Source: Actinomycetota bacterium
GTDB lineage: Bacteria > Actinomycetota > Actinomycetes > Streptosporangiales > Streptosporangiaceae
Reading direction: 5' to 3'
Length of the DNA stretch: 62,109 nucleotides
NCBI GenBank assembly: GCA_027314515.1
Contig: DAHVAR010000032.1
Coordinates: 1 to 62,109, forward strand
Shown: one piece after another, positions 1 through 62,109 of the stretch
Layout: the number at the start of each line of letters is the position of its first letter
Numbering within the stretch: the stretch's first letter is position 1
The notes under the pieces: generated by a model
The model's database searches: none
Told to the model about the DNA's origin: nothing
The model's input: the letters and a program-made list of their open reading frames with translations, nothing else
Program-made: the position numbers and the translations under genes

Positions 1-387
1 CTCCAGCGTCACGTGCCCGGTAAAGCCGGGGTCGATCCAGCCGGCCGTGGAGTGAGTCAGCAGCCCGAGCCGCCCTAGCGAGCTCTTGCCTTCCAGCCGT
101 CCGGCTACGTCGTCCGGCAGCGTGATGACCTCGTAAGTGGAAGCCAGCACGAACTCGCCGGGGTGCAGCACGAACGGCTCGTCGCCGTCCGGCTCGACCA
201 GGCGGGTCAGCTCGGGCTGCTCGACGGCCGGATCGATGTGCGGATATCGATGGTTCTCGAAGACCCGGAAATACCGGTCCATCCGGACGTCGATGCTGGA
301 GGGCTGGATCAGCTCGGGCACGAACGGATCCAGCTTGACCCGGCCCGATTCCAGTTCGGCCTTGATGTCACGGTCAGAGAGCAGCAC
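1..387 (-). CDS. dcd: dCTP deaminase, 5' part (gene runs off the left edge)
   Basis: dCTP deaminase removes the amino group of dCTP to give dUTP for dTMP synthesis in the cytosol. The first 129 codons are visible, against roughly 190 in the family. The N-terminus [20 protein letters not shown] and the block [20 protein letters not shown], which carries the conserved Lys-Ser-Ser and Arg of the active site, are textbook for the family. The GTG at 385-387 is chosen because the protein begins exactly where the family does. No Shine-Dalgarno is visible; instead TAAGTT on the minus strand (394-399) ends 6 nt before it, so the mRNA is probably leaderless. The gene diverges from tRNA-Gly. Confidence 0.95.
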
Positions 388-532
388 CTTGGCAACTTAT
401 CGCCTCCGGCGGCGCGCCGGGCTGCTGGCCGCGTTGTGGCTCTGCGCCGAGGCAACGCCCGTCATCCGGTACGATGTCGGGCAGGCCGGTCCACGGGCAG
501 GTAACCCCGTTCCGAGCATGTTCCGGCTGCTC

Positions 533-603
533 GCGGGTGTAGTTCAATGGCAGAACGTCAGCTTCCCAAGCTGATAGTGCGAGTTCGATTCTCGTCACCC
601 GCT
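533..603 (+). tRNA. tRNA-Gly, anticodon CCC
   Basis: A 7-bp acceptor stem (533-539 with 596-602), discriminator base T603, anticodon stem-loop with loop TTCCCAA (anticodon CCC) and a T arm containing GTTCGATTC are all seen. No CCA is encoded. The last 21 bases, 584-604, recur exactly at 2924-2944, and the last 42 recur with three changes at 2103-2144. The 3' end of this gene therefore looks like the attachment site of the elements to its right. Confidence 0.95.
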
Positions 604-1156
604 CTCATCTTCGCAGGTCAGGACGGGTTTTCGTCCATGAAGGCGAGTCGCTTCATGTCACTCTCGGTGGTCGTGCCATTGGATCGCCTCGCAGGGATTG
701 CGCCGGGCCTCAATCATTGGTCCTCCGCTGTTCAAGCTGATGGCCGCGAGATGTGCGTAGTTCGGCCGATCGCGTAGTAGTCGGCGCGGGCATCTCGCAC
801 AGCCACATCGGCCTTGGCGCAGCCTCGCCCAGCTCAGCAGTTCGAACGCCTCGCCGTTGATGAGCACTTGGGTGGCCACAGCGGCGTCGATCAAGGCTGA
901 GAGGGTGGGGAACACGGAGCCCAGGGCCTCGGCAACTTGCCCTCCGACCGGGACGGTCACCTCGGCTGCCGGATCCAGGAGCCAGGCGCCCCAAGGGGAA
1001 GCCATCCCACGGCGACTTGCCTGACCCCACATGCCCAGGCTGCTGATAGCCAGCAAGGCGTGCTTAATGTGATCTGATCGAGGAAGGTTGCGATCACTGC
1101 GGTTGTTGCGGATAATGCGATTAGAGCCGAGAGTGTGGGCAGGGAGATGAGGCGGG
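604..1156. other. Gene-free stretch inside the first mini-island
   Basis: No convincing gene is present. A minus-strand reading frame (658-1179) is open but matches nothing I recognise, and it could be a decayed gene. CAGGTCAGGACGG at 614-626, just after the tRNA, is nearly repeated at 2158-2170 just after the second tRNA-end copy, so the copied segment extends somewhat beyond the tRNA. GTGCCATT occurs at 673-680 and again three times further right in the island (1987, 1998, 2219). Confidence 0.5.
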
Positions 1157-1597
1157 ATGGCAGGCAGAGCCGGTGGCACGATCCGGCCCGGTGACGCGGA
1201 TGCTGAACTTGCGAGCAGGGCGGCAAGGAGGATCAGGGACTACCTGTCCGCGCACCCAGGGAGCGATCCGGTCAGGATCCAGGGCGAATTGGCCGGAGAC
1301 GATGCGCTGATCGTCCCCCGGGAGGCGGCCGTGATGCTGGCGCAACTCCTCGCGCTGCTGGCCAGCGGCCAGGGAGTCCAGCTCATTCCGGACGCGGCCG
1401 AGCTGACCACCCAGCAGGCGGCTGATTTCCTGAATGTCTCCAGGCCGTACCTGATCAAGTTGCTCGAGACCGACCAGATTCCCTACCGCCTGGTCGGCAC
1501 GCACCGCCGGATCAGTTTCGCGGACTTGCGTGAGTACAAGCGACGGGACGACCTCTCCCAGCGGCTGACGAGCTGTCACGGCTCAGCCAGGAACTAG
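1157..1597 (+). CDS. Excisionase-family (MerR-type) HTH protein, probable antitoxin
   Basis: A 146-residue DNA-binding protein. The N-terminal 80 residues are a helical region with no motif I can name. Residues 84-104 (TTQQAADFLNVSRPYLIKLL) form a HTH_17/MerR-like helix-turn-helix, followed by the wing VGTHRRISFADL. It ends 14 nt before a PIN-domain gene on the same strand, and such HTH-PIN pairs are established actinobacterial toxin-antitoxin modules, so the likely role is to bind and neutralise the PIN toxin and repress the pair. ATG 1157 follows GGGAGATGAGGCGGG, a purine-rich ribosome site. The same fold serves as phage excisionase, so a past role as recombination directionality factor cannot be excluded. 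Confidence 0.75.
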   Translation: MAGRAGGTIRPGDADAELASRAARRIRDYLSAHPGSDPVRIQGELAGDDALIVPREAAVMLAQLLALLASGQGVQLIPDAAELTTQQAADFLNVSRPYLIKLLETDQIPYRLVGTHRRISFADLREYKRRDDLSQRLTSCHGSARN

Positions 1598-1611
1598 GGC
1601 TGTACTGAGCG

Positions 1612-2007
1612 ATGGCCTTCACGGTCGTCTATGACGCCAACGTCCTCTACCCCAACACCTTGCGCGACCTTCTCATCCGAGTTGCCCAGGCTGGCTTGGT
1701 ACAGGCCAAGTGGACGAGTGAGATCCTTGACGAGGCACTCGGATCTCTGCGGCGCAACCGCCCGGACATACCGCCGGACAAGATCGACCGCCTCCGGGAT
1801 CTGATGAACGCAGCGATTCCGGACTGCCTGGTGACCGGGTACGAGCCACTGATCGAAGGGCTGAAGCTTCCCGACGCCAAGGATCGCCATGTAGTGGCGG
1901 CAGCCATCAAGGCTGGTGCCCAAGTCATCGTCACAAGGAACGTAGTCGCCGAGACGGGGTGGCACCAGCGCGGACTTGCCCTCGTCGTGCCATTAACGTG
2001 CCATTAG
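1612..2007 (+). CDS. PIN-domain toxin, C-terminus apparently truncated
   Basis: PIN domains are Mg-dependent RNases, the toxin half of many TA modules. Acidic metal ligands can be placed at Asp8 (VVYDANVLYP), Glu41, and Asp88/Asp91 (LPDAKDRHVVAAA). The core strand QVIVTRN is present, but the usual continuation (a conserved Asn/Asp-Phe-Pro segment and last helix) is replaced by VVAETGWHQRGLALVVPLTCH. The protein stops at 131 residues where I recall relatives of about 170-190. The divergent tail contains the doubled GTGCCATTA of the island, so the toxin was probably cut by a recombination event near 1940 and may be inactive. It lies 14 nt downstream of its antitoxin. Confidence 0.75.
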   Translation: MAFTVVYDANVLYPNTLRDLLIRVAQAGLVQAKWTSEILDEALGSLRRNRPDIPPDKIDRLRDLMNAAIPDCLVTGYEPLIEGLKLPDAKDRHVVAAAIKAGAQVIVTRNVVAETGWHQRGLALVVPLTCH

Positions 2008-2102
2008 CCACGGTCAACAGAGGCCAGTCACGGTCATTCGCAGAGACGTGGTGGCGCAGGTACGAACCGGTGAACTGCCTGGTCACAGGCGATGAGGACG
2101 TA

Positions 2103-2144
2103 TTCCCAAGCTGACAGTGCGGGTTCGATTCTCGTCACCCGTTC
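2103..2144 (+). repeat. Second copy of the tRNA-Gly 3' half (att-like)
   Basis: This matches 563-604 at 39 of 42 positions, from the anticodon loop to one base past the tRNA end, in the same orientation. No 5' half of a tRNA precedes it, so it is not a functional gene. It is the right border of the first mini-island and the left border of the second. Confidence 0.85.
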
Positions 2145-2320
2145 CTTGTCGAAAGCACAGGTCAGGGCGGTATCGGGAGCCTGGCCCCTGATCATCCCCG
2201 TGCGGTTGTTGATCTTCCGTGCCATTAACTTGCCTGACGGAGGAAACGCGACCGGATCACGTCGGTCTCAGTCGAGAGATCCGGGTTGTCCGGTGAGGCT
2301 CAGCTCCTCGCCGCAGCAGA

Positions 2321-2342
2321 AGGCGCCACCAGCGTGGCGCCT
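2321..2342. promoter_or_regulatory. Perfect 9-bp inverted repeat upstream of the second TA pair
   Basis: AGGCGCCAC (2321-2329) and GTGGCGCCT (2334-2342) are perfect complements around CAGC. The repeat lies 49 bases before the antitoxin start and upstream of its TATCCT box at 2378-2383. It suits an operator for TA autoregulation, or an RNA hairpin. Confidence 0.5.
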
Positions 2343-2390
2343 GGCCAGTGTGAACGCGCGAATCTGGGCGGCGGCCGTATCCTTTCATCT

Positions 2391-2594
2391 ATGAGCACCG
2401 GCGCCAGCGACATGGTTACCGTTCCGCGTGCGGACTTGGACGCGATGAAGGCCGAGTTGCGCCGGCTGCGCCGCGAGGTCGGTCGGGCGGAAGCCTTGGC
2501 CGCGATCAGGGCAGACCCGGGTCCCGGCCCCGGCGACACGGCCCGCGTCTTTACCCGCGAGGAGCTTGCCGAGGCGTGGGGAATAGGTGACTGA
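2391..2594 (+). CDS. Small antitoxin-like protein paired with a RelE/ParE-type toxin
   Basis: A 67-residue protein: a short strand (MVTVPRADLDAM), a charged helix (KAELRRLRREVGRAEALAAI), a Gly/Pro linker and a C-terminal FTREELAEAWG helix. That is the layout of small antitoxins with an N-terminal dimer/DNA part and a C-terminal toxin-wrapping helix. Its stop TGA (2592-2594) lies inside the toxin gene, which starts at GTG 2587, so the two are translationally coupled. TATCCT at 2378-2383 lies 7 nt before the ATG and no ribosome site is visible, suggesting a leaderless transcript. The family is not recognised by name; function is inferred from the partner. Confidence 0.65.
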   Translation: MSTGASDMVTVPRADLDAMKAELRRLRREVGRAEALAAIRADPGPGPGDTARVFTREELAEAWGIGD

Positions 2595-2856
2595 TCGGGA
2601 GGTTCGCTTCCCCGACGGCGCGTGGCGCCAGCTTGAAGCCCTTCCGCAGGATCTGCGCTGGGCGGTGCAGCGAGCGGTCTTTCACTTACTGACGGAGCGA
2701 GTACCTACGCTTGCGGACCCTTTCCCCCGAGACGACCCGCTGCCGGGCGCTTACGAGCTACACCTGCCGACTGACGGCGTCACGATCTGGTACGTCGTCA
2801 CGCCCTACGGCGGGAAGGAAGTCATCACCGTCGAGGTTGTTCGCGCCGACGCGTGA
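2587..2856 (+). CDS. RelE/ParE-superfamily toxin
   Basis: An 89-residue basic protein with the RelE/ParE fold order: strand EVRFPDGAWRQLEAL, two helices (PQDLRWAVQRAVFHLLTE), then the beta sheet YELHLPTDGVTIWYVV and the closing strand EVITVEVVRAD. RelE-type members cut mRNA in the ribosome and ParE-type members poison gyrase; the sequence alone does not decide which. It overlaps the antitoxin by 8 nt (GTG 2587 inside the antitoxin end). It is the only other gene between tRNA-end copies 2 and 3. Confidence 0.7.
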   Translation: MTDREVRFPDGAWRQLEALPQDLRWAVQRAVFHLLTERVPTLADPFPRDDPLPGAYELHLPTDGVTIWYVVTPYGGKEVITVEVVRADA

Positions 2857-3177
2857 GGCGCGACGCCCTCCATGTCGCAAAGGGTGCGACGCGTTCGAAG
2901 TTCAGCCGCAACAAGGTGGTCTCTTCGATTCTCGTCACCCGCTCAGATGTGACGGCTGGGCCAGGCTGCCTTTGCGGTGTGCCCGCTTGGTCGTGTCTGC
3001 GGAGCTTAAGGTCGCGTGACGGCGACACCCGAAGCCGCAGGTCGGTGGCATAGTCCGTTCAGGCCGCGTGATTCATGGGTCCATGCGTAGATTTGACCTG
3101 TGCGAAGCTTCTGGCTCGACTGCCGCCATGCGCTCGCGATGCCAGGTGTGCCGGTACTTCCGCTCGGATCGGGGCTA
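2857..3177. other. Gene-free right border of the TA islands
   Basis: This stretch holds the third tRNA-end copy at 2924-2944 and no gene I can support. Chromosomal content appears to resume to the right. Confidence 0.5.
2924..2944 (+). repeat. Third copy of the tRNA-Gly 3' end (att-like)
   Basis: Twenty-one bases identical to 584-604, covering half of the T loop, the T-stem 3' strand and the acceptor 3' strand. Similarity stops sharply on both sides, as at an integrase core site. It marks the right end of the second mini-island. Confidence 0.85.
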
Positions 3178-3351
3178 ATGGCCGGGACAGACGCGCACGA
3201 AGGACTCCCGCTCGACATGCTCGCCGCGCTGCTTGCCGTCGTCTGTACCACGACGGGCATGGTGATCACGCTCGTCCTGATGCACAGCATCCCCTGGGTC
3301 GGCCGGCGTATGGACCGACGGGGCTGGGGCGGTCGATCACAGTCGGGATGA
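3178..3351 (+). CDS. Possible small membrane protein
   Basis: From ATG 3178 the frame gives a 57-residue peptide with one hydrophobic segment (MLAALLAVVCTTTGMVITLV) followed by a basic tail (GRRMDRRGWGGR), the arrangement of a single-span membrane peptide with a cytosolic C-terminus. A GTG at 3100 would add 26 residues. There is no recognised family and no clear ribosome site; it may not be real. Confidence 0.35.
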   Translation: MAGTDAHEGLPLDMLAALLAVVCTTTGMVITLVLMHSIPWVGRRMDRRGWGGRSQSG

Positions 3352-3441
3352 ACCCGACCATGAACCCGGGCAGGACTGTGCGCGCCAGATCGGCGTCCCG
3401 CTAGCCCGCCGGGACAAGGAAGCCCGAGAGGCTGACCGGTG

Positions 3442-3987
3442 TCAGGTCAGGACCATCCACTGGCTGCCGTCGATCAGTTCGCGGGCAGCGTCCAGGTGAC
3501 CCGCGTGACAGGCCGTCTCGGCGATCACGTGCAGCATGACCTGCCGCAGGCTGTCCAGGTGAAAGCCAGGCGCGAAAAAGTCCGGCCACCAGGCAGGCGG
3601 GGCCTCCACCGCCGTCGCGTTGATGATCTTGTCGGCCAGCTCCACCTCACGCCGGTACAGGTCCAGCACGGCCGCGGCCGAAACCCCGGGGCGCACCTGC
3701 CAGCCGTCATCGCCGAACTCGTCCGGCTCGCCGGTCATGACCTGGCGGAACCAGAACCGCTCCACGTCGAGGGCGAGGTGCTGGACCAGCCCTGCGCAGG
3801 TCCAGCCAGATGGCAGCACGGGCTGCCGAAGCGCCTGCTCAGGCAGGCCTTCCAGGGCGCCAAGCAGATGCTCCCGCTGCTTGCTCAGGCAGAGCAGCAG
3901 TGCCGCACGTTCGCTACTTCCGGCAGCCGCACCCAGATCCCCGTAGTCGGGCGCGGCCGCGGGCTCGGTGATGTTACTGGCGGTCAT
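3442..3987 (-). CDS. DinB/mycothiol-dependent maleylpyruvate isomerase-fold protein
   Basis: A four-helix DinB-superfamily protein (DUF664-like) of about 181 residues. Family members are metal-binding, often bacillithiol- or mycothiol-dependent transferases. The three His ligands fit LVQHLALDVERFWF near the N-terminus and VIAETACHAGHLDAAREL near the C-terminus, with WPDFFAPGFHLDSLRQVMLH between. ATG 3987 is chosen because AAAGGA sits 7 nt upstream; two in-frame starts at 3993 and 4008 are alternatives. It faces the same way as the broken S33 hydrolase behind it. The substrate cannot be told. Confidence 0.8.
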   Translation of the reverse strand: MTASNITEPAAAPDYGDLGAAAGSSERAALLLCLSKQREHLLGALEGLPEQALRQPVLPSGWTCAGLVQHLALDVERFWFRQVMTGEPDEFGDDGWQVRPGVSAAAVLDLYRREVELADKIINATAVEAPPAWWPDFFAPGFHLDSLRQVMLHVIAETACHAGHLDAARELIDGSQWMVLT

Positions 3988-4032
3988 GGCCATGTCCTTT
4001 CCCGGCAAGCGACCCGGTCGAAGCGGCCGGGT

Positions 4033-5617
4033 TCACCTCCGCGACGAACCTGACCCGGCCCGATGGACAGCTGCGGACGCAGCCGGGGCCGGTCTGAACA
4101 TCGGCGGCCTGAGCCTCGCAACGCACGCGGTGTCCGGCGCCCTCGGTGTCGCGAGGAACGAAGCGAACGCCCGTTACGCGCAGGGTGATGCAATGGTCAC
4201 GCCGTGGCCGATCCCCGCAGACTCCAGGACCGTCGAGTTGGGCAGCGTCCGCGCCGCTATCCGGGCCCAATCCGCCGGCAGTGGAGTCGAAGCTGCCCGA
4301 CAGCAGCAGGGTCGGGATCGTGCTCGGCGTTGCCGCTCGCTGTTCAGCGGGCGCCTTCGGAACCTTCCACACGCCGCATTCGCCGGCGAGGTACGTCACG
4401 TGCAGGGCCGGAGCAAGCACCGAGGCCGGGTAATGCGGGAACGCGCGCTGACCGACCGACAGGATCGATCCCCGCATGTTGGGGATCCATTCGCCGCAGC
4501 CTACGCCGAGGGCTAGCCCGTAGCCGAGGACCGCGATGCCCGAGCCCAGGGCGCGCGCCGCGACCTGCGTGGCGATCGGGCGCGGGTTCCCGTTGGCGAG
4601 TTCGGCGATCATGGCCGGGACGTTGCCGTAGCCAGGCGTGTTGAAGGACTCGTCGATGAGCCAGCTCACCAGACGCCCGCCGTCGAGCACCACCTTCACC
4701 GGGGAACCACCACCTGGTGGCCGCACCCACGTTGTGACCGGGTGTGCCTCCAGCCGGCGAACCAGGTTCGTGAACGTCTGCGCTATCCGAGGCCGGCGCC
4801 GCCAGCATCGGGGCTGTGCCATGCAGGCACGGAACAGGTCGTAGAAGCCCGCGCGGGCGTTTGGCGCGAAGAGGCTGGCGGACACTACCTCCGGCGGCTC
4901 CACCGAGTCGAGCGTCACGCTCCGGATTCCCTGCGGATACTTACGCATCAAGGTCAGCGCGAGATTCGTGCCGTAGGAGACGCCGAACACGTTCCACTCG
5001 CGAATCCCGAGTGCCACGCGCAGATCCGCTACGTCGGCCGCGTTCTCGGTCGTGTTGTACGCGCCGAGGTCAGCTCTGGCCGCGACTAGGCGGTGGTAGC
5101 AGGCGCGCGTGGCCGCCACGTTCAGGCGAATGGCCCGGGAACTGTCAAGTGGGAGGCCGAGGGTGCGGATAAAGGCCCGGTCGACCCCCGGGCATGTCGG
5201 TGCCGGGCTCGGCGGGCCATAGATCGTGCCGCGCTGGCTGATGATAATCAGCTCTCGGTCACGGTTGAAGCCGGCCGCGATCAGGGACTGCGCCTCGCCG
5301 AGCGGGACGCCGCCAGGGCCGCCGGCCAGGTACACGACCGGATCGGGCGCGGGGTGCGGCGACGCCGCCGGTACGATCCCGACCGTCAGGTCTATCGTGC
5401 GCCCGTTTGGCTGAGCCCGGTTCTCGGGCACGACGAGGAAGCCGCAGCGGGCGTTCGGGGGCAGGGTGGTCGGGACGGGCTTAGCCGGGCATGTCGCCGG
5501 CACGAACCTCGGCACCGGGCGGTCCGGCCTCGCCCCGGCGTGAGCGGGCGACGCAAACCGGACTCCGGCGGCCACTACCGCGCAGACTGCGATGAGCGTG
5601 AGCAGAACTCTGCGCAT
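4033..5617 (-). pseudogene. Secreted S33-family alpha/beta hydrolase (tripeptidyl aminopeptidase type), C-terminus broken
   Basis: This was a secreted serine hydrolase. It has a signal peptide (MRRVLLTLIAVCAVVAAG, cleavage near ASPAHA), an oxyanion motif YLAGGPGGVP, the nucleophile Ser214 in GVSYGTN and the acid Asp444 in SGSFD. Just after Asp444, near 4270-4280, the frame is off by one base. The continuation with WARIAARTLPNSTV, the catalytic His in GIGHGVTIA, and a family-like tail RAFASFLATPRAPD is found only in the next frame. That restored frame also has an in-frame TAA at 4174-4176 and ends at 4033. Read without correction, the open frame runs to 3974 with a nonsense tail lacking the catalytic His. 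Two independent lesions argue for a pseudogene rather than a sequencing slip. Confidence 0.8.
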
Positions 5618-5792
5618 CCTTGCCCCCCGGCGCTTGGATGCCCGCAGCCTCTACATGTTCCAGGCCAGCTGTCAACTAGTCGCTGATCTTTTGCGAGCAC
5701 TGCCAGTACGCCGGCAATCTGGCCACGTCGGTGTCACCCGCGAGCATCAAACTCGCTTGTCCGCGCTGCTTGCCGCTGCATAGTCTGCCGAT

Positions 5793-6152
5793 ATGGCTAT
5801 CGCGCGCTTCCCCGGCTTTGTCATCGATTGTCCTGACCCGGCGGCCCTCGCCGAGTTCTACGGCGGCCTGCTCGACTGGGCGGTGAAAGCCGACGATGAC
5901 TGGGCCGAAATCCGCCCCGAAGAAGGCAGTGACTGTATTTCGTTCCAGCGAGTAGACGGCTACGCGCCGCCGCAGTGGCCTGCTCAGGCGGTGCCTCAGC
6001 AGATGCACCTCGACCTGATAGTCAGCGACCTCGACGAGGCTGAGGCAGCGGTCACTGAGCGGGGCGCCACTAAGGCGGATTACCAGCCGGGCAGCACCTT
6101 CAGGGTCTTCCTCGATCCAGCCGGCCACCCGTTCTGCCTGTGCGTCAGCTGA
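5793..6152 (+). CDS. VOC (glyoxalase-like) family protein
   Basis: A 119-residue single-domain VOC protein of the type often annotated glyoxalase/bleomycin-resistance-like. It starts with FPGFVIDCPDPAALAEFYGGLLDW, has the second half MHLDLIVSDLDEAEAAV and ends FLDPAGHPFCLCVS, all standard for this actinobacterial subgroup. His and Glu/Asp metal ligands of true glyoxalases are only partly present, so substrate and even enzymatic activity are open. TAGTCT at 5781-5786 lies 6 nt before the ATG with no ribosome site, pointing to a leaderless mRNA. The stop codon lies inside a 23-bp tandem duplication. Confidence 0.85.
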   Translation: MAIARFPGFVIDCPDPAALAEFYGGLLDWAVKADDDWAEIRPEEGSDCISFQRVDGYAPPQWPAQAVPQQMHLDLIVSDLDEAEAAVTERGATKADYQPGSTFRVFLDPAGHPFCLCVS

Positions 6153-6178
6153 CGCTCTGCCTGTGCGTCAGCTGACGC
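6133..6178 (+). repeat. 23-bp perfect tandem duplication over the VOC stop codon
   Basis: Bases 6133-6155 are repeated exactly at 6156-6178. The unit holds the last VOC codons and the TGA. A simple slippage duplication; loss of the first stop would extend the protein. Confidence 0.9.
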
Positions 6179-6242
6179 CGGGACAGCCGGCGGCCAGTTC
6201 GCCCCGGCCCGGTGCGCCGGCCGGGCCGGGGCGAGCGGCCGG

Positions 6243-7238
6243 CTATCCCTTCGTTGTGAGGGATGCGTAGCTAGCCGGGTAGTTCGGCGGCAGGATGCCG
6301 TACGGCGCCGCGTTCGCGTTGAACGGGCTGGCCGGGACACCGAGCGCTTCCAGCATGTGCTCGAAGTTGATCCCGACCGCGGTCGGGAAGGGCCCGTTGC
6401 CGCTGATGCTGCCCGCGGCCGGCAACTGGGACTCCGCCGAGCTGCTATCTGGCATCGCCCAGCCCGTCTCGATGCCCGCTCCGCCGTTGTACATATTCGC
6501 GATCACGGTGTGCGGCGTCACCTGCTGCCCGACCTGCACGGTTGGGGTCACGTCCTCAGCTAGGTAGACGACCAGTCCCCTGGCCGCGCCGTCGGTCAGC
6601 TGGTAAGTGATCCAGCCGCCGCCGGGCCAGCCCGGTGAATTGCCGATCGCGTTGGTGATGACGGCGTCGCCGATCGCGTAGACCGGCCCCGTACCGCCGA
6701 AGTCAGCCCCCATGTCGATGCGTTGTGCCAGCAGACCGGAGACCTTGCGAAGCGGATTCAGATAGACCGCGGTGACGGCATTCTGAGCCGCCGCACGGTG
6801 CCGGGCCGTCGCGGCGGGGGCCTTGGCCGAGTTCTTCGCGGCGCTCTTGGTGGCACCAGGCTTGGCAGCCGCTGACTTACCGGCACGCGCCTTGGCGGAT
6901 GCCGGGCCGAGCGGGGTGCTTCCGGCCGCATTGGCGAGCGGGCGCCTGCTCATCGCGTTGCCAACGCTGCCGATGACGCTGCGGCTCAGCGAGTCGGTGA
7001 CCTGCCCGACAGCGCCCTGGCCAGAGGGGCCGGCCGATCCGCCGCGCAGCGCCGGAACGCCTACGACCACCGCCGCTACCACTGCGGCAGCCACTGTCGC
7101 TGCTCCCACGATGAGCGTGGTGCGCCTGGCTCTGCGTCCGAGGGCGATTGCTGTCAGTTGCTTACGATGCCGCGCCTGCGCAGGCTGCGGATCGTCATAT
7201 CCGGGCAGCTTCCGGTGCCGGGAAACGGTCTGGGACAC
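6243..7238 (-). CDS. Membrane-anchored protein with lysostaphin-fold (M23-like) C-terminal domain, catalytic residues not seen
   Basis: A 331-residue protein. It has a basic N-terminus, one membrane span (TTLIVGAATVAAAVVAAVVV, near residues 40-60), a long Ala/Lys-rich linker like a wall-spanning stalk, and a C-terminal beta domain from about residue 170. That domain (RIDMGADFGGTGPVYAIGDA, YLAEDVTPTVQVGQQV, GGAGIETGWA) resembles the lysostaphin/M23 fold. The His-x-x-x-Asp and His-x-His zinc ligands of peptidases are not visible, so it is more likely a cell-wall-binding relative than a peptidase. The start is GTG 7238, with GAAGG about 10 nt upstream. A surface location is inferred. Confidence 0.65.
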   Translation of the reverse strand: MSQTVSRHRKLPGYDDPQPAQARHRKQLTAIALGRRARRTTLIVGAATVAAAVVAAVVVGVPALRGGSAGPSGQGAVGQVTDSLSRSVIGSVGNAMSRRPLANAAGSTPLGPASAKARAGKSAAAKPGATKSAAKNSAKAPAATARHRAAAQNAVTAVYLNPLRKVSGLLAQRIDMGADFGGTGPVYAIGDAVITNAIGNSPGWPGGGWITYQLTDGAARGLVVYLAEDVTPTVQVGQQVTPHTVIANMYNGGAGIETGWAMPDSSSAESQLPAAGSISGNGPFPTAVGINFEHMLEALGVPASPFNANAAPYGILPPNYPASYASLTTKG

Positions 7239-7701
7239 GATGGGCCTTCACTAGGAGCGCAGTCCGGCGCTCAGCGATCACCTCCGGGCCGGCCACCGTT
7301 GGCCAGCGGCATGCGGATGCAGTGCAGGTTCAGGGCGGGCCGGTGACGGCCTGCTGCTGTCGCGCACGCTGGGTGCTCTCGGCTCACCACCATGCACCGA
7401 ATCTGCGCGTGGCGTGGCCGAAACCTAAGACAAAGTAGTAAAGAAATCGCGATGAAGGTAAAAACAGACAGCACGCAGTAATGTATATAACAGACAAACA
7501 GCGCAGGGCTCGGACTGCCGGGCCGGGTCACGCACGCAGGAAGCGGCCGCGTTGCCACGGCCGTGACGCGTCTCTCACCAGCCGGCTCCGGCGGCGGCGT
7601 GGCGGCCCAGGTCGGCTGAGCCGGAAGAGCCCGTTTCCTTAGCTAGTACGCTCGGCAGCGTAAGCCGAGTTGTAGCTTCATCGTCGCAGGGAGCAACTGG
7701 C
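7239..7701. other. Divergent intergenic region before pspA, with an AT-rich block
   Basis: No gene supported. Bases about 7425-7500 are strikingly AT-rich against the surrounding GC-rich DNA and probably hold promoters for one or both flanking genes. The last 55 bases hold two overlapping inverted repeats described separately. Confidence 0.6.
7647..7669 (+). promoter_or_regulatory. Two mutually exclusive inverted repeats in the pspA leader
   Basis: TACGCT-CGGC-AGCGTA (7647-7662) and CTCGGC-AGCGTAA-GCCGAG (7651-7669) are each perfect and share bases, so only one stem can form at a time. They end about 33 nt before the pspA ATG. They could be an operator or a switchable RNA leader. Confidence 0.45.
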
Positions 7702-8433
7702 ATGAGTCTCTTTCAACGGGCCCACGACATCGTGGCCGCGAAGGCCAACAAGGCGCTAGACACGGCCGAGAACCCGAACGAAATGCTCGATTATTCCTAC
7801 GAGCAGATGCTGGACCACATCACCCAGGTCCGGCGTGCGCTGGTCGACATCACGGCCTCCAAGAAGCAGCTTGAGCTGCAGGAACAGCAGCTGCAGCACT
7901 CGATGAACCACCTGGACGACCAGGCTAAGGCCGCGCTGTCGCAAGGCCGCGAGGACCTGGCGCGCGAAGCGCTGGCCCGTAAGGCCACGGCGCAGCAGCA
8001 GGTCGACGAGATGGAGCCTCAGCGCCAGCAGCTGACCGAGGAAGAGCAGAAGATGGAGCAGACCCTCAGCACGCTCCAGCAGCGGGTCAACGACTTCCGC
8101 GCCAAGAAGGAGGTCATGAAGGCCCAGTACACCGCAGCGTCCGCGATGACGTCGGTGAATGAGCAGGCGACGGGCATCTCCAAGAGCTTCAGCGACTCCG
8201 GCGCGGCGCTCCAGCGGGCCCAGGACAAGATCGCGAACATGCAAGCCAGGGCGGCCGCTACCGACGAGCTGCTGCAGTCTGGCGTCCTCGAGGACGTCGG
8301 CGGCGATACCGATGACATCCAGCGCGAGCTTGACCAGGCAAGCGGCAATGCCAACGTGGACGCTCAGCTAGCGGCGCTCAAGGCGCAGATCGCGAGCGCA
8401 CCTGCCGCGGCGGAGCTGCCGGCCGGCAGCTGA
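7702..8433 (+). CDS. pspA: PspA/IM30 (Vipp1) family membrane-stress protein
   Basis: PspA binds the inner face of the cytoplasmic membrane, assembles into ESCRT-III-like oligomers and protects the proton gradient under envelope stress. The 243-residue sequence begins with the amphipathic helix SLFQRAHDIVAAKANKALD and AENPNEMLDYSYEQM typical of actinobacterial PspA, followed by long coiled coil to about residue 170 and a C-terminal helix with acidic linker (LEDVGGDTDDIQRELDQ). The ATG is preceded by GGGAG. No PspF-like activator is nearby; actinobacterial PspA is usually under an ECF/clgR circuit, which is not visible here. Confidence 0.93.
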   Translation: MSLFQRAHDIVAAKANKALDTAENPNEMLDYSYEQMLDHITQVRRALVDITASKKQLELQEQQLQHSMNHLDDQAKAALSQGREDLAREALARKATAQQQVDEMEPQRQQLTEEEQKMEQTLSTLQQRVNDFRAKKEVMKAQYTAASAMTSVNEQATGISKSFSDSGAALQRAQDKIANMQARAAATDELLQSGVLEDVGGDTDDIQRELDQASGNANVDAQLAALKAQIASAPAAAELPAGS

Positions 8434-8720
8434 ATCCGCGGCCGCGCGAGAGTCAGGTATCACGTTCACGCCGGGAACGGGCACTACGCCGCCCGACCTC
8501 GCCGGCCGCGAACCACAGCACAGGCCGAACCACAGCACAGGCCGCCTGCCGCGGTTCTTGCGACCGCGCGCTCGCGCTAGCGCTGTGGTTAGTGTCGCAG
8601 CGGCTGCGACGGGGATAGCATCACTGCCGTGGGTTTTCTTTGACTGTGACCTGAGCTAGCGGCGCGCGCGCCGCCTCCTTCGTCTGTCCGAGCATCAGCA
8701 GACGACGAGGGAGGACAAAC
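8434..8720. other. Intergenic region between pspA and the MFS gene
   Basis: No gene seen. It contains a 17-bp perfect tandem repeat at 8509-8542 (unit CGAACCACAGCACAGGC, twice). The sequence GAGGGAGGAC before 8721 is the ribosome site of the next gene. Confidence 0.6.
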
Positions 8721-10046
8721 ATGCAGTTCGCGCGCCCGAAGCGCCGCCCGCCCGCGAAGGAGCACCCGGCCGCGAGCACCCAGTCGGGGCCAGCGCAGAA
8801 GTGGCCGGCGCCGCGGCGGTCGGCACCGCGGCGGCCAGCACGGTCCGCCACCAGCGCGTTGCTTGCGGCGCTGGCGGTCGAATTCGCCGATGAACTTTTC
8901 GACGGCACCAAGAGCGCGGCGCTGCCACTGATCAAGCATGACCTTTCGCTCAGCTACCTGCAGATCGGCCTTCTTTCGGCGGTGCCGATGGTTGCCGGAA
9001 GCATTCTGGAGCTGCCGGTCGGGGTGTTCAGCGGGACCGGCAGCCGGCGTCGGCGCTTCATCCTGGTCGGCGGCTTGGTTTTCATCGGGTCGGTGCTCGC
9101 TGCCGGGTTCGCCCCGTCGTTCGCGGTGCTGCTGGTCGCCCTGACGATCTTCTTCCCGGCTTCGGGCGCCTTCGTCAGCCTGAGCCAGTCCGTGCTGATG
9201 GATTCGGCGGCTGGCCGCCAAGCCGGGCAGATGGCTCGCTGGACCCTGGCGGGCTCCGCAGGCGCTGTGGCCGGCCCGGTGCTCGTCGTCGGTGTGCTCG
9301 CTGATGGTGGTAGCTGGCGGCTGGCAATGATCGCGTGCGCGGCCTGCTCGGCGCTGGCCTGGCTCGCGGTGGCGGGAACGGGCGATCCGGCCGGGGACTC
9401 TTGTCCGGTCAACCACCGCGTTCCGCCTGAGAGTCAGGCCAGTTGGCCGGGCTGGCGGCTAGCTGCCCGCCTTGTCCGCGAGTCGGGAGCGCTGCGCTGG
9501 CTCTTGCTGCTCGAAGTTTCGGACCTGCTGCTGGACGTATTCACCGGGTTCCTGGCGCTGTACCTGGTTGCGACGGCACACGCTGCCCCGCCGGTGGCGG
9601 CGCTCGGCGTCGGCATCCGGCTATGCGCTGGCCTGGCCGGCGACGCCATCCTGATCCGGTTGCTGGCGCGGGTCGACGGCCGGCGGGTACTGCGGGTCAG
9701 CGTGTGGCTGACCCTTGGCCTGCTCCCCGCGTTCCTGCTGATCGGCGGCCTTGGGGCCAAGCTGCTGCTGCTCGCGGCGCTGACCGTGGCGACCGCACCG
9801 TGGTATCCGGTGCTCAAGGCCGAATTGTTCGGCAGCCTGCCCGGCCGGAGCGGCCTGGCGGTGTCGCTGTCCAGCGCCGCCGGGCTGGCTGGCGGGCTTG
9901 GCCCGCTGGCTGTCGGCGCGGCGGCACAGCGACTCGGGCTGAGCTGGGCGATGGCCGCGTTGTGCGGGGCGCCACTCATCATGCTTGCGCTCCTTGCAGG
10001 GGCGGGCGGCGGAGGCGGCTCGGCTAGACTCGGCTGCCGTGACTAG
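8721..10046 (+). CDS. Major facilitator superfamily exporter (fosmidomycin-resistance-like)
   Basis: A 441-residue integral membrane transporter with about 12 hydrophobic segments. A long basic, Pro-rich cytosolic N-terminus (residues 1-45) precedes the first span. The segment [27 protein letters not shown] followed by [17 protein letters not shown] is typical of the Fsr-like branch of MFS, and the basic loop GTGSRRRRF is the usual MFS loop 2-3. The likely role is proton-driven efflux of a small molecule; the substrate is unknown. Its last 8 bases overlap the start of gltX, so the two may share mRNA, although gltX also has its own -10 box. Confidence 0.8.
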
Positions 10047-11457
10047 CTCGGGTTCTGCGATCAGGGTGCGCTTCGCGCCGTCGCCTACCGGCATGTTCCA
10101 TGTGGGAAGCGCCCGGTCTGTCCTATTCAACTGGGCTTTTGCCCTGCACAACGGTGGGACCCTGGTACTCCGGATCGAGGACACCGACGCGGCCAGGAAC
10201 CGGCCGGAGTGGACCGACGGCATCATCAGCGCGATGGCCTGGCTCGGCATCGACGAGAGTCAGTACGAGGGTCCGGTCTTCCAGTCCGCCAACCTCGCCA
10301 AGCACACCGAAGCCGCGCAGCGGCTCTATGCCCAGGGCCGCGCTTACTACTGCGACTGCACCCGCGCGGACGTGATCGCCAGGACCGGCGATCAGCACCG
10401 CGGTTATGACGGCTTCTGCCGGGATCGCGGCCTCGGCCAGGGCGAGGGCAGGGCGCTGCGGTTCCGCGCCCCGGACGAGGGCGCGACGGTGATCGATGAC
10501 GCGGTCCGCGGCAAGACCCTGTTCGAGAACGCGGCGATCGAGGACTTCGTGCTGGCCAGAGGCGATGGCTCGGTCTTGTTCCTGCTGGCCAACGTCGTCG
10601 ACGACATGGAGCAGGGGATCACCCACGTGCTGCGCAGCGAGGAGCATCTGTCGAACACGCCGAAGCAGCAACTGCTGTGGGAGGCGCTCGGCCATCAGCC
10701 TCCGGCCTGGGGGCACCTGTCGATCATCGTGAACGAGAAGCGGCAGAAACTGTCCAAGCGGCGGGACAAGGTCTCGCTGGAAGGCTTCAGGGACGAGGGA
10801 TACCTCGCCGAGGCCATGCGCAACTACCTGATGCTGCTCGGCTGGGCGCCCAGAGGCGACCGGGAGATCGTGCCGTGGGCCGAGATGGTGGCCGAGTTCC
10901 GGCTCGAGGACGTGAATCCTTCTCCGGCCTTCTTCGACGTCAAGAAGCTGCGCGCGTTCAACGGCGAGTACATCCGGGCGCTGCCGGCTGAGGAGTTCAT
11001 CGCCGCGTGCCAGCCGTGGCTGCGCCCGTCAGCCGCGCCGTGGCCGGCCGAACGGTTCGACCCGGAGGTATTCGCCGAACTTGCTCCCCTGGCGCAGACC
11101 AGGGTGTCGCTGCTCGCCGAAGTAGTGGCGATGGTGGATTTCGCCTTCCTGCGTGACCCCGTCTACGACGAGGCAGCCTGGGCCAAGGCCATGCGGGAGC
11201 CCGCCGCGGAGTTGCTGGCTGAGGTTGCAGCGGCTTACGAAGGCGTGCCCTGGCAAGCGGACTCACTCCGCGAACGACTCGAGGCGGTCGGTGCCACCTA
11301 CGGGCTCTCGCTGGGCAAAGCCCAGGCTCCGGTTCGCGTGGCAGTGACCGGCCGCGCGGTCGGGCTGCCGCTGTTCGAGTCCATGGCAGTACTCGGCCGG
11401 ACCGAGACGCTGCGGCGGATCGAGTCTGCTCGCGAGCGAGCGACCGGACTGGCCTAG
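10039..11457 (+). CDS. gltX: Glutamyl-tRNA synthetase
   Basis: Charges tRNA-Glu (and in many actinobacteria tRNA-Gln) with glutamate. It is a class I synthetase: the HIGH-type motif [19 protein letters not shown] is near residue 15 and the KMSKS-type motif [14 protein letters not shown] near residue 240. The length, about 472 residues, is normal. GTG 10039 is preferred over an upstream in-frame start because the family begins at the [10 protein letters not shown] strand and TAGACT (10025-10030) lies 8 nt upstream, indicating leaderless transcription. It overlaps the MFS gene by 8 nt and is followed after 6 nt by a permease gene. Confidence 0.96.
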
Positions 11458-11463
11458 GCCAGC

Positions 11464-12609
11464 GTGCTGGCCGGCCGTCAGGCGATACGGCCGGATTGGC
11501 TGCTGGCCGCAGCCGGGCTGGCCGGGCTTGCGGCGGCTGTCGCCGTCAGGCCATCCGATGCGGCAGCGGCAGCCGCGCAGGACTGGTCGCCGTTCGTGCT
11601 CGTCGCCGGGCTGCTGCTGATCGGGCTCGTGGCCGACGAAGACGGCCTCTTCGCCGCCGCCGGGGCGCGCCTGGCCACCGCCACGCATAGCGGCTGGCTG
11701 CTGTTCGCGGGCTCTGTTCTGCTCGTCAGCGTTGTTACGGCAACGCTGAACCTGGACACCTCAGTTGCCTTCCTTACACCGGTCCTCGTGCACACCGCCC
11801 GCAGCCGCGGGGAAGGCGAGCCGGCCTTCCTCTACGGATGCCTGCTGCTGTCCAATGCCGGCTCGCTGCTGCTGCCGGGGTCCAACCTGACCAACCTGAT
11901 CGTGCTGGGCCACCTGAAGCTGACCGGTGCGGAGTTCGCGGCACGGATGTGGCTGCCATGGCTGGGCGCGGTACTCGTGACGGGGGCTGTGGTCGCTGTC
12001 GGGGAGCGGCGCTCGCTCCGGCCGGTTGCGGCTGAGCCCGGCCAGCTATCCCGGCCGGTGCTCGGAGTCGGCCTGGCAGCGATCGTGGCGGCGACCGTAC
12101 TGGTGATCGTCAGCCGGTCCGCTGCGCTGCCGGTCTTCGCCGTCGGGGTACTGGCCACCGGGGTACGGATGGGTCGCGGCGGCCGGGTGACCTCCGGCCG
12201 GATCTGGCGAGTGCTCGGAGTACCTGTGCTGGCCGGGCTGTTCGGCGCCGCGGTGGCGCTAGGCACCCTCGGGCGGGCCTGGTCCGGCCCGGCAGAGTTG
12301 CTGTCACACCTGTCCGGGTGGGCCACGGCAGCGTTCGCCGCCGCGGCCACGGCGGCGGTGAACAACCTGCCGGCCGCCAGCATGCTCGCGGCGAGGACGC
12401 CCAGTCATCCGCTGGAGCTGCTGATCGGCCTTAATCTCGGGCCGAACCTGTGCGTGACCGGTTCGCTGGCATGGCTGCTGTGGCTTCGGTCAGCGCGGGA
12501 TGCTGGCGCCCGCCCGTCGCTGGCCCGAGCCAGCCGGCTTGGCGGGCTCGCCGTCCCGCTGTCGATCGCCGTCGCGGTCGCGGCACTGGCCGTCACCGGT
12601 GGTGCCTGA
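11464..12609 (+). CDS. SLC13/ArsB-type anion permease
   Basis: A 381-residue polytopic membrane protein of the ion-transporter superfamily (ArsB/CitMHS/SLC13). Two inverted halves can be seen, each with the hallmark re-entrant region: NLDTSVAFLTPVLVHTARSR followed by LLSNAGSLLLPGSNLTNLIV in the first half, and NNLPAASMLAARTP with IGLNLGPNLCVTGSLAWLLW in the second. Arsenite, phosphate or dicarboxylate are all possible substrates; no ars genes are nearby. It starts at GTG 11464, 6 nt after the gltX stop, so it is probably cotranscribed. Confidence 0.8.
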   Translation: MLAGRQAIRPDWLLAAAGLAGLAAAVAVRPSDAAAAAAQDWSPFVLVAGLLLIGLVADEDGLFAAAGARLATATHSGWLLFAGSVLLVSVVTATLNLDTSVAFLTPVLVHTARSRGEGEPAFLYGCLLLSNAGSLLLPGSNLTNLIVLGHLKLTGAEFAARMWLPWLGAVLVTGAVVAVGERRSLRPVAAEPGQLSRPVLGVGLAAIVAATVLVIVSRSAALPVFAVGVLATGVRMGRGGRVTSGRIWRVLGVPVLAGLFGAAVALGTLGRAWSGPAELLSHLSGWATAAFAAAATAAVNNLPAASMLAARTPSHPLELLIGLNLGPNLCVTGSLAWLLWLRSARDAGARPSLARASRLGGLAVPLSIAVAVAALAVTGGA

Positions 12610-12880
12610 GCAGACGTGCTGCACGTGCCGCTGTGCAGGCGCCGGCTTGGTGGGTCGCGCTTGGTTCCGGCTCGGGCGGCTGGTCAGGTGGGCTCTCCGG
12701 TCGATGGGCACCGCCATCCGGGGCGACAGCACGGTGCAGGCCATTTACCGCGCTACCCAGATCCGCTAGGAATTCACCAGCGGCCCGTCGCTGGCCGGGC
12801 TTCGAGTGGCCGGCCGGTTTGCCGCGCAGATGCAACGGTTCGGCCCTCGGCCGTGGTCTGAGCAGACGAAAGGGGTGCCC
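12610..12880. other. Intergenic region upstream of the SigE-type sigma gene
   Basis: No gene seen. GAAAGGGG at about 12868-12875 is the ribosome site that selects ATG 12881. An in-frame ATG at 12806 would add 25 residues of no recognisable structure. Confidence 0.5.
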
Positions 12881-13387
12881 ATGGACGCCGCAGCCGACGC
12901 CGAATTCAGCGACTTCATGCATGGCCGCTGGTCTCAGCTGGTGCGGCTGGGCTATGGCCTGACCGGGGACCCGCAGCTAGCCGAGGACCTGGCGCAGACA
13001 GCGTTCGCCAAGGCGTACGCGTCATGGTCTCGGGTACGCCGGGCCGACAACCCGGACGCCTACCTGCGGCGGATTGTGGTGAACGCGAACCGCAACCGGT
13101 TCCGCAAGGTCCGGGTCGGCGAAGTGCTGACTGATGCTGTGCCGGATCTCATCTCGGCGACCGATGGCACCGATCAGCCGCAGGACCGGGACGCGCTGAT
13201 CTCCGCGCTGCTGGAGCTGCCCTACGGTCAGCGGGCCGCGGTCGTGCTGAGGTACTGGCTGGATCTCTCGGAAGCCGAGACGGCCACCGTGCTGGGTTGC
13301 TCGGTTGGCAACGTGAAGAGCCAGGCATCGCGGGCGCTGGCAAAGCTGCGTACTAGTCCGGTACTGCTAGAAGGAGGACCGGCATGA
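12881..13387 (+). CDS. SigE-family (SigE50-like) ECF RNA polymerase sigma factor
   Basis: A 168-residue ECF sigma factor. Region 2 is LVRLGYGLTGDPQLAEDLAQ with FAKAYASWSRV, and region 4 is LPYGQRAAVVLRYWLDLSEAETATVLGCSVGNVKSQASRALAKL, which gives promoter -10 and -35 recognition. It is of the actinobacterial SigE family that lacks an obvious zinc anti-sigma domain. ATG 12881 follows AAAGGGG at good spacing. Its stop overlaps the start of the next gene (ATGA at 13384), a very tight coupling that makes the neighbour a likely partner or anti-sigma. Confidence 0.9.
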   Translation: MDAAADAEFSDFMHGRWSQLVRLGYGLTGDPQLAEDLAQTAFAKAYASWSRVRRADNPDAYLRRIVVNANRNRFRKVRVGEVLTDAVPDLISATDGTDQPQDRDALISALLELPYGQRAAVVLRYWLDLSEAETATVLGCSVGNVKSQASRALAKLRTSPVLLEGGPA

Positions 13388-14496
13388 GCATCCAGGACGA
13401 CCGCGACCTGAGAGCCCGGCTCATCAGCTCACTGGGCGGCATCGAGCCGGGGCCGGCGCCGGTGACAGGGGCATTGCGGCAGGGCAAGGCGATGCGGATG
13501 CGGCGCCGGATCTCGGCGGCTGCCGGACTTGCGGTGATCGCCGCTGGTGCAGTCCTGCTTCCCGGCATCCTGCAGGGACACCGGCCCGCGCCGGCGGCGC
13601 GGCCGCATTACAAGGTGACAGTCCGCCACCTCCGACCGCTCGCTCGGGCGGGCGTGATCGCCGCTGGCGTGACCGACGGGCACCGCTGGTCGGTCCAGTT
13701 GTCCGGACCACCCGGCGACCCGACGATGGTTCCGCACGGGATGCCGGGGATACTCAGGAGCACTTCGCCGCTCGCGGTTGGCTGGCCGGCCATCCTCAAC
13801 ACCCAGGACGACCCCGCAAGCAGGTCCGACGTGCTGGTCGCCGGGACCGTCATCGACCGCGTGACGCGCCTGGACATCTTGCTGGCGGGCGGCCAGTCGG
13901 TGAGCCTGACGCCGGTGAGCTGGAACGGGCACCGCTGGGTTGCCGTGGCGCTCCCGCCGGCTGTCCGGATTGTGCGCGCAGTGGCCTACGCCGGCGCCAG
14001 CGAGCTCGCGCATTCCGTGCCTTTCGCCGGGGTCAATCTCGACAGCTGGTGGCGGCCCGGCCAGGTACCGCCACGGCGGGTGACCAAGCTGATCGGCGCC
14101 GGCCGCACCGGCCGCATCTCATGGCGCTACCAGGCTGAGATCGGTCCGTGGGGTTATTGCTATCTGAACCCCGACGGCAGCGTCTGCTTCGACTCGGTGA
14201 CCAACCCGGAGCTGGTGCCTGCTGGTAAGGTCCTCGCTGCGATGAGCTGCGGCCCGCTTGGTAACGCCGTTCCTCACGGTCCGACGTCTGGGCTGTTCGC
14301 TGTGGCATCCGGCGTTCGCGCCGTGGTGCTGAGGTATTCCGACGGCAGCACGGCGAGGTTCACGGCAGTCGAGGTGGCCGGCGACTGGCTCGTTGCCTAC
14401 GCGATCCCCGGCCGACTGTCGGTGATGCGCTCGGTGGAGTACGGAGCGGCGGGTCAGGTTATCGGTAGCACCGGCGGCAGGACCTGGGGGTGCTAG
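13384..14496 (+). CDS. Single-span membrane protein coupled to the sigma factor, putative anti-sigma or sensor
   Basis: A 370-residue protein: about 40 cytosolic residues (DDRDLRARLISSLGGIEPGP, then a basic patch), one span (AAGLAVIAAGAVLLPGIL) and a roughly 300-residue outside domain of beta character with Cys in GYCYLNPDGSVCFD and MSCGPLG. Such a topology, overlapping an ECF sigma gene by 4 bases, suggests a membrane-held regulator. The cytosolic part shows no zinc-binding anti-sigma motif (HxxxCxxC), so the mode of inhibition, if any, is unknown. No family name is recognised. Confidence 0.6.
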   Translation: MSIQDDRDLRARLISSLGGIEPGPAPVTGALRQGKAMRMRRRISAAAGLAVIAAGAVLLPGILQGHRPAPAARPHYKVTVRHLRPLARAGVIAAGVTDGHRWSVQLSGPPGDPTMVPHGMPGILRSTSPLAVGWPAILNTQDDPASRSDVLVAGTVIDRVTRLDILLAGGQSVSLTPVSWNGHRWVAVALPPAVRIVRAVAYAGASELAHSVPFAGVNLDSWWRPGQVPPRRVTKLIGAGRTGRISWRYQAEIGPWGYCYLNPDGSVCFDSVTNPELVPAGKVLAAMSCGPLGNAVPHGPTSGLFAVASGVRAVVLRYSDGSTARFTAVEVAGDWLVAYAIPGRLSVMRSVEYGAAGQVIGSTGGRTWGC

Positions 14497-14506
14497 CCAG
14501 GCGGCG

Positions 14507-15241
14507 ATGTGCTTGGCTAGCCGGGTGACTCAACTCTCCTTCTGTGACCGGGTCCGGGCCGGCGAGACGGTATTCGGTGGATGGGCGGCGGCGCCCAATC
14601 CGGCTAGTGTCGGCATACTTGCCCGCGGGCTCGACTACGTCATCATCGACCTGCAGCACGGCACGGCAACCGAGCATGACCTGCCGGCCCTGACCACTGC
14701 GATCCGGCTGGCCGGCGCGACCCCGCTCGGCCGGGCCAGGAATGCGCACCCCGCGGATATCGGCCGGGCGCTGGACCTCGGCTGTGACGGTGTCATCGTT
14801 CCGAACGTGGAATCGGCTGAGCAGGCAGCGGCAGTGGCGGGCGCGTGTCGTTACCCGCCGGACGGCTACCGGTCCGCCGGCGGAGTCATGGCCAGCCTGA
14901 CGGCTCCGCTGTGCCTCGTAATGGTCGAGTCGCGGCAAGCCATGGCTGAGCTGCCGGCGACGCTGCGGCAGGCCGGCGTGGACGGGATCTATGTTGGCCC
15001 GCGTGATCTGTCCTACTCACTGGGCTGCACGCTCGACCCGTATGACCCGGTGCTGCGCCCGGCGCTTGAGAAGATCTGGGCGGACTGCGCGGCGGCGGGC
15101 AAGCCGGTGGCCGTGCACGCGACCGATGGCACGACCGGGCGGTTGTACCGGGAGAACGGCTGCCGCCTCGTCACGGTCATCTCCGACGCTCAGGCGATAG
15201 CGCGGACCGTGGTCTCCGAACTCGCTATCGCCCGGGCGTAA
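14507..15241 (+). CDS. HpcH/HpaI aldolase-family protein
   Basis: A class II, metal-dependent aldolase/citrate-lyase-beta fold enzyme of 244 residues, acting on 2-keto-3-deoxy acids or similar. Signature elements: YVIIDLQHGTATEHDL (the conserved Asp and His), RARNAHPADIGRALDLGCDGVIVPNVESAEQA (phosphoenolpyruvate-type site), the metal ligand Glu in LVMVESRQAM, and GVDGIYVGPRDLSYSLG. The family Arg is in LGRAR. Start ATG 14507 or GTG 14525; neither has a strong ribosome site. It follows the sigma/partner pair by 10 nt and could be cotranscribed. Confidence 0.85.
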   Translation: MCLASRVTQLSFCDRVRAGETVFGGWAAAPNPASVGILARGLDYVIIDLQHGTATEHDLPALTTAIRLAGATPLGRARNAHPADIGRALDLGCDGVIVPNVESAEQAAAVAGACRYPPDGYRSAGGVMASLTAPLCLVMVESRQAMAELPATLRQAGVDGIYVGPRDLSYSLGCTLDPYDPVLRPALEKIWADCAAAGKPVAVHATDGTTGRLYRENGCRLVTVISDAQAIARTVVSELAIARA

Positions 15242-15571
15242 CGCAGCACTAGGCAGCCCGGACGTTTCATGCGGTCGTTGACCACAGATCAGGCATAGCG
15301 GACGCGGCAACGGTGCTGTCGCATGAAGAGCCTGGCCGGTCGCATGAAGCGCGCGGCTGGTCGCATGAAGCGCGCGGCTGGTCGCATGAAGAGCCCGGCC
15401 GGTCCCATGAAGAGCCCGGCCGGTCCCATGACGTGAACCGTGCGGACGGCACAAAGATGCAGCGCGCCGCCCGGCATGGTTGCCCCGGACGAGGAATGCG
15501 GGCACTCTTCATGGAATAGACCGCATCGGCTAGCTAAGCCGAGGTGAGCGGTGAGTCCGCGGAGGCGGCAC
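15242..15571. other. Intergenic region with tandem array
   Basis: Apart from the 21-bp array (15320-15431) no gene is supported. CGTTTCATGCGGTCG near 15264 is close to an inverted copy of the repeat unit, and ACTCTTCATG near 15505 is another inverted partial copy, so the array is flanked by inverted echoes of itself. Confidence 0.5.
15320..15431 (+). repeat. Five-unit 21-bp tandem array plus partial unit
   Basis: Five units of 21 bp start at 15320, 15341, 15362, 15383 and 15404 with a 7-base partial at 15425. All contain CATGAAG; units differ at a few positions (GAGCCTGGCC, GCGCGGCTGG or GAGCCCGGCC). Because 21 is a multiple of three the array is open in several frames, but no start, codon pattern or family supports translation. 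Confidence 0.9.
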
Positions 15572-16006
15572 ATGGGACTTATGGACAGGGTTAGGGCGCA
15601 GGCGACGCAGCTAGCACAGCAAGCGCAGGAGGCAGCGCAAGACGGGAAGGCGAGGCTCGACCAGGCTCAGGCCGGCCGCCGCGGCGACATCATGCTGCGC
15701 CAGCTAGGCGCCTTGGTATACGCCGAGCGCACCGGGCGCGGGACCGCTGACGGCCAGGCCCGGGTCGATCAGCTGATCAGCGACATCTCCGCGCACGAGA
15801 GTCAGCACGGGCTGAACATTGCCGATCCGCCGCAGGCCGGCTCGGGCGCGCAAGCACAGCCCGATTTCCCTGGCGGCTCGTCGGCTGGACCCGGACCGGC
15901 CGATGCGCCGTCGGGCGATCCCGGCGCGATGCCGTCCGTGGACGACACGACCAGCTTCTTTTCCGCTCCCGACGACGAGGTTCCCGGAGCGGCGCCGCAG
16001 GGCTGA
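15572..16006 (+). CDS. Conserved small actinobacterial protein with coiled N-terminus
   Basis: A 144-residue soluble protein: MGLMDRVRAQATQLAQQAQE begins an amphipathic, Gln/Ala-rich helix, followed by GRRGDIMLRQLGALVYAERTGRG and RVDQLISDISAHESQ, then a disordered Gly/Pro/Asp tail from about residue 85. The helical part recalls proteins found beside PspA or membrane-stress genes, but I do not know a function. ATG 15572 is chosen because GGAGG lies about 7 nt upstream; a GTG at 15551 is less likely. Confidence 0.7.
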   Translation: MGLMDRVRAQATQLAQQAQEAAQDGKARLDQAQAGRRGDIMLRQLGALVYAERTGRGTADGQARVDQLISDISAHESQHGLNIADPPQAGSGAQAQPDFPGGSSAGPGPADAPSGDPGAMPSVDDTTSFFSAPDDEVPGAAPQG

Positions 16007-16082
16007 CCGTCCGGCGGCGCGAGTTGCACCTGACAACGTCGGGTGCGCCGATCACGTGAGGTACGCCGACGGCGTCGGGTGC

Positions 16083-18362
16083 TCAGCCGCCAGCCGCCGG
16101 CGGGTCCGGGTCACGCGGCAGTCCGAGCATCCGCTCGCCGATGATGTTGAGCTGAACGTCGGTGGTGCCGCCGCCGATCGTGAACGCACGCGTGATCAGC
16201 ACCTGGCGAGCCCAGTGCGCGCCATCGGGCTCGCCGCCAGCGGTCAGCGGCCCGCCGCCGTGACGGCTCCCGAGCGCCCCGGCCGGGCCGGATAGCTCCC
16301 AGCACAATTCCGCGACCTGCTGAGCGTGCCGCATGGTCAGCAGTTTGCGGACGCTGCCCGTCGCGCCGGGCTCGGTGCCGGATAGCTGCTTCACTGCCGC
16401 CCGCACGCCGAGCAGTTCGATCGACTGTCCGACGGCGACGAGCTCGCCCACCTCGGCCAGCCGGCCTGGCCCTGCGGCGACCCGCGCCACCTGCAATAGC
16501 TCCGGCACACCGGAGCCGAACGTCCATGACCGCGACAGCGACACCCGCTCATTGGCCAGCGTGGTGCGGGCGATCTGCCAGCCCTTGTTCACCTCGCCGA
16601 CGAGACAGTCGTCCGGGACGAACACGCCGTCCAGGAAGACCTGGTTGAAGAACGATTCACCGCTGATCTCGCGCAGCGGCCGCACCTCGATCCCCGGTGA
16701 GTGCATGTCCACCAGGAAGTAGCTGATGCCGTCATGACGCGGCTGCGCCGGATCAGTGCGCGCGATGCAGATGGCCCACGCCGCTTGCCGGGCGAGCGAC
16801 GTCCAGATCTTCTGCCCGGTGATCTTCCAGCCGCCGTCGACCCGGTCCGCCCTGGTGGTCAGCCCGGCTAGGTCTGAGCCGGCTCCTGGCTCGCTGAACA
16901 GCTGGCACCACAGGTAGTCCGCGCGCAGCGTCGCCGGCAGGAACCGCTGCTGCTGCTGCGCCGTGCCGTACTGGATCAGCGCGGGCACGACCCAGGCGCC
17001 AATCACCAGGCCGGGAACGCGGATTCCCGCCGCCCGCAGTTCCTCGTCGATGACCAGTTGCTCGAGTGCGCCCGCCCCGCGGCCCCATGGCTTCGGCATG
17101 TGCGGCATCACCCAGCGGCCGGCGGCGAGCGCGGCAGTCTGCTCGGCCCCGGTTAGCTTGCCGATCTCGGCTAGCTCAGACCTGATCGAGGAGCGGAGGT
17201 CGTCCTCGCCGCCGGGTAGCTCCAGCCGCACCCGGCGGCGGTGACCGTCGAGCGCGAGGGCCGCCGTGCGCTGTCGCCAGCTGGCTTCTGCCGGGCAGGC
17301 CGCGTCGAGCAGCGAGCGCAGTGTCATCGCCCGGCGGTAGAACAGGTGCGCGTCGTGCTCCCAGGTGTAGCCGATGCCGCCGAGTACCTGGATGCATTCG
17401 TGCACGCAGGACACCGCGGCGTCAGCGGCCAGCGAGGCCGCCGCGGCGACCGCGAACTCGCGTCCGGTGTTTTCAGGCACATGTGTCAGGTCAGCCGCTG
17501 CGGAGTCGTCATCCATCGCCCGGGCCGCATCCCAGACGAGCGCCGCCGCCTGCTCCGCCGCTACCAGCATCCGGGCGCACCGGTGCTTGACTGCCTGGAA
17601 CTGGCCGATCGGACGGCCGAACTGGTGCCGCAGCTTGGCGTAGTCGGCCGCGGTGGTGACGGCCCACCCGGCGATGCCGATGGCTTCTGCGCAGAAGATA
17701 ACTGCCGCCAGGTCGGCCACCATCCCGGCCGGGAGCCCGGTTAGCTGACGGTCCGCCGGGACCGCGACGTCGCTAGCAGTCACTCGGCCAAGCCGGCGGG
17801 TCAGGTCGAGGCTCTCGACCGCGGAAATGTCCAGGCTGCTAGCGTCCACGGCAACCCAGACCAGCCCGGCTTCCGCCTGAGCAGGCAAGATCACCAGGTC
17901 CGCGCCCGGAGCGCCGAGCACGTAGTCAGCACTGCCGGTAAGGATGAGGTCCTTGCCCTGGCCTGCATGGGCCCGGATGTCGGCGGTCAGTGCGACAGCC
18001 CCGTTCCCGTGCCCTTGAGCGAGGGAGGCCACGATCTTGCCGGACAGGCCGGCCGAGGCTAGCACTGCGGCCGCCAGCACGGTCGGCACGGCGGCACCAG
18101 GGACCAGCGCGCGGCCGAGTTCCTCCACCGCAATGGCAAGCTCGGCCAGCCCGGCTCCCTGGCCGCCGTCGGCGTCCGGCAGGTGCAGGCCGAGGACGCC
18201 AAGTTCGGCAAGGCCCGGGCGGATGGTGCCGCGGTAGAAGGCATCGCCGCTGTCGTCGCCGTCGGCAGCCGCCCGCACCGCCGATGGCGGGCAGGTGCGT
18301 GCCGACCAGGAGCGGACAGACTCGGCGAGCTGAGCGTGATCTTCGGTGAGAGCCAGTGTCAT
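16083..18362 (-). CDS. Two-domain acyl-CoA dehydrogenase fusion
   Basis: A 759-residue protein made of two acyl-CoA dehydrogenase units. Unit one (about 1-370) has LTEDHAQLAESVRSW, VAVEELG-type helix, the C-terminal ECIQVLGGIGYTWEHDAHLFYRR. Unit two (about 385-759) has the FAD/substrate loop QLFSEPGAGSDLAGLTTRADR and WKITGQKIWTSLA and ends with FTIGGGTTDVQLNIIGERMLG. Such tandem FadE fusions occur in actinobacterial sterol and fatty-acid catabolism; in heteromeric enzymes usually one unit binds FAD. The first unit lacks an obvious catalytic Glu context in what I can read and may be structural. ATG 18362. Confidence 0.88.
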   Translation of the reverse strand: MTLALTEDHAQLAESVRSWSARTCPPSAVRAAADGDDSGDAFYRGTIRPGLAELGVLGLHLPDADGGQGAGLAELAIAVEELGRALVPGAAVPTVLAAAVLASAGLSGKIVASLAQGHGNGAVALTADIRAHAGQGKDLILTGSADYVLGAPGADLVILPAQAEAGLVWVAVDASSLDISAVESLDLTRRLGRVTASDVAVPADRQLTGLPAGMVADLAAVIFCAEAIGIAGWAVTTAADYAKLRHQFGRPIGQFQAVKHRCARMLVAAEQAAALVWDAARAMDDDSAAADLTHVPENTGREFAVAAAASLAADAAVSCVHECIQVLGGIGYTWEHDAHLFYRRAMTLRSLLDAACPAEASWRQRTAALALDGHRRRVRLELPGGEDDLRSSIRSELAEIGKLTGAEQTAALAAGRWVMPHMPKPWGRGAGALEQLVIDEELRAAGIRVPGLVIGAWVVPALIQYGTAQQQQRFLPATLRADYLWCQLFSEPGAGSDLAGLTTRADRVDGGWKITGQKIWTSLARQAAWAICIARTDPAQPRHDGISYFLVDMHSPGIEVRPLREISGESFFNQVFLDGVFVPDDCLVGEVNKGWQIARTTLANERVSLSRSWTFGSGVPELLQVARVAAGPGRLAEVGELVAVGQSIELLGVRAAVKQLSGTEPGATGSVRKLLTMRHAQQVAELCWELSGPAGALGSRHGGGPLTAGGEPDGAHWARQVLITRAFTIGGGTTDVQLNIIGERMLGLPRDPDPPAAGG

Positions 18363-18470
18363 CGATCCACCTCGTCCGCTCCGGCTGGGTTCGCCCGCAG
18401 TCTAGAATGCGATTCGGTTTTGAGCTAGGGCTGCGGCGCGACTGTCCGGCTGCTGGGCGGGCCGGGTGGC

Positions 18471-18749
18471 GTGAGCCCCGGCGCCTTCCTCGGCGTCACG
18501 CTGCTCGGATTCGGCGCGGCGGCAGCGGCATGCGCTGGGCCGATCCTGGCCATGCGGCGGCTGCGGCCGCGCGGACCTGCTGTCCGGCTTGCCGTCCGGG
18601 CCGCTGGCGTCGCGACGGCTGCCATCGTGGTCGCAGCGGCGGCGCGACCGCCCTGGCAGGGCTGTGCCTGCGGGCGCGCGGCTTCGCCGGATACCACGGT
18701 GGTGCCGTGCTCGGCGGGTACCTGGCGGTGGCCGGCCGACTCTCGATGA
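18471..18749 (+). CDS. Doubtful small membrane protein
   Basis: GTG 18471 opens a 92-residue frame with two hydrophobic stretches (GAFLGVTLLGFGAAAAACAG and AVRAAGVATAAIVVAAAARP). In the last third another frame looks more protein-like (GYHGGAVLGGYLAVAGRLSM), so either the gene is frameshifted or neither frame is real. No family is recognised. Confidence 0.25.
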   Translation: MSPGAFLGVTLLGFGAAAAACAGPILAMRRLRPRGPAVRLAVRAAGVATAAIVVAAAARPPWQGCACGRAASPDTTVVPCSAGTWRWPADSR

Positions 18750-18899
18750 TCGCCGCTGTCAGCGCCCGGCGGGGTAGCCGGGCTGCCCGGGCGCGCTAGT
18801 GCCGACCGGCGGCACTGGCAGGCAGCCAGCAAATACGGACACTTCCGGCGTACCGTGCGAGTCGAACGGCTGACATATGCCGCGTCCTTCTGTACTATT

Positions 18900-18918
18900 G
18901 AGTAAGTTACTCATGAGT
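18900..18918. promoter_or_regulatory. Overlapping palindromes, candidate TetR-type operator
   Basis: GAGTAA-G-TTACTC (18900-18912) and ACTCATGAGT (18909-18918) are both perfect and overlap. They lie 36 nt before the acyl-CoA dehydrogenase start. Fatty-acid genes in actinobacteria are commonly controlled by TetR repressors binding such sites; no regulator gene is adjacent. Confidence 0.5.
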
Positions 18919-18953
18919 AGCCTGCTCGCAGGTGGACTACGGAGGGTGGCCGA

Positions 18954-20798
18954 ATGGGACATTTCAGGAGCAACCTCAGAGACATCGAGTTCAACCTCTT
19001 CGAGGTACTGAGGCGCCAGGACTTGTTCGGCACGGGCCCGTTCGGTGATGTCGACGAGGAGACCGCGCGCGGCATCCTGGACGAAGTCAAGCGGCTGGCC
19101 GAAGGCCCGCTCGCCGAATCGTTCACCGACGCGGACCGGAACCCGCCGGTATTCGACCCGGCCACGCATTCGGTGACGATGCCCGAATCGTTCAAGAAGT
19201 CCTACAACGCCTTCATCGACGCCGAGTGGTTCCGGCTCGAGGTCCCGCCCGAGCTCGGCGGCACCACTGTGCCGCGATCTCTGGCCTGGTCCATCGCCGA
19301 ACTCGTGCTCGGGGCCAACCCCGCGATCTGGATGTACGCGAGCCTCGGCGCGTTCTCCCGTGTGCTCTGGCTGCTCGGCACGCCGGCCCAGCAGAAGGTC
19401 GCCGAGCAAGCGCTCGAGGGCCGGTGGGGATACACCATGGTGCTCACCGAGCCAGATGCCGGCTCGGACGTCGGCGCAGGCCGGACCAAAGCCGTCCAGC
19501 AGCCTGACGGGACCTGGCACATCGAGGGCGTCAAGCGGTTCATCACTAGCGGCGAGCACGACCTTGCCGAGAACATCCTGCACATCGTGCTGGCCAGGCC
19601 GGAGGGCGCAGGCCCAGGCACCAAAGGGCTGTCCATGTTCCTGGTTCCCAAGTTCCTGGTTAACCCGGACGGCTCGCTCGGCGAGCGCAACGGCGTGTAC
19701 GCGACCAACGTCGAGCACAAGATGGGCCTCAAGGCGTCCACGACCTGTGAGCTGACTTTCGGCGCGCAGCACCCGGCCATCGCCACGCTGATCGGCGACG
19801 TGCACGACGGAATCCGGCAGATGTTCATGATCATCGAGTTCGCCCGGATGATGGTCGGTACGAAGGCGATCGCAGCGCTGTCCACCGGCTACCTGAATGC
19901 GCTCGAGTACGCCAAGACCCGCGTCCAGGGCGCCGACCTGACCCAGTTGCTGGACAAGACGGCACCGCGCGTCACGATCATGAAGCACCCGGATGTCCGG
20001 CGCAGCCTGCTGCTGCAGAAGTCCTACGCCGAGGGCATGCGCGCCCTCGTCCTCTACACCGCCAGTCAGCAGGATGCGATCCAGCTGGCTGCTGCCAGTG
20101 GCCAGCCGGATCACGCGGCCGCCGAGCTAAATGACCTGCTGCTGCCCATCGTCAAGGGCATCGGCTCGGAGCGCGGTTACGAGCAGCTTGCCCAGTCGCT
20201 CCAGACCCTGGGCGGGTCGGGCTACCTGCAGGACTACCCGATCGAGCAGTACATCAGGGACTCCAAGATCGACAGCCTGTACGAGGGCACCACCGCGATC
20301 CAGGGCATGGACCTGTACTTCCGCAAGATCGTCCGCAATCAGGGCGCTGCGCTCACCGGCCTGCTCGGCCAGATTCGCGAGTTCGCCGGAGCCGACGGCG
20401 GCAATGGCCGGCTGAAGAAGGAGCGCGCCGCCGTCGCCAGGGCGGCCGACAACGTCGAGGCGATGATCTCAGCGATGAACGGCTACCTGGGCAGCAGCCT
20501 TGGGCAGCCGGCCGAGATCTACCGTGTCGGACTCAACACCACCCGGCTCCTGCTTGCGCTCGGCGATCTGCTCATCGGCTGGCTGCTTGGCCGGCAGGCC
20601 GAGGTCGCGCTGGCCAAGCTCGATGAAGGCGGCCTCGGCCCGCAGCCGCTTGCCGCTAGCGAAAAGGCCTTTTACCAGGGAAAGCTCGCCGCAGCAGGGT
20701 TCTTCGCCGCGACCGTCCTGCCTCGTCTCGCAGCCGAGCGGGAGATCGTCGAAGCAACCTCGCTCGACCCGATGGACGTGCCCGAGGAGGCTTTCTGA
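18954..20798 (+). CDS. Long-chain-type acyl-CoA dehydrogenase (FadE5-like)
   Basis: A 614-residue acyl-CoA dehydrogenase, about 200 longer than classical ones and typical of the broad-range FadE5 type with an extra C-terminal helical domain. The N-terminus [17 protein letters not shown] is a hallmark of this group. FAD/substrate contacts are in [19 protein letters not shown] and FITSGEHD; the catalytic base is the Glu of [14 protein letters not shown]. Residues from about 470 form the extra domain. The enzyme introduces the alpha-beta double bond of acyl-CoA and passes electrons to ETF. A candidate TetR operator lies just upstream. Confidence 0.92.
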
Positions 20799-20820
20799 TC
20801 GGAACTGGGGGCGAGAGTTA

Positions 20821-20880
20821 GCACCTCAGGAACCACGGGCACCTCAGGAACTACGGGCACCTCAGGAACTACGGGCACCT
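20821..20880 (+). repeat. 18-bp tandem repeat, three units plus a partial
   Basis: Units at 20821, 20839 and 20857 (unit ending CAGGAACTACGG, first one with CCACGG) and six bases of a fourth. It lies right after the acyl-CoA dehydrogenase. It is not part of a supported gene. Confidence 0.85.
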
Positions 20881-20957
20881 GGCGCGCCGCAGTGGACGGG
20901 AACTGGCCGCCGCGACGGGCGGCCATCGCGGGATGGATGCCTGCTGCGACCGGCTGG

Positions 20958-21251
20958 TCAGATCTCGTACTGAACCGCCGCCCGGCTCTTGACGTGCGGC
21001 CTGCTCAGCCTGCGGATGATGTCCTGGTGCTCGGCGTTGTCGCGGTAGGCGAGATACGACTCGGCATCGTCGAAGTCGGCGACGACGGCGTAGTCGAAGT
21101 TTCCCTCGACGATCCCGGCGTCCGGCCCAGCGTGGTAGGAGCGCAGCCCGGTCAGCCTGGACGCAAGCGCGGTCAGCTCCTCGGTGAACTGCTGTTCCAG
21201 CTCTCCGGTCATCTCATCGTCCCAGCTGAACATGACCACGTGCCTGATCAT
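20958..21251 (-). CDS. Dabb-domain (stress-responsive alpha/beta barrel) protein
   Basis: A 97-residue protein with the dimeric alpha/beta-barrel (Dabb) pattern: IRHVVMFSWDDEMTGELEQQ, a helix TEELTALASRL, strand GLRSYHAGPDAG, FDYAVVADFDDAESYLAYRD and HQDIIRRLSRPHV. The conserved His of strand one (RHV) and the second at the helix (AEHQ) are in place. Some members are cyclases or monooxygenases, most are of unknown function. It lies 98 nt past the E2 start side of the dehydrogenase operon, same strand but downstream of it. Confidence 0.85.
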   Translation of the reverse strand: MIRHVVMFSWDDEMTGELEQQFTEELTALASRLTGLRSYHAGPDAGIVEGNFDYAVVADFDDAESYLAYRDNAEHQDIIRRLSRPHVKSRAAVQYEI

Positions 21252-21348
21252 CGAGGGCTCGCGCTCCTTCCCTGGCTTGAACGGCGGGCTTGAACGGCGG
21301 GTTCGGGCGGCCGGCTTACCGGGCGTTGGGCTGTCAGCAGTGCGCGGC

Positions 21349-22782
21349 TCACGACCAGGCCAGTATGCGCAGCGGGTCGGTCAGCATCGCGCCCACATCA
21401 CGCAGCACCGCCGAGCCTAGGTCGCCGTCGACCAGCCGGTGGTCGAAGGACAGAGCGAGCGTGCAGACCTTGCGCACAGCCAGTTCGCCGTTGACCACCC
21501 ACGGAGCATCTTTTACCTGACCGAACGCGAGTATCGCCGCCTGGCCGGCGGGCAGGATCGGAGTCCCGGTGTCGACTCCGAATACGCCGACATTGGTGAT
21601 CGAGATGGTGCCGCCGGCCAGGTCCGCCGGGGTTGCCTTGCCGGCTCGCGCCGTCTCCGCCAGCCGCGCCAGCGCGCCGGCCAGTTCTGGCAGCGTGAGG
21701 GCATGCGCGTCCTTGATGTTCGGCACGACCAGGCCGCGGTCGGTCGCCGCGGCGATGCCCAGGTTCACGTAGCGCTTGACGACGATCTCCTGCGCGGCCT
21801 CGTCCCAGCTTGCGTTGATCATCGGGTGCCGGCCGGCCGCCACGATGACCGCGCGGGCGACCAGCAGCAGCGGCGAGACCCTGAGGTCGGCGAACTCCGG
21901 CAGCGCGCGGAGCCGCGCCGTCGCCGTCATCGTCTCGGTGATGTCGATCTGCAGGAACTCGGTGACGTGCGGTGCGGCGAACGCGCTTGCAGCCACCGCC
22001 GCAGCGGTGTGCTTGCGCACGCCCCTGATCGGGATGCGTTCCTCGCGTGCCGCTGCCGTCCTGGCGGGCGCCGCGTTAACCAGCCCTTGAGCGGGAACGG
22101 GCTCAGCCAGGGTCAGTGCTGCGGCCTGCTGAACGTCGTTCCTGGTGATAGAGCCGTTCGGCCCGGACCCGATTAGTCCAGCGAGGTCAACACCGAGATC
22201 GCGGGCCATCTTGCGCACCGGCGGCTTGGCCAGTGCCGGGCCGGCGGCGCTCGGGCGTTCGTTGCCGTGCCCGACCTGACCCGGGGTTACCTTCCGGGGC
22301 CGGCGCGTCGCCGCGCCGAGCTTGACGCCGTAGCCAACCAGCACGGCCTGCCGTTCCGCCTTGGGAGCGGGGCTGCCGGTCATGCCCGGCTCGGACGCTG
22401 TCATCCCCGGCCCGGCCGGGATCAGGTCCGCGCTCCCGGCGACCGGTTGCAGCGCCTCCGCCACAGGCGGGGCGCCGGCCGCCACAGGCGAGGCGCCGGC
22501 CGCCACAGGCGGGGCGCCGGCCGCCTGACCGCCATCCGGGCTGGTGTCCACCGCGATGATGGGCGTGCCGACATCTGCGGTCTGGCCTTCGGGGACGAGC
22601 AGGCTGGCGACCGTCCCCGCATAGGGGCTCGGCAGTTCGACGACCGCCTTGGCGGTCTCGATCTCGACGATGATCTGGTTGACGGTGACGGTGTCACCGG
22701 GCTTCACGTGCCACCTGACGATGTCGGCCTCGGTAAGGCCTTCGCCGACGTCAGGGAGCTTGAACTCCTTGAGATCTGACAT
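21349..22782 (-). CDS. 2-oxoacid dehydrogenase E2, dihydrolipoamide acyltransferase
   Basis: The core acyltransferase of a branched-chain or pyruvate-type dehydrogenase complex, 477 residues. The lipoyl domain is residues 1-80 with the lipoylated Lys45 in EIETAKAVVELPSP. A 7-residue repeat in the linker (VAAGAPP-type) comes from a 21-bp DNA unit tandemly repeated three times at 22460-22522. The E1/E3-binding domain is about 190-230 (PVRKMARDLGVDLAGLIGSG), and the catalytic domain ends with SFDHRLVDGDLGSAVL, carrying the active His and Asp. It starts 10 nt after the E1beta stop. One lipoyl domain suits the BkdC type. Confidence 0.93.
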   Translation of the reverse strand: MSDLKEFKLPDVGEGLTEADIVRWHVKPGDTVTVNQIIVEIETAKAVVELPSPYAGTVASLLVPEGQTADVGTPIIAVDTSPDGGQAAGAPPVAAGASPVAAGAPPVAEALQPVAGSADLIPAGPGMTASEPGMTGSPAPKAERQAVLVGYGVKLGAATRRPRKVTPGQVGHGNERPSAAGPALAKPPVRKMARDLGVDLAGLIGSGPNGSITRNDVQQAAALTLAEPVPAQGLVNAAPARTAAAREERIPIRGVRKHTAAAVAASAFAAPHVTEFLQIDITETMTATARLRALPEFADLRVSPLLLVARAVIVAAGRHPMINASWDEAAQEIVVKRYVNLGIAAATDRGLVVPNIKDAHALTLPELAGALARLAETARAGKATPADLAGGTISITNVGVFGVDTGTPILPAGQAAILAFGQVKDAPWVVNGELAVRKVCTLALSFDHRLVDGDLGSAVLRDVGAMLTDPLRILAWS

Positions 22783-22792
22783 TGGTGGCCTC

Positions 22793-23776
22793 TCAGTAAC
22801 TGAAGCTGCGGTCGACGGCGTCCAGGATCCGGTCCAGGTCCGGAAGGTAATGCTCCTCCAGCCTGGATGGCGGGTACGGGGTGGTGTACGCGCCGACGCG
22901 CAGCACCGGTGCCTCGAGGCTGTAGAAGCACTCCTGGGTGACCTGCGCCGCGATCTCGGCGCCGAGCCCGCCGGTCACTACGGCCTCGTGCACGACGACG
23001 CACCTGCCGGTCTTGCGCACCGAGGCAAAGATGGTCTCGACGTCCAGCGGCGCCAGCGAACGCAGGTCGATGACCTCCAGTGACCTGCCGTCACTCGCGG
23101 CGGCGACGGCGGCCTCGGCGCAGGTCCGCACCATCGGGCCGTAGCACAGCAGCGTCAGGTCGCTGCCCTCGGCGAGGACGCGCGCGGTGTCCATCGGCAG
23201 CGCGGTGGCCAGGCCGCCTTCGGTGTCGACCTCGGCCTTGTCCCAGTAACGCCGCTTCGGCTCGAAGAACAGCACCGGGTCGTCGCTGCTGGCGGCCTGC
23301 TGGATCATCGTGTACGCGTCGGCCGGATCGCCGCAGGAGATCACCCGGAGGCCGGGCGTGTGCGCGAATAGTGCCTCAGGTGACTCGCTGTGGTGCTCGA
23401 CCGCGCCGATGCCGCCGCCGAACGGAACCCTGACCACGATCGGGAGCTTGACCGCTCCCCGTGAGCGGTACCGCATCTTGGCTAGCTGACTGACGATCTG
23501 GTCGAAGGCCGGGAAGATGAAACCGTCGAACTGTATCTCGCAGATCGGCCGGTAGCCGCGCAAGGCCAGGCCGATCGCGGTGCCGATGATGCCGGACTCG
23601 GCGAGCGGGGTGTCGATCACCCTGGCCTCGCCGAAGTCCTTCTGCAGCCCGTCGGTCACCCGGAACACGCCGCCGAGCTTGCCGACGTCCTCGCCCATGA
23701 TGAGTGCCTTGGCGTTGGCCTCCAGCGCTTTGCGCAGCCCTTCGTTGAGCGCCCTGGACAGGGTCAGCGTCGTCAT
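22793..23776 (-). CDS. 2-oxoacid dehydrogenase E1 beta subunit
   Basis: 327 residues, the usual length. TLSRALNEGLRKALEANAKA, MGEDVGKLGGVFRVTDGLQK and RVIDTPLAESGIIGTAIGLA are classical, with FDGFIFPAFDQIVSQLAKMRYRSRG near the middle and the C-terminal transketolase domain holding SLEVIDLRSLAPLD and VVVHEAV. It pairs with E1alpha to form the thiamine-diphosphate-dependent decarboxylase. Its ATG overlaps the end of E1alpha (ATGA at 23773-23776), ensuring equal synthesis. Confidence 0.94.
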   Translation of the reverse strand: MTTLTLSRALNEGLRKALEANAKALIMGEDVGKLGGVFRVTDGLQKDFGEARVIDTPLAESGIIGTAIGLALRGYRPICEIQFDGFIFPAFDQIVSQLAKMRYRSRGAVKLPIVVRVPFGGGIGAVEHHSESPEALFAHTPGLRVISCGDPADAYTMIQQAASSDDPVLFFEPKRRYWDKAEVDTEGGLATALPMDTARVLAEGSDLTLLCYGPMVRTCAEAAVAAASDGRSLEVIDLRSLAPLDVETIFASVRKTGRCVVVHEAVVTGGLGAEIAAQVTQECFYSLEAPVLRVGAYTTPYPPSRLEEHYLPDLDRILDAVDRSFSY

Positions 23777-25014
23777 CGCCCCTCCTCCGCCAGGATCGGC
23801 TCTTGCGCCACGAATGAGTCAAGGTAGGCGGCGAAGCCCGCGCGCTCGGTCGCGAGCTGAGTCGTCTGCGTGGTCAGCACGTCGTCGAACATCGACGTCG
23901 GTGCCGGGTCAGGCATCTGCAGGCAGGCGGCACGGACCCGGCTCCCGACTGCGGCCGCCTCGGCCTCGACCTCGTCGAAGAAGCTCATCTCCGCCTGCTC
24001 GGTGCGGATGAGGTACTGCTTGACGCGCTCGATCGGGTCCTTCAGCTTCCACGACTCCAGCTCGGCTGACAGCCGGTACCGGGTCGGATCGTCGGTCGTC
24101 GTGTGCGCGCCCATCCGATAGGTGAATGCCTCGATCAGCGTCGGACCCTGGCCTTCCCTGGCGGCTTGCATCGCCTTGCGGGTGACCGCGAGACAGGCCA
24201 GCACGTCGTTGCCGTCCACTCGCACGCCAGGGAAGCCGAAGCCGTTAGCGCGTTGGAATAGCGGGGTCCGGGTCTGCCGCTCCAATGGCTCGGAGATGGC
24301 CCACTGGTTGTTCTGGCAGAAGAAGACGATCGGCGCGTTGTTCACCGACGCCCAGATGAAGGCCTCGTTCACGTCACCCTGGCTGGTCGCGCCGTCGCCG
24401 AAGTAGGCGATCACCGCCTCGCCGTCGTCGCCGACGGCGCCGTCCCGCTGGATCCCCATGGCATATCCGGTCGCATGCAGCGTCTGGCTGCCGATGACGA
24501 TCGTGTACAGATGGAAGTTGTGCTCGGTCGGGTCCCAGCCGCCGTGACTGACGCCGCGGAACAGTTCCAGCAGCTTCACCGGGTCCAGGCCGCGGCACCA
24601 GGCCACGCCGTGCTCACGGTAGGTCGGGAACGCCATGTCGCGCGGGCCAAGGGCCCGCCCCGAACCCACCTGCGCAGCCTCCTGGCCGAGCAGCGAGGCC
24701 CAGATCCCGAGCTCGCCCTGGCGCTGCAGCGCGATCGCCTCGAAGTCGATCCGGCGGACGATGACCAAGTCGCGGTAGAGCGCCTTGACCTCAGCGGCGG
24801 AGATCTCGAGCGGGTAGCCGGGGTGCTCGACGCGCTCCCCTTCGGGGGTGAGGAGCTGGATCAGCTCAGCTGGATCCGCTCGTCGTTCTGGTCGTTCTGG
24901 CTCCTGCGCTGGCGCCCGGCTGGCTGGTGCCCGCTCACCTGGGCTGGCTGGCGCCCGGCTGGCTGGTGCCCGCTCACCTGGGCGGGCTGCGCGTCCGGCA
25001 TCTTTGACGGCCAC
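23773..25014 (-). CDS. 2-oxoacid dehydrogenase E1 alpha subunit
   Basis: 413 residues. The thiamine-diphosphate motif is GDGATSQGDVNEAFIWASVN followed by the NN of FFCQNNQWAIS; RIDFEAIALQRQGELGIWAS and the phosphorylation-loop-like FTYRMGAHTTTDDPTRYR are typical of branched-chain (BkdA) and actinobacterial pyruvate E1alpha. The first 45 residues are a Pro/Ala/Arg-rich extension containing a 13-residue repeat (GERAPASRAPASP) from a 39-bp tandem DNA repeat at about 24911-24985. GTG 25014 follows AAGGAG. First gene of the E1alpha-E1beta-E2 operon. Confidence 0.94.
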   Translation of the reverse strand: MAVKDAGRAARPGERAPASRAPASPGERAPASRAPAQEPERPERRADPAELIQLLTPEGERVEHPGYPLEISAAEVKALYRDLVIVRRIDFEAIALQRQGELGIWASLLGQEAAQVGSGRALGPRDMAFPTYREHGVAWCRGLDPVKLLELFRGVSHGGWDPTEHNFHLYTIVIGSQTLHATGYAMGIQRDGAVGDDGEAVIAYFGDGATSQGDVNEAFIWASVNNAPIVFFCQNNQWAISEPLERQTRTPLFQRANGFGFPGVRVDGNDVLACLAVTRKAMQAAREGQGPTLIEAFTYRMGAHTTTDDPTRYRLSAELESWKLKDPIERVKQYLIRTEQAEMSFFDEVEAEAAAVGSRVRAACLQMPDPAPTSMFDDVLTTQTTQLATERAGFAAYLDSFVAQEPILAEEGR

Positions 25015-25322
25015 GTGCCACTCCTTGCATGCTCACGGCCAACCTGGGCGTACCCCGGTCGGCTGTCGTCCGTCCATGGCTGCGTCCGTCCATGGCTGTG
25101 CGAACAGTACTATCGTCGCGCTCCGCATGGCCGAGCGCCGCCATCATGCGGCGACGATGGTGACGGATGTCACGAAATCGGGGCACGCTGGCTTGCTTCC
25201 AGGCTACTGCCCGGCAGGCCGGATCCCTATTCGCTGACGGCGAACCCATCTGGCACTCCGCTTGTCCCCTGCCCCGCACTGCCGCTCGCGTACTGTTCGG
25301 TCGCTCGCGTACTGTTCGGGAC
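25015..25322. other. Divergent intergenic region between E1alpha and purS
   Basis: No gene seen. It contains a 16-bp-period duplication around TCCGTCCATGGCTG (25066-25098) and three copies of GTACTGTTCG described separately. Confidence 0.6.
25101..25319. promoter_or_regulatory. Three copies of GTACTGTTCG in the E1alpha-purS divergent region
   Basis: The decamer occurs on the plus strand at 25290-25299 and 25309-25318 (within an 18-bp direct repeat of 19-bp period, 25283-25300 and 25302-25319) and on the minus strand at 25101-25110. Each contains TACTGT, which fits the TANNNT -10 box. The second plus copy ends 7 nt before the purS GTG, and the minus copy points towards E1alpha. They may be duplicated promoters or a shared operator. 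Confidence 0.55.
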
Positions 25323-25556
25323 GTGCCCAGATTCGTTGTCGACGTGATGCTGAAGCCCGAGATCCACGACCCGCAGGGCGAGGCCATTGCCGGTGCCTGC
25401 CGGCGGCTGGGATTCGGCCAGGTCGCCGGCGTGCGCCAGGGCAAGCGGTTCGAGATCGAGCTCACTGAGCCCGCCAGCGCCGAGCGGATCGGCGAGCTCG
25501 CCGCCGAGTTGCTGGCTAACCCCGTTATCGAGGAATTCACCGTTCACCCCGGGTGA
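25323..25556 (+). CDS. purS: Phosphoribosylformylglycinamidine synthase subunit PurS
   Basis: A 77-residue PurS, the small dimeric subunit bridging PurQ and PurL in FGAM synthase (fourth step of purine synthesis). FVVDVMLKPEIHDPQGEAI and the closing LLANPVIEEFTVHPG are diagnostic. GTG 25323 is selected because the family begins at this strand, and because TACTGT (25310-25315) lies 7 nt upstream with no ribosome site, which predicts a leaderless mRNA. Unusually an unrelated ATPase gene and a leader ORF lie between it and purQ. Confidence 0.92.
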   Translation: MPRFVVDVMLKPEIHDPQGEAIAGACRRLGFGQVAGVRQGKRFEIELTEPASAERIGELAAELLANPVIEEFTVHPG

Positions 25557-25685
25557 GCGCTACGCGACGTCAGCCAGTACCGCACTGTTCGTCCAGAGAT
25601 CGCCTGAGTTTATGATTACTGCTGCTCAGCCGGGGAAGCCTCCACAATGTGAACTGACTGTTGCCGCGACGGGGCTGAGGAGCGG

Positions 25686-26315
25686 ATGCGATCTCGGGTG
25701 TTCCATTCTGGGGAGCCAGCCGCAGACGTAGAGTTCTGCCTGGTGTTCCCGAGGGAATCGCTAAGCGTCCCGGTAATGCGCCGGGTTCTCGGGGACACTC
25801 TTAGCCGGCTGGGCATTGACGAGGATTGCGTCGACGACTTGCTGCTCGCCGTGACCGAGGCGTGCACGAACGTGTTGCGGCACGCGGGGGCAGGCCGCCG
25901 GTACGAACTGGTAGCGCACGTGGGCAGCAAGCGGTGCGTACTCGACGTGCTGGACAGTGGCCGCGGCTTCGACCCGGCCAAGGCCGGCCGCCGGCGGACC
26001 GGCCTGCGGCGGTCAGTCCGGCCGGTGGGCATGCTACGACGGAACAAGACCGCACCAGCCCACGCGGCACCTAGCTCGCCGGCTACCTTGCGCAGCCGGA
26101 TCATCAGGGCACGACGGCTGGCCAGGGAGCGTGCCATCGCCGAGCTGCCTGAGTCGGGCCGCGGCCTGGCGATCATGCGGGCCTGCGTCGACGATGTGAC
26201 CATGCGCAGCAGGCCCGGCCAGGGCACCGTTGTCTCGCTGCACAAGAGAATCGAATGGCGGACCGACGCCCCGCTGGCCGTGCGGCCCGCGCCGCAGCTG
26301 AAGGACGCCGGCTGA
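25686..26315 (+). CDS. ATP-binding anti-sigma-like protein (HATPase_c, RsbW type) with a basic insert
   Basis: A 209-residue GHKL ATPase of the anti-sigma/SpoIIAB kind. The N box is LLLAVTEACTNVLRHAG (Glu58, Asn62), the G1 box DSGRGFD (90-96), the G2-like box ESGRGLAIMRACVDDV (156-171) and the last strand GQGTVVSLHK. Between G1 and G2 is an insert of about 59 residues rich in Arg and Pro where relatives have a short ATP lid, so the lid region is rebuilt. It sits 129 nt after purS and 17 nt before the purQ leader ORF on the same strand, away from any sigma or anti-anti-sigma gene. Partner unknown. Confidence 0.75.
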   Translation: MRSRVFHSGEPAADVEFCLVFPRESLSVPVMRRVLGDTLSRLGIDEDCVDDLLLAVTEACTNVLRHAGAGRRYELVAHVGSKRCVLDVLDSGRGFDPAKAGRRRTGLRRSVRPVGMLRRNKTAPAHAAPSSPATLRSRIIRARRLARERAIAELPESGRGLAIMRACVDDVTMRSRPGQGTVVSLHKRIEWRTDAPLAVRPAPQLKDAG

Positions 26316-26332
26316 CCGGGTAGCCTGCGAGT

Positions 26333-26359
26333 ATGCGCCGCCCGACAGGACGCCCATGA
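26333..26359 (+). CDS. Eight-codon leader ORF overlapping the purQ start
   Basis: ATG 26333 opens MRRPTGRP and stops at TGA 26357-26359, which overlaps the purQ ATG (26356) as ATGA. TAGCCT at 26321-26326 lies 6 nt before the ATG, so this mini-ORF would be translated from a leaderless transcript and deliver ribosomes to purQ, which has no good ribosome site of its own. Content is Arg/Pro-heavy; a regulatory role is inference. Confidence 0.5.
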   Translation: MRRPTGRP

Positions 26360-27033
26360 CGGCACGGATCGGAGTCGTCACTTTTCCGGGTTCACTGGAT
26401 GATCGTGACGCGCGCCGCGCCGTACGGCGGGCAGGCGCGGAGCCGGTCGAACTCTGGCACGACGATGCCAGCCTGCACGGCGTCGATGGGGTGGTGCTGC
26501 CTGGCGGCTTCTCCTACGGCGACTACCTGCGCTGCGGCGCCATCGCGAGGTTCGCTCCGGTCATGAGGCAGATCATCGAGGCTGCCGGGCGCGGGCTGCC
26601 GGTCCTCGGCATCTGCAATGGCTTTCAGATCCTGTGCGAGGCTCACCTGCTGCCGGGAGCGCTCGCCCGTAACGCCGGCCTGCACTTCGTCACGAGGGAT
26701 GTCACGATAAGGATCGAGAACGACACCTCGGCGTGGACCCGGCAGTACCGGGCAGGTCAGCATATCCGGGTCGTCCTCAAGAGCGGCGAGGGCGCCTACA
26801 TGGCAGATCCGCAGACGCTGGCCAGCATCGAGGCGAATGGCCAGGTGCTAGCCCGCTACGCCAGCGGCAACCCGAACGGTTCGCAGCGGGATATCGCCGG
26901 CGTCATCAGCGAGGCGGGCAACGTGGCCGGCCTGATGCCGCATCCCGAGCACGCCATTGACGAGCTGACCGGCCCGTCTGCCGATGGCATCGGCTTCTTC
27001 GCCTCGGTGCTGCAGGCGGTCGCGATCCGATGA
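26356..27033 (+). CDS. purQ: Phosphoribosylformylglycinamidine synthase subunit PurQ (glutaminase)
   Basis: A class I glutamine amidotransferase of 225 residues that supplies ammonia to PurL. Nucleophile Cys in [19 protein letters not shown], the oxyanion motif [18 protein letters not shown] and the His-Glu of [13 protein letters not shown] are all present. It follows the 8-codon leader by translational overlap, and its own end overlaps purL (ATGA at 27030), so leader, purQ and purL form one coupled translation unit. Confidence 0.96.
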
Positions 27034-29312
27034 GTCAGGACGTTGCCGCCGCGCCCCGTGCTCGGGCGGCGCAGGACACCGTGGCTGACGCCGCCGCGAC
27101 GCCGGAGCGGGCGCAGCCGTTTGCTGCTCTCGGGCTGACAGCAGACGAGTACGCGCGCATCGCCCGCCTTCTCGGCCGGCGGCCGACCGATGCCGAGCTG
27201 GCGATCTACTCGGTGATGTGGAGCGAGCACTGTTCCTATAAGTCCTCCCGCAAGCACCTGCGGCAATTCGCCGACAAGGCGCCCGCCACGGACGTGCTGC
27301 TGGCCGGGATCGGCCAGAACGCGGGCGTGGTCGACATCGGCCAGGGTTATGCGGTCACATTCAAGATCGAATCGCACAATCACCCGTCCTACGTCGAGCC
27401 ATTCCAGGGTGCGGCCACGGGCGTCGGCGGCATCGTCCGGGACATCCTGGCGATGGGCGCACGGCCGGTGGCCGTGATGGACGCGCTCCGCTTTGGCCCG
27501 GCCGACGCGCCGGACACCCGCCGGGTACTGCCGGGCGTGGTAAGCGGAATCTCCTTCTACGGCAACTGCCTGGGTTTGCCAAACATCGGCGGCGAGCTTG
27601 CGTTCGACCCCTGCTATGCGGGTAACCCGCTGGTCAACGCGCTCTGCGTGGGCGTGCTGCGACACGAAGACCTCAAGCTGGCCGCCGCGACGGGGCCCGG
27701 CAATCAGGTGATCTTGTTCGGTTCGCGGACCGGTCCGGATGGCATCGGCGGCGCTTCGGTGCTGGCCAGCGCATCGTTCGGCGGTACAGGTGAGGGCGCC
27801 AAACGGCCCAGCGTGCAGGTCGGCGACCCGTTCATGGAGAAGCTGCTCGTCGAATGCTGCCTGGAGCTGTACCGGACCGGCCTCGTTATCGGCATCCAGG
27901 ACCTCGGCGCGGCCGGCGTGGCGTGCGCGACAACCGAGCTGGCCGCGGGAGGCGGTACCGGGATGCGGGTCAGGCTCGACTCGGTTCCGCTGCGTGACGC
28001 GTCCCTAGGTCCGGCCGAGATCCTCATGAGCGAATCGCAAGAGCGGATGATGGCGATCATCGAGCCGGGCCATGTCCCCGCATTCATGGATATCTGCGCT
28101 AAATGGGATGTGCAGGCAACCGTCATCGGCGAGGTCACCGATACCGGCAGGCTCGAGATGAGCTGGCAGGGCGTGCAGGTGGTCGACATCCCGCCCGGCA
28201 GCGCCGCCGATTCCGGGCCGGTCTACGACCGGCCGGCTCACCGGCCCGCCACTCAGGACGAGCTGCTCGCGGCCGACCCTGGCCGGCTGCCGTTGCCGGC
28301 CGCCGGCCGCGACCTGCGTGCGGACCTGCTGCTGCTGCTGGGATCGCCGGAGGGCGGCGACAAGACCTGGGTCACCGAGCAGTACGACCATTACGTTCGC
28401 GGCGATACGGTGCTGGCGATGCCGCATGACGCCGGGCTGGTCCGGATCGATGCGGAAACCGGGCTCGGTGTCGCCCTCGCGACCGACGGCAATGGACGGT
28501 ACTGCCAGCTCGACCCCTACGCCGGCACGCAACTGGCGCTGGCCGAGGCCTACCGCAACGTTGCCGTCACCGGCGCCCGGCCCCTCGCGGTCACCAACTG
28601 CCTGAACTTCGGCTCACCCGAGGACCCGGCTGTGATGTGGCAGTTCACCGAGGCCGTCCGCGGCCTTGCCGACGGCTGCCAGCAACTCGGCATACCCGTC
28701 ACCGGAGGCAACGTCAGCTTCTACAACCAGACCGGCGGGACGCCGATCCAGCCCACGCCGGTCGTCGGCGTGCTCGGCGTGCACGACGACGTGCGGTGCC
28801 GGACGGTGTCCGGCTTCACCGCTGCAGGCGCGAGCGTCGTGCTGCTCGGCGATACCAGGCCCGAGTTCGGCGGTTCGCTGTGGGCCTGGCTGCGGCACGG
28901 CCACCTGGGCGGGCGGCCGCCGGCCGTCGACCTTGACGCCGAGAAAGCGCTCGCCGGGCTGCTGGCCGTCGCGGCGGCGCGCGGCCTGCTGCTGGCTGCC
29001 CACGACCTGTCCGACGGTGGCCTTGCGCTAGCGCTGGCGGAATCCTGCCTGTCCGGCGGCACCGGCTGCGTGATACAGCCGCCGGCCGACGCTGCCGTGT
29101 TCCTGTTCAGCGAATCAGCTGGCCGCGCGGTTGTGGCGGCGTGGCCGGACGCGCTGCCCGACCTGGTCTCGGCCTGCGCGGCCGCAGGGGTGAGTGCGGC
29201 GGTCATCGGGACAACCGGCGGTCCGGCGCTCGAACTCACCGGCCTGTTCTCCGTGCCGCTTGCCGACCTCGCCACGGCGCACCGGGCCGCGCTGCCAGCC
29301 CTGTTCGGCTGA
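27030..29312 (+). CDS. purL: Phosphoribosylformylglycinamidine synthase subunit PurL
   Basis: The ATP-dependent amidation subunit of FGAM synthase, 760 residues, the small form that needs PurS and PurQ. Seen: [18 protein letters not shown] (substrate binding), [56 protein letters not shown], and the second half [16 protein letters not shown] and [14 protein letters not shown]. The family's tandem AIRS-like halves are complete. Extended Ala-rich first 30 residues precede the conserved start. Confidence 0.97.
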
Positions 29313-29342
29313 CCCAGGATCCCGGTCCGCCGCCGGTCGAGA

Positions 29343-29975
29343 TCAGACCGACGCCCACCAGAATCCGATGAGCTGATCGGCTGGCGATCCCGGCGAGCAG
29401 CCCTGCAGCGCGGCACCGTAGGACGATCCGGGAAGTTCGCCCGTCTCGGTCAGGCAGCGGGCGTCGCCCGCGTTCGCGTACTGATAGAAGTCATGTCCCT
29501 GGACCTGGACCGGGGCCTTCGTTCGCCGCCAGCGCTGGGTAGCCGACAAGTCGCAGTGCTCCAGCGTCAGCTTGGGCCGGGCGGGCGATCCGGTAGCGGC
29601 CAGGCAATGGCCGGTCGGCAGGTAGATGAAGATGTAGCTGCCGCCGGCCATCAGGTCCGCGGTCCATTCCGGCGATCCGCCTTGCTCCTGGGCCGGCCCG
29701 AGCGGCCTGAACTGCGGGTCGCCCTGCGGGCCGAGGAGCTGCAGCAGTTGGCCGGCGGCCGAGCCGGGCTGCGCGGCCTGAGCGACCATCCCGACGGTCT
29801 GGAAGCTGAGCACTCGCGTGGGCAGCGACGGTTCATGGCGCGCGGCCGGACGTTGTGCCACCAGGTAGATCGCCACGGCCGCGCTGGCGAGCAGCAACGC
29901 GACGCCTACCCCGCCCAGCCTGGCCAGCCTCGAGCCGGCGGCTCGCTGGCTGGTAGATCGGCGCTGGCCGGGCAT
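29343..29975 (-). CDS. Membrane-anchored hypothetical protein with ricin-type lectin-like C-terminus
   Basis: A 210-residue protein with a basic N-terminus, one span (LGGVGVALLLASAAVAIYLV) and an exported domain. Within it YLPTGHCLAATGSPARPKLT and ARCLTETGELPGSSYGAALQ with TQRWRR and the closing FWWA resemble the cysteine-bearing repeats of ricin B/beta-trefoil lectins, though only about two repeats are visible. It is encoded against the pur genes and interrupts the purL-purF run. Function unknown; carbohydrate binding is a guess from fold. Confidence 0.5.
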   Translation of the reverse strand: MPGQRRSTSQRAAGSRLARLGGVGVALLLASAAVAIYLVAQRPAARHEPSLPTRVLSFQTVGMVAQAAQPGSAAGQLLQLLGPQGDPQFRPLGPAQEQGGSPEWTADLMAGGSYIFIYLPTGHCLAATGSPARPKLTLEHCDLSATQRWRRTKAPVQVQGHDFYQYANAGDARCLTETGELPGSSYGAALQGCSPGSPADQLIGFWWASV

Positions 29976-30176
29976 ACCGAACGAATACCTCTATCTGTTC
30001 TCCGGTGCGAGTAGATAGCCAGAAAAAGTCAGCCGCAGCGCAGCCGCGAAGGTCGCTGTCCGACTATTTCGCTCGTCTTTGTCAAAATTCACACCGGTCC
30101 TGGCAGGTGACGGCTTCGAGCTCGCGCGGCCGTTGCGGCCCGGCAGCCGCGGCGACCCCAGGCAGTCGGCGCCGGC

Positions 30177-30200
30177 GAGCGCCCGGGCGAGCGGGCGCTC
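30177..30200. terminator. Perfect 9-bp hairpin between the lectin-like gene and the sterol-carrier gene
   Basis: GAGCGCCCG (30177-30185) pairs with CGGGCGCTC (30192-30200) around GGCGAG. No T-run follows, so it may be a processing stem, terminator or operator. It lies 27 nt before the next start codon. Confidence 0.4.
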
Positions 30201-30227
30201 GGGCCCGATGGGCTAGCCTGCTTAGCC

Positions 30228-30710
30228 GTGCCAGTGCGCGGTCCCGATCTCGGTCGCCTGCTCGCAGCCGTCAACGGCCAGCGGGAGGCTCTCGGGCAGC
30301 CGGGCTGGAACGGCCTGGTGACCGAGCGGGCGCTGGGCGCGGCAAGCCTCTGCGCAGTCCTGGCCGCCACGGCATCGGGGGCTGAGCCGCAGCGCGAGGC
30401 GCTGCGCGCCGCGGTCCGCTATAGCCTGGGCCTGCTGGCCGAGAAGGTGCCGGGCCGGACGGTGGAAGTCCGCGTGCCGCCCTTCGCCGCGATCCAGTGC
30501 CTGCCGGGCCCCCGGCACACTCGCGGGACGCCGCCGAATGTGGTCGAGACCGATCCGCTGACCTGGCTTGATCTGGCGGCGGGGCGACTGCCGTGGGCGG
30601 CCGCAGTGGCAGCCGGCCGGCTGCGCGCAAGCGGCCAGCGAGCCGACCTCAGTGCTTACCTGCCGCTGGTCGCCACCGCTGGCCAGCCGCCGGTTCGCGC
30701 GGATGAGTGA
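30228..30710 (+). CDS. Sterol-carrier-like (SCP2-fold) family protein
   Basis: A 160-residue protein of the actinobacterial sterol carrier family found next to purF in many genomes. The C-terminal half [45 protein letters not shown] shows the SCP-2 like pattern with WLDLAAGRL corresponding to the usual sterol-binding helix. GTG 30228 is chosen because TAGCCT (30214-30219) ends 8 nt before it and no ribosome site is seen. Role in purine metabolism is not established; the location is a conserved neighbourhood. Confidence 0.75.
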
Positions 30711-30764
30711 CGAGAGGGCTGCCATACGGGCGCCGAAGCCGCCGGAAGTCAATAGAATTGACCA

Positions 30765-32255
30765 GTGATTAAGCCCGACGGCGTGTTGTCACATGATCCA
30801 GATCCAGCCGACCGGCCACCGCGGGACGCTTGCGGGGTATTCGGCGTCTGGTCGCCTGGCGAAGACGTAGCCAAACTCGCTTACTACGGGCTGTACTCGC
30901 TGCAGCACCGCGGCCAGGAGTCCGCGGGGATCGCGGTGAGCGATGGGTCCCGGATTGTCGTGTACAAGGACATGGGACTGGTCGCGCAGGTGTTCAACGA
31001 GTCGGTGCTCAACACGCTGCGCGGGCACGTCGCGGTGGCGCACTGCCGCTACTCGACCAGCGGTTCGTCGGTCTGGGAGAACGCCCAGCCCACCTTCAGG
31101 GCCACTCCGTCAGCGAGCCTTGCGCTCGGCCACAACGGCAACCTGATCAACACCCTCGAGCTTGCCGGCCTGCTTGGCGACCAGCCGGCTGCCCCCGCCG
31201 GGCGGGCGACGTCGGACACCGACGTGCTGACCGCGCTGTTCGCCGCCGCCGGGATCGGTGCCAGCGGGGCCGGGCATCCGGGCGTGGAAGCCGCGGCCCT
31301 TGCCGTCCTGCCGCTGGTCCGAGGCGCGTTTTCGCTGGTCTTCATGGACGAGCAGACCCTGTATGCGGCGCGCGACCCGCAGGGCTTCCGGCCGCTGGTC
31401 CTCGGCAGGATGGCGCGGGGCTGGGTCGTAGCCAGCGAGACCGCCGCGCTGGACATTGTCGGCGCCGCGTTCGTCCGGGAGATCGAACCCGGCGAGCTGG
31501 TGGCCATCGACGGGGCCGGGGTTCGGTCGCACACCTTCGCTGCGGCGAAGCCAGCCGGCTGCCTGTTCGAATATGTCTACCTCGCTAGGCCCGATACCGC
31601 TATTGCCGGGCGCAGCGTGCAGGCGACGCGGGTAGCGGTAGGCCGGCGACTGGCCGTCGAGTACCCTGCGGACGCCGATCTCGTGATCCCCGTCCCGGAG
31701 TCGAGCACGCCGGCTGCGATCGGATACGCCCAGGCCAGCGGCATACCGTATGGTCAGGGGCTGGTCAAGAACTCCTACGTGGGGCGGACATTCATTCAGC
31801 CGAGCCAGACGATCAGGGAACGCGGTATCCGGCTGAAGTACAACCCGCTTCGTGATGCAATCGCCGGCAAGCGGCTGGTCGTTGTGGACGACTCGATCGT
31901 CCGCGGCAGCACGCAGCGCGCCATCGTGGCAATGCTGCGCGAGGCCGGGGCGGCCGGGGTCCACGTCCGGATCTCCAGCCCGCCGGTGGCATGGCCATGC
32001 TTCTTCGGCATCGACTTCCCCAGTCAGCACGAGCTGATGGCGGGCAATCTCACCGTCGACGAGATCCGGGAGTCGATCGGCGCTGACTCGCTGGGCTTCG
32101 TCTCACTTGCCGGGCTCATCGAGGCCACTGCGCTGCCGGCTAACCGGCTCTGCCGGGCGTGCTTCGACGGCAAGTACCCGGTGCCGGTAGCCGAGGCGGA
32201 GAAGGGCAAGCACCTGCTAGAGATGGCCGCCTCGCCGGCCGCGGGGATCAGGTGA
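30765..32255 (+). CDS. purF: Amidophosphoribosyltransferase
   Basis: First committed step of purine synthesis: PRPP plus glutamine gives phosphoribosylamine. The N-terminal nucleophile is Cys23 in RDACGVFGVWSPGED, so residues 1-22 are a propeptide to be removed. QHRGQESAGIAVSD, HCRYSTSGSSVWENAQP and the PRPP-binding loop RLVVVDDSIVRGSTQRAIV are intact; Cys residues near the C-terminus (PVAWPCFFGIDF, LCRACFDGKYP) fit the Fe-S-bearing type. The length is 496. GTG 30765 sits 6 nt after TAGAAT (30753-30758) with no ribosome site, predicting a leaderless mRNA. It overlaps purM. Confidence 0.97.
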   Translation: MIKPDGVLSHDPDPADRPPRDACGVFGVWSPGEDVAKLAYYGLYSLQHRGQESAGIAVSDGSRIVVYKDMGLVAQVFNESVLNTLRGHVAVAHCRYSTSGSSVWENAQPTFRATPSASLALGHNGNLINTLELAGLLGDQPAAPAGRATSDTDVLTALFAAAGIGASGAGHPGVEAAALAVLPLVRGAFSLVFMDEQTLYAARDPQGFRPLVLGRMARGWVVASETAALDIVGAAFVREIEPGELVAIDGAGVRSHTFAAAKPAGCLFEYVYLARPDTAIAGRSVQATRVAVGRRLAVEYPADADLVIPVPESSTPAAIGYAQASGIPYGQGLVKNSYVGRTFIQPSQTIRERGIRLKYNPLRDAIAGKRLVVVDDSIVRGSTQRAIVAMLREAGAAGVHVRISSPPVAWPCFFGIDFPSQHELMAGNLTVDEIRESIGADSLGFVSLAGLIEATALPANRLCRACFDGKYPVPVAEAEKGKHLLEMAASPAAGIR

Positions 32256-33331
32256 CCGGCCAGCCTCAGCCGGTGAGCGGCCAGCCGGCCAGCTACGCCT
32301 CGGCCGGCGTCGACATTGCCGCGGGCGATCGGGCGGTGGAGCTGATGAAGGCCTCCGTCACCAGGACCGCGGGCCCGGAGGTGATCGGCGGCATCGGCGG
32401 GTTTGCCGGGCTGTTCGATGCTGCCAGGCTGGCCCGGATGCGCCGTCCGCTGCTGGCGACGTCGACAGACGGGGTTGGCACCAAGGTCGTCATCGCCCAG
32501 CGGATGCGCCGCTACGACAGCATCGGCCTGGACCTTGTCGGCATGGTCGTCGATGACCTCGTGGTCTGCGGTGCGGAGCCGCTGTTCATGACCGACTACG
32601 TGGTGTGCGGCCGGGTCCAGCCGGAGCGGATCGCGACCATCGTGGCGGGTATCGCCAACGGCTGCCTGACGGCCGGCTGTGCCCTGGTCGGCGGCGAGAC
32701 AGCCGAGCACCCCGGCCACTTCGGTGCCGACGATTTCGACCTCGCAGGGGCAGCAACCGGCGTAGTCGAGGCGGACCGGCTCCTCGGTCCGCAGCGGGTC
32801 CGGGCCGGAGACACCATCATCGCAATGGCCTCCTCGGGCCTGCATGCCAACGGATTCTCGCTGGTCAGGTCGATCGTTGACGCCGCCGGAGCAGCCCTTG
32901 ACCTGGACAGCCAGCCAGCCGGGCTCGGCCGCACGCTAGGTGAGGAACTGCTGACGCCGACCCGGATCTATGCCAAGGACTGCCTGGCGCTCGCGGACAG
33001 CTGCGCCGTGCGGACGTTCGCCCATATCACTGGCGGCGGCCTGGCCGCGAACCTGGCGAGGGTACTGCCGCCGGATGCCGATGCCATGGTCGACCGGGCT
33101 AGCTGGCAGCCCGCGCCGGTGTTCCGGCTGCTGGCCGAACGCGGCCGGGTAGGCGCCGCGGAGATGGACCGCGTCTTCAACATGGGCGTGGGCATGCTCG
33201 CGGTGGTGGACAAAGACGACCGCGAGGCCGCACTCTGCCTGCTGACTGAGCGCGGCCTGCCCGCATGGGTCATCGGCGAGGTCACCGCAGGCACCGGCAG
33301 AGTCCGGCTTACCGGTCAGCATCCGGATTAA
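32252..33331 (+). CDS. purM: Phosphoribosylaminoimidazole (AIR) synthetase
   Basis: Converts FGAM to AIR with ATP. 359 residues. PLLATSTDGVGTKVVIAQRM, DLVGMVVDDLVVCGAEPLF, GCALVGGETAEHPGHF, ASSGLHANGFSLVR, HITGGGLAANLARVLP and VFNMGVGMLAVV cover the family signatures. GTG 32252 (VTGQPQPVSG) is selected over an in-frame upstream start inside purF because it overlaps the purF stop as GTGA, the usual coupled arrangement. Confidence 0.96.
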   Translation: MTGQPQPVSGQPASYASAGVDIAAGDRAVELMKASVTRTAGPEVIGGIGGFAGLFDAARLARMRRPLLATSTDGVGTKVVIAQRMRRYDSIGLDLVGMVVDDLVVCGAEPLFMTDYVVCGRVQPERIATIVAGIANGCLTAGCALVGGETAEHPGHFGADDFDLAGAATGVVEADRLLGPQRVRAGDTIIAMASSGLHANGFSLVRSIVDAAGAALDLDSQPAGLGRTLGEELLTPTRIYAKDCLALADSCAVRTFAHITGGGLAANLARVLPPDADAMVDRASWQPAPVFRLLAERGRVGAAEMDRVFNMGVGMLAVVDKDDREAALCLLTERGLPAWVIGEVTAGTGRVRLTGQHPD

Positions 33332-33404
33332 GCACTAGCGCGGGCACAAACTCGCGCCAGCATGCGTCATCCCGAGCTACGCGTGCGTTATCCCTAGCTG
33401 ACTG

Positions 33405-33692
33405 CTATGCCTCAGATGACCGGGACTGGCGGACGAGTCCGTCGGCGGTGTAGCCGCCGTAGTCTTCGCCGGACTCCCAGTCTTCGTCCTCGTCATCCGG
33501 TGCGTGATCAGAGTCGTCGTCCGCGGAGTAGCGGTCACCCAGGTCCGCGTAGGCGGAATCCCCGCTGGCACCACGCTGGTCCGAGTCGACGCCCAGCTCA
33601 GCCCGCAGCCGGTCAAGGTCGGTTCCGCCGCCGCTGTACTTCAGCTGGCGTGCCACCTTGACCTGCTTGGCCTTGGCTCGGCCGCGCCCCAT
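33405..33692 (-). CDS. DUF3073 family protein
   Basis: A 95-residue conserved actinobacterial protein: MGRGRAKAKQVKVARQLKYSGGGTDL begins the family consensus, followed by a highly acidic tail (DDDSDHAPDDEDEDWES). A charge-segregated protein of this kind suggests nucleic-acid or ribosome contact, but no function is established. Start ATG 33692 chosen because the family begins at MGRGRAKAK. In Streptomyces it sits between purM and the valine dehydrogenase, as here. Confidence 0.9.
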   Translation of the reverse strand: MGRGRAKAKQVKVARQLKYSGGGTDLDRLRAELGVDSDQRGASGDSAYADLGDRYSADDDSDHAPDDEDEDWESGEDYGGYTADGLVRQSRSSEA

Positions 33693-33849
33693 TGGCTCGA
33701 CCCCCTCTAACGTACGGAACCCCACGGGTCCCTGGTCACCGCACTCTTCGTTAACCCGATATGACGCAAGTGCTCATGGCTAGGTGCGCACAAGGCTCAC
33801 CCGCCGCAGCCCCGCCAGCCGGAGTGCGCCGCGCTCGCCTCTACGTGTA

Positions 33850-33867
33850 CAGGTACAACCGTACCTG
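33850..33867. terminator. 7-bp inverted repeat between valine dehydrogenase and DUF3073
   Basis: CAGGTAC-AACC-GTACCTG is perfect. It lies about 50 nt past the dehydrogenase stop and 158 nt before DUF3073 starts, both on the minus strand. Terminator or operator; no T-run. Confidence 0.4.
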
Positions 33868-33918
33868 CTTTGGGCGGCTAGCGCTTCCGATGATTGTGGC
33901 GAACCCGCGCCAGCCCTG

Positions 33919-35013
33919 TCAGCCGCGGAGGTAAATGCCCCGGAGCCGGCCCACTTCGGCGATCCGCCGCTCAGCGAGGCGGTCCGCCGCCACGGCAGGC
34001 GGAACTCCGTCGGCGTCTGCCGCAGCCAGGATCTCCCTCGTGGTGCCCAGGATCTGCGCCGCCCTCGCCTTGGCCCGGTCGAAGTTGAATCCGTGCAGTT
34101 CATCAGCGACCTGGATCACCCCGCCAGAGTTCACCAGGTAATCCGGAGCGTACACAATGCCCAGGTCAGCCAGCACTTTCTCGACCCCTGGATGAGCCAT
34201 CTGGTTGTTCGCCCCGCCGCAGATGATCTTAACGCCCCGGTCGCCGAGGGCTGCCGCCGTCTCGTCGTCGACCGCGCCGCCAAGAGCACAGGGTGAGTAC
34301 ACGTCAAGCGGCCTGCGCAGCAAGTCCGCCCGGCTCGGCGCGACAGCCACCTCGTGATGCTGGGCGCGCACGCGCTCCACCGCCGGCTCGCTGGTGTCGA
34401 AGATGACGACCCTGGCGCCATCGGAGACCAGGTGGTCGACAAGCCGGTGGCCGACTTTGCCGACGCCCTCGATGCCGACAGTCCTGCCATCCAGGCTCGC
34501 GGCGCCCCAGACGTGCTCGGCAGCTGCCCGCATGCCCTGATAGACGCCGAACGCCGTCAGCACCGACGAGTCGCCCGCCCCGCCGTTGGGCACCGTCCGG
34601 CCGGTGACAAACGAGCACTCGCGCGCGACGACGTCCATGTCCTCGCTGTCGGTACCGATGTCGCAGGCAGTGATGTAGCGGCCGTTGAGCGACTGGACGA
34701 AGCGGCCGTAGGCCCGCAGCAAGGGCTCGGACTTCAGCCGGTCCGGGTCACCGATGATGACTGCCTTGCCGCCGCCGAGATCGAGGCCCGCGAGCGCATT
34801 CTTGTAAGCCATCGCCCTGGACAGGTTCAGCACGTCGGCGAGTGCCGCGTCTTCGCTGGCGTAGGGATAGAACCGCGTTCCGCCGAGCGCCGGCCCGAGC
34901 GCGGTCGAGTAGATGGCGATGATTGCGCGCAGCCCGGACTGCGCGTCCTGACAGAAGACAACTTGCTCATGCCCGGCCGGCCCGTCGTGGTCGGCGCCAA
35001 AGACAGTGGTCAC
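33919..35013 (-). CDS. vdh: Valine/leucine dehydrogenase (Glu/Leu/Phe/Val dehydrogenase family)
   Basis: An NAD-dependent oxidative deaminase of branched-chain amino acids, 364 residues. Substrate/catalytic region: [20 protein letters not shown], then [22 protein letters not shown] with the catalytic Lys pair (Lys71, Lys83), and [17 protein letters not shown]. The NAD-binding fold starts at [30 protein letters not shown] and [12 protein letters not shown] complete the signature. GTG 35013 follows CAGGAG. The neighbourhood DUF3073, vdh, bldC matches Streptomyces. It could feed 2-oxoisovalerate to the E1/E2 complex at 21-25 kb. Confidence 0.93.
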
Positions 35014-35046
35014 CTGGTGGGCTCCTGCGATCGGCCCGCGTCATCG

Positions 35047-35076
35047 TTGACGTGGGATCGCCAACAAGCCTATATC
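35047..35076 (+). promoter_or_regulatory. Sigma-70-like promoter facing bldC
   Basis: TTGACG (35047-35052), an 18-bp spacer and TATATC (35071-35076) form the best housekeeping promoter match in the gap. It lies just outside the divergent vdh gene and points to the right, about 780 bases before bldC, with no gene between. Confidence 0.55.
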
Positions 35077-35108
35077 TGCGTCCCGGGTCGAAGGAGACTC
35101 ACGTGTGC

Positions 35109-35124
35109 CCTACCCGCGGGTAGG
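35109..35124. promoter_or_regulatory. 16-bp perfect palindrome CCTACCCGCGGGTAGG
   Basis: It lies 33 bases past the -10 box of the preceding promoter and 96 bases before vdh. A symmetrical 16-mer without loop is more like a dimeric repressor site than an RNA stem. The owner is unknown. Confidence 0.6.
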
Positions 35125-35859
35125 ACTTTTCCATCACGGGTCCGGCATGTCACGATTAGTCGTGGTGCGTATGCGCAAACAAGTGACGGATCTTTCGGCT
35201 GGTTTCGCGTCGGCCAGCCCATCGGTCAGGCGCGGCTGCCGACGGGGCGCTGGGACTGAGCGCAATCTTCCGGGCAAATATCTCGAATCAGATCATCTAC
35301 CCTCACTACGGGGATTAACCCAAGAGTCCGGCTCGTTGTACGGAAACAACGTGATTAGCGCGCATCGGGATATCTGCTACCAGCGTCGGCGAAGGCGCCG
35401 CGGCAGGCGGTTGGCAGCCCGGATCTCGTGATGAGCGCCGGATGGCGGGAGGGAGGATTACCGGCAGTCGCCCGCGTGGGCCTGCGTCGTCTCACGTATT
35501 GACCTGCGCCCCGAAGGTGCCGACTTGGAGGAGATCGGCAGCTCGGCAGGGCGGGCACAGGACCTGGCGGCAATCGAAGCTAAGTGTTCGATGGGAGGCG
35601 CGGATGACTTTTCCGAATCCGCCGCCGTTGCCACGGTGCGTGTCGCTAGAATCACTCAGCGTGACAAGTCGCGGACGGGGGCGTCGTGGCGACTCGCGAA
35701 GAATCTTTGCTCCCGGTTGTCGACGCGTTACCGCTGGTGATGGCAATATGGTCTGAGCGGACTATATAGGACATCCGAGGCAGGCTTCGCGAGAAGCCGC
35801 GAACAGCAAGAGAAGCAGGTACGGATCGCAGTACTGGTCCAGGAGGAGAGGCCGTCAAC

Positions 35860-36063
35860 ATGTCAGCACGTACACCAGAGGCTGAGCCGCTGCTTACGCC
35901 CGCAGAAGTTGCCACTATGTTTCGGGTTGACCCGAAAACGGTAACCAGGTGGGCAAAGGCCGGGAAACTCACGTCGATCCGGACCCTCGGCGGGCACCGC
36001 CGATACCGGGAGACCGAGGTCCGTGCCCTTCTGGCGGGCATTCCGCAGCAGCGCTCGGAGTGA
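35860..36063 (+). CDS. bldC: Developmental transcriptional regulator BldC (MerR-like HTH)
   Basis: A 67-residue single-domain winged HTH protein that in Streptomyces binds head-to-tail on direct repeats and sets the timing of aerial growth. LLTPAEVATMFRVDPKTVTR is the HTH and WAKAGKLTSIRTLGGHRRYR the wing; the sequence is nearly the Streptomyces protein. ATG 35860 follows AGGAGGAG (35841-35848) at 11 nt. It stands alone with a very long upstream region, which fits complex control. Confidence 0.95.
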   Translation: MSARTPEAEPLLTPAEVATMFRVDPKTVTRWAKAGKLTSIRTLGGHRRYRETEVRALLAGIPQQRSE

Positions 36064-36784
36064 GGCATGGCCGCGGTCCGGCATCACGGTGCCGGAAAGA
36101 CTGGAGCGCTCTGCTGCGCGATCAGTCGGCGGCCATTTGCCTGAGCAGTTTGGGGGGGTCGACCCCGGCAGCCAGCACACCGCATCGGGGGGCGCGCTTC
36201 GCGTTCGATGCGATGGTGAGCATTGGTCAATGGAAGCCGGGGTCGATCCGGCCTCCCGGGCAGGGCCTCCGGGAGCGCCACGAAGATCTTCTTAGGACAG
36301 GGAACGGGCTTTATTCAGCCCAGCGGTGAGGCTGCGATCAGCCCCCTGGGTGCCAGCGGTTCCCGGTAATCTCAACTGCCGTTGGCGGCGGCTCGGCCGA
36401 GTTGGCCAAGCCGCGCTCGTCAGCCCCACGCCGACGCGAGGGCTGCGCGCAACGACGCCGTCCGGCTCGTCGCGGCGAGGCGGGTGACGGAGCATCCGGC
36501 CGGCTCCGATGCGCCCGTTTCGGGAATCTCAGGTCACATCAGCAGCTGCCTGGCTAGCTGGCGTCACTAACTATTCGTAGTCTCTCAATAACTTTTCGTA
36601 ATCGCCACTCCTGATGCCTGGTCGCCGCGATACTGGGGAAACCCGTCGGCGCAAGCCGAGTGCCGCGCCGGCGGGATCGCGTCTTACATCGCCGTGACCA
36701 GCAGCATTTCCTGCGTCCGGCGGTGCCGGGGGATTCCCGCCTGCGGGCGGAAGTGTGCGGTGCTTTGGAGGGGAGGTGCGCACA
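36064..36784. other. 720-bp stretch after bldC without a supported gene
   Basis: No reading frame matches a family. The part 36560-36600 is locally AT-rich and has two similar words (TATTCGTAGT and TTTTCGTAAT). No tRNA, riboswitch or clear terminator recognised. Confidence 0.45.
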
Positions 36785-38311
36785 ATGCGTGATCCGGATT
36801 TGGTTCAGCGGGCTGAGCGGGCTGCCTTCGCATTGGAGCGGGCGTGGGGTCACTGGCGTGTCATGCACGGCCTGGGGACAGATCCGCTCCCGCCGGTGTC
36901 GAGTTACGTCGGTTACTCGTTAGAGGAGCCGTGGGGACAGCCAAGGGTGGTCTTCGGCGTAGGCGCGGATGAAGCCGAGCGGCTGGCGGCGCTGCTAGCT
37001 GGTCACGATTGCGTCGGGCCGGTGCATGCCGAGGTAACTGCGCGGCCGGACTGGCGGCTGGCGGCGTCGAGCACTCCGGCGACCGGGCAGGGCCGGGCGT
37101 TTGACGGCGCGGTCAGTGTTCCGGCACAGGCGCCACGGCCGGCTGCTGGGCCAGTCACTGAGCAGGACGCCTGGTATGGGCCGCCGTTGGCCGCCGGGGC
37201 TGCGGTCGGCACCGTTGAGTCCGGCACCGTTGAGGCCGACGCCGGAGAGGCTGGCATCCGTGAGGTGGGCACTGTCGGCGCCGGGGACGCCGGCCCGCAG
37301 GATGCTGACGCGGGCGACAGCGGTCAGATGGCCGACGGAGTCGGCCGGACGGCGACCGGCGGCACGGCAGCCAGCCACGGCAAAGCCAGCCACCCCGTAA
37401 CCAGCCAGGCTGAGTCGGCCGATAGCCCGGCTCGGGCGATCCCGGCGCCGCCCGCGGACGCCGTCCTGGCCGCGGAGCCCGGCGCTCGTTCGCTTCGCCA
37501 GCCGCGCCGCGCCAGCCGTCCTGAGGCAGCGGAGGAAAGCTCTGGCCAGGACCGGCCGGCAAGCGGGTCATGGCAGCACGGCGAGCCGGCCGGAGCGTTC
37601 CAGCCGGCCGATGCCGAACAGCCGGGCGTAATCCCCTTCCGGCGGCCAGGACAGCCCGCGGCTCAGCCAGAGGACTCGGCCGGGTACGCGGGCAGCGACG
37701 GTGATGACGCGGCGCCCACCCAGGGCCCTGGCTATGGCGGGCCGCGGTACCAGGGGGTTCCGCCTCAGTACCAGCCTGGCCTTGGCCGGCCGGAAGGCCG
37801 CGAGGAACTCGCTGCGCGCCGTGCAGACGCCGAAGCCGACCGGCGGACAGGAGCCAGCGCACCGGGTGCGGAGCGGCCTGGTGCGGAGCCTTCTGGCGAG
37901 GCGCGGTCCGATTCTGATCGGTCTGGTGCCGAGCGGCCTGGTGCGGCGCGGTCTGACGGGGCGCGGTCCGATTCTGAGCGGTCATGTGCGGAGCCTTCTG
38001 GCGAGGCGCGGTCCGATTCTGAGCGGTCTGGTGCCGAGCGGTCTGACGGGGCGCGGGCCGACCCTGAGCGGCCGGATGTCGTGCAGACGGGCGGCCGTCA
38101 GTCCGGTGCGGGCCAGTCCGGTGCGGGCCAGTCCGGTGCCGGTCAGGCTGACGCTCGCCGGCCTGGTGGTGGCCGGCCTGGTGGTGGCCAGCCCGGTGGT
38201 GGCCAGCCCGGTGGCGGGCAGAGTGCCGCCGGGCAGTCTCGGCAGGCATCTCGTCCCGGTCGGTCGGCCCGTGCCGTCGGCCGCGAGTCGGGCAAACGGC
38301 CGCGGGGCTAG
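36785..38311 (+). CDS. Actinobacterial hypothetical protein with long low-complexity repeat tail
   Basis: A 508-residue protein. Residues 1-90 form a compact conserved-looking domain (DLVQRAERAAFALERAWGHW, YSLEEPWGQPRVVFGVGADE, AERLAALLAGHDCVGPVHAEV). Beyond that it is disordered: Ala/Gly/Pro-rich to about 360, then repeats of GAERPGA, SDSERSG and SDGARSD types, then SGAGQ three times and GGGQP/GGGRP units, ending in a basic tail. The DNA between about 37,850 and 38,230 is correspondingly repetitive. ATG 36785 follows GGAGGGGAGGTG at good spacing. Function unknown; the tail could drive condensation or binding to nucleic acid. Confidence 0.7.
   Translation: MRDPDLVQRAERAAFALERAWGHWRVMHGLGTDPLPPVSSYVGYSLEEPWGQPRVVFGVGADEAERLAALLAGHDCVGPVHAEVTARPDWRLAASSTPATGQGRAFDGAVSVPAQAPRPAAGPVTEQDAWYGPPLAAGAAVGTVESGTVEADAGEAGIREVGTVGAGDAGPQDADAGDSGQMADGVGRTATGGTAASHGKASHPVTSQAESADSPARAIPAPPADAVLAAEPGARSLRQPRRASRPEAAEESSGQDRPASGSWQHGEPAGAFQPADAEQPGVIPFRRPGQPAAQPEDSAGYAGSDGDDAAPTQGPGYGGPRYQGVPPQYQPGLGRPEGREELAARRADAEADRRTGASAPGAERPGAEPSGEARSDSDRSGAERPGAARSDGARSDSERSCAEPSGEARSDSERSGAERSDGARADPERPDVVQTGGRQSGAGQSGAGQSGAGQADARRPGGGRPGGGQPGGGQPGGGQSAAGQSRQASRPGRSARAVGRESGKRPRG
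37860..38230 (+). repeat. Degenerate in-frame tandem repeats in the hypothetical protein's tail
   Basis: Related words such as GGCGAGGCGCGGTCCGATTC recur at about 37,897 and 38,000, then GGTGCGGGCCAGTCC in tandem near 38,103 and GTGGTGGCCAGCCCG near 38,187. All spacings keep the reading frame, so copy number may vary between strains. Confidence 0.7.
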
Positions 38312-38600
38312 GCCGCGGCGCGGACCTTCGGCTTCGCGCTGACGGGAGCGGGCCGACTCCCAGCCGCCGCCATCGTGGCGCAGGCCGTACGGCGGACGCT
38401 GGCCGCGGGGCGGATGTCTGCCGCTTGCCTAGCTGCCCGGCCGCCGGTGAGACGGCTGGCACGGCGGCCGGCGCCACACGGCGGACCTGCCACACGGTGG
38501 ACCTGCCGCTGCGCCGTAGTCTCGGCCGTGCCACGTCAGCGGCGACATCGTGTTCGGTCGCGCCCGCCTGGCTGTCGGCACTGTCAAGCACAATCTGAGT
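38312..38600. other. Gap before the PolA-like gene
   Basis: No gene supported. A 16-bp tandem duplication CCACACGGCGGACCTG / CCACACGGTGGACCTG lies at 38474-38505. Confidence 0.5.
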
Positions 38601-40280
38601 GTGCGGATAGCGCTGGTTCCCGGCCGCGGCCCAGCCGGCCTGCTGGCCCGGCTCCGGGATGACGGGACACCGTACGGCCCGCCGGATCAGGTGCCAGACC
38701 TGGCGGCGGCAGTCGCGGCCGCGGAGCGAGCCGGCGATGTCAGGTGGGTCTGGCAATCGACCCAGCTGCTGTATCCGGCGCTGCTGAAGGCAGCGGTGCG
38801 GGTGGCCCGGTGTCACGACACCGAACTCGCCGGATCGCTGCTGGCGGCACGTGACGGCCCGGCGAGACCGCCGTCGGCCTTCGCTGCGGTCTCACCGTCG
38901 GCTGCGTCGCGGCCGATGGAACTGCCATTTGAGCCGGGCAGCGATGCTCTCGCCGACCAGCGGCGTGAAATGGCAGCCCTGATCGGCACCCACGCCGATC
39001 AGCTGCGCCGCATCAGCACCGACACCGATCCGGCCAAGTTCGGCCTGCTCGCGGCAGCCGAGTCGGCAGGCGGTCTGGCGGCAGCGGAAATGAGCGCGGC
39101 CGGGCTGCCCTGGCGGGCAGACATCCACGACCGGCTGCTCACCGAACTCCTCGGCCCGCGCCCGCCAGCAGCTGCCGGGTCACAGCTGCGACCCGCCCGC
39201 CTGGCCGAGCTGGCGGCTGACATCTCCGTGGCCCTCGGCGCGGTCAGGCCGGTCAACCCCGACTCTCCAGCGCAGCTGCTCCGCGCGCTGGCGGCGAGCG
39301 GCATCAGGGTGCGATCCACCAGGTCGGCCGAGCTGCGGCAGGTCGATCACCCGGTCATCAGCCTGCTCCTGCAATACAAGGAGCTGGCCAGGCTGCATGC
39401 AGCCAACGGATGGTCCTGGCTGGACAGCTGGGTATCAGACGGCCGGTTCCGGCCCGAGTACGTCGTAGGCGGCGTGGTCTCCGGCCGATGGGCTTCCCGC
39501 GGTGGCGGTGCATTGCAGATACCCAAGCTCTTGCGCCAGGCAGTCGTCGCCGATCCCGGCTGGGTGCTCGTGGTCGCGGACGCCGCGCAGCTTGAACCCC
39601 GGGTGCTTGCGGCGCTGGCCGGGGACTCGGCGTTCGCCCAGGCGGCGAACGCCGACGACGTGTATGCCGCGGTGGCGGTGGCGATCGGCGCGGACCGGGC
39701 CAGGGCCAAGGTTGCCCTGCTGTCCGCGATGTATGGCGGTACCGGCGGCGATCGCGGGCAATCGCTCGCATTGCTGCGCCGGCGCTTCCCGGCCGCGTCC
39801 GCTTTCGTGGAGAGCGCGGCCAGGGCAGGCGAAGAGGGCCGAGTCGTCAGGTCTGTTCTCGGCCGGGCTTGCCCGCCGCCGTCAGCGGCATGGCGGACGC
39901 TGACCAGCGAGGCCGCCGACCCGGAGCAGCAGCGTGACCCGGCGGCGGCGGCTGCGGCCCGTTCTCGCGGGCGGTTCACCCGAAACTTCGTGGTCCAGGC
40001 GAGCGCAGCGGACTGGGCCCTGGTGCTGCTTGCCCTGCTGCGCATCCAGCTCGCCGCGATCGCCAGTGCGGCGGCGGGCGCCAGTGCCGCCGAACACCCG
40101 CAGCTTGTCTTCTTCCAGCATGACGAGGTCATCGTGCATTGCCCTGCCAGCCTTGCGGCTGAGGTAGCGGCAGCGATCGAGATGGCTGCGGCAGGCGCCA
40201 CTCAACTCGTCTTCGGGGCGACCGCGGTGAGCTTTCCGATGACGACCGCGGTCGTCAGCTGCTACGCCGACGCGAAGTGA
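38601..40280 (+). CDS. PolA-family DNA polymerase with vestigial exonuclease domain (bifunctional 3'-5' exonuclease/DNA polymerase type)
   Basis: A 559-residue family A polymerase lacking the 5'-3' exonuclease of Pol I. Polymerase motif A is VLVVADAAQLEPRVLAALAGD, with AAQ where Pol I has YSQ, motif B is ARAKVALLSAMYGGTGG and motif C FFQHDEVIVHC; GVVSGRWASRGGGALQIPK is the fingers/palm signature RLSS-like block. The N-terminal part (1-110) keeps RVARCHDTELAGSLL, the equivalent of the exonuclease DTML segment, but no Asp-x-Glu first motif, so proofreading is doubtful. GTG 38601 (VRIALVPGRG) matches the family start; an earlier in-frame ATG at 38550 is possible. Likely role is DNA repair synthesis. 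Confidence 0.85.
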   Translation: MRIALVPGRGPAGLLARLRDDGTPYGPPDQVPDLAAAVAAAERAGDVRWVWQSTQLLYPALLKAAVRVARCHDTELAGSLLAARDGPARPPSAFAAVSPSAASRPMELPFEPGSDALADQRREMAALIGTHADQLRRISTDTDPAKFGLLAAAESAGGLAAAEMSAAGLPWRADIHDRLLTELLGPRPPAAAGSQLRPARLAELAADISVALGAVRPVNPDSPAQLLRALAASGIRVRSTRSAELRQVDHPVISLLLQYKELARLHAANGWSWLDSWVSDGRFRPEYVVGGVVSGRWASRGGGALQIPKLLRQAVVADPGWVLVVADAAQLEPRVLAALAGDSAFAQAANADDVYAAVAVAIGADRARAKVALLSAMYGGTGGDRGQSLALLRRRFPAASAFVESAARAGEEGRVVRSVLGRACPPPSAAWRTLTSEAADPEQQRDPAAAAAARSRGRFTRNFVVQASAADWALVLLALLRIQLAAIASAAAGASAAEHPQLVFFQHDEVIVHCPASLAAEVAAAIEMAAAGATQLVFGATAVSFPMTTAVVSCYADAK

Positions 40281-40419
40281 CGGCGTCCCGGCCAGCAGCA
40301 ACAGGCGACCGTTATCGGCAAGCTGGCGCATTGCGGTACCAAGGTCCGTGGCGCTGAGGTCGAACAACCTCTGGCCGCGGATGCCTCGCTGTGCACACGG
40401 TGGTAACGGGAGGGTGGCG

Positions 40420-40596
40420 ATGAACGAGCGAGAGCTTATCGAGCGGCTGGCAGCGGAGATCGAGAAGGCGACGGCAGCCGGCGATGAGCAACGAGCGCGC
40501 AAGCTGGCAGACCTTCAGTGCGATGTGCTGCTGCAAATGCTGCGCGACCAGAGCGCTGACACCGCCAGGCCGCCGGTTCTCCAGGCAGCGGGATAG
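40420..40596 (+). CDS. Small helical protein
   Basis: A 58-residue protein from ATG 40420, preceded by GGGAGGG. NERELIERLAAEIEKATAAG and DEQRARKLADLQCDVLLQML make two amphipathic helices like a hairpin; the tail is disordered. No family recognised. It is the gene right after the PolA-like polymerase, 139 nt downstream. Confidence 0.55.
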   Translation: MNERELIERLAAEIEKATAAGDEQRARKLADLQCDVLLQMLRDQSADTARPPVLQAAG

Positions 40597-40634
40597 CCCG
40601 ACACTCCGCCGGCACGCGGGCACGCCGGCTGAGT

Positions 40635-41020
40635 TCACTCAGCGGGCAGGAATCCGTGCCGGGGCCGCCTGGTGCCGGGGTTCTGGCTTGGTGGCGGCAC
40701 CGGAGCGGCTCGGGCTGTGCAGTACATGCATCGCCTGGCTGCTACCGGGATCGTGCTGAGGCACTCCGGGCACGACCGATCGGTTGCTGTCTTGCTCCGG
40801 CTGGCAAGCGCCGTTACCTTGGCGGCTGGCGCCACGATCAGCCAGTAGGTGACTGCCGCGATCACCAGGAACGAGATGGCGGCGTTGAGGACGGCACCAT
40901 AAGTGAACTTTGCGCCATGCAGCCGGAATAGAGGGTGCTGAGGTCGATCCGGTCACCGACGATGGCGGTGATGAGCGGCGTGATCATGTCCTTGACCAGG
41001 GCCTGGATGATAGCCGTAAC
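40635..41020 (-). pseudogene. mscL: mscL remnant (large-conductance mechanosensitive channel, zinc-ribbon-tailed)
   Basis: The minus strand holds pieces of MscL in order: VTAIIQALVKDMITPLITAI (from 41020), VGDRIDLSTLY, then, in the next frame after about 40925-40932, FRLHGAKFTYGAVLNAAISF, LVIAAVTYWLIVAPAAKVTA and a C-terminal CPECLSTIPVAARRCMYC zinc ribbon as in actinobacterial MscL. A single missing T at the junction explains the shift. The first transmembrane helix (usual DLAVAVVIGAAF) is absent; at that place the word GCGAACTGA is present twice in 20 bp, a possible deletion scar. The channel cannot be made. Confidence 0.8.
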
Positions 41021-41137
41021 GTCAGTTCGCGGCCGCCGGAATCAGTTCGCGGCGCTGTGATAGGCAGGCATCATGCGTCCTCCCGAGTGCCGCTGCACGA
41101 GTTGGGTTCACCGACGGACTACGGACACTGACGCGCG

Positions 41138-41572
41138 ATGACAACCGAAGTGACGGTGCGCGGGATCACGATCCCGCCGGATGAGCTTTCCTGGCGGTTC
41201 TCCCGGTCCTCCGGGCCTGGCGGTCAGTCCGTCAACACCACCGACAGCCAGGCCGAGCTTTCCTTTGACCTCGCTGGCACGGTTGCGCTGCCGCCGGTTC
41301 TCCGGGATCGCGCGCTGGCCGCGCTGTCCGGCCGGCTGTCCAGGGGCGTTCTGACGGTGGCAGCCCGCGAGTACAAGTCACAGTTGCGCAACCGGGAGGC
41401 TGCTGCCGCCAGGCTGAGCGCGGTGCTGACGCAGGCTACGGCACCGCCGCGGCCCCCGCGACGGCCAACCCGCCCGACGCGAGTCTCAGTGGCGCGGCGC
41501 CTTGCTGACAAGCAGCGCCGGGCGCAGCTCAAGCGGCTGCGCGGCAACCGGGTCGGCGGCGGAGAGGATTGA
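41138..41572 (+). CDS. arfB: ArfB-type peptidyl-tRNA hydrolase (ribosome rescue)
   Basis: A 144-residue homologue of ArfB/ICT1, which enters ribosomes stalled without a stop codon and frees the peptide. The catalytic GGQ is in SSGPGGQSVNTTDSQAELSF; the C-terminal basic tail (RPTRPTRVSVARRLADKQRRAQLKRLRGNR) that probes the empty mRNA channel is complete. ATG 41138. It is followed after 93 nt by an Erm-type rRNA methyltransferase. Confidence 0.93.
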   Translation: MTTEVTVRGITIPPDELSWRFSRSSGPGGQSVNTTDSQAELSFDLAGTVALPPVLRDRALAALSGRLSRGVLTVAAREYKSQLRNREAAAARLSAVLTQATAPPRPPRRPTRPTRVSVARRLADKQRRAQLKRLRGNRVGGGED

Positions 41573-41665
41573 CCGGAGGCGGCCGCGAAGCGCACGCGGT
41601 GCGTGCCGGCGCACTTGCCAGGTGCGCCGTGTACCCCGCGCGGCCACCATCGCTAACCTGGACCG

Positions 41666-42628
41666 ATGAATTCGGCGCCTGGCCAGGACCGCAGCGGCGC
41701 AACCGCCCGGCCGTCCCGCCGCCGGACTGCCACCGCAGCCCGGCCCGTTCCGGCCTCCGGCAGGGGGCAGGCGCATGGCGGCAGGGGCGCGCGCAGCGGC
41801 GCTGACCGGCGGCGCCGCGAACTCTCGCAGAACTACTTGCGCAGCCCGGAGGCTGCCCGGCAGTTCCTCAAGATGGTGCATCTCGATCCGGATGGCCTCT
41901 GCATCGAAGTCGGGGCGGGTGACGGCATCCTGACGACGCGGCTTGCTGCCATGACGGGGGAGGTGATCGCCTACGAGATTGACCCGGCGCTGGCCGGCCG
42001 CCTCATCGCCAGGGTCGGTGATCGCCGGAACATCCGCGTCAAGGCGGGGGATTTCCTTGCCGCCCGCCCGCCGGGTCGCCCCTTCCAGGTAGTGGGGAAC
42101 GCGCCCTTCTCGCTGACGTCCCCGATCATCGACTGGTGCTTGCGGGCTTCCCGGATGACGACGGCGACCCTGATCACGCAGCTTGAGTACGCCCGGAAGC
42201 GGACGGGCCGGTATGGCCGGTGGAGCCAGCTGACGGTCAGCACCTGGCCGCAGGTTCGGTGGGAGCTGCTAGGGACTATCGCCCGGACAGAGTTCCGGCC
42301 GGTGCCGCGGGTAGACGCGGGCATCCTGCGGCTCGAGCGCCGGCCGGAACCTCTAGTCGGCCGGGCGCGGCTGGCGGCCTACCGGCGGATGGTACAGACG
42401 GGCTTCTCGGGTATCGGCGGTTCGGTGCAGGCGTCGCTACGCCGGGTGTACCCGGCGGAGACTGTGGCGGCGGCATGCGGCGCGGCCGGCGTAGACCGCC
42501 GCGCGGTCGTCGGTTATGTCAGTCCAGAGCAATGGGTGCGGATATTTGCCGAGCTGGACACGGGTTCGCGGGCCCGGCCGGACATTAGTGACGCGGCCAG
42601 GCCGTCGGCGGGGCGCAAGCCGCGGTAA
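41666..42628 (+). CDS. Erm-type 23S rRNA adenine N6-methyltransferase
   Basis: A SAM-dependent methyltransferase of the Erm family (methylation of A2058 gives macrolide, lincosamide and streptogramin B resistance). A disordered 45-residue extension precedes RRRELSQNYLRSPEAARQF, the Erm hallmark. Motif I is EVGAGDGILTTRL (81-93), acidic residues are in YEIDP and AGDFLAARPP, and motif IV is NAPF (145-148) where most have NIPY/NIPF. KRTGRYGRWSQLTVSTWPQV and FRPVPRVDAGILRL are typical of actinobacterial Erm (ErmE, Erm(38)-like). TAACCT (41654-41659) lies 6 nt before the ATG, suggesting a leaderless mRNA. Confidence 0.85.
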   Translation: MNSAPGQDRSGATARPSRRRTATAARPVPASGRGQAHGGRGARSGADRRRRELSQNYLRSPEAARQFLKMVHLDPDGLCIEVGAGDGILTTRLAAMTGEVIAYEIDPALAGRLIARVGDRRNIRVKAGDFLAARPPGRPFQVVGNAPFSLTSPIIDWCLRASRMTTATLITQLEYARKRTGRYGRWSQLTVSTWPQVRWELLGTIARTEFRPVPRVDAGILRLERRPEPLVGRARLAAYRRMVQTGFSGIGGSVQASLRRVYPAETVAAACGAAGVDRRAVVGYVSPEQWVRIFAELDTGSRARPDISDAARPSAGRKPR

Positions 42629-42676
42629 GCCCGCTGCGCTGCTGCGGGTGCCAGCTGCCGGTGCCAGTCGGCTTGA

Positions 42677-43105
42677 TCACGGTGCCTTGGTGCCGGTACG
42701 ACCGTAGTTGTCCTCGAGCCGGACCACGTCCTCGCGCCAGCCAGGCTGAGCCGTGGAAGCCTCGGCGAAGGTCAGGTCGGTGATCGCCGTGATGCGGTGC
42801 ACCGTACGTGGCGGAAGGTAAATCGTGTCGCCCGGCCCGAAGTGCTGACTGGCCAGGTCGTCTGCTGATGCCCCGTACTCGACGAGCGCGGCCCCGGACA
42901 GCACGCTCATGGTTTCCTCCTTCTGGAGGTGGTACTGCAGGCTCAGGGCATGGCCAGCCGTCACATGGATGATCTTGCCTACGTACTTGCCGTCGATGCC
43001 GGCGAAGATAACCTCGTGGCCCCAGGGCTTCTCCTGCCGCGGGGCCTGGTAGATCTCCGTCGCGGATCCCGGCCCGGCCGGGCTGCTGTCCCGCGCTGGG
43101 GTCAC
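42677..43105 (-). CDS. Cupin protein like the ManC-type phosphomannose isomerase domain
   Basis: A 142-residue cupin. PWGHEVIFAGIDGKYVGKII, HALSLQYHLQKEETMSVLSG (metal-binding His, His and Glu) and YLPPRTVHRITAITD (last His) match the mannose-6-phosphate isomerase type II/ManC cupin, which here stands alone without a nucleotidyltransferase domain. GTG 43105 with AGGAGG 7 nt before. The aminotransferase lies upstream on the same strand, with 91 nt between. Substrate unknown; sugar-phosphate isomerisation is likely only by fold. Confidence 0.8.
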   Translation of the reverse strand: MTPARDSSPAGPGSATEIYQAPRQEKPWGHEVIFAGIDGKYVGKIIHVTAGHALSLQYHLQKEETMSVLSGAALVEYGASADDLASQHFGPGDTIYLPPRTVHRITAITDLTFAEASTAQPGWREDVVRLEDNYGRTGTKAP

Positions 43106-43196
43106 GATGCCTCCTGCCTTCCACTGACGCGCCCGCTCTGGCGCCGGGTAACGACAATCCTAGTTAGGCCGGCCGGCGCTCCGGTCGCTGGCGCTG

Positions 43197-44363
43197 TCAG
43201 CGGCCGCCAAGCCTCGCAAGCCGGTCCGCGGCGTCCGCCAGGACTTCGTCCCGCTTGCAGAACGCGAACCGTACGTGGCTGCGGCCTGCCGCCTGGTCGT
43301 CGTAGAACACCACGTTCGGTACTGCGACGACGCCACAGCGGTGCGGCAGTTCCCGGCAGAAGGCCAGCCCGTCGGTCTTGCCTAGCGGAGCAATGTCCGT
43401 GGTGATGAAGTAGGTTCCCTGCGGGACGAAGACCTCGAAGCCAGCCGCCCGCAATCCGTCCGCGAGCAGGTCTCGCTTTCGGTGCAGCCTCGCGGCCAGG
43501 TCGGCGTAGAAGGTGTCCGGAAGCGCCAGCCCGGCGGCAATGGCGTACTGGAAGGGGCCGCCGTTGACGTAGGTAAGAAACTGCTTGGCGGTCCGTACTG
43601 CGGTAACAAGATCGCGCGTTCCCGTGACCCATCCGATTTTCCAGCCGGTGAAGGAGAAGGTCTTGCCGCCCGAACTGATCGTGACAGTTCGTTCCCGCAT
43701 GCCGGGCAGCGTCGAGATCGGAATGTGCTGGCCGTCGAACACCAGGTGCTCGTAGACCTCGTCGGCGACGACCAGCAGATCGTGGTCGACTGCCAGGCCG
43801 GCTATCGCGGTGAGCTCGTCGCGAGTCGCGACCATGCCGGTCGGGTTGTGCGGGGAATTGAGCAGGATCAACCGGGTGCGGCTGGTAATCGCGGCCCGCA
43901 GGCGGTCCAGGTCGGGTCTGAAGCCGGGTGGCCGCAGCGTCACCGGCACCCGCACGGCGCCGGCCATCGCGATGCATGCTGCGTAGGAGTCGTAATAGGG
44001 CTCGAAGGCGATTACCTCGTCACCGGGCTCGAGCAGGGCCAGCATCGAAGCCGCGATCCCTTCGGTAGCGCCGGCCGTGACCAGCACCTGAGTCTCCGGA
44101 TCCAGGTCCAGGCCGTAGAAGCGCTTCTGGTGCGCGGCCACTGCGGTCCGCAGCTCGGGGACGCCGGCACCAGGCGGATACTGGTTGCCGCGCCCAGCGA
44201 GAACTGCCTCGGCGGCCGTCCTCGCGATCTCCGCCGGTCCGTCCGTGTCGGGGAATCCCTGGCCGAGGTTGATCGAGCCGGTTTCGACGGCCAGTGCGGA
44301 CATCTCTGCGAAGATCGTCGTTCCCATCCCGGCCAGCGCGCTGTTGAGCAGAGGACGAGTCAT
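43197..44363 (-). CDS. PLP-dependent aminotransferase, class I/II (DapC/YbdL-like)
   Basis: A fold-type I aminotransferase of 388 residues. SINLGQGFPDTDGP, RGNQYPPGAGVPELRTAVA, LVTAGATEGIAASMLALLEP and EPYYDSYAACIAMAG identify the methionine/kynurenine aminotransferase subgroup; NSPHNPTGMV carries the PLP-contacting Asn, DEVYEHLVFDG the Asp-Tyr, and SSGGKTFSFTGWKIGWV the Schiff-base Lys. Closest known relatives are N-succinyldiaminopimelate aminotransferase (DapC) and MFN-type methionine aminotransferases. ATG 44363 is favoured because GGAAGG lies 9 nt upstream; starts at 44369 and 44429 are possible. Confidence 0.88.
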   Translation of the reverse strand: MTRPLLNSALAGMGTTIFAEMSALAVETGSINLGQGFPDTDGPAEIARTAAEAVLAGRGNQYPPGAGVPELRTAVAAHQKRFYGLDLDPETQVLVTAGATEGIAASMLALLEPGDEVIAFEPYYDSYAACIAMAGAVRVPVTLRPPGFRPDLDRLRAAITSRTRLILLNSPHNPTGMVATRDELTAIAGLAVDHDLLVVADEVYEHLVFDGQHIPISTLPGMRERTVTISSGGKTFSFTGWKIGWVTGTRDLVTAVRTAKQFLTYVNGGPFQYAIAAGLALPDTFYADLAARLHRKRDLLADGLRAAGFEVFVPQGTYFITTDIAPLGKTDGLAFCRELPHRCGVVAVPNVVFYDDQAAGRSHVRFAFCKRDEVLADAADRLARLGGR

Positions 44364-44860
44364 CGGCATGCCTTCCGCCATCGGGTCGGCCATGTGCGGG
44401 GGTGCCACACGTCGCGCGGCGGCCGGCACCGCCCGACGCCGTGACGATACCGTCCTCGTCCTGCGGCCGGCGGCGCTGCTGTCGATTCCGCGCCCACCCC
44501 GCCACGATCAGGGGCGCCTGCGGCTGTTACCGCAGGTCCGGGCTGACTGCGGATCTGATTTCCGGCAGATGTGCCTGCATTTACCGCATTGTCGATAGGC
44601 CGGTATGGGCAATAGCCGCCATGAAGTAATCGGGCGGGCTTACCGGATCGCGACCAGATGATGCCGCTGGCATATTAGCCGTCTGTTAACTGCGATTTCG
44701 GCTAAGAGCACCCCATGCGGTCAGCTAGTCGTAATGCCCGGCTTGCCGGAACATGCGGAAATACGCGAGGGGCGACCCCGGCGAACCGGGGCCGCCCCTG
44801 TGCCGTCATGCAGAGCTTGCCGCTATGCCTGCGGTGACCGGCCGACTCGGCCGGATCTGG
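44364..44860. other. Intergenic stretch between the aminotransferase and cold-shock genes
   Basis: It contains a wide inverted repeat TTAGCCG (44675-44681) / CGGCTAA (44699-44705) and the terminator hairpin at 44769-44798. No gene supported. Confidence 0.55.
44769..44798 (-). terminator. GC-rich terminator hairpin of the cold-shock gene
   Basis: GGGGCGACCCCGG (44769-44781) pairs with CCGGGGCCGCCCC (44786-44798) with one mismatch around CGAA. It lies 62 nt past the stop of the cold-shock gene on its strand. No U-tract follows, as usual in actinobacteria. Confidence 0.7.
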
Positions 44861-45064
44861 TCAGAGCGGTCGGACCTGCTCAGCCTGGGGGCCCTTGGCG
44901 CCCTGGCCTGCGGTGAACTCGACTCGCTGGTTCTCTTGAAGGCTGCGGAAGCCATCAACCTGAATCGCGGAGTGGTGCACGAAGACGTCGGCACTGCCGT
45001 CGTCCGGGGCTATGAACCCGTAGCCCTTGTCGGCGTTGAACCACTTCACGGTGCCCTGAGGCAT
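44861..45064 (-). CDS. cspA: Cold-shock domain protein
   Basis: A 67-residue CSD protein, an RNA chaperone. [20 protein letters not shown] contains RNP1 (KGYGFIAP) and [12 protein letters not shown]2; the tail EGQRVEF-type segment is [23 protein letters not shown] 45064 is chosen with AGGAGAAGG about 6 nt upstream; a longer in-frame version (to 45208) is unsupported. Monocistronic, followed by a strong hairpin terminator. Confidence 0.95.
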
Positions 45065-45568
45065 GTGCCTTCTCCTACTGGGTGATCTCCGGGATCCACG
45101 GACGAGGATCCTGGGTCGCCACGACATCAGGCGCCGCCGCCGGGCGAGATACCTTGCCCGGCGATCGCCGGCCTGCGTCGCGTACGCAAAATACGAATGC
45201 AACCACATCTATCAAACACCATGCAGCCGGCTGGTGTATCAGGGTCCGGCCTAGTTAGCGATATGCCCGGCGGGGCAGGGCCGCCAAGCTGTCCGGCAAT
45301 TCGGGCTTGGTCCTGCCAACGGTGGGTCGGGCTCTGGACAATAACGCTAGAACGTAATTCATGGTGTATTACGAATTAGGGCCCAAGTCGCGCGCAATGG
45401 ATGGCAGTGGCATGTGCCGAGGTACAAATAGTTCAAATTTCGCATAATGGCCCGATTCAGGCGCAGGGCTACAGGCTGGGCACTTACCGGCGCGGGGCTC
45501 CGCCGCCGCCCGCCGCGCCCTGGCTGGCTGGCTGGCTGGCTGGCCGGCCGGCCGCCGCGCCCTAGCCG
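45065..45568. other. Upstream region of the cold-shock gene
   Basis: Seen: an AT-rich inverted repeat TAATTC (45356-45361) / GAATTA (45374-45379) around 12 bases, and a TGGC microsatellite (six units, 45521-45544) running into CGGC units. The promoter and any cold-shock leader should lie within about 45065-45400. No gene. Confidence 0.5.
45521..45544 (+). repeat. TGGC tetranucleotide microsatellite, six units
   Basis: TGGC repeated six times, continuing as CGGCCGGC. Located just past the photolyase stop; could vary by slippage. Confidence 0.9.
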
Positions 45569-46936
45569 CTACCTTGCCCGCCGCGCTCGGTGCCCGGACA
45601 TGGCCGTTCGGTACTCCGCAGTGGCCGTTCGGTGCTCGACAATCGGTGCCGGGTAGCCGCATGCCCGCCGCGAGGCCGCAGGCGGGTCGTGAATGCGGTC
45701 GGCTGGCAGCGCGGCCAGTTCCGGCAGGTACTTCCGCAGGTACTCGCCATCCGCATCGAACCGCTCGCTCTGCCGTATCGGGTTGAAGATCCGGTTCGGG
45801 TTCGTGTCAGTGCCGGTTCCGGCGACCCACTGCCAGTTCAGCTGATTGCAGGCCACGTCACCATCGGTCAGGCCACGCATGAAGTGGGCAGCGCCGGACC
45901 GCCAGTCCAGGTACAGGTCCTTGGTGAGGAATGACGCGACGATCATCCTGGCCCGGCCGGGCATGTATCCCTCCGCAGCGAGCTGGCGCATCGCCGCATC
46001 CACGACCGGGTACCCAGTCAGCCCCGCCTGCCAGGCCTGCAGCGCGTCCCGGTCGTCCCGCCACTGGTCGCCCCGGCTCCGGAAATCCCGCTGCGCGGCG
46101 CCTGGCCATGCGGCCAGCATCTGGTGGAAGAAATCGCGCCAGGCTAGCTGGCGCAGGAATTCCTCGCTGCCGGGCCGCCCGGCCAGTTGGGCGGCCACGG
46201 CGCGGGGCGAGAGACAACCGAGGTGGAAGTACGGCGACAGACCCGAAACGTGGCCAGCCGCCAGCAGGTCGCGGTCCGCTGCGTAGCCGGCCAGCCCGCC
46301 AGCTTCGAAGGCCCGCAGCCTGGCGTTTGCCATGCGCTCGCCGCCATGGGCGCGGGCCGGTGCCGGACACGCTGTGGTCAGCTCCGCGAGGGCGGGCAGC
46401 CGTCCCGGGTCGAGGCCGGCGGGCAATCTGATCCGGTCCGGCGTTACCGCCATCGGTCGCACGGGCAGTTGCTGCCAGCGACGGTAATACGGGCCGAAAA
46501 CCTGATAGGCGCGACCGCCGGCGGGCGCCGGGTTACCGGGCTCAGCGAGCGTGATACCCGGATGCCGCACCACTTCGATGCGGTCCGCGGCCGCTCGAGC
46601 CGCCAGGTCGGCAAGCCGTCGCTGCGCGTAGCCGGAGTAGTCGTCGGCGACGTGGATTGCGGTGGCGCCGGCGTCCCTGGCCAGTGCCAGCACGGCGGCT
46701 GGCCACCGGCCCCGCCGGATGACCAGCGAACCACCGCGTAGCCGCAGGCTCTCATCGAGGTCGGCCAGGGACTCGGTCAGGAACGCCAGCCGGTTCGCGT
46801 GCGCGCTGAATCGGCGGATGATGTCGTCATCGATGACGAATGCGGGGACCGCGGCGGGCGATGACGCGGCCGCCGCCAGGGCGGGATTGTCCAGCACGCG
46901 GAGATCCCGCGTGAAGACCGCCAGCGACGTCCGCAT
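45569..46936 (-). CDS. phr: Deoxyribodipyrimidine photolyase
   Basis: Light-driven repair of cyclobutane pyrimidine dimers. 455 residues. The N-terminal alpha/beta antenna domain starts LAVFTRDLRVLDNPALAAA; the FAD-binding helical domain includes LSPYFHLGCLSPRAVAAQL, EEFLRQLAWRDFFHQMLAAW, GLTGYPVVDAAMRQLAAEGY and GDVACNQLNWQWVAGTGTDTNPNRIFNP, all strong. The C-terminal about 20 residues (from VEHRTATAEYRTAM) arise from a 21-bp duplication (GTGGCCGTTCGGT-type) and are dispensable-looking. TAGTGT (minus strand, 46943-46948) lies 6 nt before the ATG: likely leaderless. Confidence 0.94.
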   Translation of the reverse strand: MRTSLAVFTRDLRVLDNPALAAAASSPAAVPAFVIDDDIIRRFSAHANRLAFLTESLADLDESLRLRGGSLVIRRGRWPAAVLALARDAGATAIHVADDYSGYAQRRLADLAARAAADRIEVVRHPGITLAEPGNPAPAGGRAYQVFGPYYRRWQQLPVRPMAVTPDRIRLPAGLDPGRLPALAELTTACPAPARAHGGERMANARLRAFEAGGLAGYAADRDLLAAGHVSGLSPYFHLGCLSPRAVAAQLAGRPGSEEFLRQLAWRDFFHQMLAAWPGAAQRDFRSRGDQWRDDRDALQAWQAGLTGYPVVDAAMRQLAAEGYMPGRARMIVASFLTKDLYLDWRSGAAHFMRGLTDGDVACNQLNWQWVAGTGTDTNPNRIFNPIRQSERFDADGEYLRKYLPELAALPADRIHDPPAASRRACGYPAPIVEHRTATAEYRTAMSGHRARRAR

Positions 46937-47303
46937 CCCGGCACACTAACGGCGCCGGTCTGGCCTGCCGGCTGCCGGCGCGTCCGGCGGGCTATCCGGC
47001 AGCATATGTCCGAAAGAATTGTAAATGAACCGTTAGTGTTAGCTTATTCAATCTTGGGAATCACGATCAGGTAAATATGTGATTTAGATCATAGAGCCCT
47101 AATTCGATTTCCCGGGCAATTGGATAAGGCATAGGGCAAAGTGTGCCTTCGACAGCACCCTGCGTGCGTGACGGCTGCCTCGTGAGCGGCCACGTCGCCC
47201 TGCACCTGCGACACGTCTGCGCGCTGCCGGCCGTCGTTCCGGTCGGCCTAAGAGAACTGGGTGGAGGCCGAGCGCCATCCCGGCGCCCGACAGAAGGTTT
47301 CTC
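46937..47303. other. Divergent, partly AT-rich region before the transglycosylase-like gene
   Basis: Bases about 47000-47120 are strongly AT-rich and probably contain promoters. The 150-200 bases before 47304 are GC-rich with GGGTGGA (near 47260) and CCCGACAG (near 47287), words reminiscent of the c-di-AMP (ydaO) riboswitch, often found before cell-wall lytic genes in actinobacteria; the fold was not checked. Confidence 0.4.
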
Positions 47304-48032
47304 TTGTCCCGCTTCAGGACACTTTCCTACGTCAAATCAGTCAGGTTTCATCACGCAGTAACGGGTTCGGCGGTCGCCGTGGTGGCCGTGGTGGCCGGCA
47401 CAGTCGGTGCCTGGCCGGGCGGCCAGGGCCAGCCGACGGTCACCGTCGGGCGGGACGGCGTCGTCGGGCCGACGGTGACCGTCAGGCAGGACGGCATCGT
47501 CAGGCAGGACGGCATCGTCACGGTGCCGCCAGCCGGCCAGGCCGGGCCTGCCCGCACCTTCGGCACCCGGCCTCTCGCCACCTCGCGCGACCATCCCGCA
47601 ACGTCCGCCGCAGTCCCCGCCGCACAGCCCGTCCAGCTTGATGCCTTCCTTGCCACGGCATCGCAGCATGGCAGCGATGCGGCTGTGATCACCGGAGGCG
47701 TGGCCGGCCGGCGCGTCAGGAGGAGGGCGGAGACGGCGCGGCAGATCGCCTTCCGGCTGCTGCACCGATTTGGCTGGTCAAGGCGGCGGCAGTTCCGTTA
47801 CCTGGACCCGCTCTGGGCCAGGGAGAGCAGCTGGAACGTCCACGCGTGGAATCCCTACTCGGGTGCGTACGGCATCCCGCAGGCTGATCCGGGCGCGAAG
47901 ATGGCCTCGGCCGGGCGGCACTGGCGGTCCTGCGCCAGAACGCAGATCTTGTGGGGACTGCGTTACATCAAGGCGCGGTACGGCACGCCGGCGGCCGCCT
48001 GGCGGCACGAGCTAGCGACCGGCTGGTACTAA
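47304..48032 (+). CDS. Secreted lytic-transglycosylase-like (lysozyme-fold) protein
   Basis: A 242-residue exported protein: basic start, hydrophobic signal (AVTGSAVAVVAVVAGTVGAW), a linker with repeats TVTVGRDGVVGP and VRQDGIVRQDGIVTV, and a C-terminal lysozyme-like domain. RYLDPLWARESSWNVHAWNP (catalytic Glu in ARES), YGIPQADPGAKMASAG, QILWGLRYIKARYGTPAAAWRH are typical of actinobacterial transglycosylase/APF-like proteins. TTG 47304 with AGAAGG upstream is the probable start. It would cleave peptidoglycan during growth. Confidence 0.8.
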   Translation: MSRFRTLSYVKSVRFHHAVTGSAVAVVAVVAGTVGAWPGGQGQPTVTVGRDGVVGPTVTVRQDGIVRQDGIVTVPPAGQAGPARTFGTRPLATSRDHPATSAAVPAAQPVQLDAFLATASQHGSDAAVITGGVAGRRVRRRAETARQIAFRLLHRFGWSRRRQFRYLDPLWARESSWNVHAWNPYSGAYGIPQADPGAKMASAGRHWRSCARTQILWGLRYIKARYGTPAAAWRHELATGWY

Positions 48033-48247
48033 GCCGGGGCGCGGTGACCGGCCGGGGCCGGGAGTACTGCACGCTCCTGGCGCCGGCCGGGGCGCGCCGC
48101 GGATCCGGCGGTGTCGCCCGCTGCCTGCCAGGCCCACGGGAACGGGCTAGTTCGGTGCCGGCGAACTCGGACTTGCGCCGCTACCGGCTGCCGCGCGAGC
48201 CTATGTCAGCGCGACTATGAGCGGCCAGCGACGATGAGGAGCCAAGC

Positions 48248-50635
48248 GTGGCGTACCGGACCCCGGCGAGCGATATCGTCTCGATCATCGATGCGCCGCC
48301 GACGCCTGCCGCCTCGCTCGGGCCGGGACGCCGGTTCGTCGCGCTGGTGCATTACGAAGCTCACCCGCCGGTGGCGCACCTGGCGAGGCCGTACCGTTCC
48401 CTGGCGGGCTTGCGGATCGATCCTGCGCTCGCCGGCCGGCAGCGTACCCGGCGGCTGACCGGGCTGTCGGTGCTCGCACTCCCCGCCGGCCAGCCGCGCC
48501 GGATCGAACTGCCGGCGGGCGCGTCGATCAGTGCCCCGGCCTGGGCTCCGGACGGGCAGCGATTCGCCGTGACTGTCGACGAGCCGGACGGCATTGCCGT
48601 CTGGGTTGCCGACGCGCAGTCCGCGACGGCGACGCGGGTGCCCGGCCTAGCGGTCCGTGATGTTCTGGGCGGCGACCCGATGTCGGTGGGTTCCACGGTG
48701 CGCTGGTCAAGAGATGGCAGCGCGCTGCTGGTACTGGGATCTCCGGCGCCGCCCGCGGAGCCTGCCCCCGAGCCGATCGGGCCGCGAGAGGAGGAAACGG
48801 CGGGCAAGCGGACCCAGATGGCCACGTTCACCGACCTGCTGCGCACGGCCGCGGATGCCGACGTCTTCGAGGCGCTCGCCACCACGGTTCCGCTGCGAGT
48901 TGAGCCGTCTTCCGGGGCCGCTGCCGAGCTTGGCTCGCCTGGCCTGTACTACCACATGAGCGAGTCACCCGATGGCGAGCACCTGCTTGTCTGGCGGCTG
49001 CAACGGCCCTTCTCCTATCGCGTCCCCTTTCCGTACTTCGCCCGCCGGGTCGAAGTGTGGTCAGCCACCGGGCAACTTGAGCGGGTCATCGCCGACCTGC
49101 CCGTCAGCGACGAGGTTCCCCGGCATGGGGTACCAACCGGGCCGCGGATGGTCTCCTGGGAGGAGTCGGTGCCGGCGAGCCTGGTCTGGACTGAGGCGCA
49201 GGACGGTGGCGATCCGCTCGCGGCGGCCGAGCACCGGGACCTGATCTTCCGGCTGCCTGCTCCGTTCGACGGCTCGCCGCAGCCTTCCGTTCTCGTCACG
49301 CACCGCTGCCTCGGCTGGCTCGACATGGCCGCGCCGGGCAACCTGCTGGTGACCGAACATGACCGGGACCGCCGCTGGCTTACCTCACGGCTGGTCGACC
49401 TGGCCGCGCCCGACGACGGCAGGGTCATCTTCGATCACTCCGCCGACGAGGCCTACAACGATCCCGGCTCGCCGCTGATGACCGTGCACCCGGACGGGAC
49501 CCGCACCGTGCTCCAGGACGGGAGCTACATCTACCTGCGCGGGGAGGGTGCCAGCCCGGATGGTGACCGGCCGTTCCTCGACCGGCTGGAGCTAGCTGAC
49601 CTGAGCAAGCAGCGCCTGTGGCGCAGCCCGCCCGGCGCTTACGAGCAGGTGCTCGGCTTCGCCGGCGAGGACCGGGACCAACTGCTGATCTGGCACGAGA
49701 GCCGCACCGAGCCGCCGAACCTGGCGATAGTTCGCCTCGACGGGGGTGAGCGGACTCAGCTGACGTCCTGGCCGGATCCGCATCCGCAGCTGACCGGGAT
49801 GGACAAGCGGCTGCTGGCGTATGACCGTGGTGACGGGGTGCAGCTCACCGGCATGCTGCACTTGCCGCCGGGATACGACGCGGTCCGCGACGGTCCGCTG
49901 CCGCTGGTCATCTGGGCGTACCCGCTCGACTATGGCGATGCGGCAACTGCCGGTCAGGTGCGCGGCTCCGCCGAGCGGTTCACCCGGCTGGCGGCTTCCG
50001 ACCCGATCTGGTTCGTGCTGCGCGGGTACGCGGTGCTGCAGGGCGCGACGATGCCGGTCATCGGCGACCCGGAGACGATGAACGACAGCTATGTCGAGCA
50101 GATCTGCGCTGCCGCGGCCGCTCACGTCGCAGCTCTCGTTGACCTAGGGGTTGCCGATCCGCGCCGCGTCGCGGTCGGCGGGCACAGCTACGGCGCGTTC
50201 ATGACAGCTAACCTGCTGGCGCACACCGACCTGTTCGCCGCGGGCATCGCCCGCAGCGGAGCCTACAACCGTAGCCTTACGCCCTTCGGTTTCCAGACCG
50301 AGCGCCGCAACTTCTGGGAGGCGACCGCCGTCTACGACCGGCTCTCGCCCTTCCGGTATGCGGACAAGATCTCCGCGCCGCTGCTGCTCGTGCATGGCGA
50401 GCGGGACGCCAACTCCGGCACGTTCCCGATCCAGTCGGAGCGGCTCTTCCAGGCCATCCAGGCCACCGGCGGCACGGCCAGGCTCGTGGTCCTGCCGCAC
50501 GAGAATCATGGCTACCTCGCGCGCGAGTCGGTGCTGCACCTGCTCGCCGAGCAATTCGGCTGGCTCGATCGCTGGCTTGGCAGCGCAGGCGACCACGCCG
50601 GGAAAGCCGGAACTCACCCGAACGCCTCTGGGTGA
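48248..50635 (+). CDS. S9-family serine peptidase (glutamyl endopeptidase/prolyl oligopeptidase-like)
   Basis: 795 residues: an N-terminal beta-propeller (residues about 1-530) and a C-terminal alpha/beta hydrolase. The nucleophile Ser647 is in VAVGGHSYGAFMTANLLAHT, the acid Asp in VHGERDANSGTFPIQSE and the His in PHENHGYLARES, matching the plastid glutamyl endopeptidase subgroup of S9. No signal peptide, so probably cytosolic. GTG 48248 follows GAGGAG. Peptide scavenging is the likely role. Confidence 0.9.
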   Translation: MAYRTPASDIVSIIDAPPTPAASLGPGRRFVALVHYEAHPPVAHLARPYRSLAGLRIDPALAGRQRTRRLTGLSVLALPAGQPRRIELPAGASISAPAWAPDGQRFAVTVDEPDGIAVWVADAQSATATRVPGLAVRDVLGGDPMSVGSTVRWSRDGSALLVLGSPAPPAEPAPEPIGPREEETAGKRTQMATFTDLLRTAADADVFEALATTVPLRVEPSSGAAAELGSPGLYYHMSESPDGEHLLVWRLQRPFSYRVPFPYFARRVEVWSATGQLERVIADLPVSDEVPRHGVPTGPRMVSWEESVPASLVWTEAQDGGDPLAAAEHRDLIFRLPAPFDGSPQPSVLVTHRCLGWLDMAAPGNLLVTEHDRDRRWLTSRLVDLAAPDDGRVIFDHSADEAYNDPGSPLMTVHPDGTRTVLQDGSYIYLRGEGASPDGDRPFLDRLELADLSKQRLWRSPPGAYEQVLGFAGEDRDQLLIWHESRTEPPNLAIVRLDGGERTQLTSWPDPHPQLTGMDKRLLAYDRGDGVQLTGMLHLPPGYDAVRDGPLPLVIWAYPLDYGDAATAGQVRGSAERFTRLAASDPIWFVLRGYAVLQGATMPVIGDPETMNDSYVEQICAAAAAHVAALVDLGVADPRRVAVGGHSYGAFMTANLLAHTDLFAAGIARSGAYNRSLTPFGFQTERRNFWEATAVYDRLSPFRYADKISAPLLLVHGERDANSGTFPIQSERLFQAIQATGGTARLVVLPHENHGYLARESVLHLLAEQFGWLDRWLGSAGDHAGKAGTHPNASG

Positions 50636-50658
50636 CCCCGAACCGGCCGGGCTGTCAG

Positions 50659-51162
50659 TTACCGGCTGTAGTGATCTTGCGGCGAGCTGTAGTCATGGAT
50701 CTCGTCCTTGGCGAACCAGACCCCGATTTCGTGGGCCGCATCCTCGGCACTGCCGGAGGCGTGCACGAGGTTGGCCACCGCGATACCGCGCTCATTGGCG
50801 TAGGCCCTGCTCATGTGAGCGAAATCGCCGCGGATCGTGCCAGGCGGCGCCTGATCGGGGTAGGTCGAGCCGACGAGCTTGCGGGTGCAGGCGACCGCCT
50901 CGACGCCTTCCAGGATCAGCGCGATGACCGGACCGCTCTCCATGAACCCGGCCATCGCGTTGAATACCGCGGGCCCGAAGCGTTCCTCGAGGTCGAAGTA
51001 ATGCCGCTTGGCCAGGTCGGCATCCATCCAGACCATCTTCATCGCGACTATCTTCAGCAGAGCTTCTTCGAAGCGCGCGAGCACTCGGCCGACCAGACCC
51101 CTGGCCACGGCATCGGGCTTGAGCAGCACTAGCGTCCGCTCGACTCCGGTGTCGTTAGTCAT
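50659..51162 (-). CDS. ndk: Nucleoside-diphosphate kinase, longer divergent form
   Basis: Balances NTP pools by phosphoryl transfer through His134 (NLVHASGSAEDA, usual NVIHGSDS). Lys15 in LVLLKPDAVARGLVGRVL and RFEEALLKIVAMKM are as expected. The protein is 167 residues, about 25 more than the common 137-140. The extra residues are a loop MSRAYANERGIA between RGDFA and NLVHAS, plus a C-terminal tail. ATG 51162, weak ribosome site GAGAGGAAATTC. It overlaps no neighbour. Confidence 0.85.
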   Translation of the reverse strand: MTNDTGVERTLVLLKPDAVARGLVGRVLARFEEALLKIVAMKMVWMDADLAKRHYFDLEERFGPAVFNAMAGFMESGPVIALILEGVEAVACTRKLVGSTYPDQAPPGTIRGDFAHMSRAYANERGIAVANLVHASGSAEDAAHEIGVWFAKDEIHDYSSPQDHYSR

Positions 51163-51502
51163 GAATTTCCTCTCGGTGCGCCACGCCCACCGCACTGGGG
51201 GCCCGCACAGCTTAGCGATCTGAATAGCGTGCCCCGCTGCTATCCCCGCAAATCGGCTCGCTGGCTGGCTGCCGAGGTTGCCGGGCAGGCCGCCGGGGCC
51301 CGTGCCATAGCGTCCGGGCGCAGCTTTGCCCTGCGGCCTGCGGCCTGGCGAACCGCGCATTGGCGCTGCTTACCGCCGCTATTTGCCGGTAGTCTGAGAG
51401 CTGCCGGATACACTGACCCGGCGCTGAGCGCCAGGGCCGACCCGACGATTGAGGGACGCGGTTGAGCCGCCTGAGGCCACCCGCCAGATCCCGGTAAGGC
51501 AG

Positions 51503-52186
51503 ATGCTCGTGCATGACACCTGGGCAGCCAGAGACCTGCCCGTCCTGGATGCCACGGTCAGCCTGCTCGAGCAGAGCTACATGGTCACGGTCACCGACAT
51601 CGCGGCCAGTACCGGGCTCGACGAGGCGAGGGTGGCAACGGCCCTGGAGGCTCTCGACCCGGTCTACGTAGACTTCCGTAAGACCACGACCGGCGGCGAT
51701 CCGCGTTTCTGGTATGTGTTCAAGGTCACTCCGGAGGCCCGCCGCGCCGTCGGCCAGTGGCCGACGGCTGAGGCACTGGCAGGTCGGCTTGCCGAGGAGC
51801 TTGCGGCGACGGCACGGGAGGAAACTGACGCCGAGCGGCAGGGACTCCTCGCTTACGCGGCGCGGCTGGTCGGGGACACCCTACGGGACGCGACGGTGCG
51901 GGCCGCAGCTCAGGTGCTGTCGCCTGCGTTCGGTGGCGTGCCCAAGCCCGAACTCGGCTCGCCGGTGCCCGAACCCGTCGCCCGGCCGGCCGGCGAATTC
52001 GACAGCCTCGTCCCGCTGCCCGAGCTGCCGGAACTGCTCCGCCCGTCGACCGCCGGCCAGCGCGACGTGGCTGCGCCGCTGCCGGACGCTGGCGCGAGCG
52101 CCGCGCCGCCTGCCGCCGGCACTGACCCGGGCGGCACCGACCTTGACCTGATCCGTTCGCGCCCGGATGCGGCAACGGCCGGTTAG
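51503..52186 (+). CDS. Hypothetical protein with winged-helix-like N-terminus
   Basis: About 227 residues from ATG 51503 (a TTG at 51449 would add 18). DLPVLDATVSLLEQSYMVTVTDIAASTGLDEARVATALEALDPVYVDF looks like a DNA-binding winged helix of the MarR/regulatory type, followed by a helical stretch and a Pro-rich disordered tail. No family recognised. It is convergent with the next gene and their stops overlap: TAG (52184-52186) and, on the minus strand, TAA (52183-52185). Confidence 0.5.
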   Translation: MLVHDTWAARDLPVLDATVSLLEQSYMVTVTDIAASTGLDEARVATALEALDPVYVDFRKTTTGGDPRFWYVFKVTPEARRAVGQWPTAEALAGRLAEELAATAREETDAERQGLLAYAARLVGDTLRDATVRAAAQVLSPAFGGVPKPELGSPVPEPVARPAGEFDSLVPLPELPELLRPSTAGQRDVAAPLPDAGASAAPPAAGTDPGGTDLDLIRSRPDAATAG

Positions 52187-53352
52187 CTCCCGGCCGGCTT
52201 GTCGGGGCTCGGAGCGGCCGGATGCTGGGCACCACCAGCCCGGCCGCGCGGCGGCCGGATTGGCCGGATAGCAGGGCTGTCCTTCTGGCGGCGCGGGCCG
52301 GACCACAGGGCCGGCACGGCGTCGATCTGCCGGGCGATCGCGTAGGCCGCCTGCTCGTAGTTGACCCGCCAGCCGACGAAGTCCGGCCACGCATCCTCGG
52401 GCTTGCGCTCGATCGGGAAGTTCACTTCCTCGAGCCGGGCAATGGCCTCCAGGAACTCTTCGTAGCTGACCGAGATCCCCTGCGCCGGGTCAGGCTCGGC
52501 CGGGATCGGCAAGCCCATCGCCCTGGCGACGTCGCCGAAGCAAGTGAAGCCGGCGCGCAGGCAGAGCCGGGCCGGCACTTCCGGCGCCGCGGCGGGACTC
52601 AGGGCCAGCAGCAGCGCCGCCGAGTCGAGCACCGCCAGCAACGAGGTCACCCAGGACGAGAGCGACTTGGGGGACCGGAACACCACCAGCGGCAGGTACG
52701 TTGTGTGGCTCTCGCCAACTTCCGCGGCCCACCGCTCCCAGCTCGCATACAGCTCAGGCAGCGTGTCGATGGTGGAGACGCCGGAGCCGAGTGCGTAATG
52801 CGTGCGCGCCAGCAGCTCAGGTCCCCAGCTCGGCACACCAGCCCTGGCATTGAGCAAGGCCACTTCGTTCTCGCGGCGGTTGAACTCCGAGTAAAGCGTA
52901 GGCAGATAGGCGATCTGGAGCGTGACGGTGACGATCCCGGTCAGCGTGGCAATGTCCAAGATTGTTTCTTGCAGTCCGCCATGCGCTATGTCGGTGCCGA
53001 TCTGCCATAGTCCGGGCCCGGCTAGCCGGAATGCCTCGGTGATCCCGGCGTGAGTCAGCGGCCAGAAGATCAGCGCGAAGCCGACGAAGAACATCCCGAG
53101 CCAGGCGACGATCTGGCAGATCAGCAGCGTTGCAGCGTGCGCGGCCAGAATCCGGTCCCGCCGGTGGAAATCTCGGATGCCAGCGGTCAGCAGCACGAAG
53201 AAGGACGCGACGAGCTGGTCGACGCGCTTGGTCAGCCAGCTCGCTACCGAGCGCGGCACGATCAGCGTGCCGATCACGCTGCTGGCCGACGTGACTACCA
53301 GGCCAGCGCCGACGACGGCTGCGACGTAGCGTGCCGCCAGCGGAACGACCAT
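52183..53352 (-). CDS. Multi-span membrane protein, possible ion-channel relative
   Basis: 389 residues from ATG 53352 (AAGGAGAG upstream). About four hydrophobic segments in the first 170 residues (YVAAVVGAGLVVTSASSVIG, LVASFFVLLTAGI, TLLICQIVAWLGMFFVGFALIF, ILDIATLTGIVTVTLQIAYL), with a conserved-looking stretch LPTLYSEFNRRENEVALLNARAGVPSWGPELLARTHYALG and a long cytosolic C-terminal helical domain. The topology recalls two-pore potassium-channel-type proteins of actinobacteria; the K+-selectivity motif TxGYG is not seen, so I call it only a membrane protein. Confidence 0.6.
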   Translation of the reverse strand: MVVPLAARYVAAVVGAGLVVTSASSVIGTLIVPRSVASWLTKRVDQLVASFFVLLTAGIRDFHRRDRILAAHAATLLICQIVAWLGMFFVGFALIFWPLTHAGITEAFRLAGPGLWQIGTDIAHGGLQETILDIATLTGIVTVTLQIAYLPTLYSEFNRRENEVALLNARAGVPSWGPELLARTHYALGSGVSTIDTLPELYASWERWAAEVGESHTTYLPLVVFRSPKSLSSWVTSLLAVLDSAALLLALSPAAAPEVPARLCLRAGFTCFGDVARAMGLPIPAEPDPAQGISVSYEEFLEAIARLEEVNFPIERKPEDAWPDFVGWRVNYEQAAYAIARQIDAVPALWSGPRRQKDSPAIRPIRPPRGRAGGAQHPAAPSPDKPAGS

Positions 53353-53402
53353 TGCTCTCCTTGCCAGGACCGCGCCGGGCACAGCCACGACGCGCCGGCA
53401 GG

Positions 53403-54434
53403 TTAACCCATGGTCCCTGACCGGCCCGCTGGCGGCTGGCGGGTTGGCCCGGTCCGCCGCTGCAGCAGTTCGGCCAGATCAGCGAGCGGTCCGAGGTGCC
53501 GGAGCTTCGGCCGGCTGATCACGGACCGGACGGTCTGGATCTGGCCGCCCGCCAGGTCGATGCTCAGCACCGCCAGGAGGCGGCCGTCCGGGCCGCGAGC
53601 GAGCGCCCCTGGCTGGCCGTTGATCTCGGTGAGCTCGAGCCAGCCGTCCACGTGGCGCAGCTGGTTGCCGAGCGCGATCAGGAGGCTGGCGACATGCTGG
53701 CGTCCGGTGATCGGCCTGCGCCAGTATGGCGGCACGCCGCCGCTATCGCCATGCACTTCGACGTCGGCTGCCAGCATGTGCAGCAGGCCGTCCATGTCAC
53801 CGTTGCGGACCGCGGCAAAGAAGCGCCCGGCCAGCTCATCGCGTTCGCGTCCTGCCACATCGAACCGCGGCCTGGCCGCCTCGATATGCTGCCTGGCACG
53901 GTGCGCCAGCTGACGGCAGGTGACTTCGCTTCTGCCAACGACGCTCGCCGCTTCGGCATATCCGTACCCGAACACCTCGTGCAGCAGGAATACCGCTCGC
54001 TCCAGCGGCGTCAGCCGTTCCAGCAGCAGCAGGAAGGCCATCGAGAGCGAGTCTGCCTGCTCGGCGGCTGCGGCCGGGTCGGCCAGGGCGTGGCCGGGCG
54101 GCACGTCATACATCCCGCGCGCCGTGCCGGTCAGCAGCGGCTCGGGGAGCCACTGGCCGACGTAGGACTCGCGCCGGGCACGCGCTGACCGGAGCTGGTC
54201 GATGCACAGCCGGGTGACGACCGCGGACAGGTAAGCCTTCGGCGAGTCGGGCGCGCCCTGGCCAGTCACCGCGCTGTGGTAGCGCAGGAATGCCTCTTGC
54301 ACGATGTCCTCGGCCTCGGTGACGCTGCCGAGCATCCGGTAGGCGATCGAGAACAGCAGCGGCCGCAGCGTCTGGTAGGCGGCGGCCGTCTCATGGCCGC
54401 CAGCGGAGGTTTCGTCCGCCCGCCTGGCAGTCAC
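53403..54434 (-). CDS. sigJ: ECF41-type sigma factor (SigJ-like) with fused SnoaL regulatory domain
   Basis: 343 residues. Sigma region 2 is RPLLFSIAYRMLGSVTEAED and IVQEAFLRYH, with ECF41 signature QWLPEPLL; region 4 is LTPLERAVFLLHEVFGYGYA followed by SVVGRSEVTCRQLAHRARQH. From about residue 220 follows a SnoaL-like domain (RFFAAVRNGDMDGLLHMLAADVEVHGDSGG), which in ECF41 holds the sigma factor in check. GTG 54434 is preferred over 54509, which lies inside the next gene. The gene behind it is an NAD epimerase, the common partner class of ECF41. Confidence 0.9.
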   Translation of the reverse strand: MTARRADETSAGGHETAAAYQTLRPLLFSIAYRMLGSVTEAEDIVQEAFLRYHSAVTGQGAPDSPKAYLSAVVTRLCIDQLRSARARRESYVGQWLPEPLLTGTARGMYDVPPGHALADPAAAAEQADSLSMAFLLLLERLTPLERAVFLLHEVFGYGYAEAASVVGRSEVTCRQLAHRARQHIEAARPRFDVAGRERDELAGRFFAAVRNGDMDGLLHMLAADVEVHGDSGGVPPYWRRPITGRQHVASLLIALGNQLRHVDGWLELTEINGQPGALARGPDGRLLAVLSIDLAGGQIQTVRSVISRPKLRHLGPLADLAELLQRRTGPTRQPPAGRSGTMG

Positions 54435-54459
54435 TGACCTGCTACTCGACTTCCCCGGC

Positions 54460-55410
54460 TCATGACTGCCCGACCGGATAGGCCCGAGCGAGCCCGCCGC
54501 CGAAGCCAATGCGCCAACTTGGCCAGACCGGCTGCCAGCCGAGTTCCTGCTTGGCCCTGGCGTTCGAGCACCCGCGGACCTGGGTCATCAGCACCAGGCC
54601 AGCCTCTCCGGCGGCCAGGCGGCCGACCCAGGCCGGCACCCGCAGCGGCGGCCTCGCGCCGGCCGCACGGGCCATCACCGGCAGCCACTCGGAGACCGCG
54701 GCCGGGTCGTCGTCGACGATGTTGTAGATACCCGGCGCGCCGCGTTCCACGGCGGCGACCGTCGCGCCCGCCGCGTCGGTCACGTGCAGGAATGACCACA
54801 CCCCGGCACCGCTGCCGATCACCGGGACCTGACGGCGGCGTAGCAGCCGGACGAATGCCTCCGACGAGCCTGGCCCGTACAAGCTGCCATAGCGCAGCGC
54901 GAGCCCGTCGAGCGGCGCCGTGGTCACCGCGTGCTCCAGATACCTGATGGCGTCCAGGGTAGCCCGCATGGCGGCCGGCGGGTCAGGGTCCAGCGGGTCG
55001 TCCTCGGTCTTCACCGGCCCGCCGGAGCGAGCGTTCGGCCAGCCGGCGTAGCTCTGAGCGATGAAGCGCCGTACGCCGTGCGCCCGGGCCGCGGCGAGCA
55101 GATGGTCGAGTCCGGCGGTCCGCAACTCGTTGGTCGCGGCGAACGTCTGCCCGAACTTGCGGAAGTTCATGGCAGCGGGAATCGCCGTCATCTCGTGCAC
55201 GATCACTTCTGGCTCAGTGCGCGCTACGAGGGTGCCGACGGCGGCCGCGTTCAGGCCGTCGAGCACCAGCGGGTCCGCCCCGGCGGCACGGAGCGCGTCC
55301 AGCTTGGCAGCGCTCCGGGTGGTCGCGGTGACCTGGTGCCCGGCGGCTACCAGCTGGGGGATGAGTTGCCGGCCGATGGCGCCCGTCGCCCCGGCTACCA
55401 GTACGCGCAT
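54460..55410 (-). CDS. NAD-dependent epimerase/dehydratase-family protein
   Basis: An extended short-chain dehydrogenase of 316 residues. The NAD site is MRVLVAGATGAIGRQLIPQL; AQSYAGWPNARSGG contains the Ser-Tyr of the catalytic triad region, and RYGSLYGPGSSEAF the late motif. Substrate unknown. It lies directly before the ECF41 sigma gene with 25 nt between (same strand). Such oxidoreductases next to ECF41 genes are the established targets of the sigma factor. ATG 55410. Confidence 0.85.
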   Translation of the reverse strand: MRVLVAGATGAIGRQLIPQLVAAGHQVTATTRSAAKLDALRAAGADPLVLDGLNAAAVGTLVARTEPEVIVHEMTAIPAAMNFRKFGQTFAATNELRTAGLDHLLAAARAHGVRRFIAQSYAGWPNARSGGPVKTEDDPLDPDPPAAMRATLDAIRYLEHAVTTAPLDGLALRYGSLYGPGSSEAFVRLLRRRQVPVIGSGAGVWSFLHVTDAAGATVAAVERGAPGIYNIVDDDPAAVSEWLPVMARAAGARPPLRVPAWVGRLAAGEAGLVLMTQVRGCSNARAKQELGWQPVWPSWRIGFGGGLARAYPVGQS

Positions 55411-55545
55411 CGCGAAGTGCCTCCTGCCGTCTAGAGCCCGTGTCTGCTCAGACTCCAAGACGAGGCAGCCCGCCGGGGCGTGACACACATCATGCAGATG
55501 GCATGCGGCCAACTGGCGCGGCGCGCGCTTGCCGCGCGGGCAGTC

Positions 55546-55895
55546 TCACCTGATCCGGATCAGCGCAGCCTGCCTGGCCCGGCCAACGCTGTTGACGGCG
55601 ATGACGATGATCCGGTAGCACTTGCCCCTGTCCGCGCTCGCCCAGCACCGCGGCCGGGTAGCCGGTGGATTGGATCCGATACCGGACGAAGCGGCGGACG
55701 TGGAAGACCAGGCGCGAGGCCGAGACGACGGCCGGCGGCACCGCGATGCCTGCCACGTTTGGGTTGCCACGCCGAGCACCACTAACGAGTTGTCGCCGAT
55801 GGTGTACGGCTTCGGGCCATCCGGGTTCGGAAGCTCGTGGGCAACGTTCGCGGCGGGCCAGCAAGGCAGTTGGACACTGCCACGGCACCCGTCGC
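55546..55895 (-). pseudogene. Remnant of an exported bacterial Ig-like (He_PIG) domain protein
   Basis: Three frames of the minus strand give pieces of one domain: GSVQLPCWPAANVAHELPNP and PYTIGDNSLVVLGVATQ, then in another frame SASRLVFHVRRFVRYRIQST and GYPAAVLGERGQ, then in a third CYRIIVIAVNSVGRARQAAL ending at TGA 55546-55548. That is the pattern of a putative-Ig domain (FxI...G.P...LPxG..Y...I.A.N..G) with a central deletion and frameshifts. No start is visible; the rest of the gene is gone. Confidence 0.55.
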
Positions 55896-55905
55896 CGTGA
55901 GGTAG

Positions 55906-56937
55906 CTACGCCTCGTTGCCTGCGAACTCGGCACGCACGCCGAGCAGCCGTACCGGCCGCCGGTCGGTGAACTTCTCCAGCGCGGCGAGCGCGGCCCGCT
56001 CGATGGCGCTGCGCTCGCTGGACGGCTGATCCAGCGGCACGCCGTGAGTGCTGGTAAAGAATGGCCGGTAGCGGACCTTGACGACGATCCGGACGGCGGG
56101 CCGCTGCTCGGCCAGCACGTCCGCAGTCACCCGCCCCGCGATCTCGAGCACTTCGGCCCGGACTTGGTTCCAGTCGGTGACGTCCTGCTGGAACGTGACC
56201 TCGCGGCTGCGGGACCTGGGCAGGTACGGCTCGCCGCTGACTTCGTCAGAGGCGATGCCGCGGGCCGTCAGCACTAGCCATGGCCCGGTCGTCGGGCCGA
56301 ACCGGGCTGCGACTGCCCGGACATCGGCGGTGGCGAGCTGGCTCACTGTCATGATGCCGAGCTCGGCTAGCTTGCCCGCGGTCTTGGCGCCGATGCCCCA
56401 CAACGCGCTGGTCGGCTGGCCGCCGAGGACATCGAACCAGCTCTGGCTGGTCAGCCGGTAGATCCCGGCAGGCTTGCCGAACCCGGTGGCCAGCTTGGCC
56501 TGCAGCCGGTTCTCGCCGATGCCAACCGTGCAGTCCAGCTGCGTCGCAATCTTGATCCGCTGCTGGATCTGCCGCGCGAAGCTCTCCGGGTCGTCGGAGT
56601 CCACCGCGACGAACGCCTCGTCCCAGCCCATCACCTCGGTCACCGCGCCGAGGCTGCGCAGCGCCGTCATCACTTCCTCCGACACCGCCTCGTAAGCCGT
56701 GCGGTCGGCCGGCAGGAACACGCAGTCCGGGCAGCGCCGCACCGCGGTGCGCAGCGGCAGCCCGGAATGCACGCCGAAGGCGCGGGCCTCGTAGGAGGCC
56801 GTCGCAACGACGCCGCGCTTGGCCGGGTCGCCGTCGCCGCCTACGACGACCGGCAGCCCGCGCAGCTCGGGCCGTCGCAGCACCTCAACGGCCGCGATGA
56901 ACTGGTCGAGGTCAACGTGCAGCACCCACGCGGTCAC
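55906..56937 (-). CDS. dinB: DNA polymerase IV (Y family)
   Basis: 343 residues. Catalytic carboxylates: VLHVDLDQFIAAVE (first) and EVMGWDEAFVAVDSDD (second pair, in a subfamily with GWDEAF instead of SIDEAY). LRGLPVVVGGDGDPAKRGVV, ASYEARAFGVHSGLPLRTA and the HhH-like WGIGAKTAGKLAELGIMTV, then the little-finger domain. Translesion synthesis opposite damaged bases. GTG 56937 matches the family start AWVLHVDLDQF; upstream in-frame sequence (to 57078) belongs to the divergent YbaK gene. It is divergent to YbaK. Confidence 0.92.
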   Translation of the reverse strand: MTAWVLHVDLDQFIAAVEVLRRPELRGLPVVVGGDGDPAKRGVVATASYEARAFGVHSGLPLRTAVRRCPDCVFLPADRTAYEAVSEEVMTALRSLGAVTEVMGWDEAFVAVDSDDPESFARQIQQRIKIATQLDCTVGIGENRLQAKLATGFGKPAGIYRLTSQSWFDVLGGQPTSALWGIGAKTAGKLAELGIMTVSQLATADVRAVAARFGPTTGPWLVLTARGIASDEVSGEPYLPRSRSREVTFQQDVTDWNQVRAEVLEIAGRVTADVLAEQRPAVRIVVKVRYRPFFTSTHGVPLDQPSSERSAIERAALAALEKFTDRRPVRLLGVRAEFAGNEA

Positions 56938-56987
56938 CGCTCTAGTCTCGCGGCAGTTAGCCGGCTGTCGCGCTAGGCTCACCCAAC

Positions 56988-57482
56988 GTGGCAGCACGCG
57001 GCGGCACCAGGGCGACGCAGCGGCTCGCCGGCCTGGGCATCGCGCACACGATTCACCGGTACGACCACGACCCGGCATGTTCGTCCTACGGCCGGGAGGC
57101 GAGCGAAGCTCTCGGCGTGCCGCCCGACCGGATGTTCAAGACGCTGGTCGCAGACGTGGACGGGCAGCTCACGGTGGCGGTCGTGCCGGTGTCGGGCAGC
57201 CTGGACATCAAGGCCCTGGCCGCCGCGGTGGGCGGCAAGAAGGCCGCCATGGCCGACCCGGCACAGGCCGAGAAGGCATCAGGTTACGTAACGGGCGGTA
57301 TCGCGCCGCTCGGCCTGCGCAGGCCGCTGCCCGTCGTGGTCGATGAAACGGCGCTGCGCTATCCGACCGTCTTCTGCAGTGCCGGCCAGCGCGGGATGCA
57401 ACTCGAACTGGCTCCCGCCGACCTGGTGAAAGCTGCCGCCGCCCTGGTTGCGCCGATCGCCCGCGCGACGTCGCGCGACTGA
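56988..57482 (+). CDS. ybaK: Cys-tRNA(Pro)/Cys-tRNA deacylase, YbaK family
   Basis: A 164-residue trans-editing enzyme that hydrolyses mischarged aminoacyl-tRNA. HTIHRYDHDPACSSYGREAS, PPDRMFKTLVADVDGQLTVAVVPVSGSLDIKALAAAVGGKKAAMAD and YVTGGIAPLGLRRPLPVVVD are standard, with the substrate Lys in MFKTL. TAGGCT (56974-56979) lies 8 nt before GTG 56988, no ribosome site: probably leaderless. Divergent from dinB; 50 bp shared promoter gap. Confidence 0.9.
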   Translation: MAARGGTRATQRLAGLGIAHTIHRYDHDPACSSYGREASEALGVPPDRMFKTLVADVDGQLTVAVVPVSGSLDIKALAAAVGGKKAAMADPAQAEKASGYVTGGIAPLGLRRPLPVVVDETALRYPTVFCSAGQRGMQLELAPADLVKAAAALVAPIARATSRD

Positions 57483-57492
57483 TCGGCCGAAG

Positions 57493-59565
57493 TCACTCGA
57501 TCCGGTCCTTGCGTCGCTTCGGCCTGCCCAGGTGCCGCGGTCGTTCCGCAGCACCCGCCATTGCCTGCTGGGCCTCCTCCTCGTCGTGTTCGATGACGTG
57601 CATGACCGCGTTGATCAGCGCCAGGTGCGTGAAGGCCTGCGGGAAGTTACCGAGATGCCGGCCGGAGCTCGCCTCGATTTCCTCGGCATACAGCAGCAGC
57701 GGACTGGCGTAGGACAGCACCTTCTCGCACAGGTCCCTGGCGCGGTGGTGCTCGCCGATCTCAGCCAGCGCCGAGACCAGCCAGAACGAGCAGATCGTGA
57801 ACGTGCCTTCCTCGCCGGGAAGTCCGTCGTCGGTCTCCTCGACCTGGTAGCGGCGTACCAGGCCATCCACGGCGAGCTCATCGGCGATCGCCAGCACGGT
57901 CGCCCGGAGCCGCGGGTCGTCGGGCGGCAGGAACCGCAGCAATGGCATCAGGAGCAGGGACGCGTCCAGCGCCGTCGTCTCGTAGTGCTGGCAGAACACG
58001 CCCCGGTCATCGACCGCGTTCGCGCAGATGTCGGCATGGATCTCGTCTGCCGCCTGCTGCCAGCGGCGCGCCGCGTCCGGGTCTTCCCTGATCCGCGCGA
58101 GCCGGGCGCCCCGGTCGGCCGCGACCCAGCACATCATCTTCGAGGAGGTGAAGTGCCGGGGAGCGCCGCGAACCTCCCAGATGCCCCGGTCCGGCTCGCG
58201 CCAGTGCTCAAGCGCGTGCTCGACCTGGTGCCTTGCCATCTGCCAGACGCGCTCGTCGAGCCGGTCCCGCGATCTGGTGTGCAGGTAGAGCGAGTCCAGC
58301 ACGACGCCCCAGGCGTCGTTCTGCTGCTGGGCGTAGGCGTCGTTGCCGATCCGCACTGGCTGAGCGCCGTCGTAGCCGTGCAGGTGCTTGAGCGTGTGCT
58401 CGGACAGGTCACGCCGGCCGTCGATGCCGTAGACGATCTGCATGCTGCCGCGGTCGCGCTCGACCAGGTCGGCAAGGAACGCGAAGTAGTCGCTGGCCTC
58501 CCAGTCGAAGCCGAGCGTGAACAAACCCCAGAGAGCGAACGTGGCGTCGCGGATCCAGCTGTACCGGTAATCCCAGTTTCGCTCGCCGCCCGGTTCCTCC
58601 GGCAGTGAGGTGGTGGAAGCGGCAGCGATCGCACCGGTCGGCGCGAACGTCAGGCCTTTCAGCGTGAGAGCGCTGCGGGCCAGGTAGCTGCGCCAGCGGT
58701 GGTCAGGGAAGTCGCCGCGGGCCAGCCAGTGCTGCCAGTGGTGAGCCGTCCAGACAAGCCGCTGGTAGGCCTCGCCGAAGTCCTTCGGCGGGGGAACCCG
58801 GCCCCATGACAACGCGACGAACCTGGTCTCGCCCTCGTGCAGCATCGTGCGCGACCGGGCGCTAGAGCCCTCGAGGCCGATCCTGATGTCGGAGGTGAGA
58901 GTCAGCGTGAGGTCGCTGTCCTCGGGTGCCACCTGCGCCTGGTAGTAGCCGCGCTCGGTGTGGCGCCAGTCGCACCGGAGCCGGCCGTAGTCGAAGACCG
59001 GGTCGCAGTCCATGACGAGCTGCGCATTGCCGTGCACGCAGCGGACGGTGCGCAGCAGCGTGTGCTCGGCGTCGTAGTCGGTCGGCGGCCTGGTGTGCGA
59101 GCTGCGGCCCGGATGCTGGTGCCGCCAGGGCCCCATCAGCAGGCAGTCGCGGATTATGATCCAGCCATCGCCGCAGTCCCAGCTCGTCTCGACGACGAGC
59201 GTGCCGGGCAGGTATCGGCGGTCGGCCGGCTCGCTGAAATTCTCCGGCCCGAGCCTGAACCGCCCGGCATCCCGGTCCAGGAGCGCGCCGAACACGCTGG
59301 CGCTGTCCAGCCTCGGCAGGCACATCCACTCGATGGTGCCGCTGGGCGCGATGAGGGCAGTGACCTCGCAGTCAGACAGGAAAGCGTAGTCGGCGATCGG
59401 CGGGAACGGTGAGGCGGCCGGACCCGGGCGGCCATCCCAGCCGGGTGACACTGTCAGGTAGCCGGGCGCTTCGCCAGGCGTCAGCGAGACCGAGACCTCG
59501 GCAGGCCCGGCAAGCGCCTCAGCTGACGTGCGTGCTGTCGGCGGCCTCCCGTCCCCCGCGGTCAT
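57493..59565 (-). CDS. GH15-family glucoamylase/trehalase-type glycoside hydrolase
   Basis: 690 residues. An N-terminal beta domain (PPIADYAFLSDCEVTALIAP, SGTIEWMCLPRLDSASVFGA) precedes the (alpha/alpha)6 barrel: ERNWDYRYSWIRDATFALWG, YGIDGRRDLSEHTLKHLHGY, QPVRIGNDAYAQQQNDAWG and CSFWLVSALAEIGEHHRARD. These are the features of actinobacterial GH15 enzymes, several of which are trehalases rather than glucoamylases. Retaining acid/base Glu residues lie in the barrel near DERVWQMARHQVEHALEHWREPDRGIWEVRGAP. ATG 59565 is chosen; an open frame further upstream has no family character. Confidence 0.9.
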   Translation of the reverse strand: MTAGDGRPPTARTSAEALAGPAEVSVSLTPGEAPGYLTVSPGWDGRPGPAASPFPPIADYAFLSDCEVTALIAPSGTIEWMCLPRLDSASVFGALLDRDAGRFRLGPENFSEPADRRYLPGTLVVETSWDCGDGWIIIRDCLLMGPWRHQHPGRSSHTRPPTDYDAEHTLLRTVRCVHGNAQLVMDCDPVFDYGRLRCDWRHTERGYYQAQVAPEDSDLTLTLTSDIRIGLEGSSARSRTMLHEGETRFVALSWGRVPPPKDFGEAYQRLVWTAHHWQHWLARGDFPDHRWRSYLARSALTLKGLTFAPTGAIAAASTTSLPEEPGGERNWDYRYSWIRDATFALWGLFTLGFDWEASDYFAFLADLVERDRGSMQIVYGIDGRRDLSEHTLKHLHGYDGAQPVRIGNDAYAQQQNDAWGVVLDSLYLHTRSRDRLDERVWQMARHQVEHALEHWREPDRGIWEVRGAPRHFTSSKMMCWVAADRGARLARIREDPDAARRWQQAADEIHADICANAVDDRGVFCQHYETTALDASLLLMPLLRFLPPDDPRLRATVLAIADELAVDGLVRRYQVEETDDGLPGEEGTFTICSFWLVSALAEIGEHHRARDLCEKVLSYASPLLLYAEEIEASSGRHLGNFPQAFTHLALINAVMHVIEHDEEEAQQAMAGAAERPRHLGRPKRRKDRIE

Positions 59566-59666
59566 GCCCGCTACTTTGCCCTGACGCGCCAGCTGCCAAC
59601 CATGGCAGGAACTATGGCAAACCATTTGCAATGTGGTAATTGGACGGCTGTACCGCGGCGGTGGGC

Positions 59667-60293
59667 CTACCGGACACCGCGCGGCCGGAACTGAACGCTG
59701 ATCCGCGGGCCGGTCGGCCGGGCAGATTTCGGAATCGCGTGCTGCCAGGTGCGCTGGCAGCTGCCCCCCATTACCAGCAGGTCGCCGTGGCCGATGTCGT
59801 ACCGCAGGCCGGAACCGCCGCCAAGCGGCCGGAGCAGCAGCGGCCGGGGCGTGCCCAGCGACAAGATTGCCACGATGGTGTCCTGCCGGCTGCCCCGCCC
59901 GATCGTGTCGCCGTGCCAGGCCACGCTGTCCCGGCCGTCTCGGTACAGGCACAAGCCGGCTGTCGCGAACCGTTCCCCGAGCTCGGATTCGTAGCGCTCA
60001 TCGAGCGCCTGCATGGCCCTGGTCAACAGCGGGTCGGGCAACCGCTCGCCCTCGGCATAGAAGCAGAGCAGCCGCGGCACGTCGATGACACGGTCGTACA
60101 TCCGGCGCCGCTCGGCGCGCCACGGCACCACCGCGAGCAGCCGGCTGAAGAGCTCGTCGGCGCCGGTCAGCCAGCCCGGCAGGACGTCGATCCAGGCACC
60201 GCGGGCAAGCTCGGTGCGCTGCAGCCCGTCGAGCGAGCCTGGCCCCGGCTGCCTGGTCAGGTCCAGCAGCGAGGCCTGCAATGCTCCGTTCAT
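59667..60293 (-). CDS. alkB: AlkB-family 2-oxoglutarate/Fe(II) dioxygenase
   Basis: 208 residues. Iron ligands are His127 and Asp129 (SVAWHGDTIGR) and His185 (TWQHAIPK); the 2-oxoglutarate Arg is in GPRISVQFRPR (Arg197/Arg203). LCFYAEGERLP and LSLGTPRPLLLRP are typical of the actinobacterial group. It removes alkyl groups from DNA/RNA bases. TAGCCT on the minus strand (60301-60306) ends 7 nt before the ATG: leaderless. A near-palindrome lies 67 nt upstream. Confidence 0.92.
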   Translation of the reverse strand: MNGALQASLLDLTRQPGPGSLDGLQRTELARGAWIDVLPGWLTGADELFSRLLAVVPWRAERRRMYDRVIDVPRLLCFYAEGERLPDPLLTRAMQALDERYESELGERFATAGLCLYRDGRDSVAWHGDTIGRGSRQDTIVAILSLGTPRPLLLRPLGGGSGLRYDIGHGDLLVMGGSCQRTWQHAIPKSARPTGPRISVQFRPRGVR

Positions 60294-60359
60294 ACGTTCG
60301 AGGCTACATCGCTGTGCCGGTTATGTGTTCGGAAATAGCCCATGATCGTTGTCAGTTCT

Positions 60360-60377
60360 CTGTTGCTATAGCGACAG
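60360..60377. promoter_or_regulatory. 18-bp near-palindrome between alkB and the amidotransferase gene
   Basis: CTGTTGCTATAGCGACAG pairs in 8 of 9 positions. It is 67 bases upstream of the alkB start and 178 upstream of the right-hand gene; a candidate operator for alkB. Confidence 0.45.
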
Positions 60378-60554
60378 ATAACTCACATCCATCAAGATCG
60401 CCAAGGCTGCTGGGCAGCCAGCCCGCCGACGATCGAGATGCAGACGTGACGCCACCGCGCCCGCTCCGAAGGCCGCGCGCGAGGAGCGTGAGATGCGGAA
60501 TGAAGCCCGTTCCCGGAGAATGAAGCCGGACGCGCGCGATCACGGGAGGCGCAG

Positions 60555-61238
60555 GTGCGGGTAGTCGTGGTGCGGCATCACGCCATTGACGATGCCGGGT
60601 TCATTGCTGACGCGTTCCGGGCGCGCGGCGCCGAACTGGTGGTGCATGACTTCCCTGCGGGCGGGCCGTTGCCGTCGCTGGACGGCGTCGACCACGTCGT
60701 CGTGCTCGGCGCGGCCTGGTCGGTCTACGAGGCGCGGATCAGCGACTGGATCGGCGCTGAGCTGGACTGGCTGCGGGCGGCTGACGCCGCCGGGATTCCG
60801 GTGCTGGGCATCTGCTTCGGCGCGCAGGCGCTGACCGCTGCGCTCGGCGGCCAGGTAGAGGCGGCACCGCGGAGCGAGGTCGGCTGGACGACGGTGGAAA
60901 CGCTCGAGCCGGAGCTGATCGAACCTGGGCCGTGGCTGGAGTTCCACCACGACAGGTGCCTGCCGCCGCCGACAGCGCGGTTGCTCGCCCGGAACGAGTT
61001 GTGCGTGCAGGCATTCAGCATCGGGCCGCACCTGGCAGTCCAGTTCCATCCGGAGGTCGACGCGGCGCAACTGGGCCGCTGGCTCGCCGATGGCGGCAAG
61101 GCCGAGGCGCAGCGGGCAGGCCAGGACCCGGACAAGCTGATCGCCCAGACCGAGGCTGAGGAGCAGCAGGCGGTGCTGCGCGCGGACCGGCTGGTCGCCG
61201 TTGCGCTGCGGCTCGCAAAGCCCGCCGCGGCGGCCTAG
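60555..61238 (+). CDS. Class I glutamine amidotransferase (GMP synthase-like)
   Basis: 227 residues of a stand-alone triad amidotransferase. Nucleophile Cys87 in VLGICFGAQALTAALGGQVE, and His165 with Glu167 in HLAVQFHPEVDAAQLG. It resembles the GATase1 domain of GMP synthase and of gamma-glutamyl/YfeJ-like hydrolases. No synthetase partner is adjacent, so it could hydrolyse a glutamine-type amide. GTG 60555 after GGGAGG. Confidence 0.88.
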   Translation: MRVVVVRHHAIDDAGFIADAFRARGAELVVHDFPAGGPLPSLDGVDHVVVLGAAWSVYEARISDWIGAELDWLRAADAAGIPVLGICFGAQALTAALGGQVEAAPRSEVGWTTVETLEPELIEPGPWLEFHHDRCLPPPTARLLARNELCVQAFSIGPHLAVQFHPEVDAAQLGRWLADGGKAEAQRAGQDPDKLIAQTEAEEQQAVLRADRLVAVALRLAKPAAAA

Positions 61239-61296
61239 CGCACGGCCCTGCCCGCCCCGCCTGCAACCGCACCGGCACCCCGGCCGTCTCCAAGTC

Positions 61297-62109
61297 ATGA
61301 AGGCTGCATTACTAACCGGCGGCGCGGTGTCCGCGCTGCTGCTCGCCCTGGGAACCGCGGCGTGCGCCGCGCCATCCGCGTCTCCGGCGTCCGCCATTGC
61401 GCGAACTCGGTTGCCGGCAGCGACGTCGGCCGCAGCTGCCCGGCCTGCCGGTGTCGCATCGGTCCCGCCTAGCTCAGCACGAGCCAGGCCACCGGACTCA
61501 CACTCCTACCTGGTCGGCGCCCGGCTCACTGGTCTCGCGCTGGCCAGCCCGCAGCGCGGGTCAGGCTTGTTCGTCCGTCAGGCTGGGACGCACTGCCAGG
61601 CGTTGTCCGGCGTCACCGCGGACGGCGGCATCCGGTTCCGCTCGGCCTCGCTGATAACGAGCTGGAACTGCATCAACAGCCTGCCGCCGGTCGGGTCGAT
61701 CGTGACTGACGGTGCGGGTGACGCCTTCGCTTACGGTCCCGAGTTGTTCGTCCAGCGGAGCCCGGCCGGCATGTGGCGCCGCAGTTCGCAACCTGGGCCG
61801 GTGCTTGCGGTGTCGGCGGTCGGCCGGTCGGTATGGATGTTGCTGGCCCGCTGCCGCGGCGGGTCGATCACTCCCGCCGGCTGCAGGCTGCGCCTGCTCG
61901 AGTCCGTTAACGGCGGCCGCTCCTGGCACGCACCGCCGTCCCGCCCGCCTGGCTTCGTGACCACTGGCAGCAGGGCCGGGCCGACGACGGAACCGGCCGC
62001 CGGGCAGACCTGGCTGCTGCGCGACGGACCGTCGGCCGGGTATGTGCTGGCCAGTCCGGTGAACCAGCGCGGCAAGCCGGATTCCGCGGCCATCTGGTAC
62101 ACCGGCGAC
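61297..62109 (+). CDS. Exported lipoprotein-like protein, beta-propeller (BNR/Asp-box) type, cut off by the window end
   Basis: ATG 61297 opens a frame that is uninterrupted for 271 codons to the last base. MKAALLTGGAVSALLLALG is a signal, followed by TAACA whose Cys23 could be a lipoprotein site, although the -3 position is Thr instead of the usual Leu. A Ser/Ala/Pro linker leads to a beta domain with SHSYLVGARLTGLALASPQR and ESVNGGRSWHAPPS, an Asp-box (SxDGGxxW-like) as in sialidase-type propellers. No function assigned. Confidence 0.7.
   Translation, partial: MKAALLTGGAVSALLLALGTAACAAPSASPASAIARTRLPAATSAAAARPAGVASVPPSSARARPPDSHSYLVGARLTGLALASPQRGSGLFVRQAGTHCQALSGVTADGGIRFRSASLITSWNCINSLPPVGSIVTDGAGDAFAYGPELFVQRSPAGMWRRSSQPGPVLAVSAVGRSVWMLLARCRGGSITPAGCRLRLLESVNGGRSWHAPPSRPPGFVTTGSRAGPTTEPAAGQTWLLRDGPSAGYVLASPVNQRGKPDSAAIWYTGD

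Follow-up and report, generated by a model that had tools for sequence, protein, structure and literature searches.

In Streptomyces, BldC helps time the exit from vegetative growth. The bldC gene is reported there as a target of BldD (PMC4151990, PMC6428758), and BldD-(c-di-GMP) promoters carry a 13-bp box defined as TNAC(N)5GTNA, of which the crystallised example is TCACGCTGCGTGA (PMC4151990). According to PMC6344877 the S. coelicolor regulon of the principal sigma factor HrdB includes bldC, and in most HrdB promoters the -35 element is absent or poorly conserved, while vdh has been placed in the bldC syntenic block of Streptomyces (PMC13118837). Among the closest published parallels to the conserved non-coding stretch considered here is one in S. 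clavuligerus, where a conserved intergenic region extends from bldC to a hypothetical gene in 36 of the genomes considered; the account of this region in PMC11678152 flags it as potentially peptide-coding and does not describe it as a leader RNA.

Across 41 Streptomycetaceae loci (L095, L098, L099, L101-L112, L114-L126, L128-L140) the sequence upstream of bldC (-260 to 0) is almost invariant, and a BldD-type box lies 254-258 nt before the gene in 40 of them. An inverted repeat, AGAACCGA/TCGGTTCT, is also seen in Streptomycetaceae just before the Shine-Dalgarno sequence. The locus analysed here, in a window of 62,109 nt (the whole stretch of DNA under study) from a member of the Streptosporangiaceae, has the same type of box but differs from Streptomycetaceae in that its family carries two, the first overlapping a conserved -10 element, and the block around them was not found in the Streptomycetaceae loci. 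The genes bounding the region are:

33919..35013, minus strand: vdh-type Glu/Leu/Phe/Val dehydrogenase, divergent from bldC (open reading frame; Pfam ELFV_dehydrog_N/ELFV_dehydrog)
35860..36063, plus strand: bldC, 67 aa (NCBIfam HTH_BldC, 108 bits against a cut-off of 77)

The bldC product aligns end to end with PDB 6AMA, which we take to be BldC. The minus-strand dehydrogenase gene reaches to 35013 and bldC starts at 35860, confirming the 846-bp non-coding region to which the initial annotation drew attention. We favour, as probably the best explanation of this region, a principal-sigma bldC promoter repressed by BldD and followed by a conserved regulatory leader.

The predicted bldC promoter and its BldD-type boxes

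A DNA search of 60 relatives placed the strongest conservation at the bldC end of the gap, not at 35047 where the initial annotation had set a promoter, and distant genera still match around 35639-35664. The control region of bldC probably corresponds to the conserved interval 35606-35860. Absence of sequence conservation, named in the initial annotation among the findings that would refute its reading, holds over most of 35014-35600 and fails for 35606-35860. The elements of the promoter are:

35606..35646, plus strand: conserved sequence 5' of the -10 box (77-sequence and 10-locus alignments)
35647..35652, plus strand: -10 box TAGAAT of the inferred bldC promoter (TANNNT in 77/77 loci; HrdB -10 rule, PMC6344877)
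35652..35664, plus strand: predicted BldD box 1, TCACTCAGCGTGA, matching TNAC(N)5GTNA and lying over the expected start site (about 35658-35659)
35728..35740, plus strand: BldD-type box 2, TTACCGCTGGTGA, and/or RNA hairpin P1 (in 77/77 loci and also in L016)

The 77 loci are those left from 98 non-Streptomycetaceae loci with bldC after removal of 20 duplicates and of L016, which fell below a filter of at least 19/27 likeness to the box 1 block (a further locus, L009, is without bldC); boxes were then found by their own pattern. The -10 hexamer is TAGAAT in 69, TAGACT in four, TAGGAT in two, and TACAAT and TATAAT in one each, so that all 77 (L016 being left out of this count) have the TANNNT of principal-sigma (HrdB) promoters; inspection of the window sequence by eye revealed no recognisable -35 (TTGAC-like, at 16-18 nt). 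Box 1 overlaps the last T of the -10 in 77 of 77 distinct relatives, and the bldC start site would lie near its centre. Both boxes are present in all 78 distinct relatives examined (the 77 plus the filter-dropped L016), where chance, judged from base-shuffled upstream sequence, would supply about 0.046 boxes in 260 nt. Because the 77 loci were chosen by likeness to the box 1 block, which mostly reads CGTGTCGCTAGAATCAC..AGCGTGAC in these distinct non-Streptomycetaceae loci, counts of box 1 lean upward, and the per-position invariance of the block arises by construction and is not evidence. The start-to-start distance between the boxes is 75-80 nt in 62 of the 77 (range 73-112). The crystallised BldD box is one base from TCACGCAGCGTGA, the second commonest form of box 1 (21/77), and two bases from the box 1 of the window (13/77). 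The strict BldD pattern has a central CWG, which box 2 of the window lacks.

The same genome encodes BldD, identified by the NCBIfam TransRegBldD equivalog (286 bits, cut-off 250) and by Pfam BldD-like_C (127.3 bits). Its first 71 residues align end to end with PDB 2EWT, which we take to be the S. coelicolor BldD DNA-binding domain, and both halves of the protein align with solved chains, presumably those of the BldD DNA-binding and c-di-GMP-binding domains. A box at the promoter and a BldD with both DNA-binding and C-terminal domains are thus found in one genome, consistent with BldD binding and repression at boxes 1 and 2 in this organism. Genome-wide, the strict BldD pattern occurs at 15 sites versus six for the control; a rough look at the open reading frames near the other 14 strict sites, made without family search, found no classical BldD targets. 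A separate TNAC(N)5GTNA box, TTACGGACAGTGA, stands about 40 nt before bldD itself (L146, 1999-2011) and fits autoregulation.

Structure and distribution of the predicted leader

From the centre of box 1 to the bldC ATG the median distance in the 77 loci is 199 nt (range 178-360), predicting a leader of about that length with the following features:

35659..35859, plus strand: inferred 5' leader of the bldC mRNA, about 200 nt (box 1-to-ATG spacing; covariance model R1)
35746..35767, plus strand: hairpin P2, ATATGGTCT-GAGC-GGACTATAT (compensatory changes, variable loop)
35769..35776, plus strand: near-invariant segment GGACATCC (GGACATC in most aligned leaders)
35783..35798, plus strand: candidate hairpin P3, GGCTTC-GCGA-GAAGCC (these letters in only 21/64 aligned leaders)
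35823..35840, plus strand: possible hairpin P4, GGATCG...TGGTCC, ending one base before the Shine-Dalgarno sequence
35842..35848, plus strand: Shine-Dalgarno sequence GGAGGAG

The 77-sequence alignment is strongly conserved over much of 35706-35778 and again between 35822 and the ATG. Structure was assessed in an alignment of 64 of the 77 leaders, from which four with long insertions (L054, L055, L067, L083) and nine near-duplicates (L002, L020, L042, L046, L069, L072, L076, L087, L097) were left out. In P2, changes that keep pairing are seen (TGGT/ACCA, TGAT/ATCA, TGGC/GCCA), and all six counted pairs form in 42 of the 64 leaders, with just one to four of the six in L017, L018, L019, L021, L027, L113 and L127; the loop is 3-6 nt long in 41 leaders and 16-19 nt in 23. 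The TATATA noted earlier near the bldC end of the gap is present (35763-35768) and forms the 3' side of this conserved hairpin. P4 lies 1-4 nt from the Shine-Dalgarno sequence in the 64 aligned leaders.

Taken as a four-helix structure, 92% of alignment cells pair, compared with 28-51% when the structure is slid; double changes occur in 40 cells, P2 accounting for 27, where shuffles give 9.4, with a covariation score of 0.147 against 0.113. Five pairs show a double change, a number reached by 53 of 500 shuffles, which ignore relatedness. Parsimony on the tree counts five double changes with pairing kept in P2 against 20 breaks, nine of these at the loop-closing pair; the RNAalifold covariation term is small (-0.66), and P1, P3 and P4 show little covariation. 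The folding energy of the window's leader is ordinary (z -1.03, with 31 of 200 shuffles as good). Of the properties expected of a cis-regulatory RNA, compensatory pairing is found, modestly and in P2 only, and stability above that of shuffles is not. Setting the persistence of P2 pairing through sequence change against the weak shuffle, tree and energy results, we find fair evidence that P2 is a real hairpin, the indications for P1, P3 and P4 as hairpins being only suggestive. No Rfam family matches the gap, even at E values up to 5.

The initial annotation had suggested either a very long structured bldC leader or an unrecognised RNA. What stands of this is a leader of about 200 nt, conserved in the family, with one compensatory hairpin and no Rfam counterpart; the 780-nt leader starting from 35083 is not supported, given the conserved -10/BldD-box promoter at 35647-35664 and the poor conservation of the 5' part of the gap.

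Much of this conservation could also be read at the level of DNA only, the apparent leader then being a cluster of protein sites (two BldD boxes, perhaps with BldC repeats) whose inverted repeats are operators, and the RNA having no role. In favour of this reading, P1 falls on a BldD-type box, BldC targets its own gene in S. venezuelae (PMC6428758), and the folding energy is ordinary. However, P2 pairing survives sequence change while its loop falls into either of the two length classes, which is unlike an operator of fixed geometry, and P4 keeps its place within a few nucleotides of the Shine-Dalgarno sequence. An explanation in terms of DNA sites only is possible, though we consider it doubtful, and we retain the BldD-repressed promoter with a regulatory leader as the preferred reading.

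A covariance model (R1) built from the 64 leaders matched 145 of 150 genomes of the family and all 68 of its genera, these matches including the sequences from which R1 was built, among them L026, an order match outside the family. The family genomes without a match are G111, G118, G142, G164 and G174, all but G118 having a weak best bldC match. In the order R1 matched 38 of 41 genomes (0/3 in family f3), and in the class sample 28 of 296, all 28 belonging to the window's own family. Among 36 fetched R1 loci, 33 abut bldC or its paralogue, two (L175, L176) lie about 180 nt from bldC as the upstream pieces of a split leader, and one (L149) has no bldC. L175-L178, from two genomes of one genus (G147, G126), show two separate partial R1 matches before the same bldC, pointing to a large insertion inside the leader.

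The window's genome yields a strong R1 match, a weak one of 24.8 bits in front of a bldC paralogue, and a third (L149, E 1.9) that is taken as chance. The paralogue is 88% identical to bldC (G000 contig 185, 40588-40785, minus strand; locus L148). GTGATGCCAAAAT and ATATGGGACATCCGT of the bldC leader model recur in the leader of this paralogue, which was left out of the structure evidence because its P1 and P2 pairs are broken.

The bldC leader resembles cis-regulatory 5' leader RNAs such as riboswitches and attenuators in being a conserved untranslated leader with a compensatory hairpin and a near-invariant segment, and in having a possible hairpin adjoining the Shine-Dalgarno sequence. It differs from them in that it matches no Rfam family, presents no recognised ligand or terminator, covaries modestly, and is seen only before bldC and, in degraded form, before one paralogue. 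Among the papers surveyed by title and opening, none describes a bldC leader RNA, which appears to be undescribed.

The vdh-proximal part of the gap

Towards vdh the gap shows little conservation beyond an element on the vdh side and pieces of a lost gene, and 35014 to about 35600 is the vdh-side spacer plus, probably, the remains of that gene. Its features are:

35047..35076, no strand assigned: TTGACG-18-TATATC; the minus-strand reading holds TAGGCT (35072-35067), a TANNNT facing vdh
35109..35124, no strand assigned: perfect 16-bp palindrome CCTACCCGCGGGTAGG, not conserved
35120..35345 (limits approximate), plus strand: probable decayed start region of a middle gene (blastn of relatives' gaps to L036/L050; start-region comparison)

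The first of these had been put forward as a good sigma-70 match facing bldC. Its parts are present as described (TTGACG at 35047-35052, 18 nt, TATATC at 35071-35076), but only 9 of 12 bases agree with the consensus, and it is one of 13 promoter pairs of at least this grade in the window (both strands, spacings 15-19); a promoter scan of 34500-36300 in which the -10 had to end in T found none. A sigma-70 promoter at 35047-35076 giving a 780-nt bldC leader or a separate RNA would account for the retention of TTGACG, followed after 17-18 nt by TAT, in all seven aligned loci of the window's type (six of its genus and L006 from a neighbouring genus). In these same loci, however, the plus-strand -10 hexamer never carries T at its sixth position, whereas the minus-strand TANNNT facing vdh is kept in all seven and also in L036 and L050, and a similar vdh-side element occurs in L016, where the gap is without the middle gene. 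On these grounds we assign the element, provisionally, to vdh. As the stretch from there to 35600 is moreover poorly conserved and partly deleted in L002, we regard this distal-promoter model as very unlikely, and reject the site as the bldC promoter in favour of the -10/box 1 promoter.

A GTTGAC(G/C)CGGGAT-like element near vdh, at 35047-35072 in the window, is also seen in L016, L032 and L038, in several lineages with or without the middle gene, and is a possible vdh operator.

The 16-bp perfect palindrome and the hairpin said to follow the distal promoter are likewise present (35109-35124, and CACGA-TTAG-TCGTG at 35151-35164) but not conserved. In L002, which is the nearest relative (95-96% identical), one palindrome base is changed, and a 137-nt deletion beginning in its right arm removes the hairpin; the palindrome is absent from all eight other aligned loci, and for this lack of conservation it was rejected as an operator. 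Perfect palindromes of 16 bp number nine in the window; Markov simulations average 3.5, and the largest of 30 also gives nine. One terminator-like site is found at the palindrome where 0.9 are expected. The far-upstream promoter and palindrome are little beyond chance, and neither they nor the hairpin form the bldC control region.

That no gene lies between the proposed distal promoter and bldC is correct for the window, but a gene is found there in 110 of 139 loci (a set not de-duplicated), 97 of them located by motif search and 13 more, intact, by a profile, which also added L014 as partial. Open frames of this middle gene run from about 285 to 366 aa. An example is L061:2751-3662, whose product begins near VLPYAAYLRVYEPL; the one member tested has no Pfam or NCBIfam match. 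The gene is absent from the readable gaps of the window's genus (L001, L002, L003, L005, L007, L008, L010). The gaps of L006 and L007 align at the DNA level (60-62% identity, E 3e-9 and 2e-12) to the vdh-gene spacer of L050 and about the first 150 nt of its gene; the window itself has at best a short DNA match, of 35 nt (77%, E 0.004), to an intact start region. The 35151-35164 hairpin sits on the former start region, where the old GTG start codon aligns at 35162-35164. Protein-level traces are not significant (best profile score 2.8; shuffle 95th percentile 0.5, maximum 5.6), and so the DNA alignments of relatives carry the conclusion that the 5' half of the gap probably holds the decayed start of the middle gene.

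Proposed regulation of bldC

That the conserved stretch is instead a small upstream coding sequence is hardly credible and is rejected. In its favour, 70 of 77 leaders have an ATG overlapping the end of box 2, and the region next to bldC in S. clavuligerus is scored as able to encode 113 residues (PMC11678152). However, that frame meets a stop at 2 to 39 codons in 57 leaders and is open to bldC in 20, box 2-to-ATG lengths show no preference among the three frames (28, 25 and 24), and no one frame is open in more than 32 of the 77.

In the preferred model of a BldD-repressed promoter with a regulatory leader, bldC would be transcribed from a principal-sigma promoter about 200 nt before its start codon, with the -10 TAGAAT at 35647-35652 and the start at about 35658-35659. 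During vegetative growth BldD with c-di-GMP would occupy box 1, over the end of the -10 and the start site, and repress bldC, assisted by box 2 at about +70 to +82. Release of BldD would then yield an mRNA with about 200 nt of conserved leader, in which hairpin P2, and P4 next to the Shine-Dalgarno sequence, may tune translation or stability of the BldC message. A bolder proposal, which we hold to be unlikely, is that the leader, standing before bldC in nearly all sampled Streptosporangiaceae genomes (in the GTDB sense), is a new class of cis-acting RNA, signal-sensing or protein-binding, adding a second, post-transcriptional developmental checkpoint to that of BldD-(c-di-GMP).

While bldC is already known as a BldD target in Streptomyces, our analysis suggests that the same control operates in another large actinomycete group, in which two boxes stand in fixed order. 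The leader RNA is apparently new. It is kept in nearly all sampled members of the group, and P2 together with the possible hairpin at the ribosome-binding site provides the exact bases to mutate.
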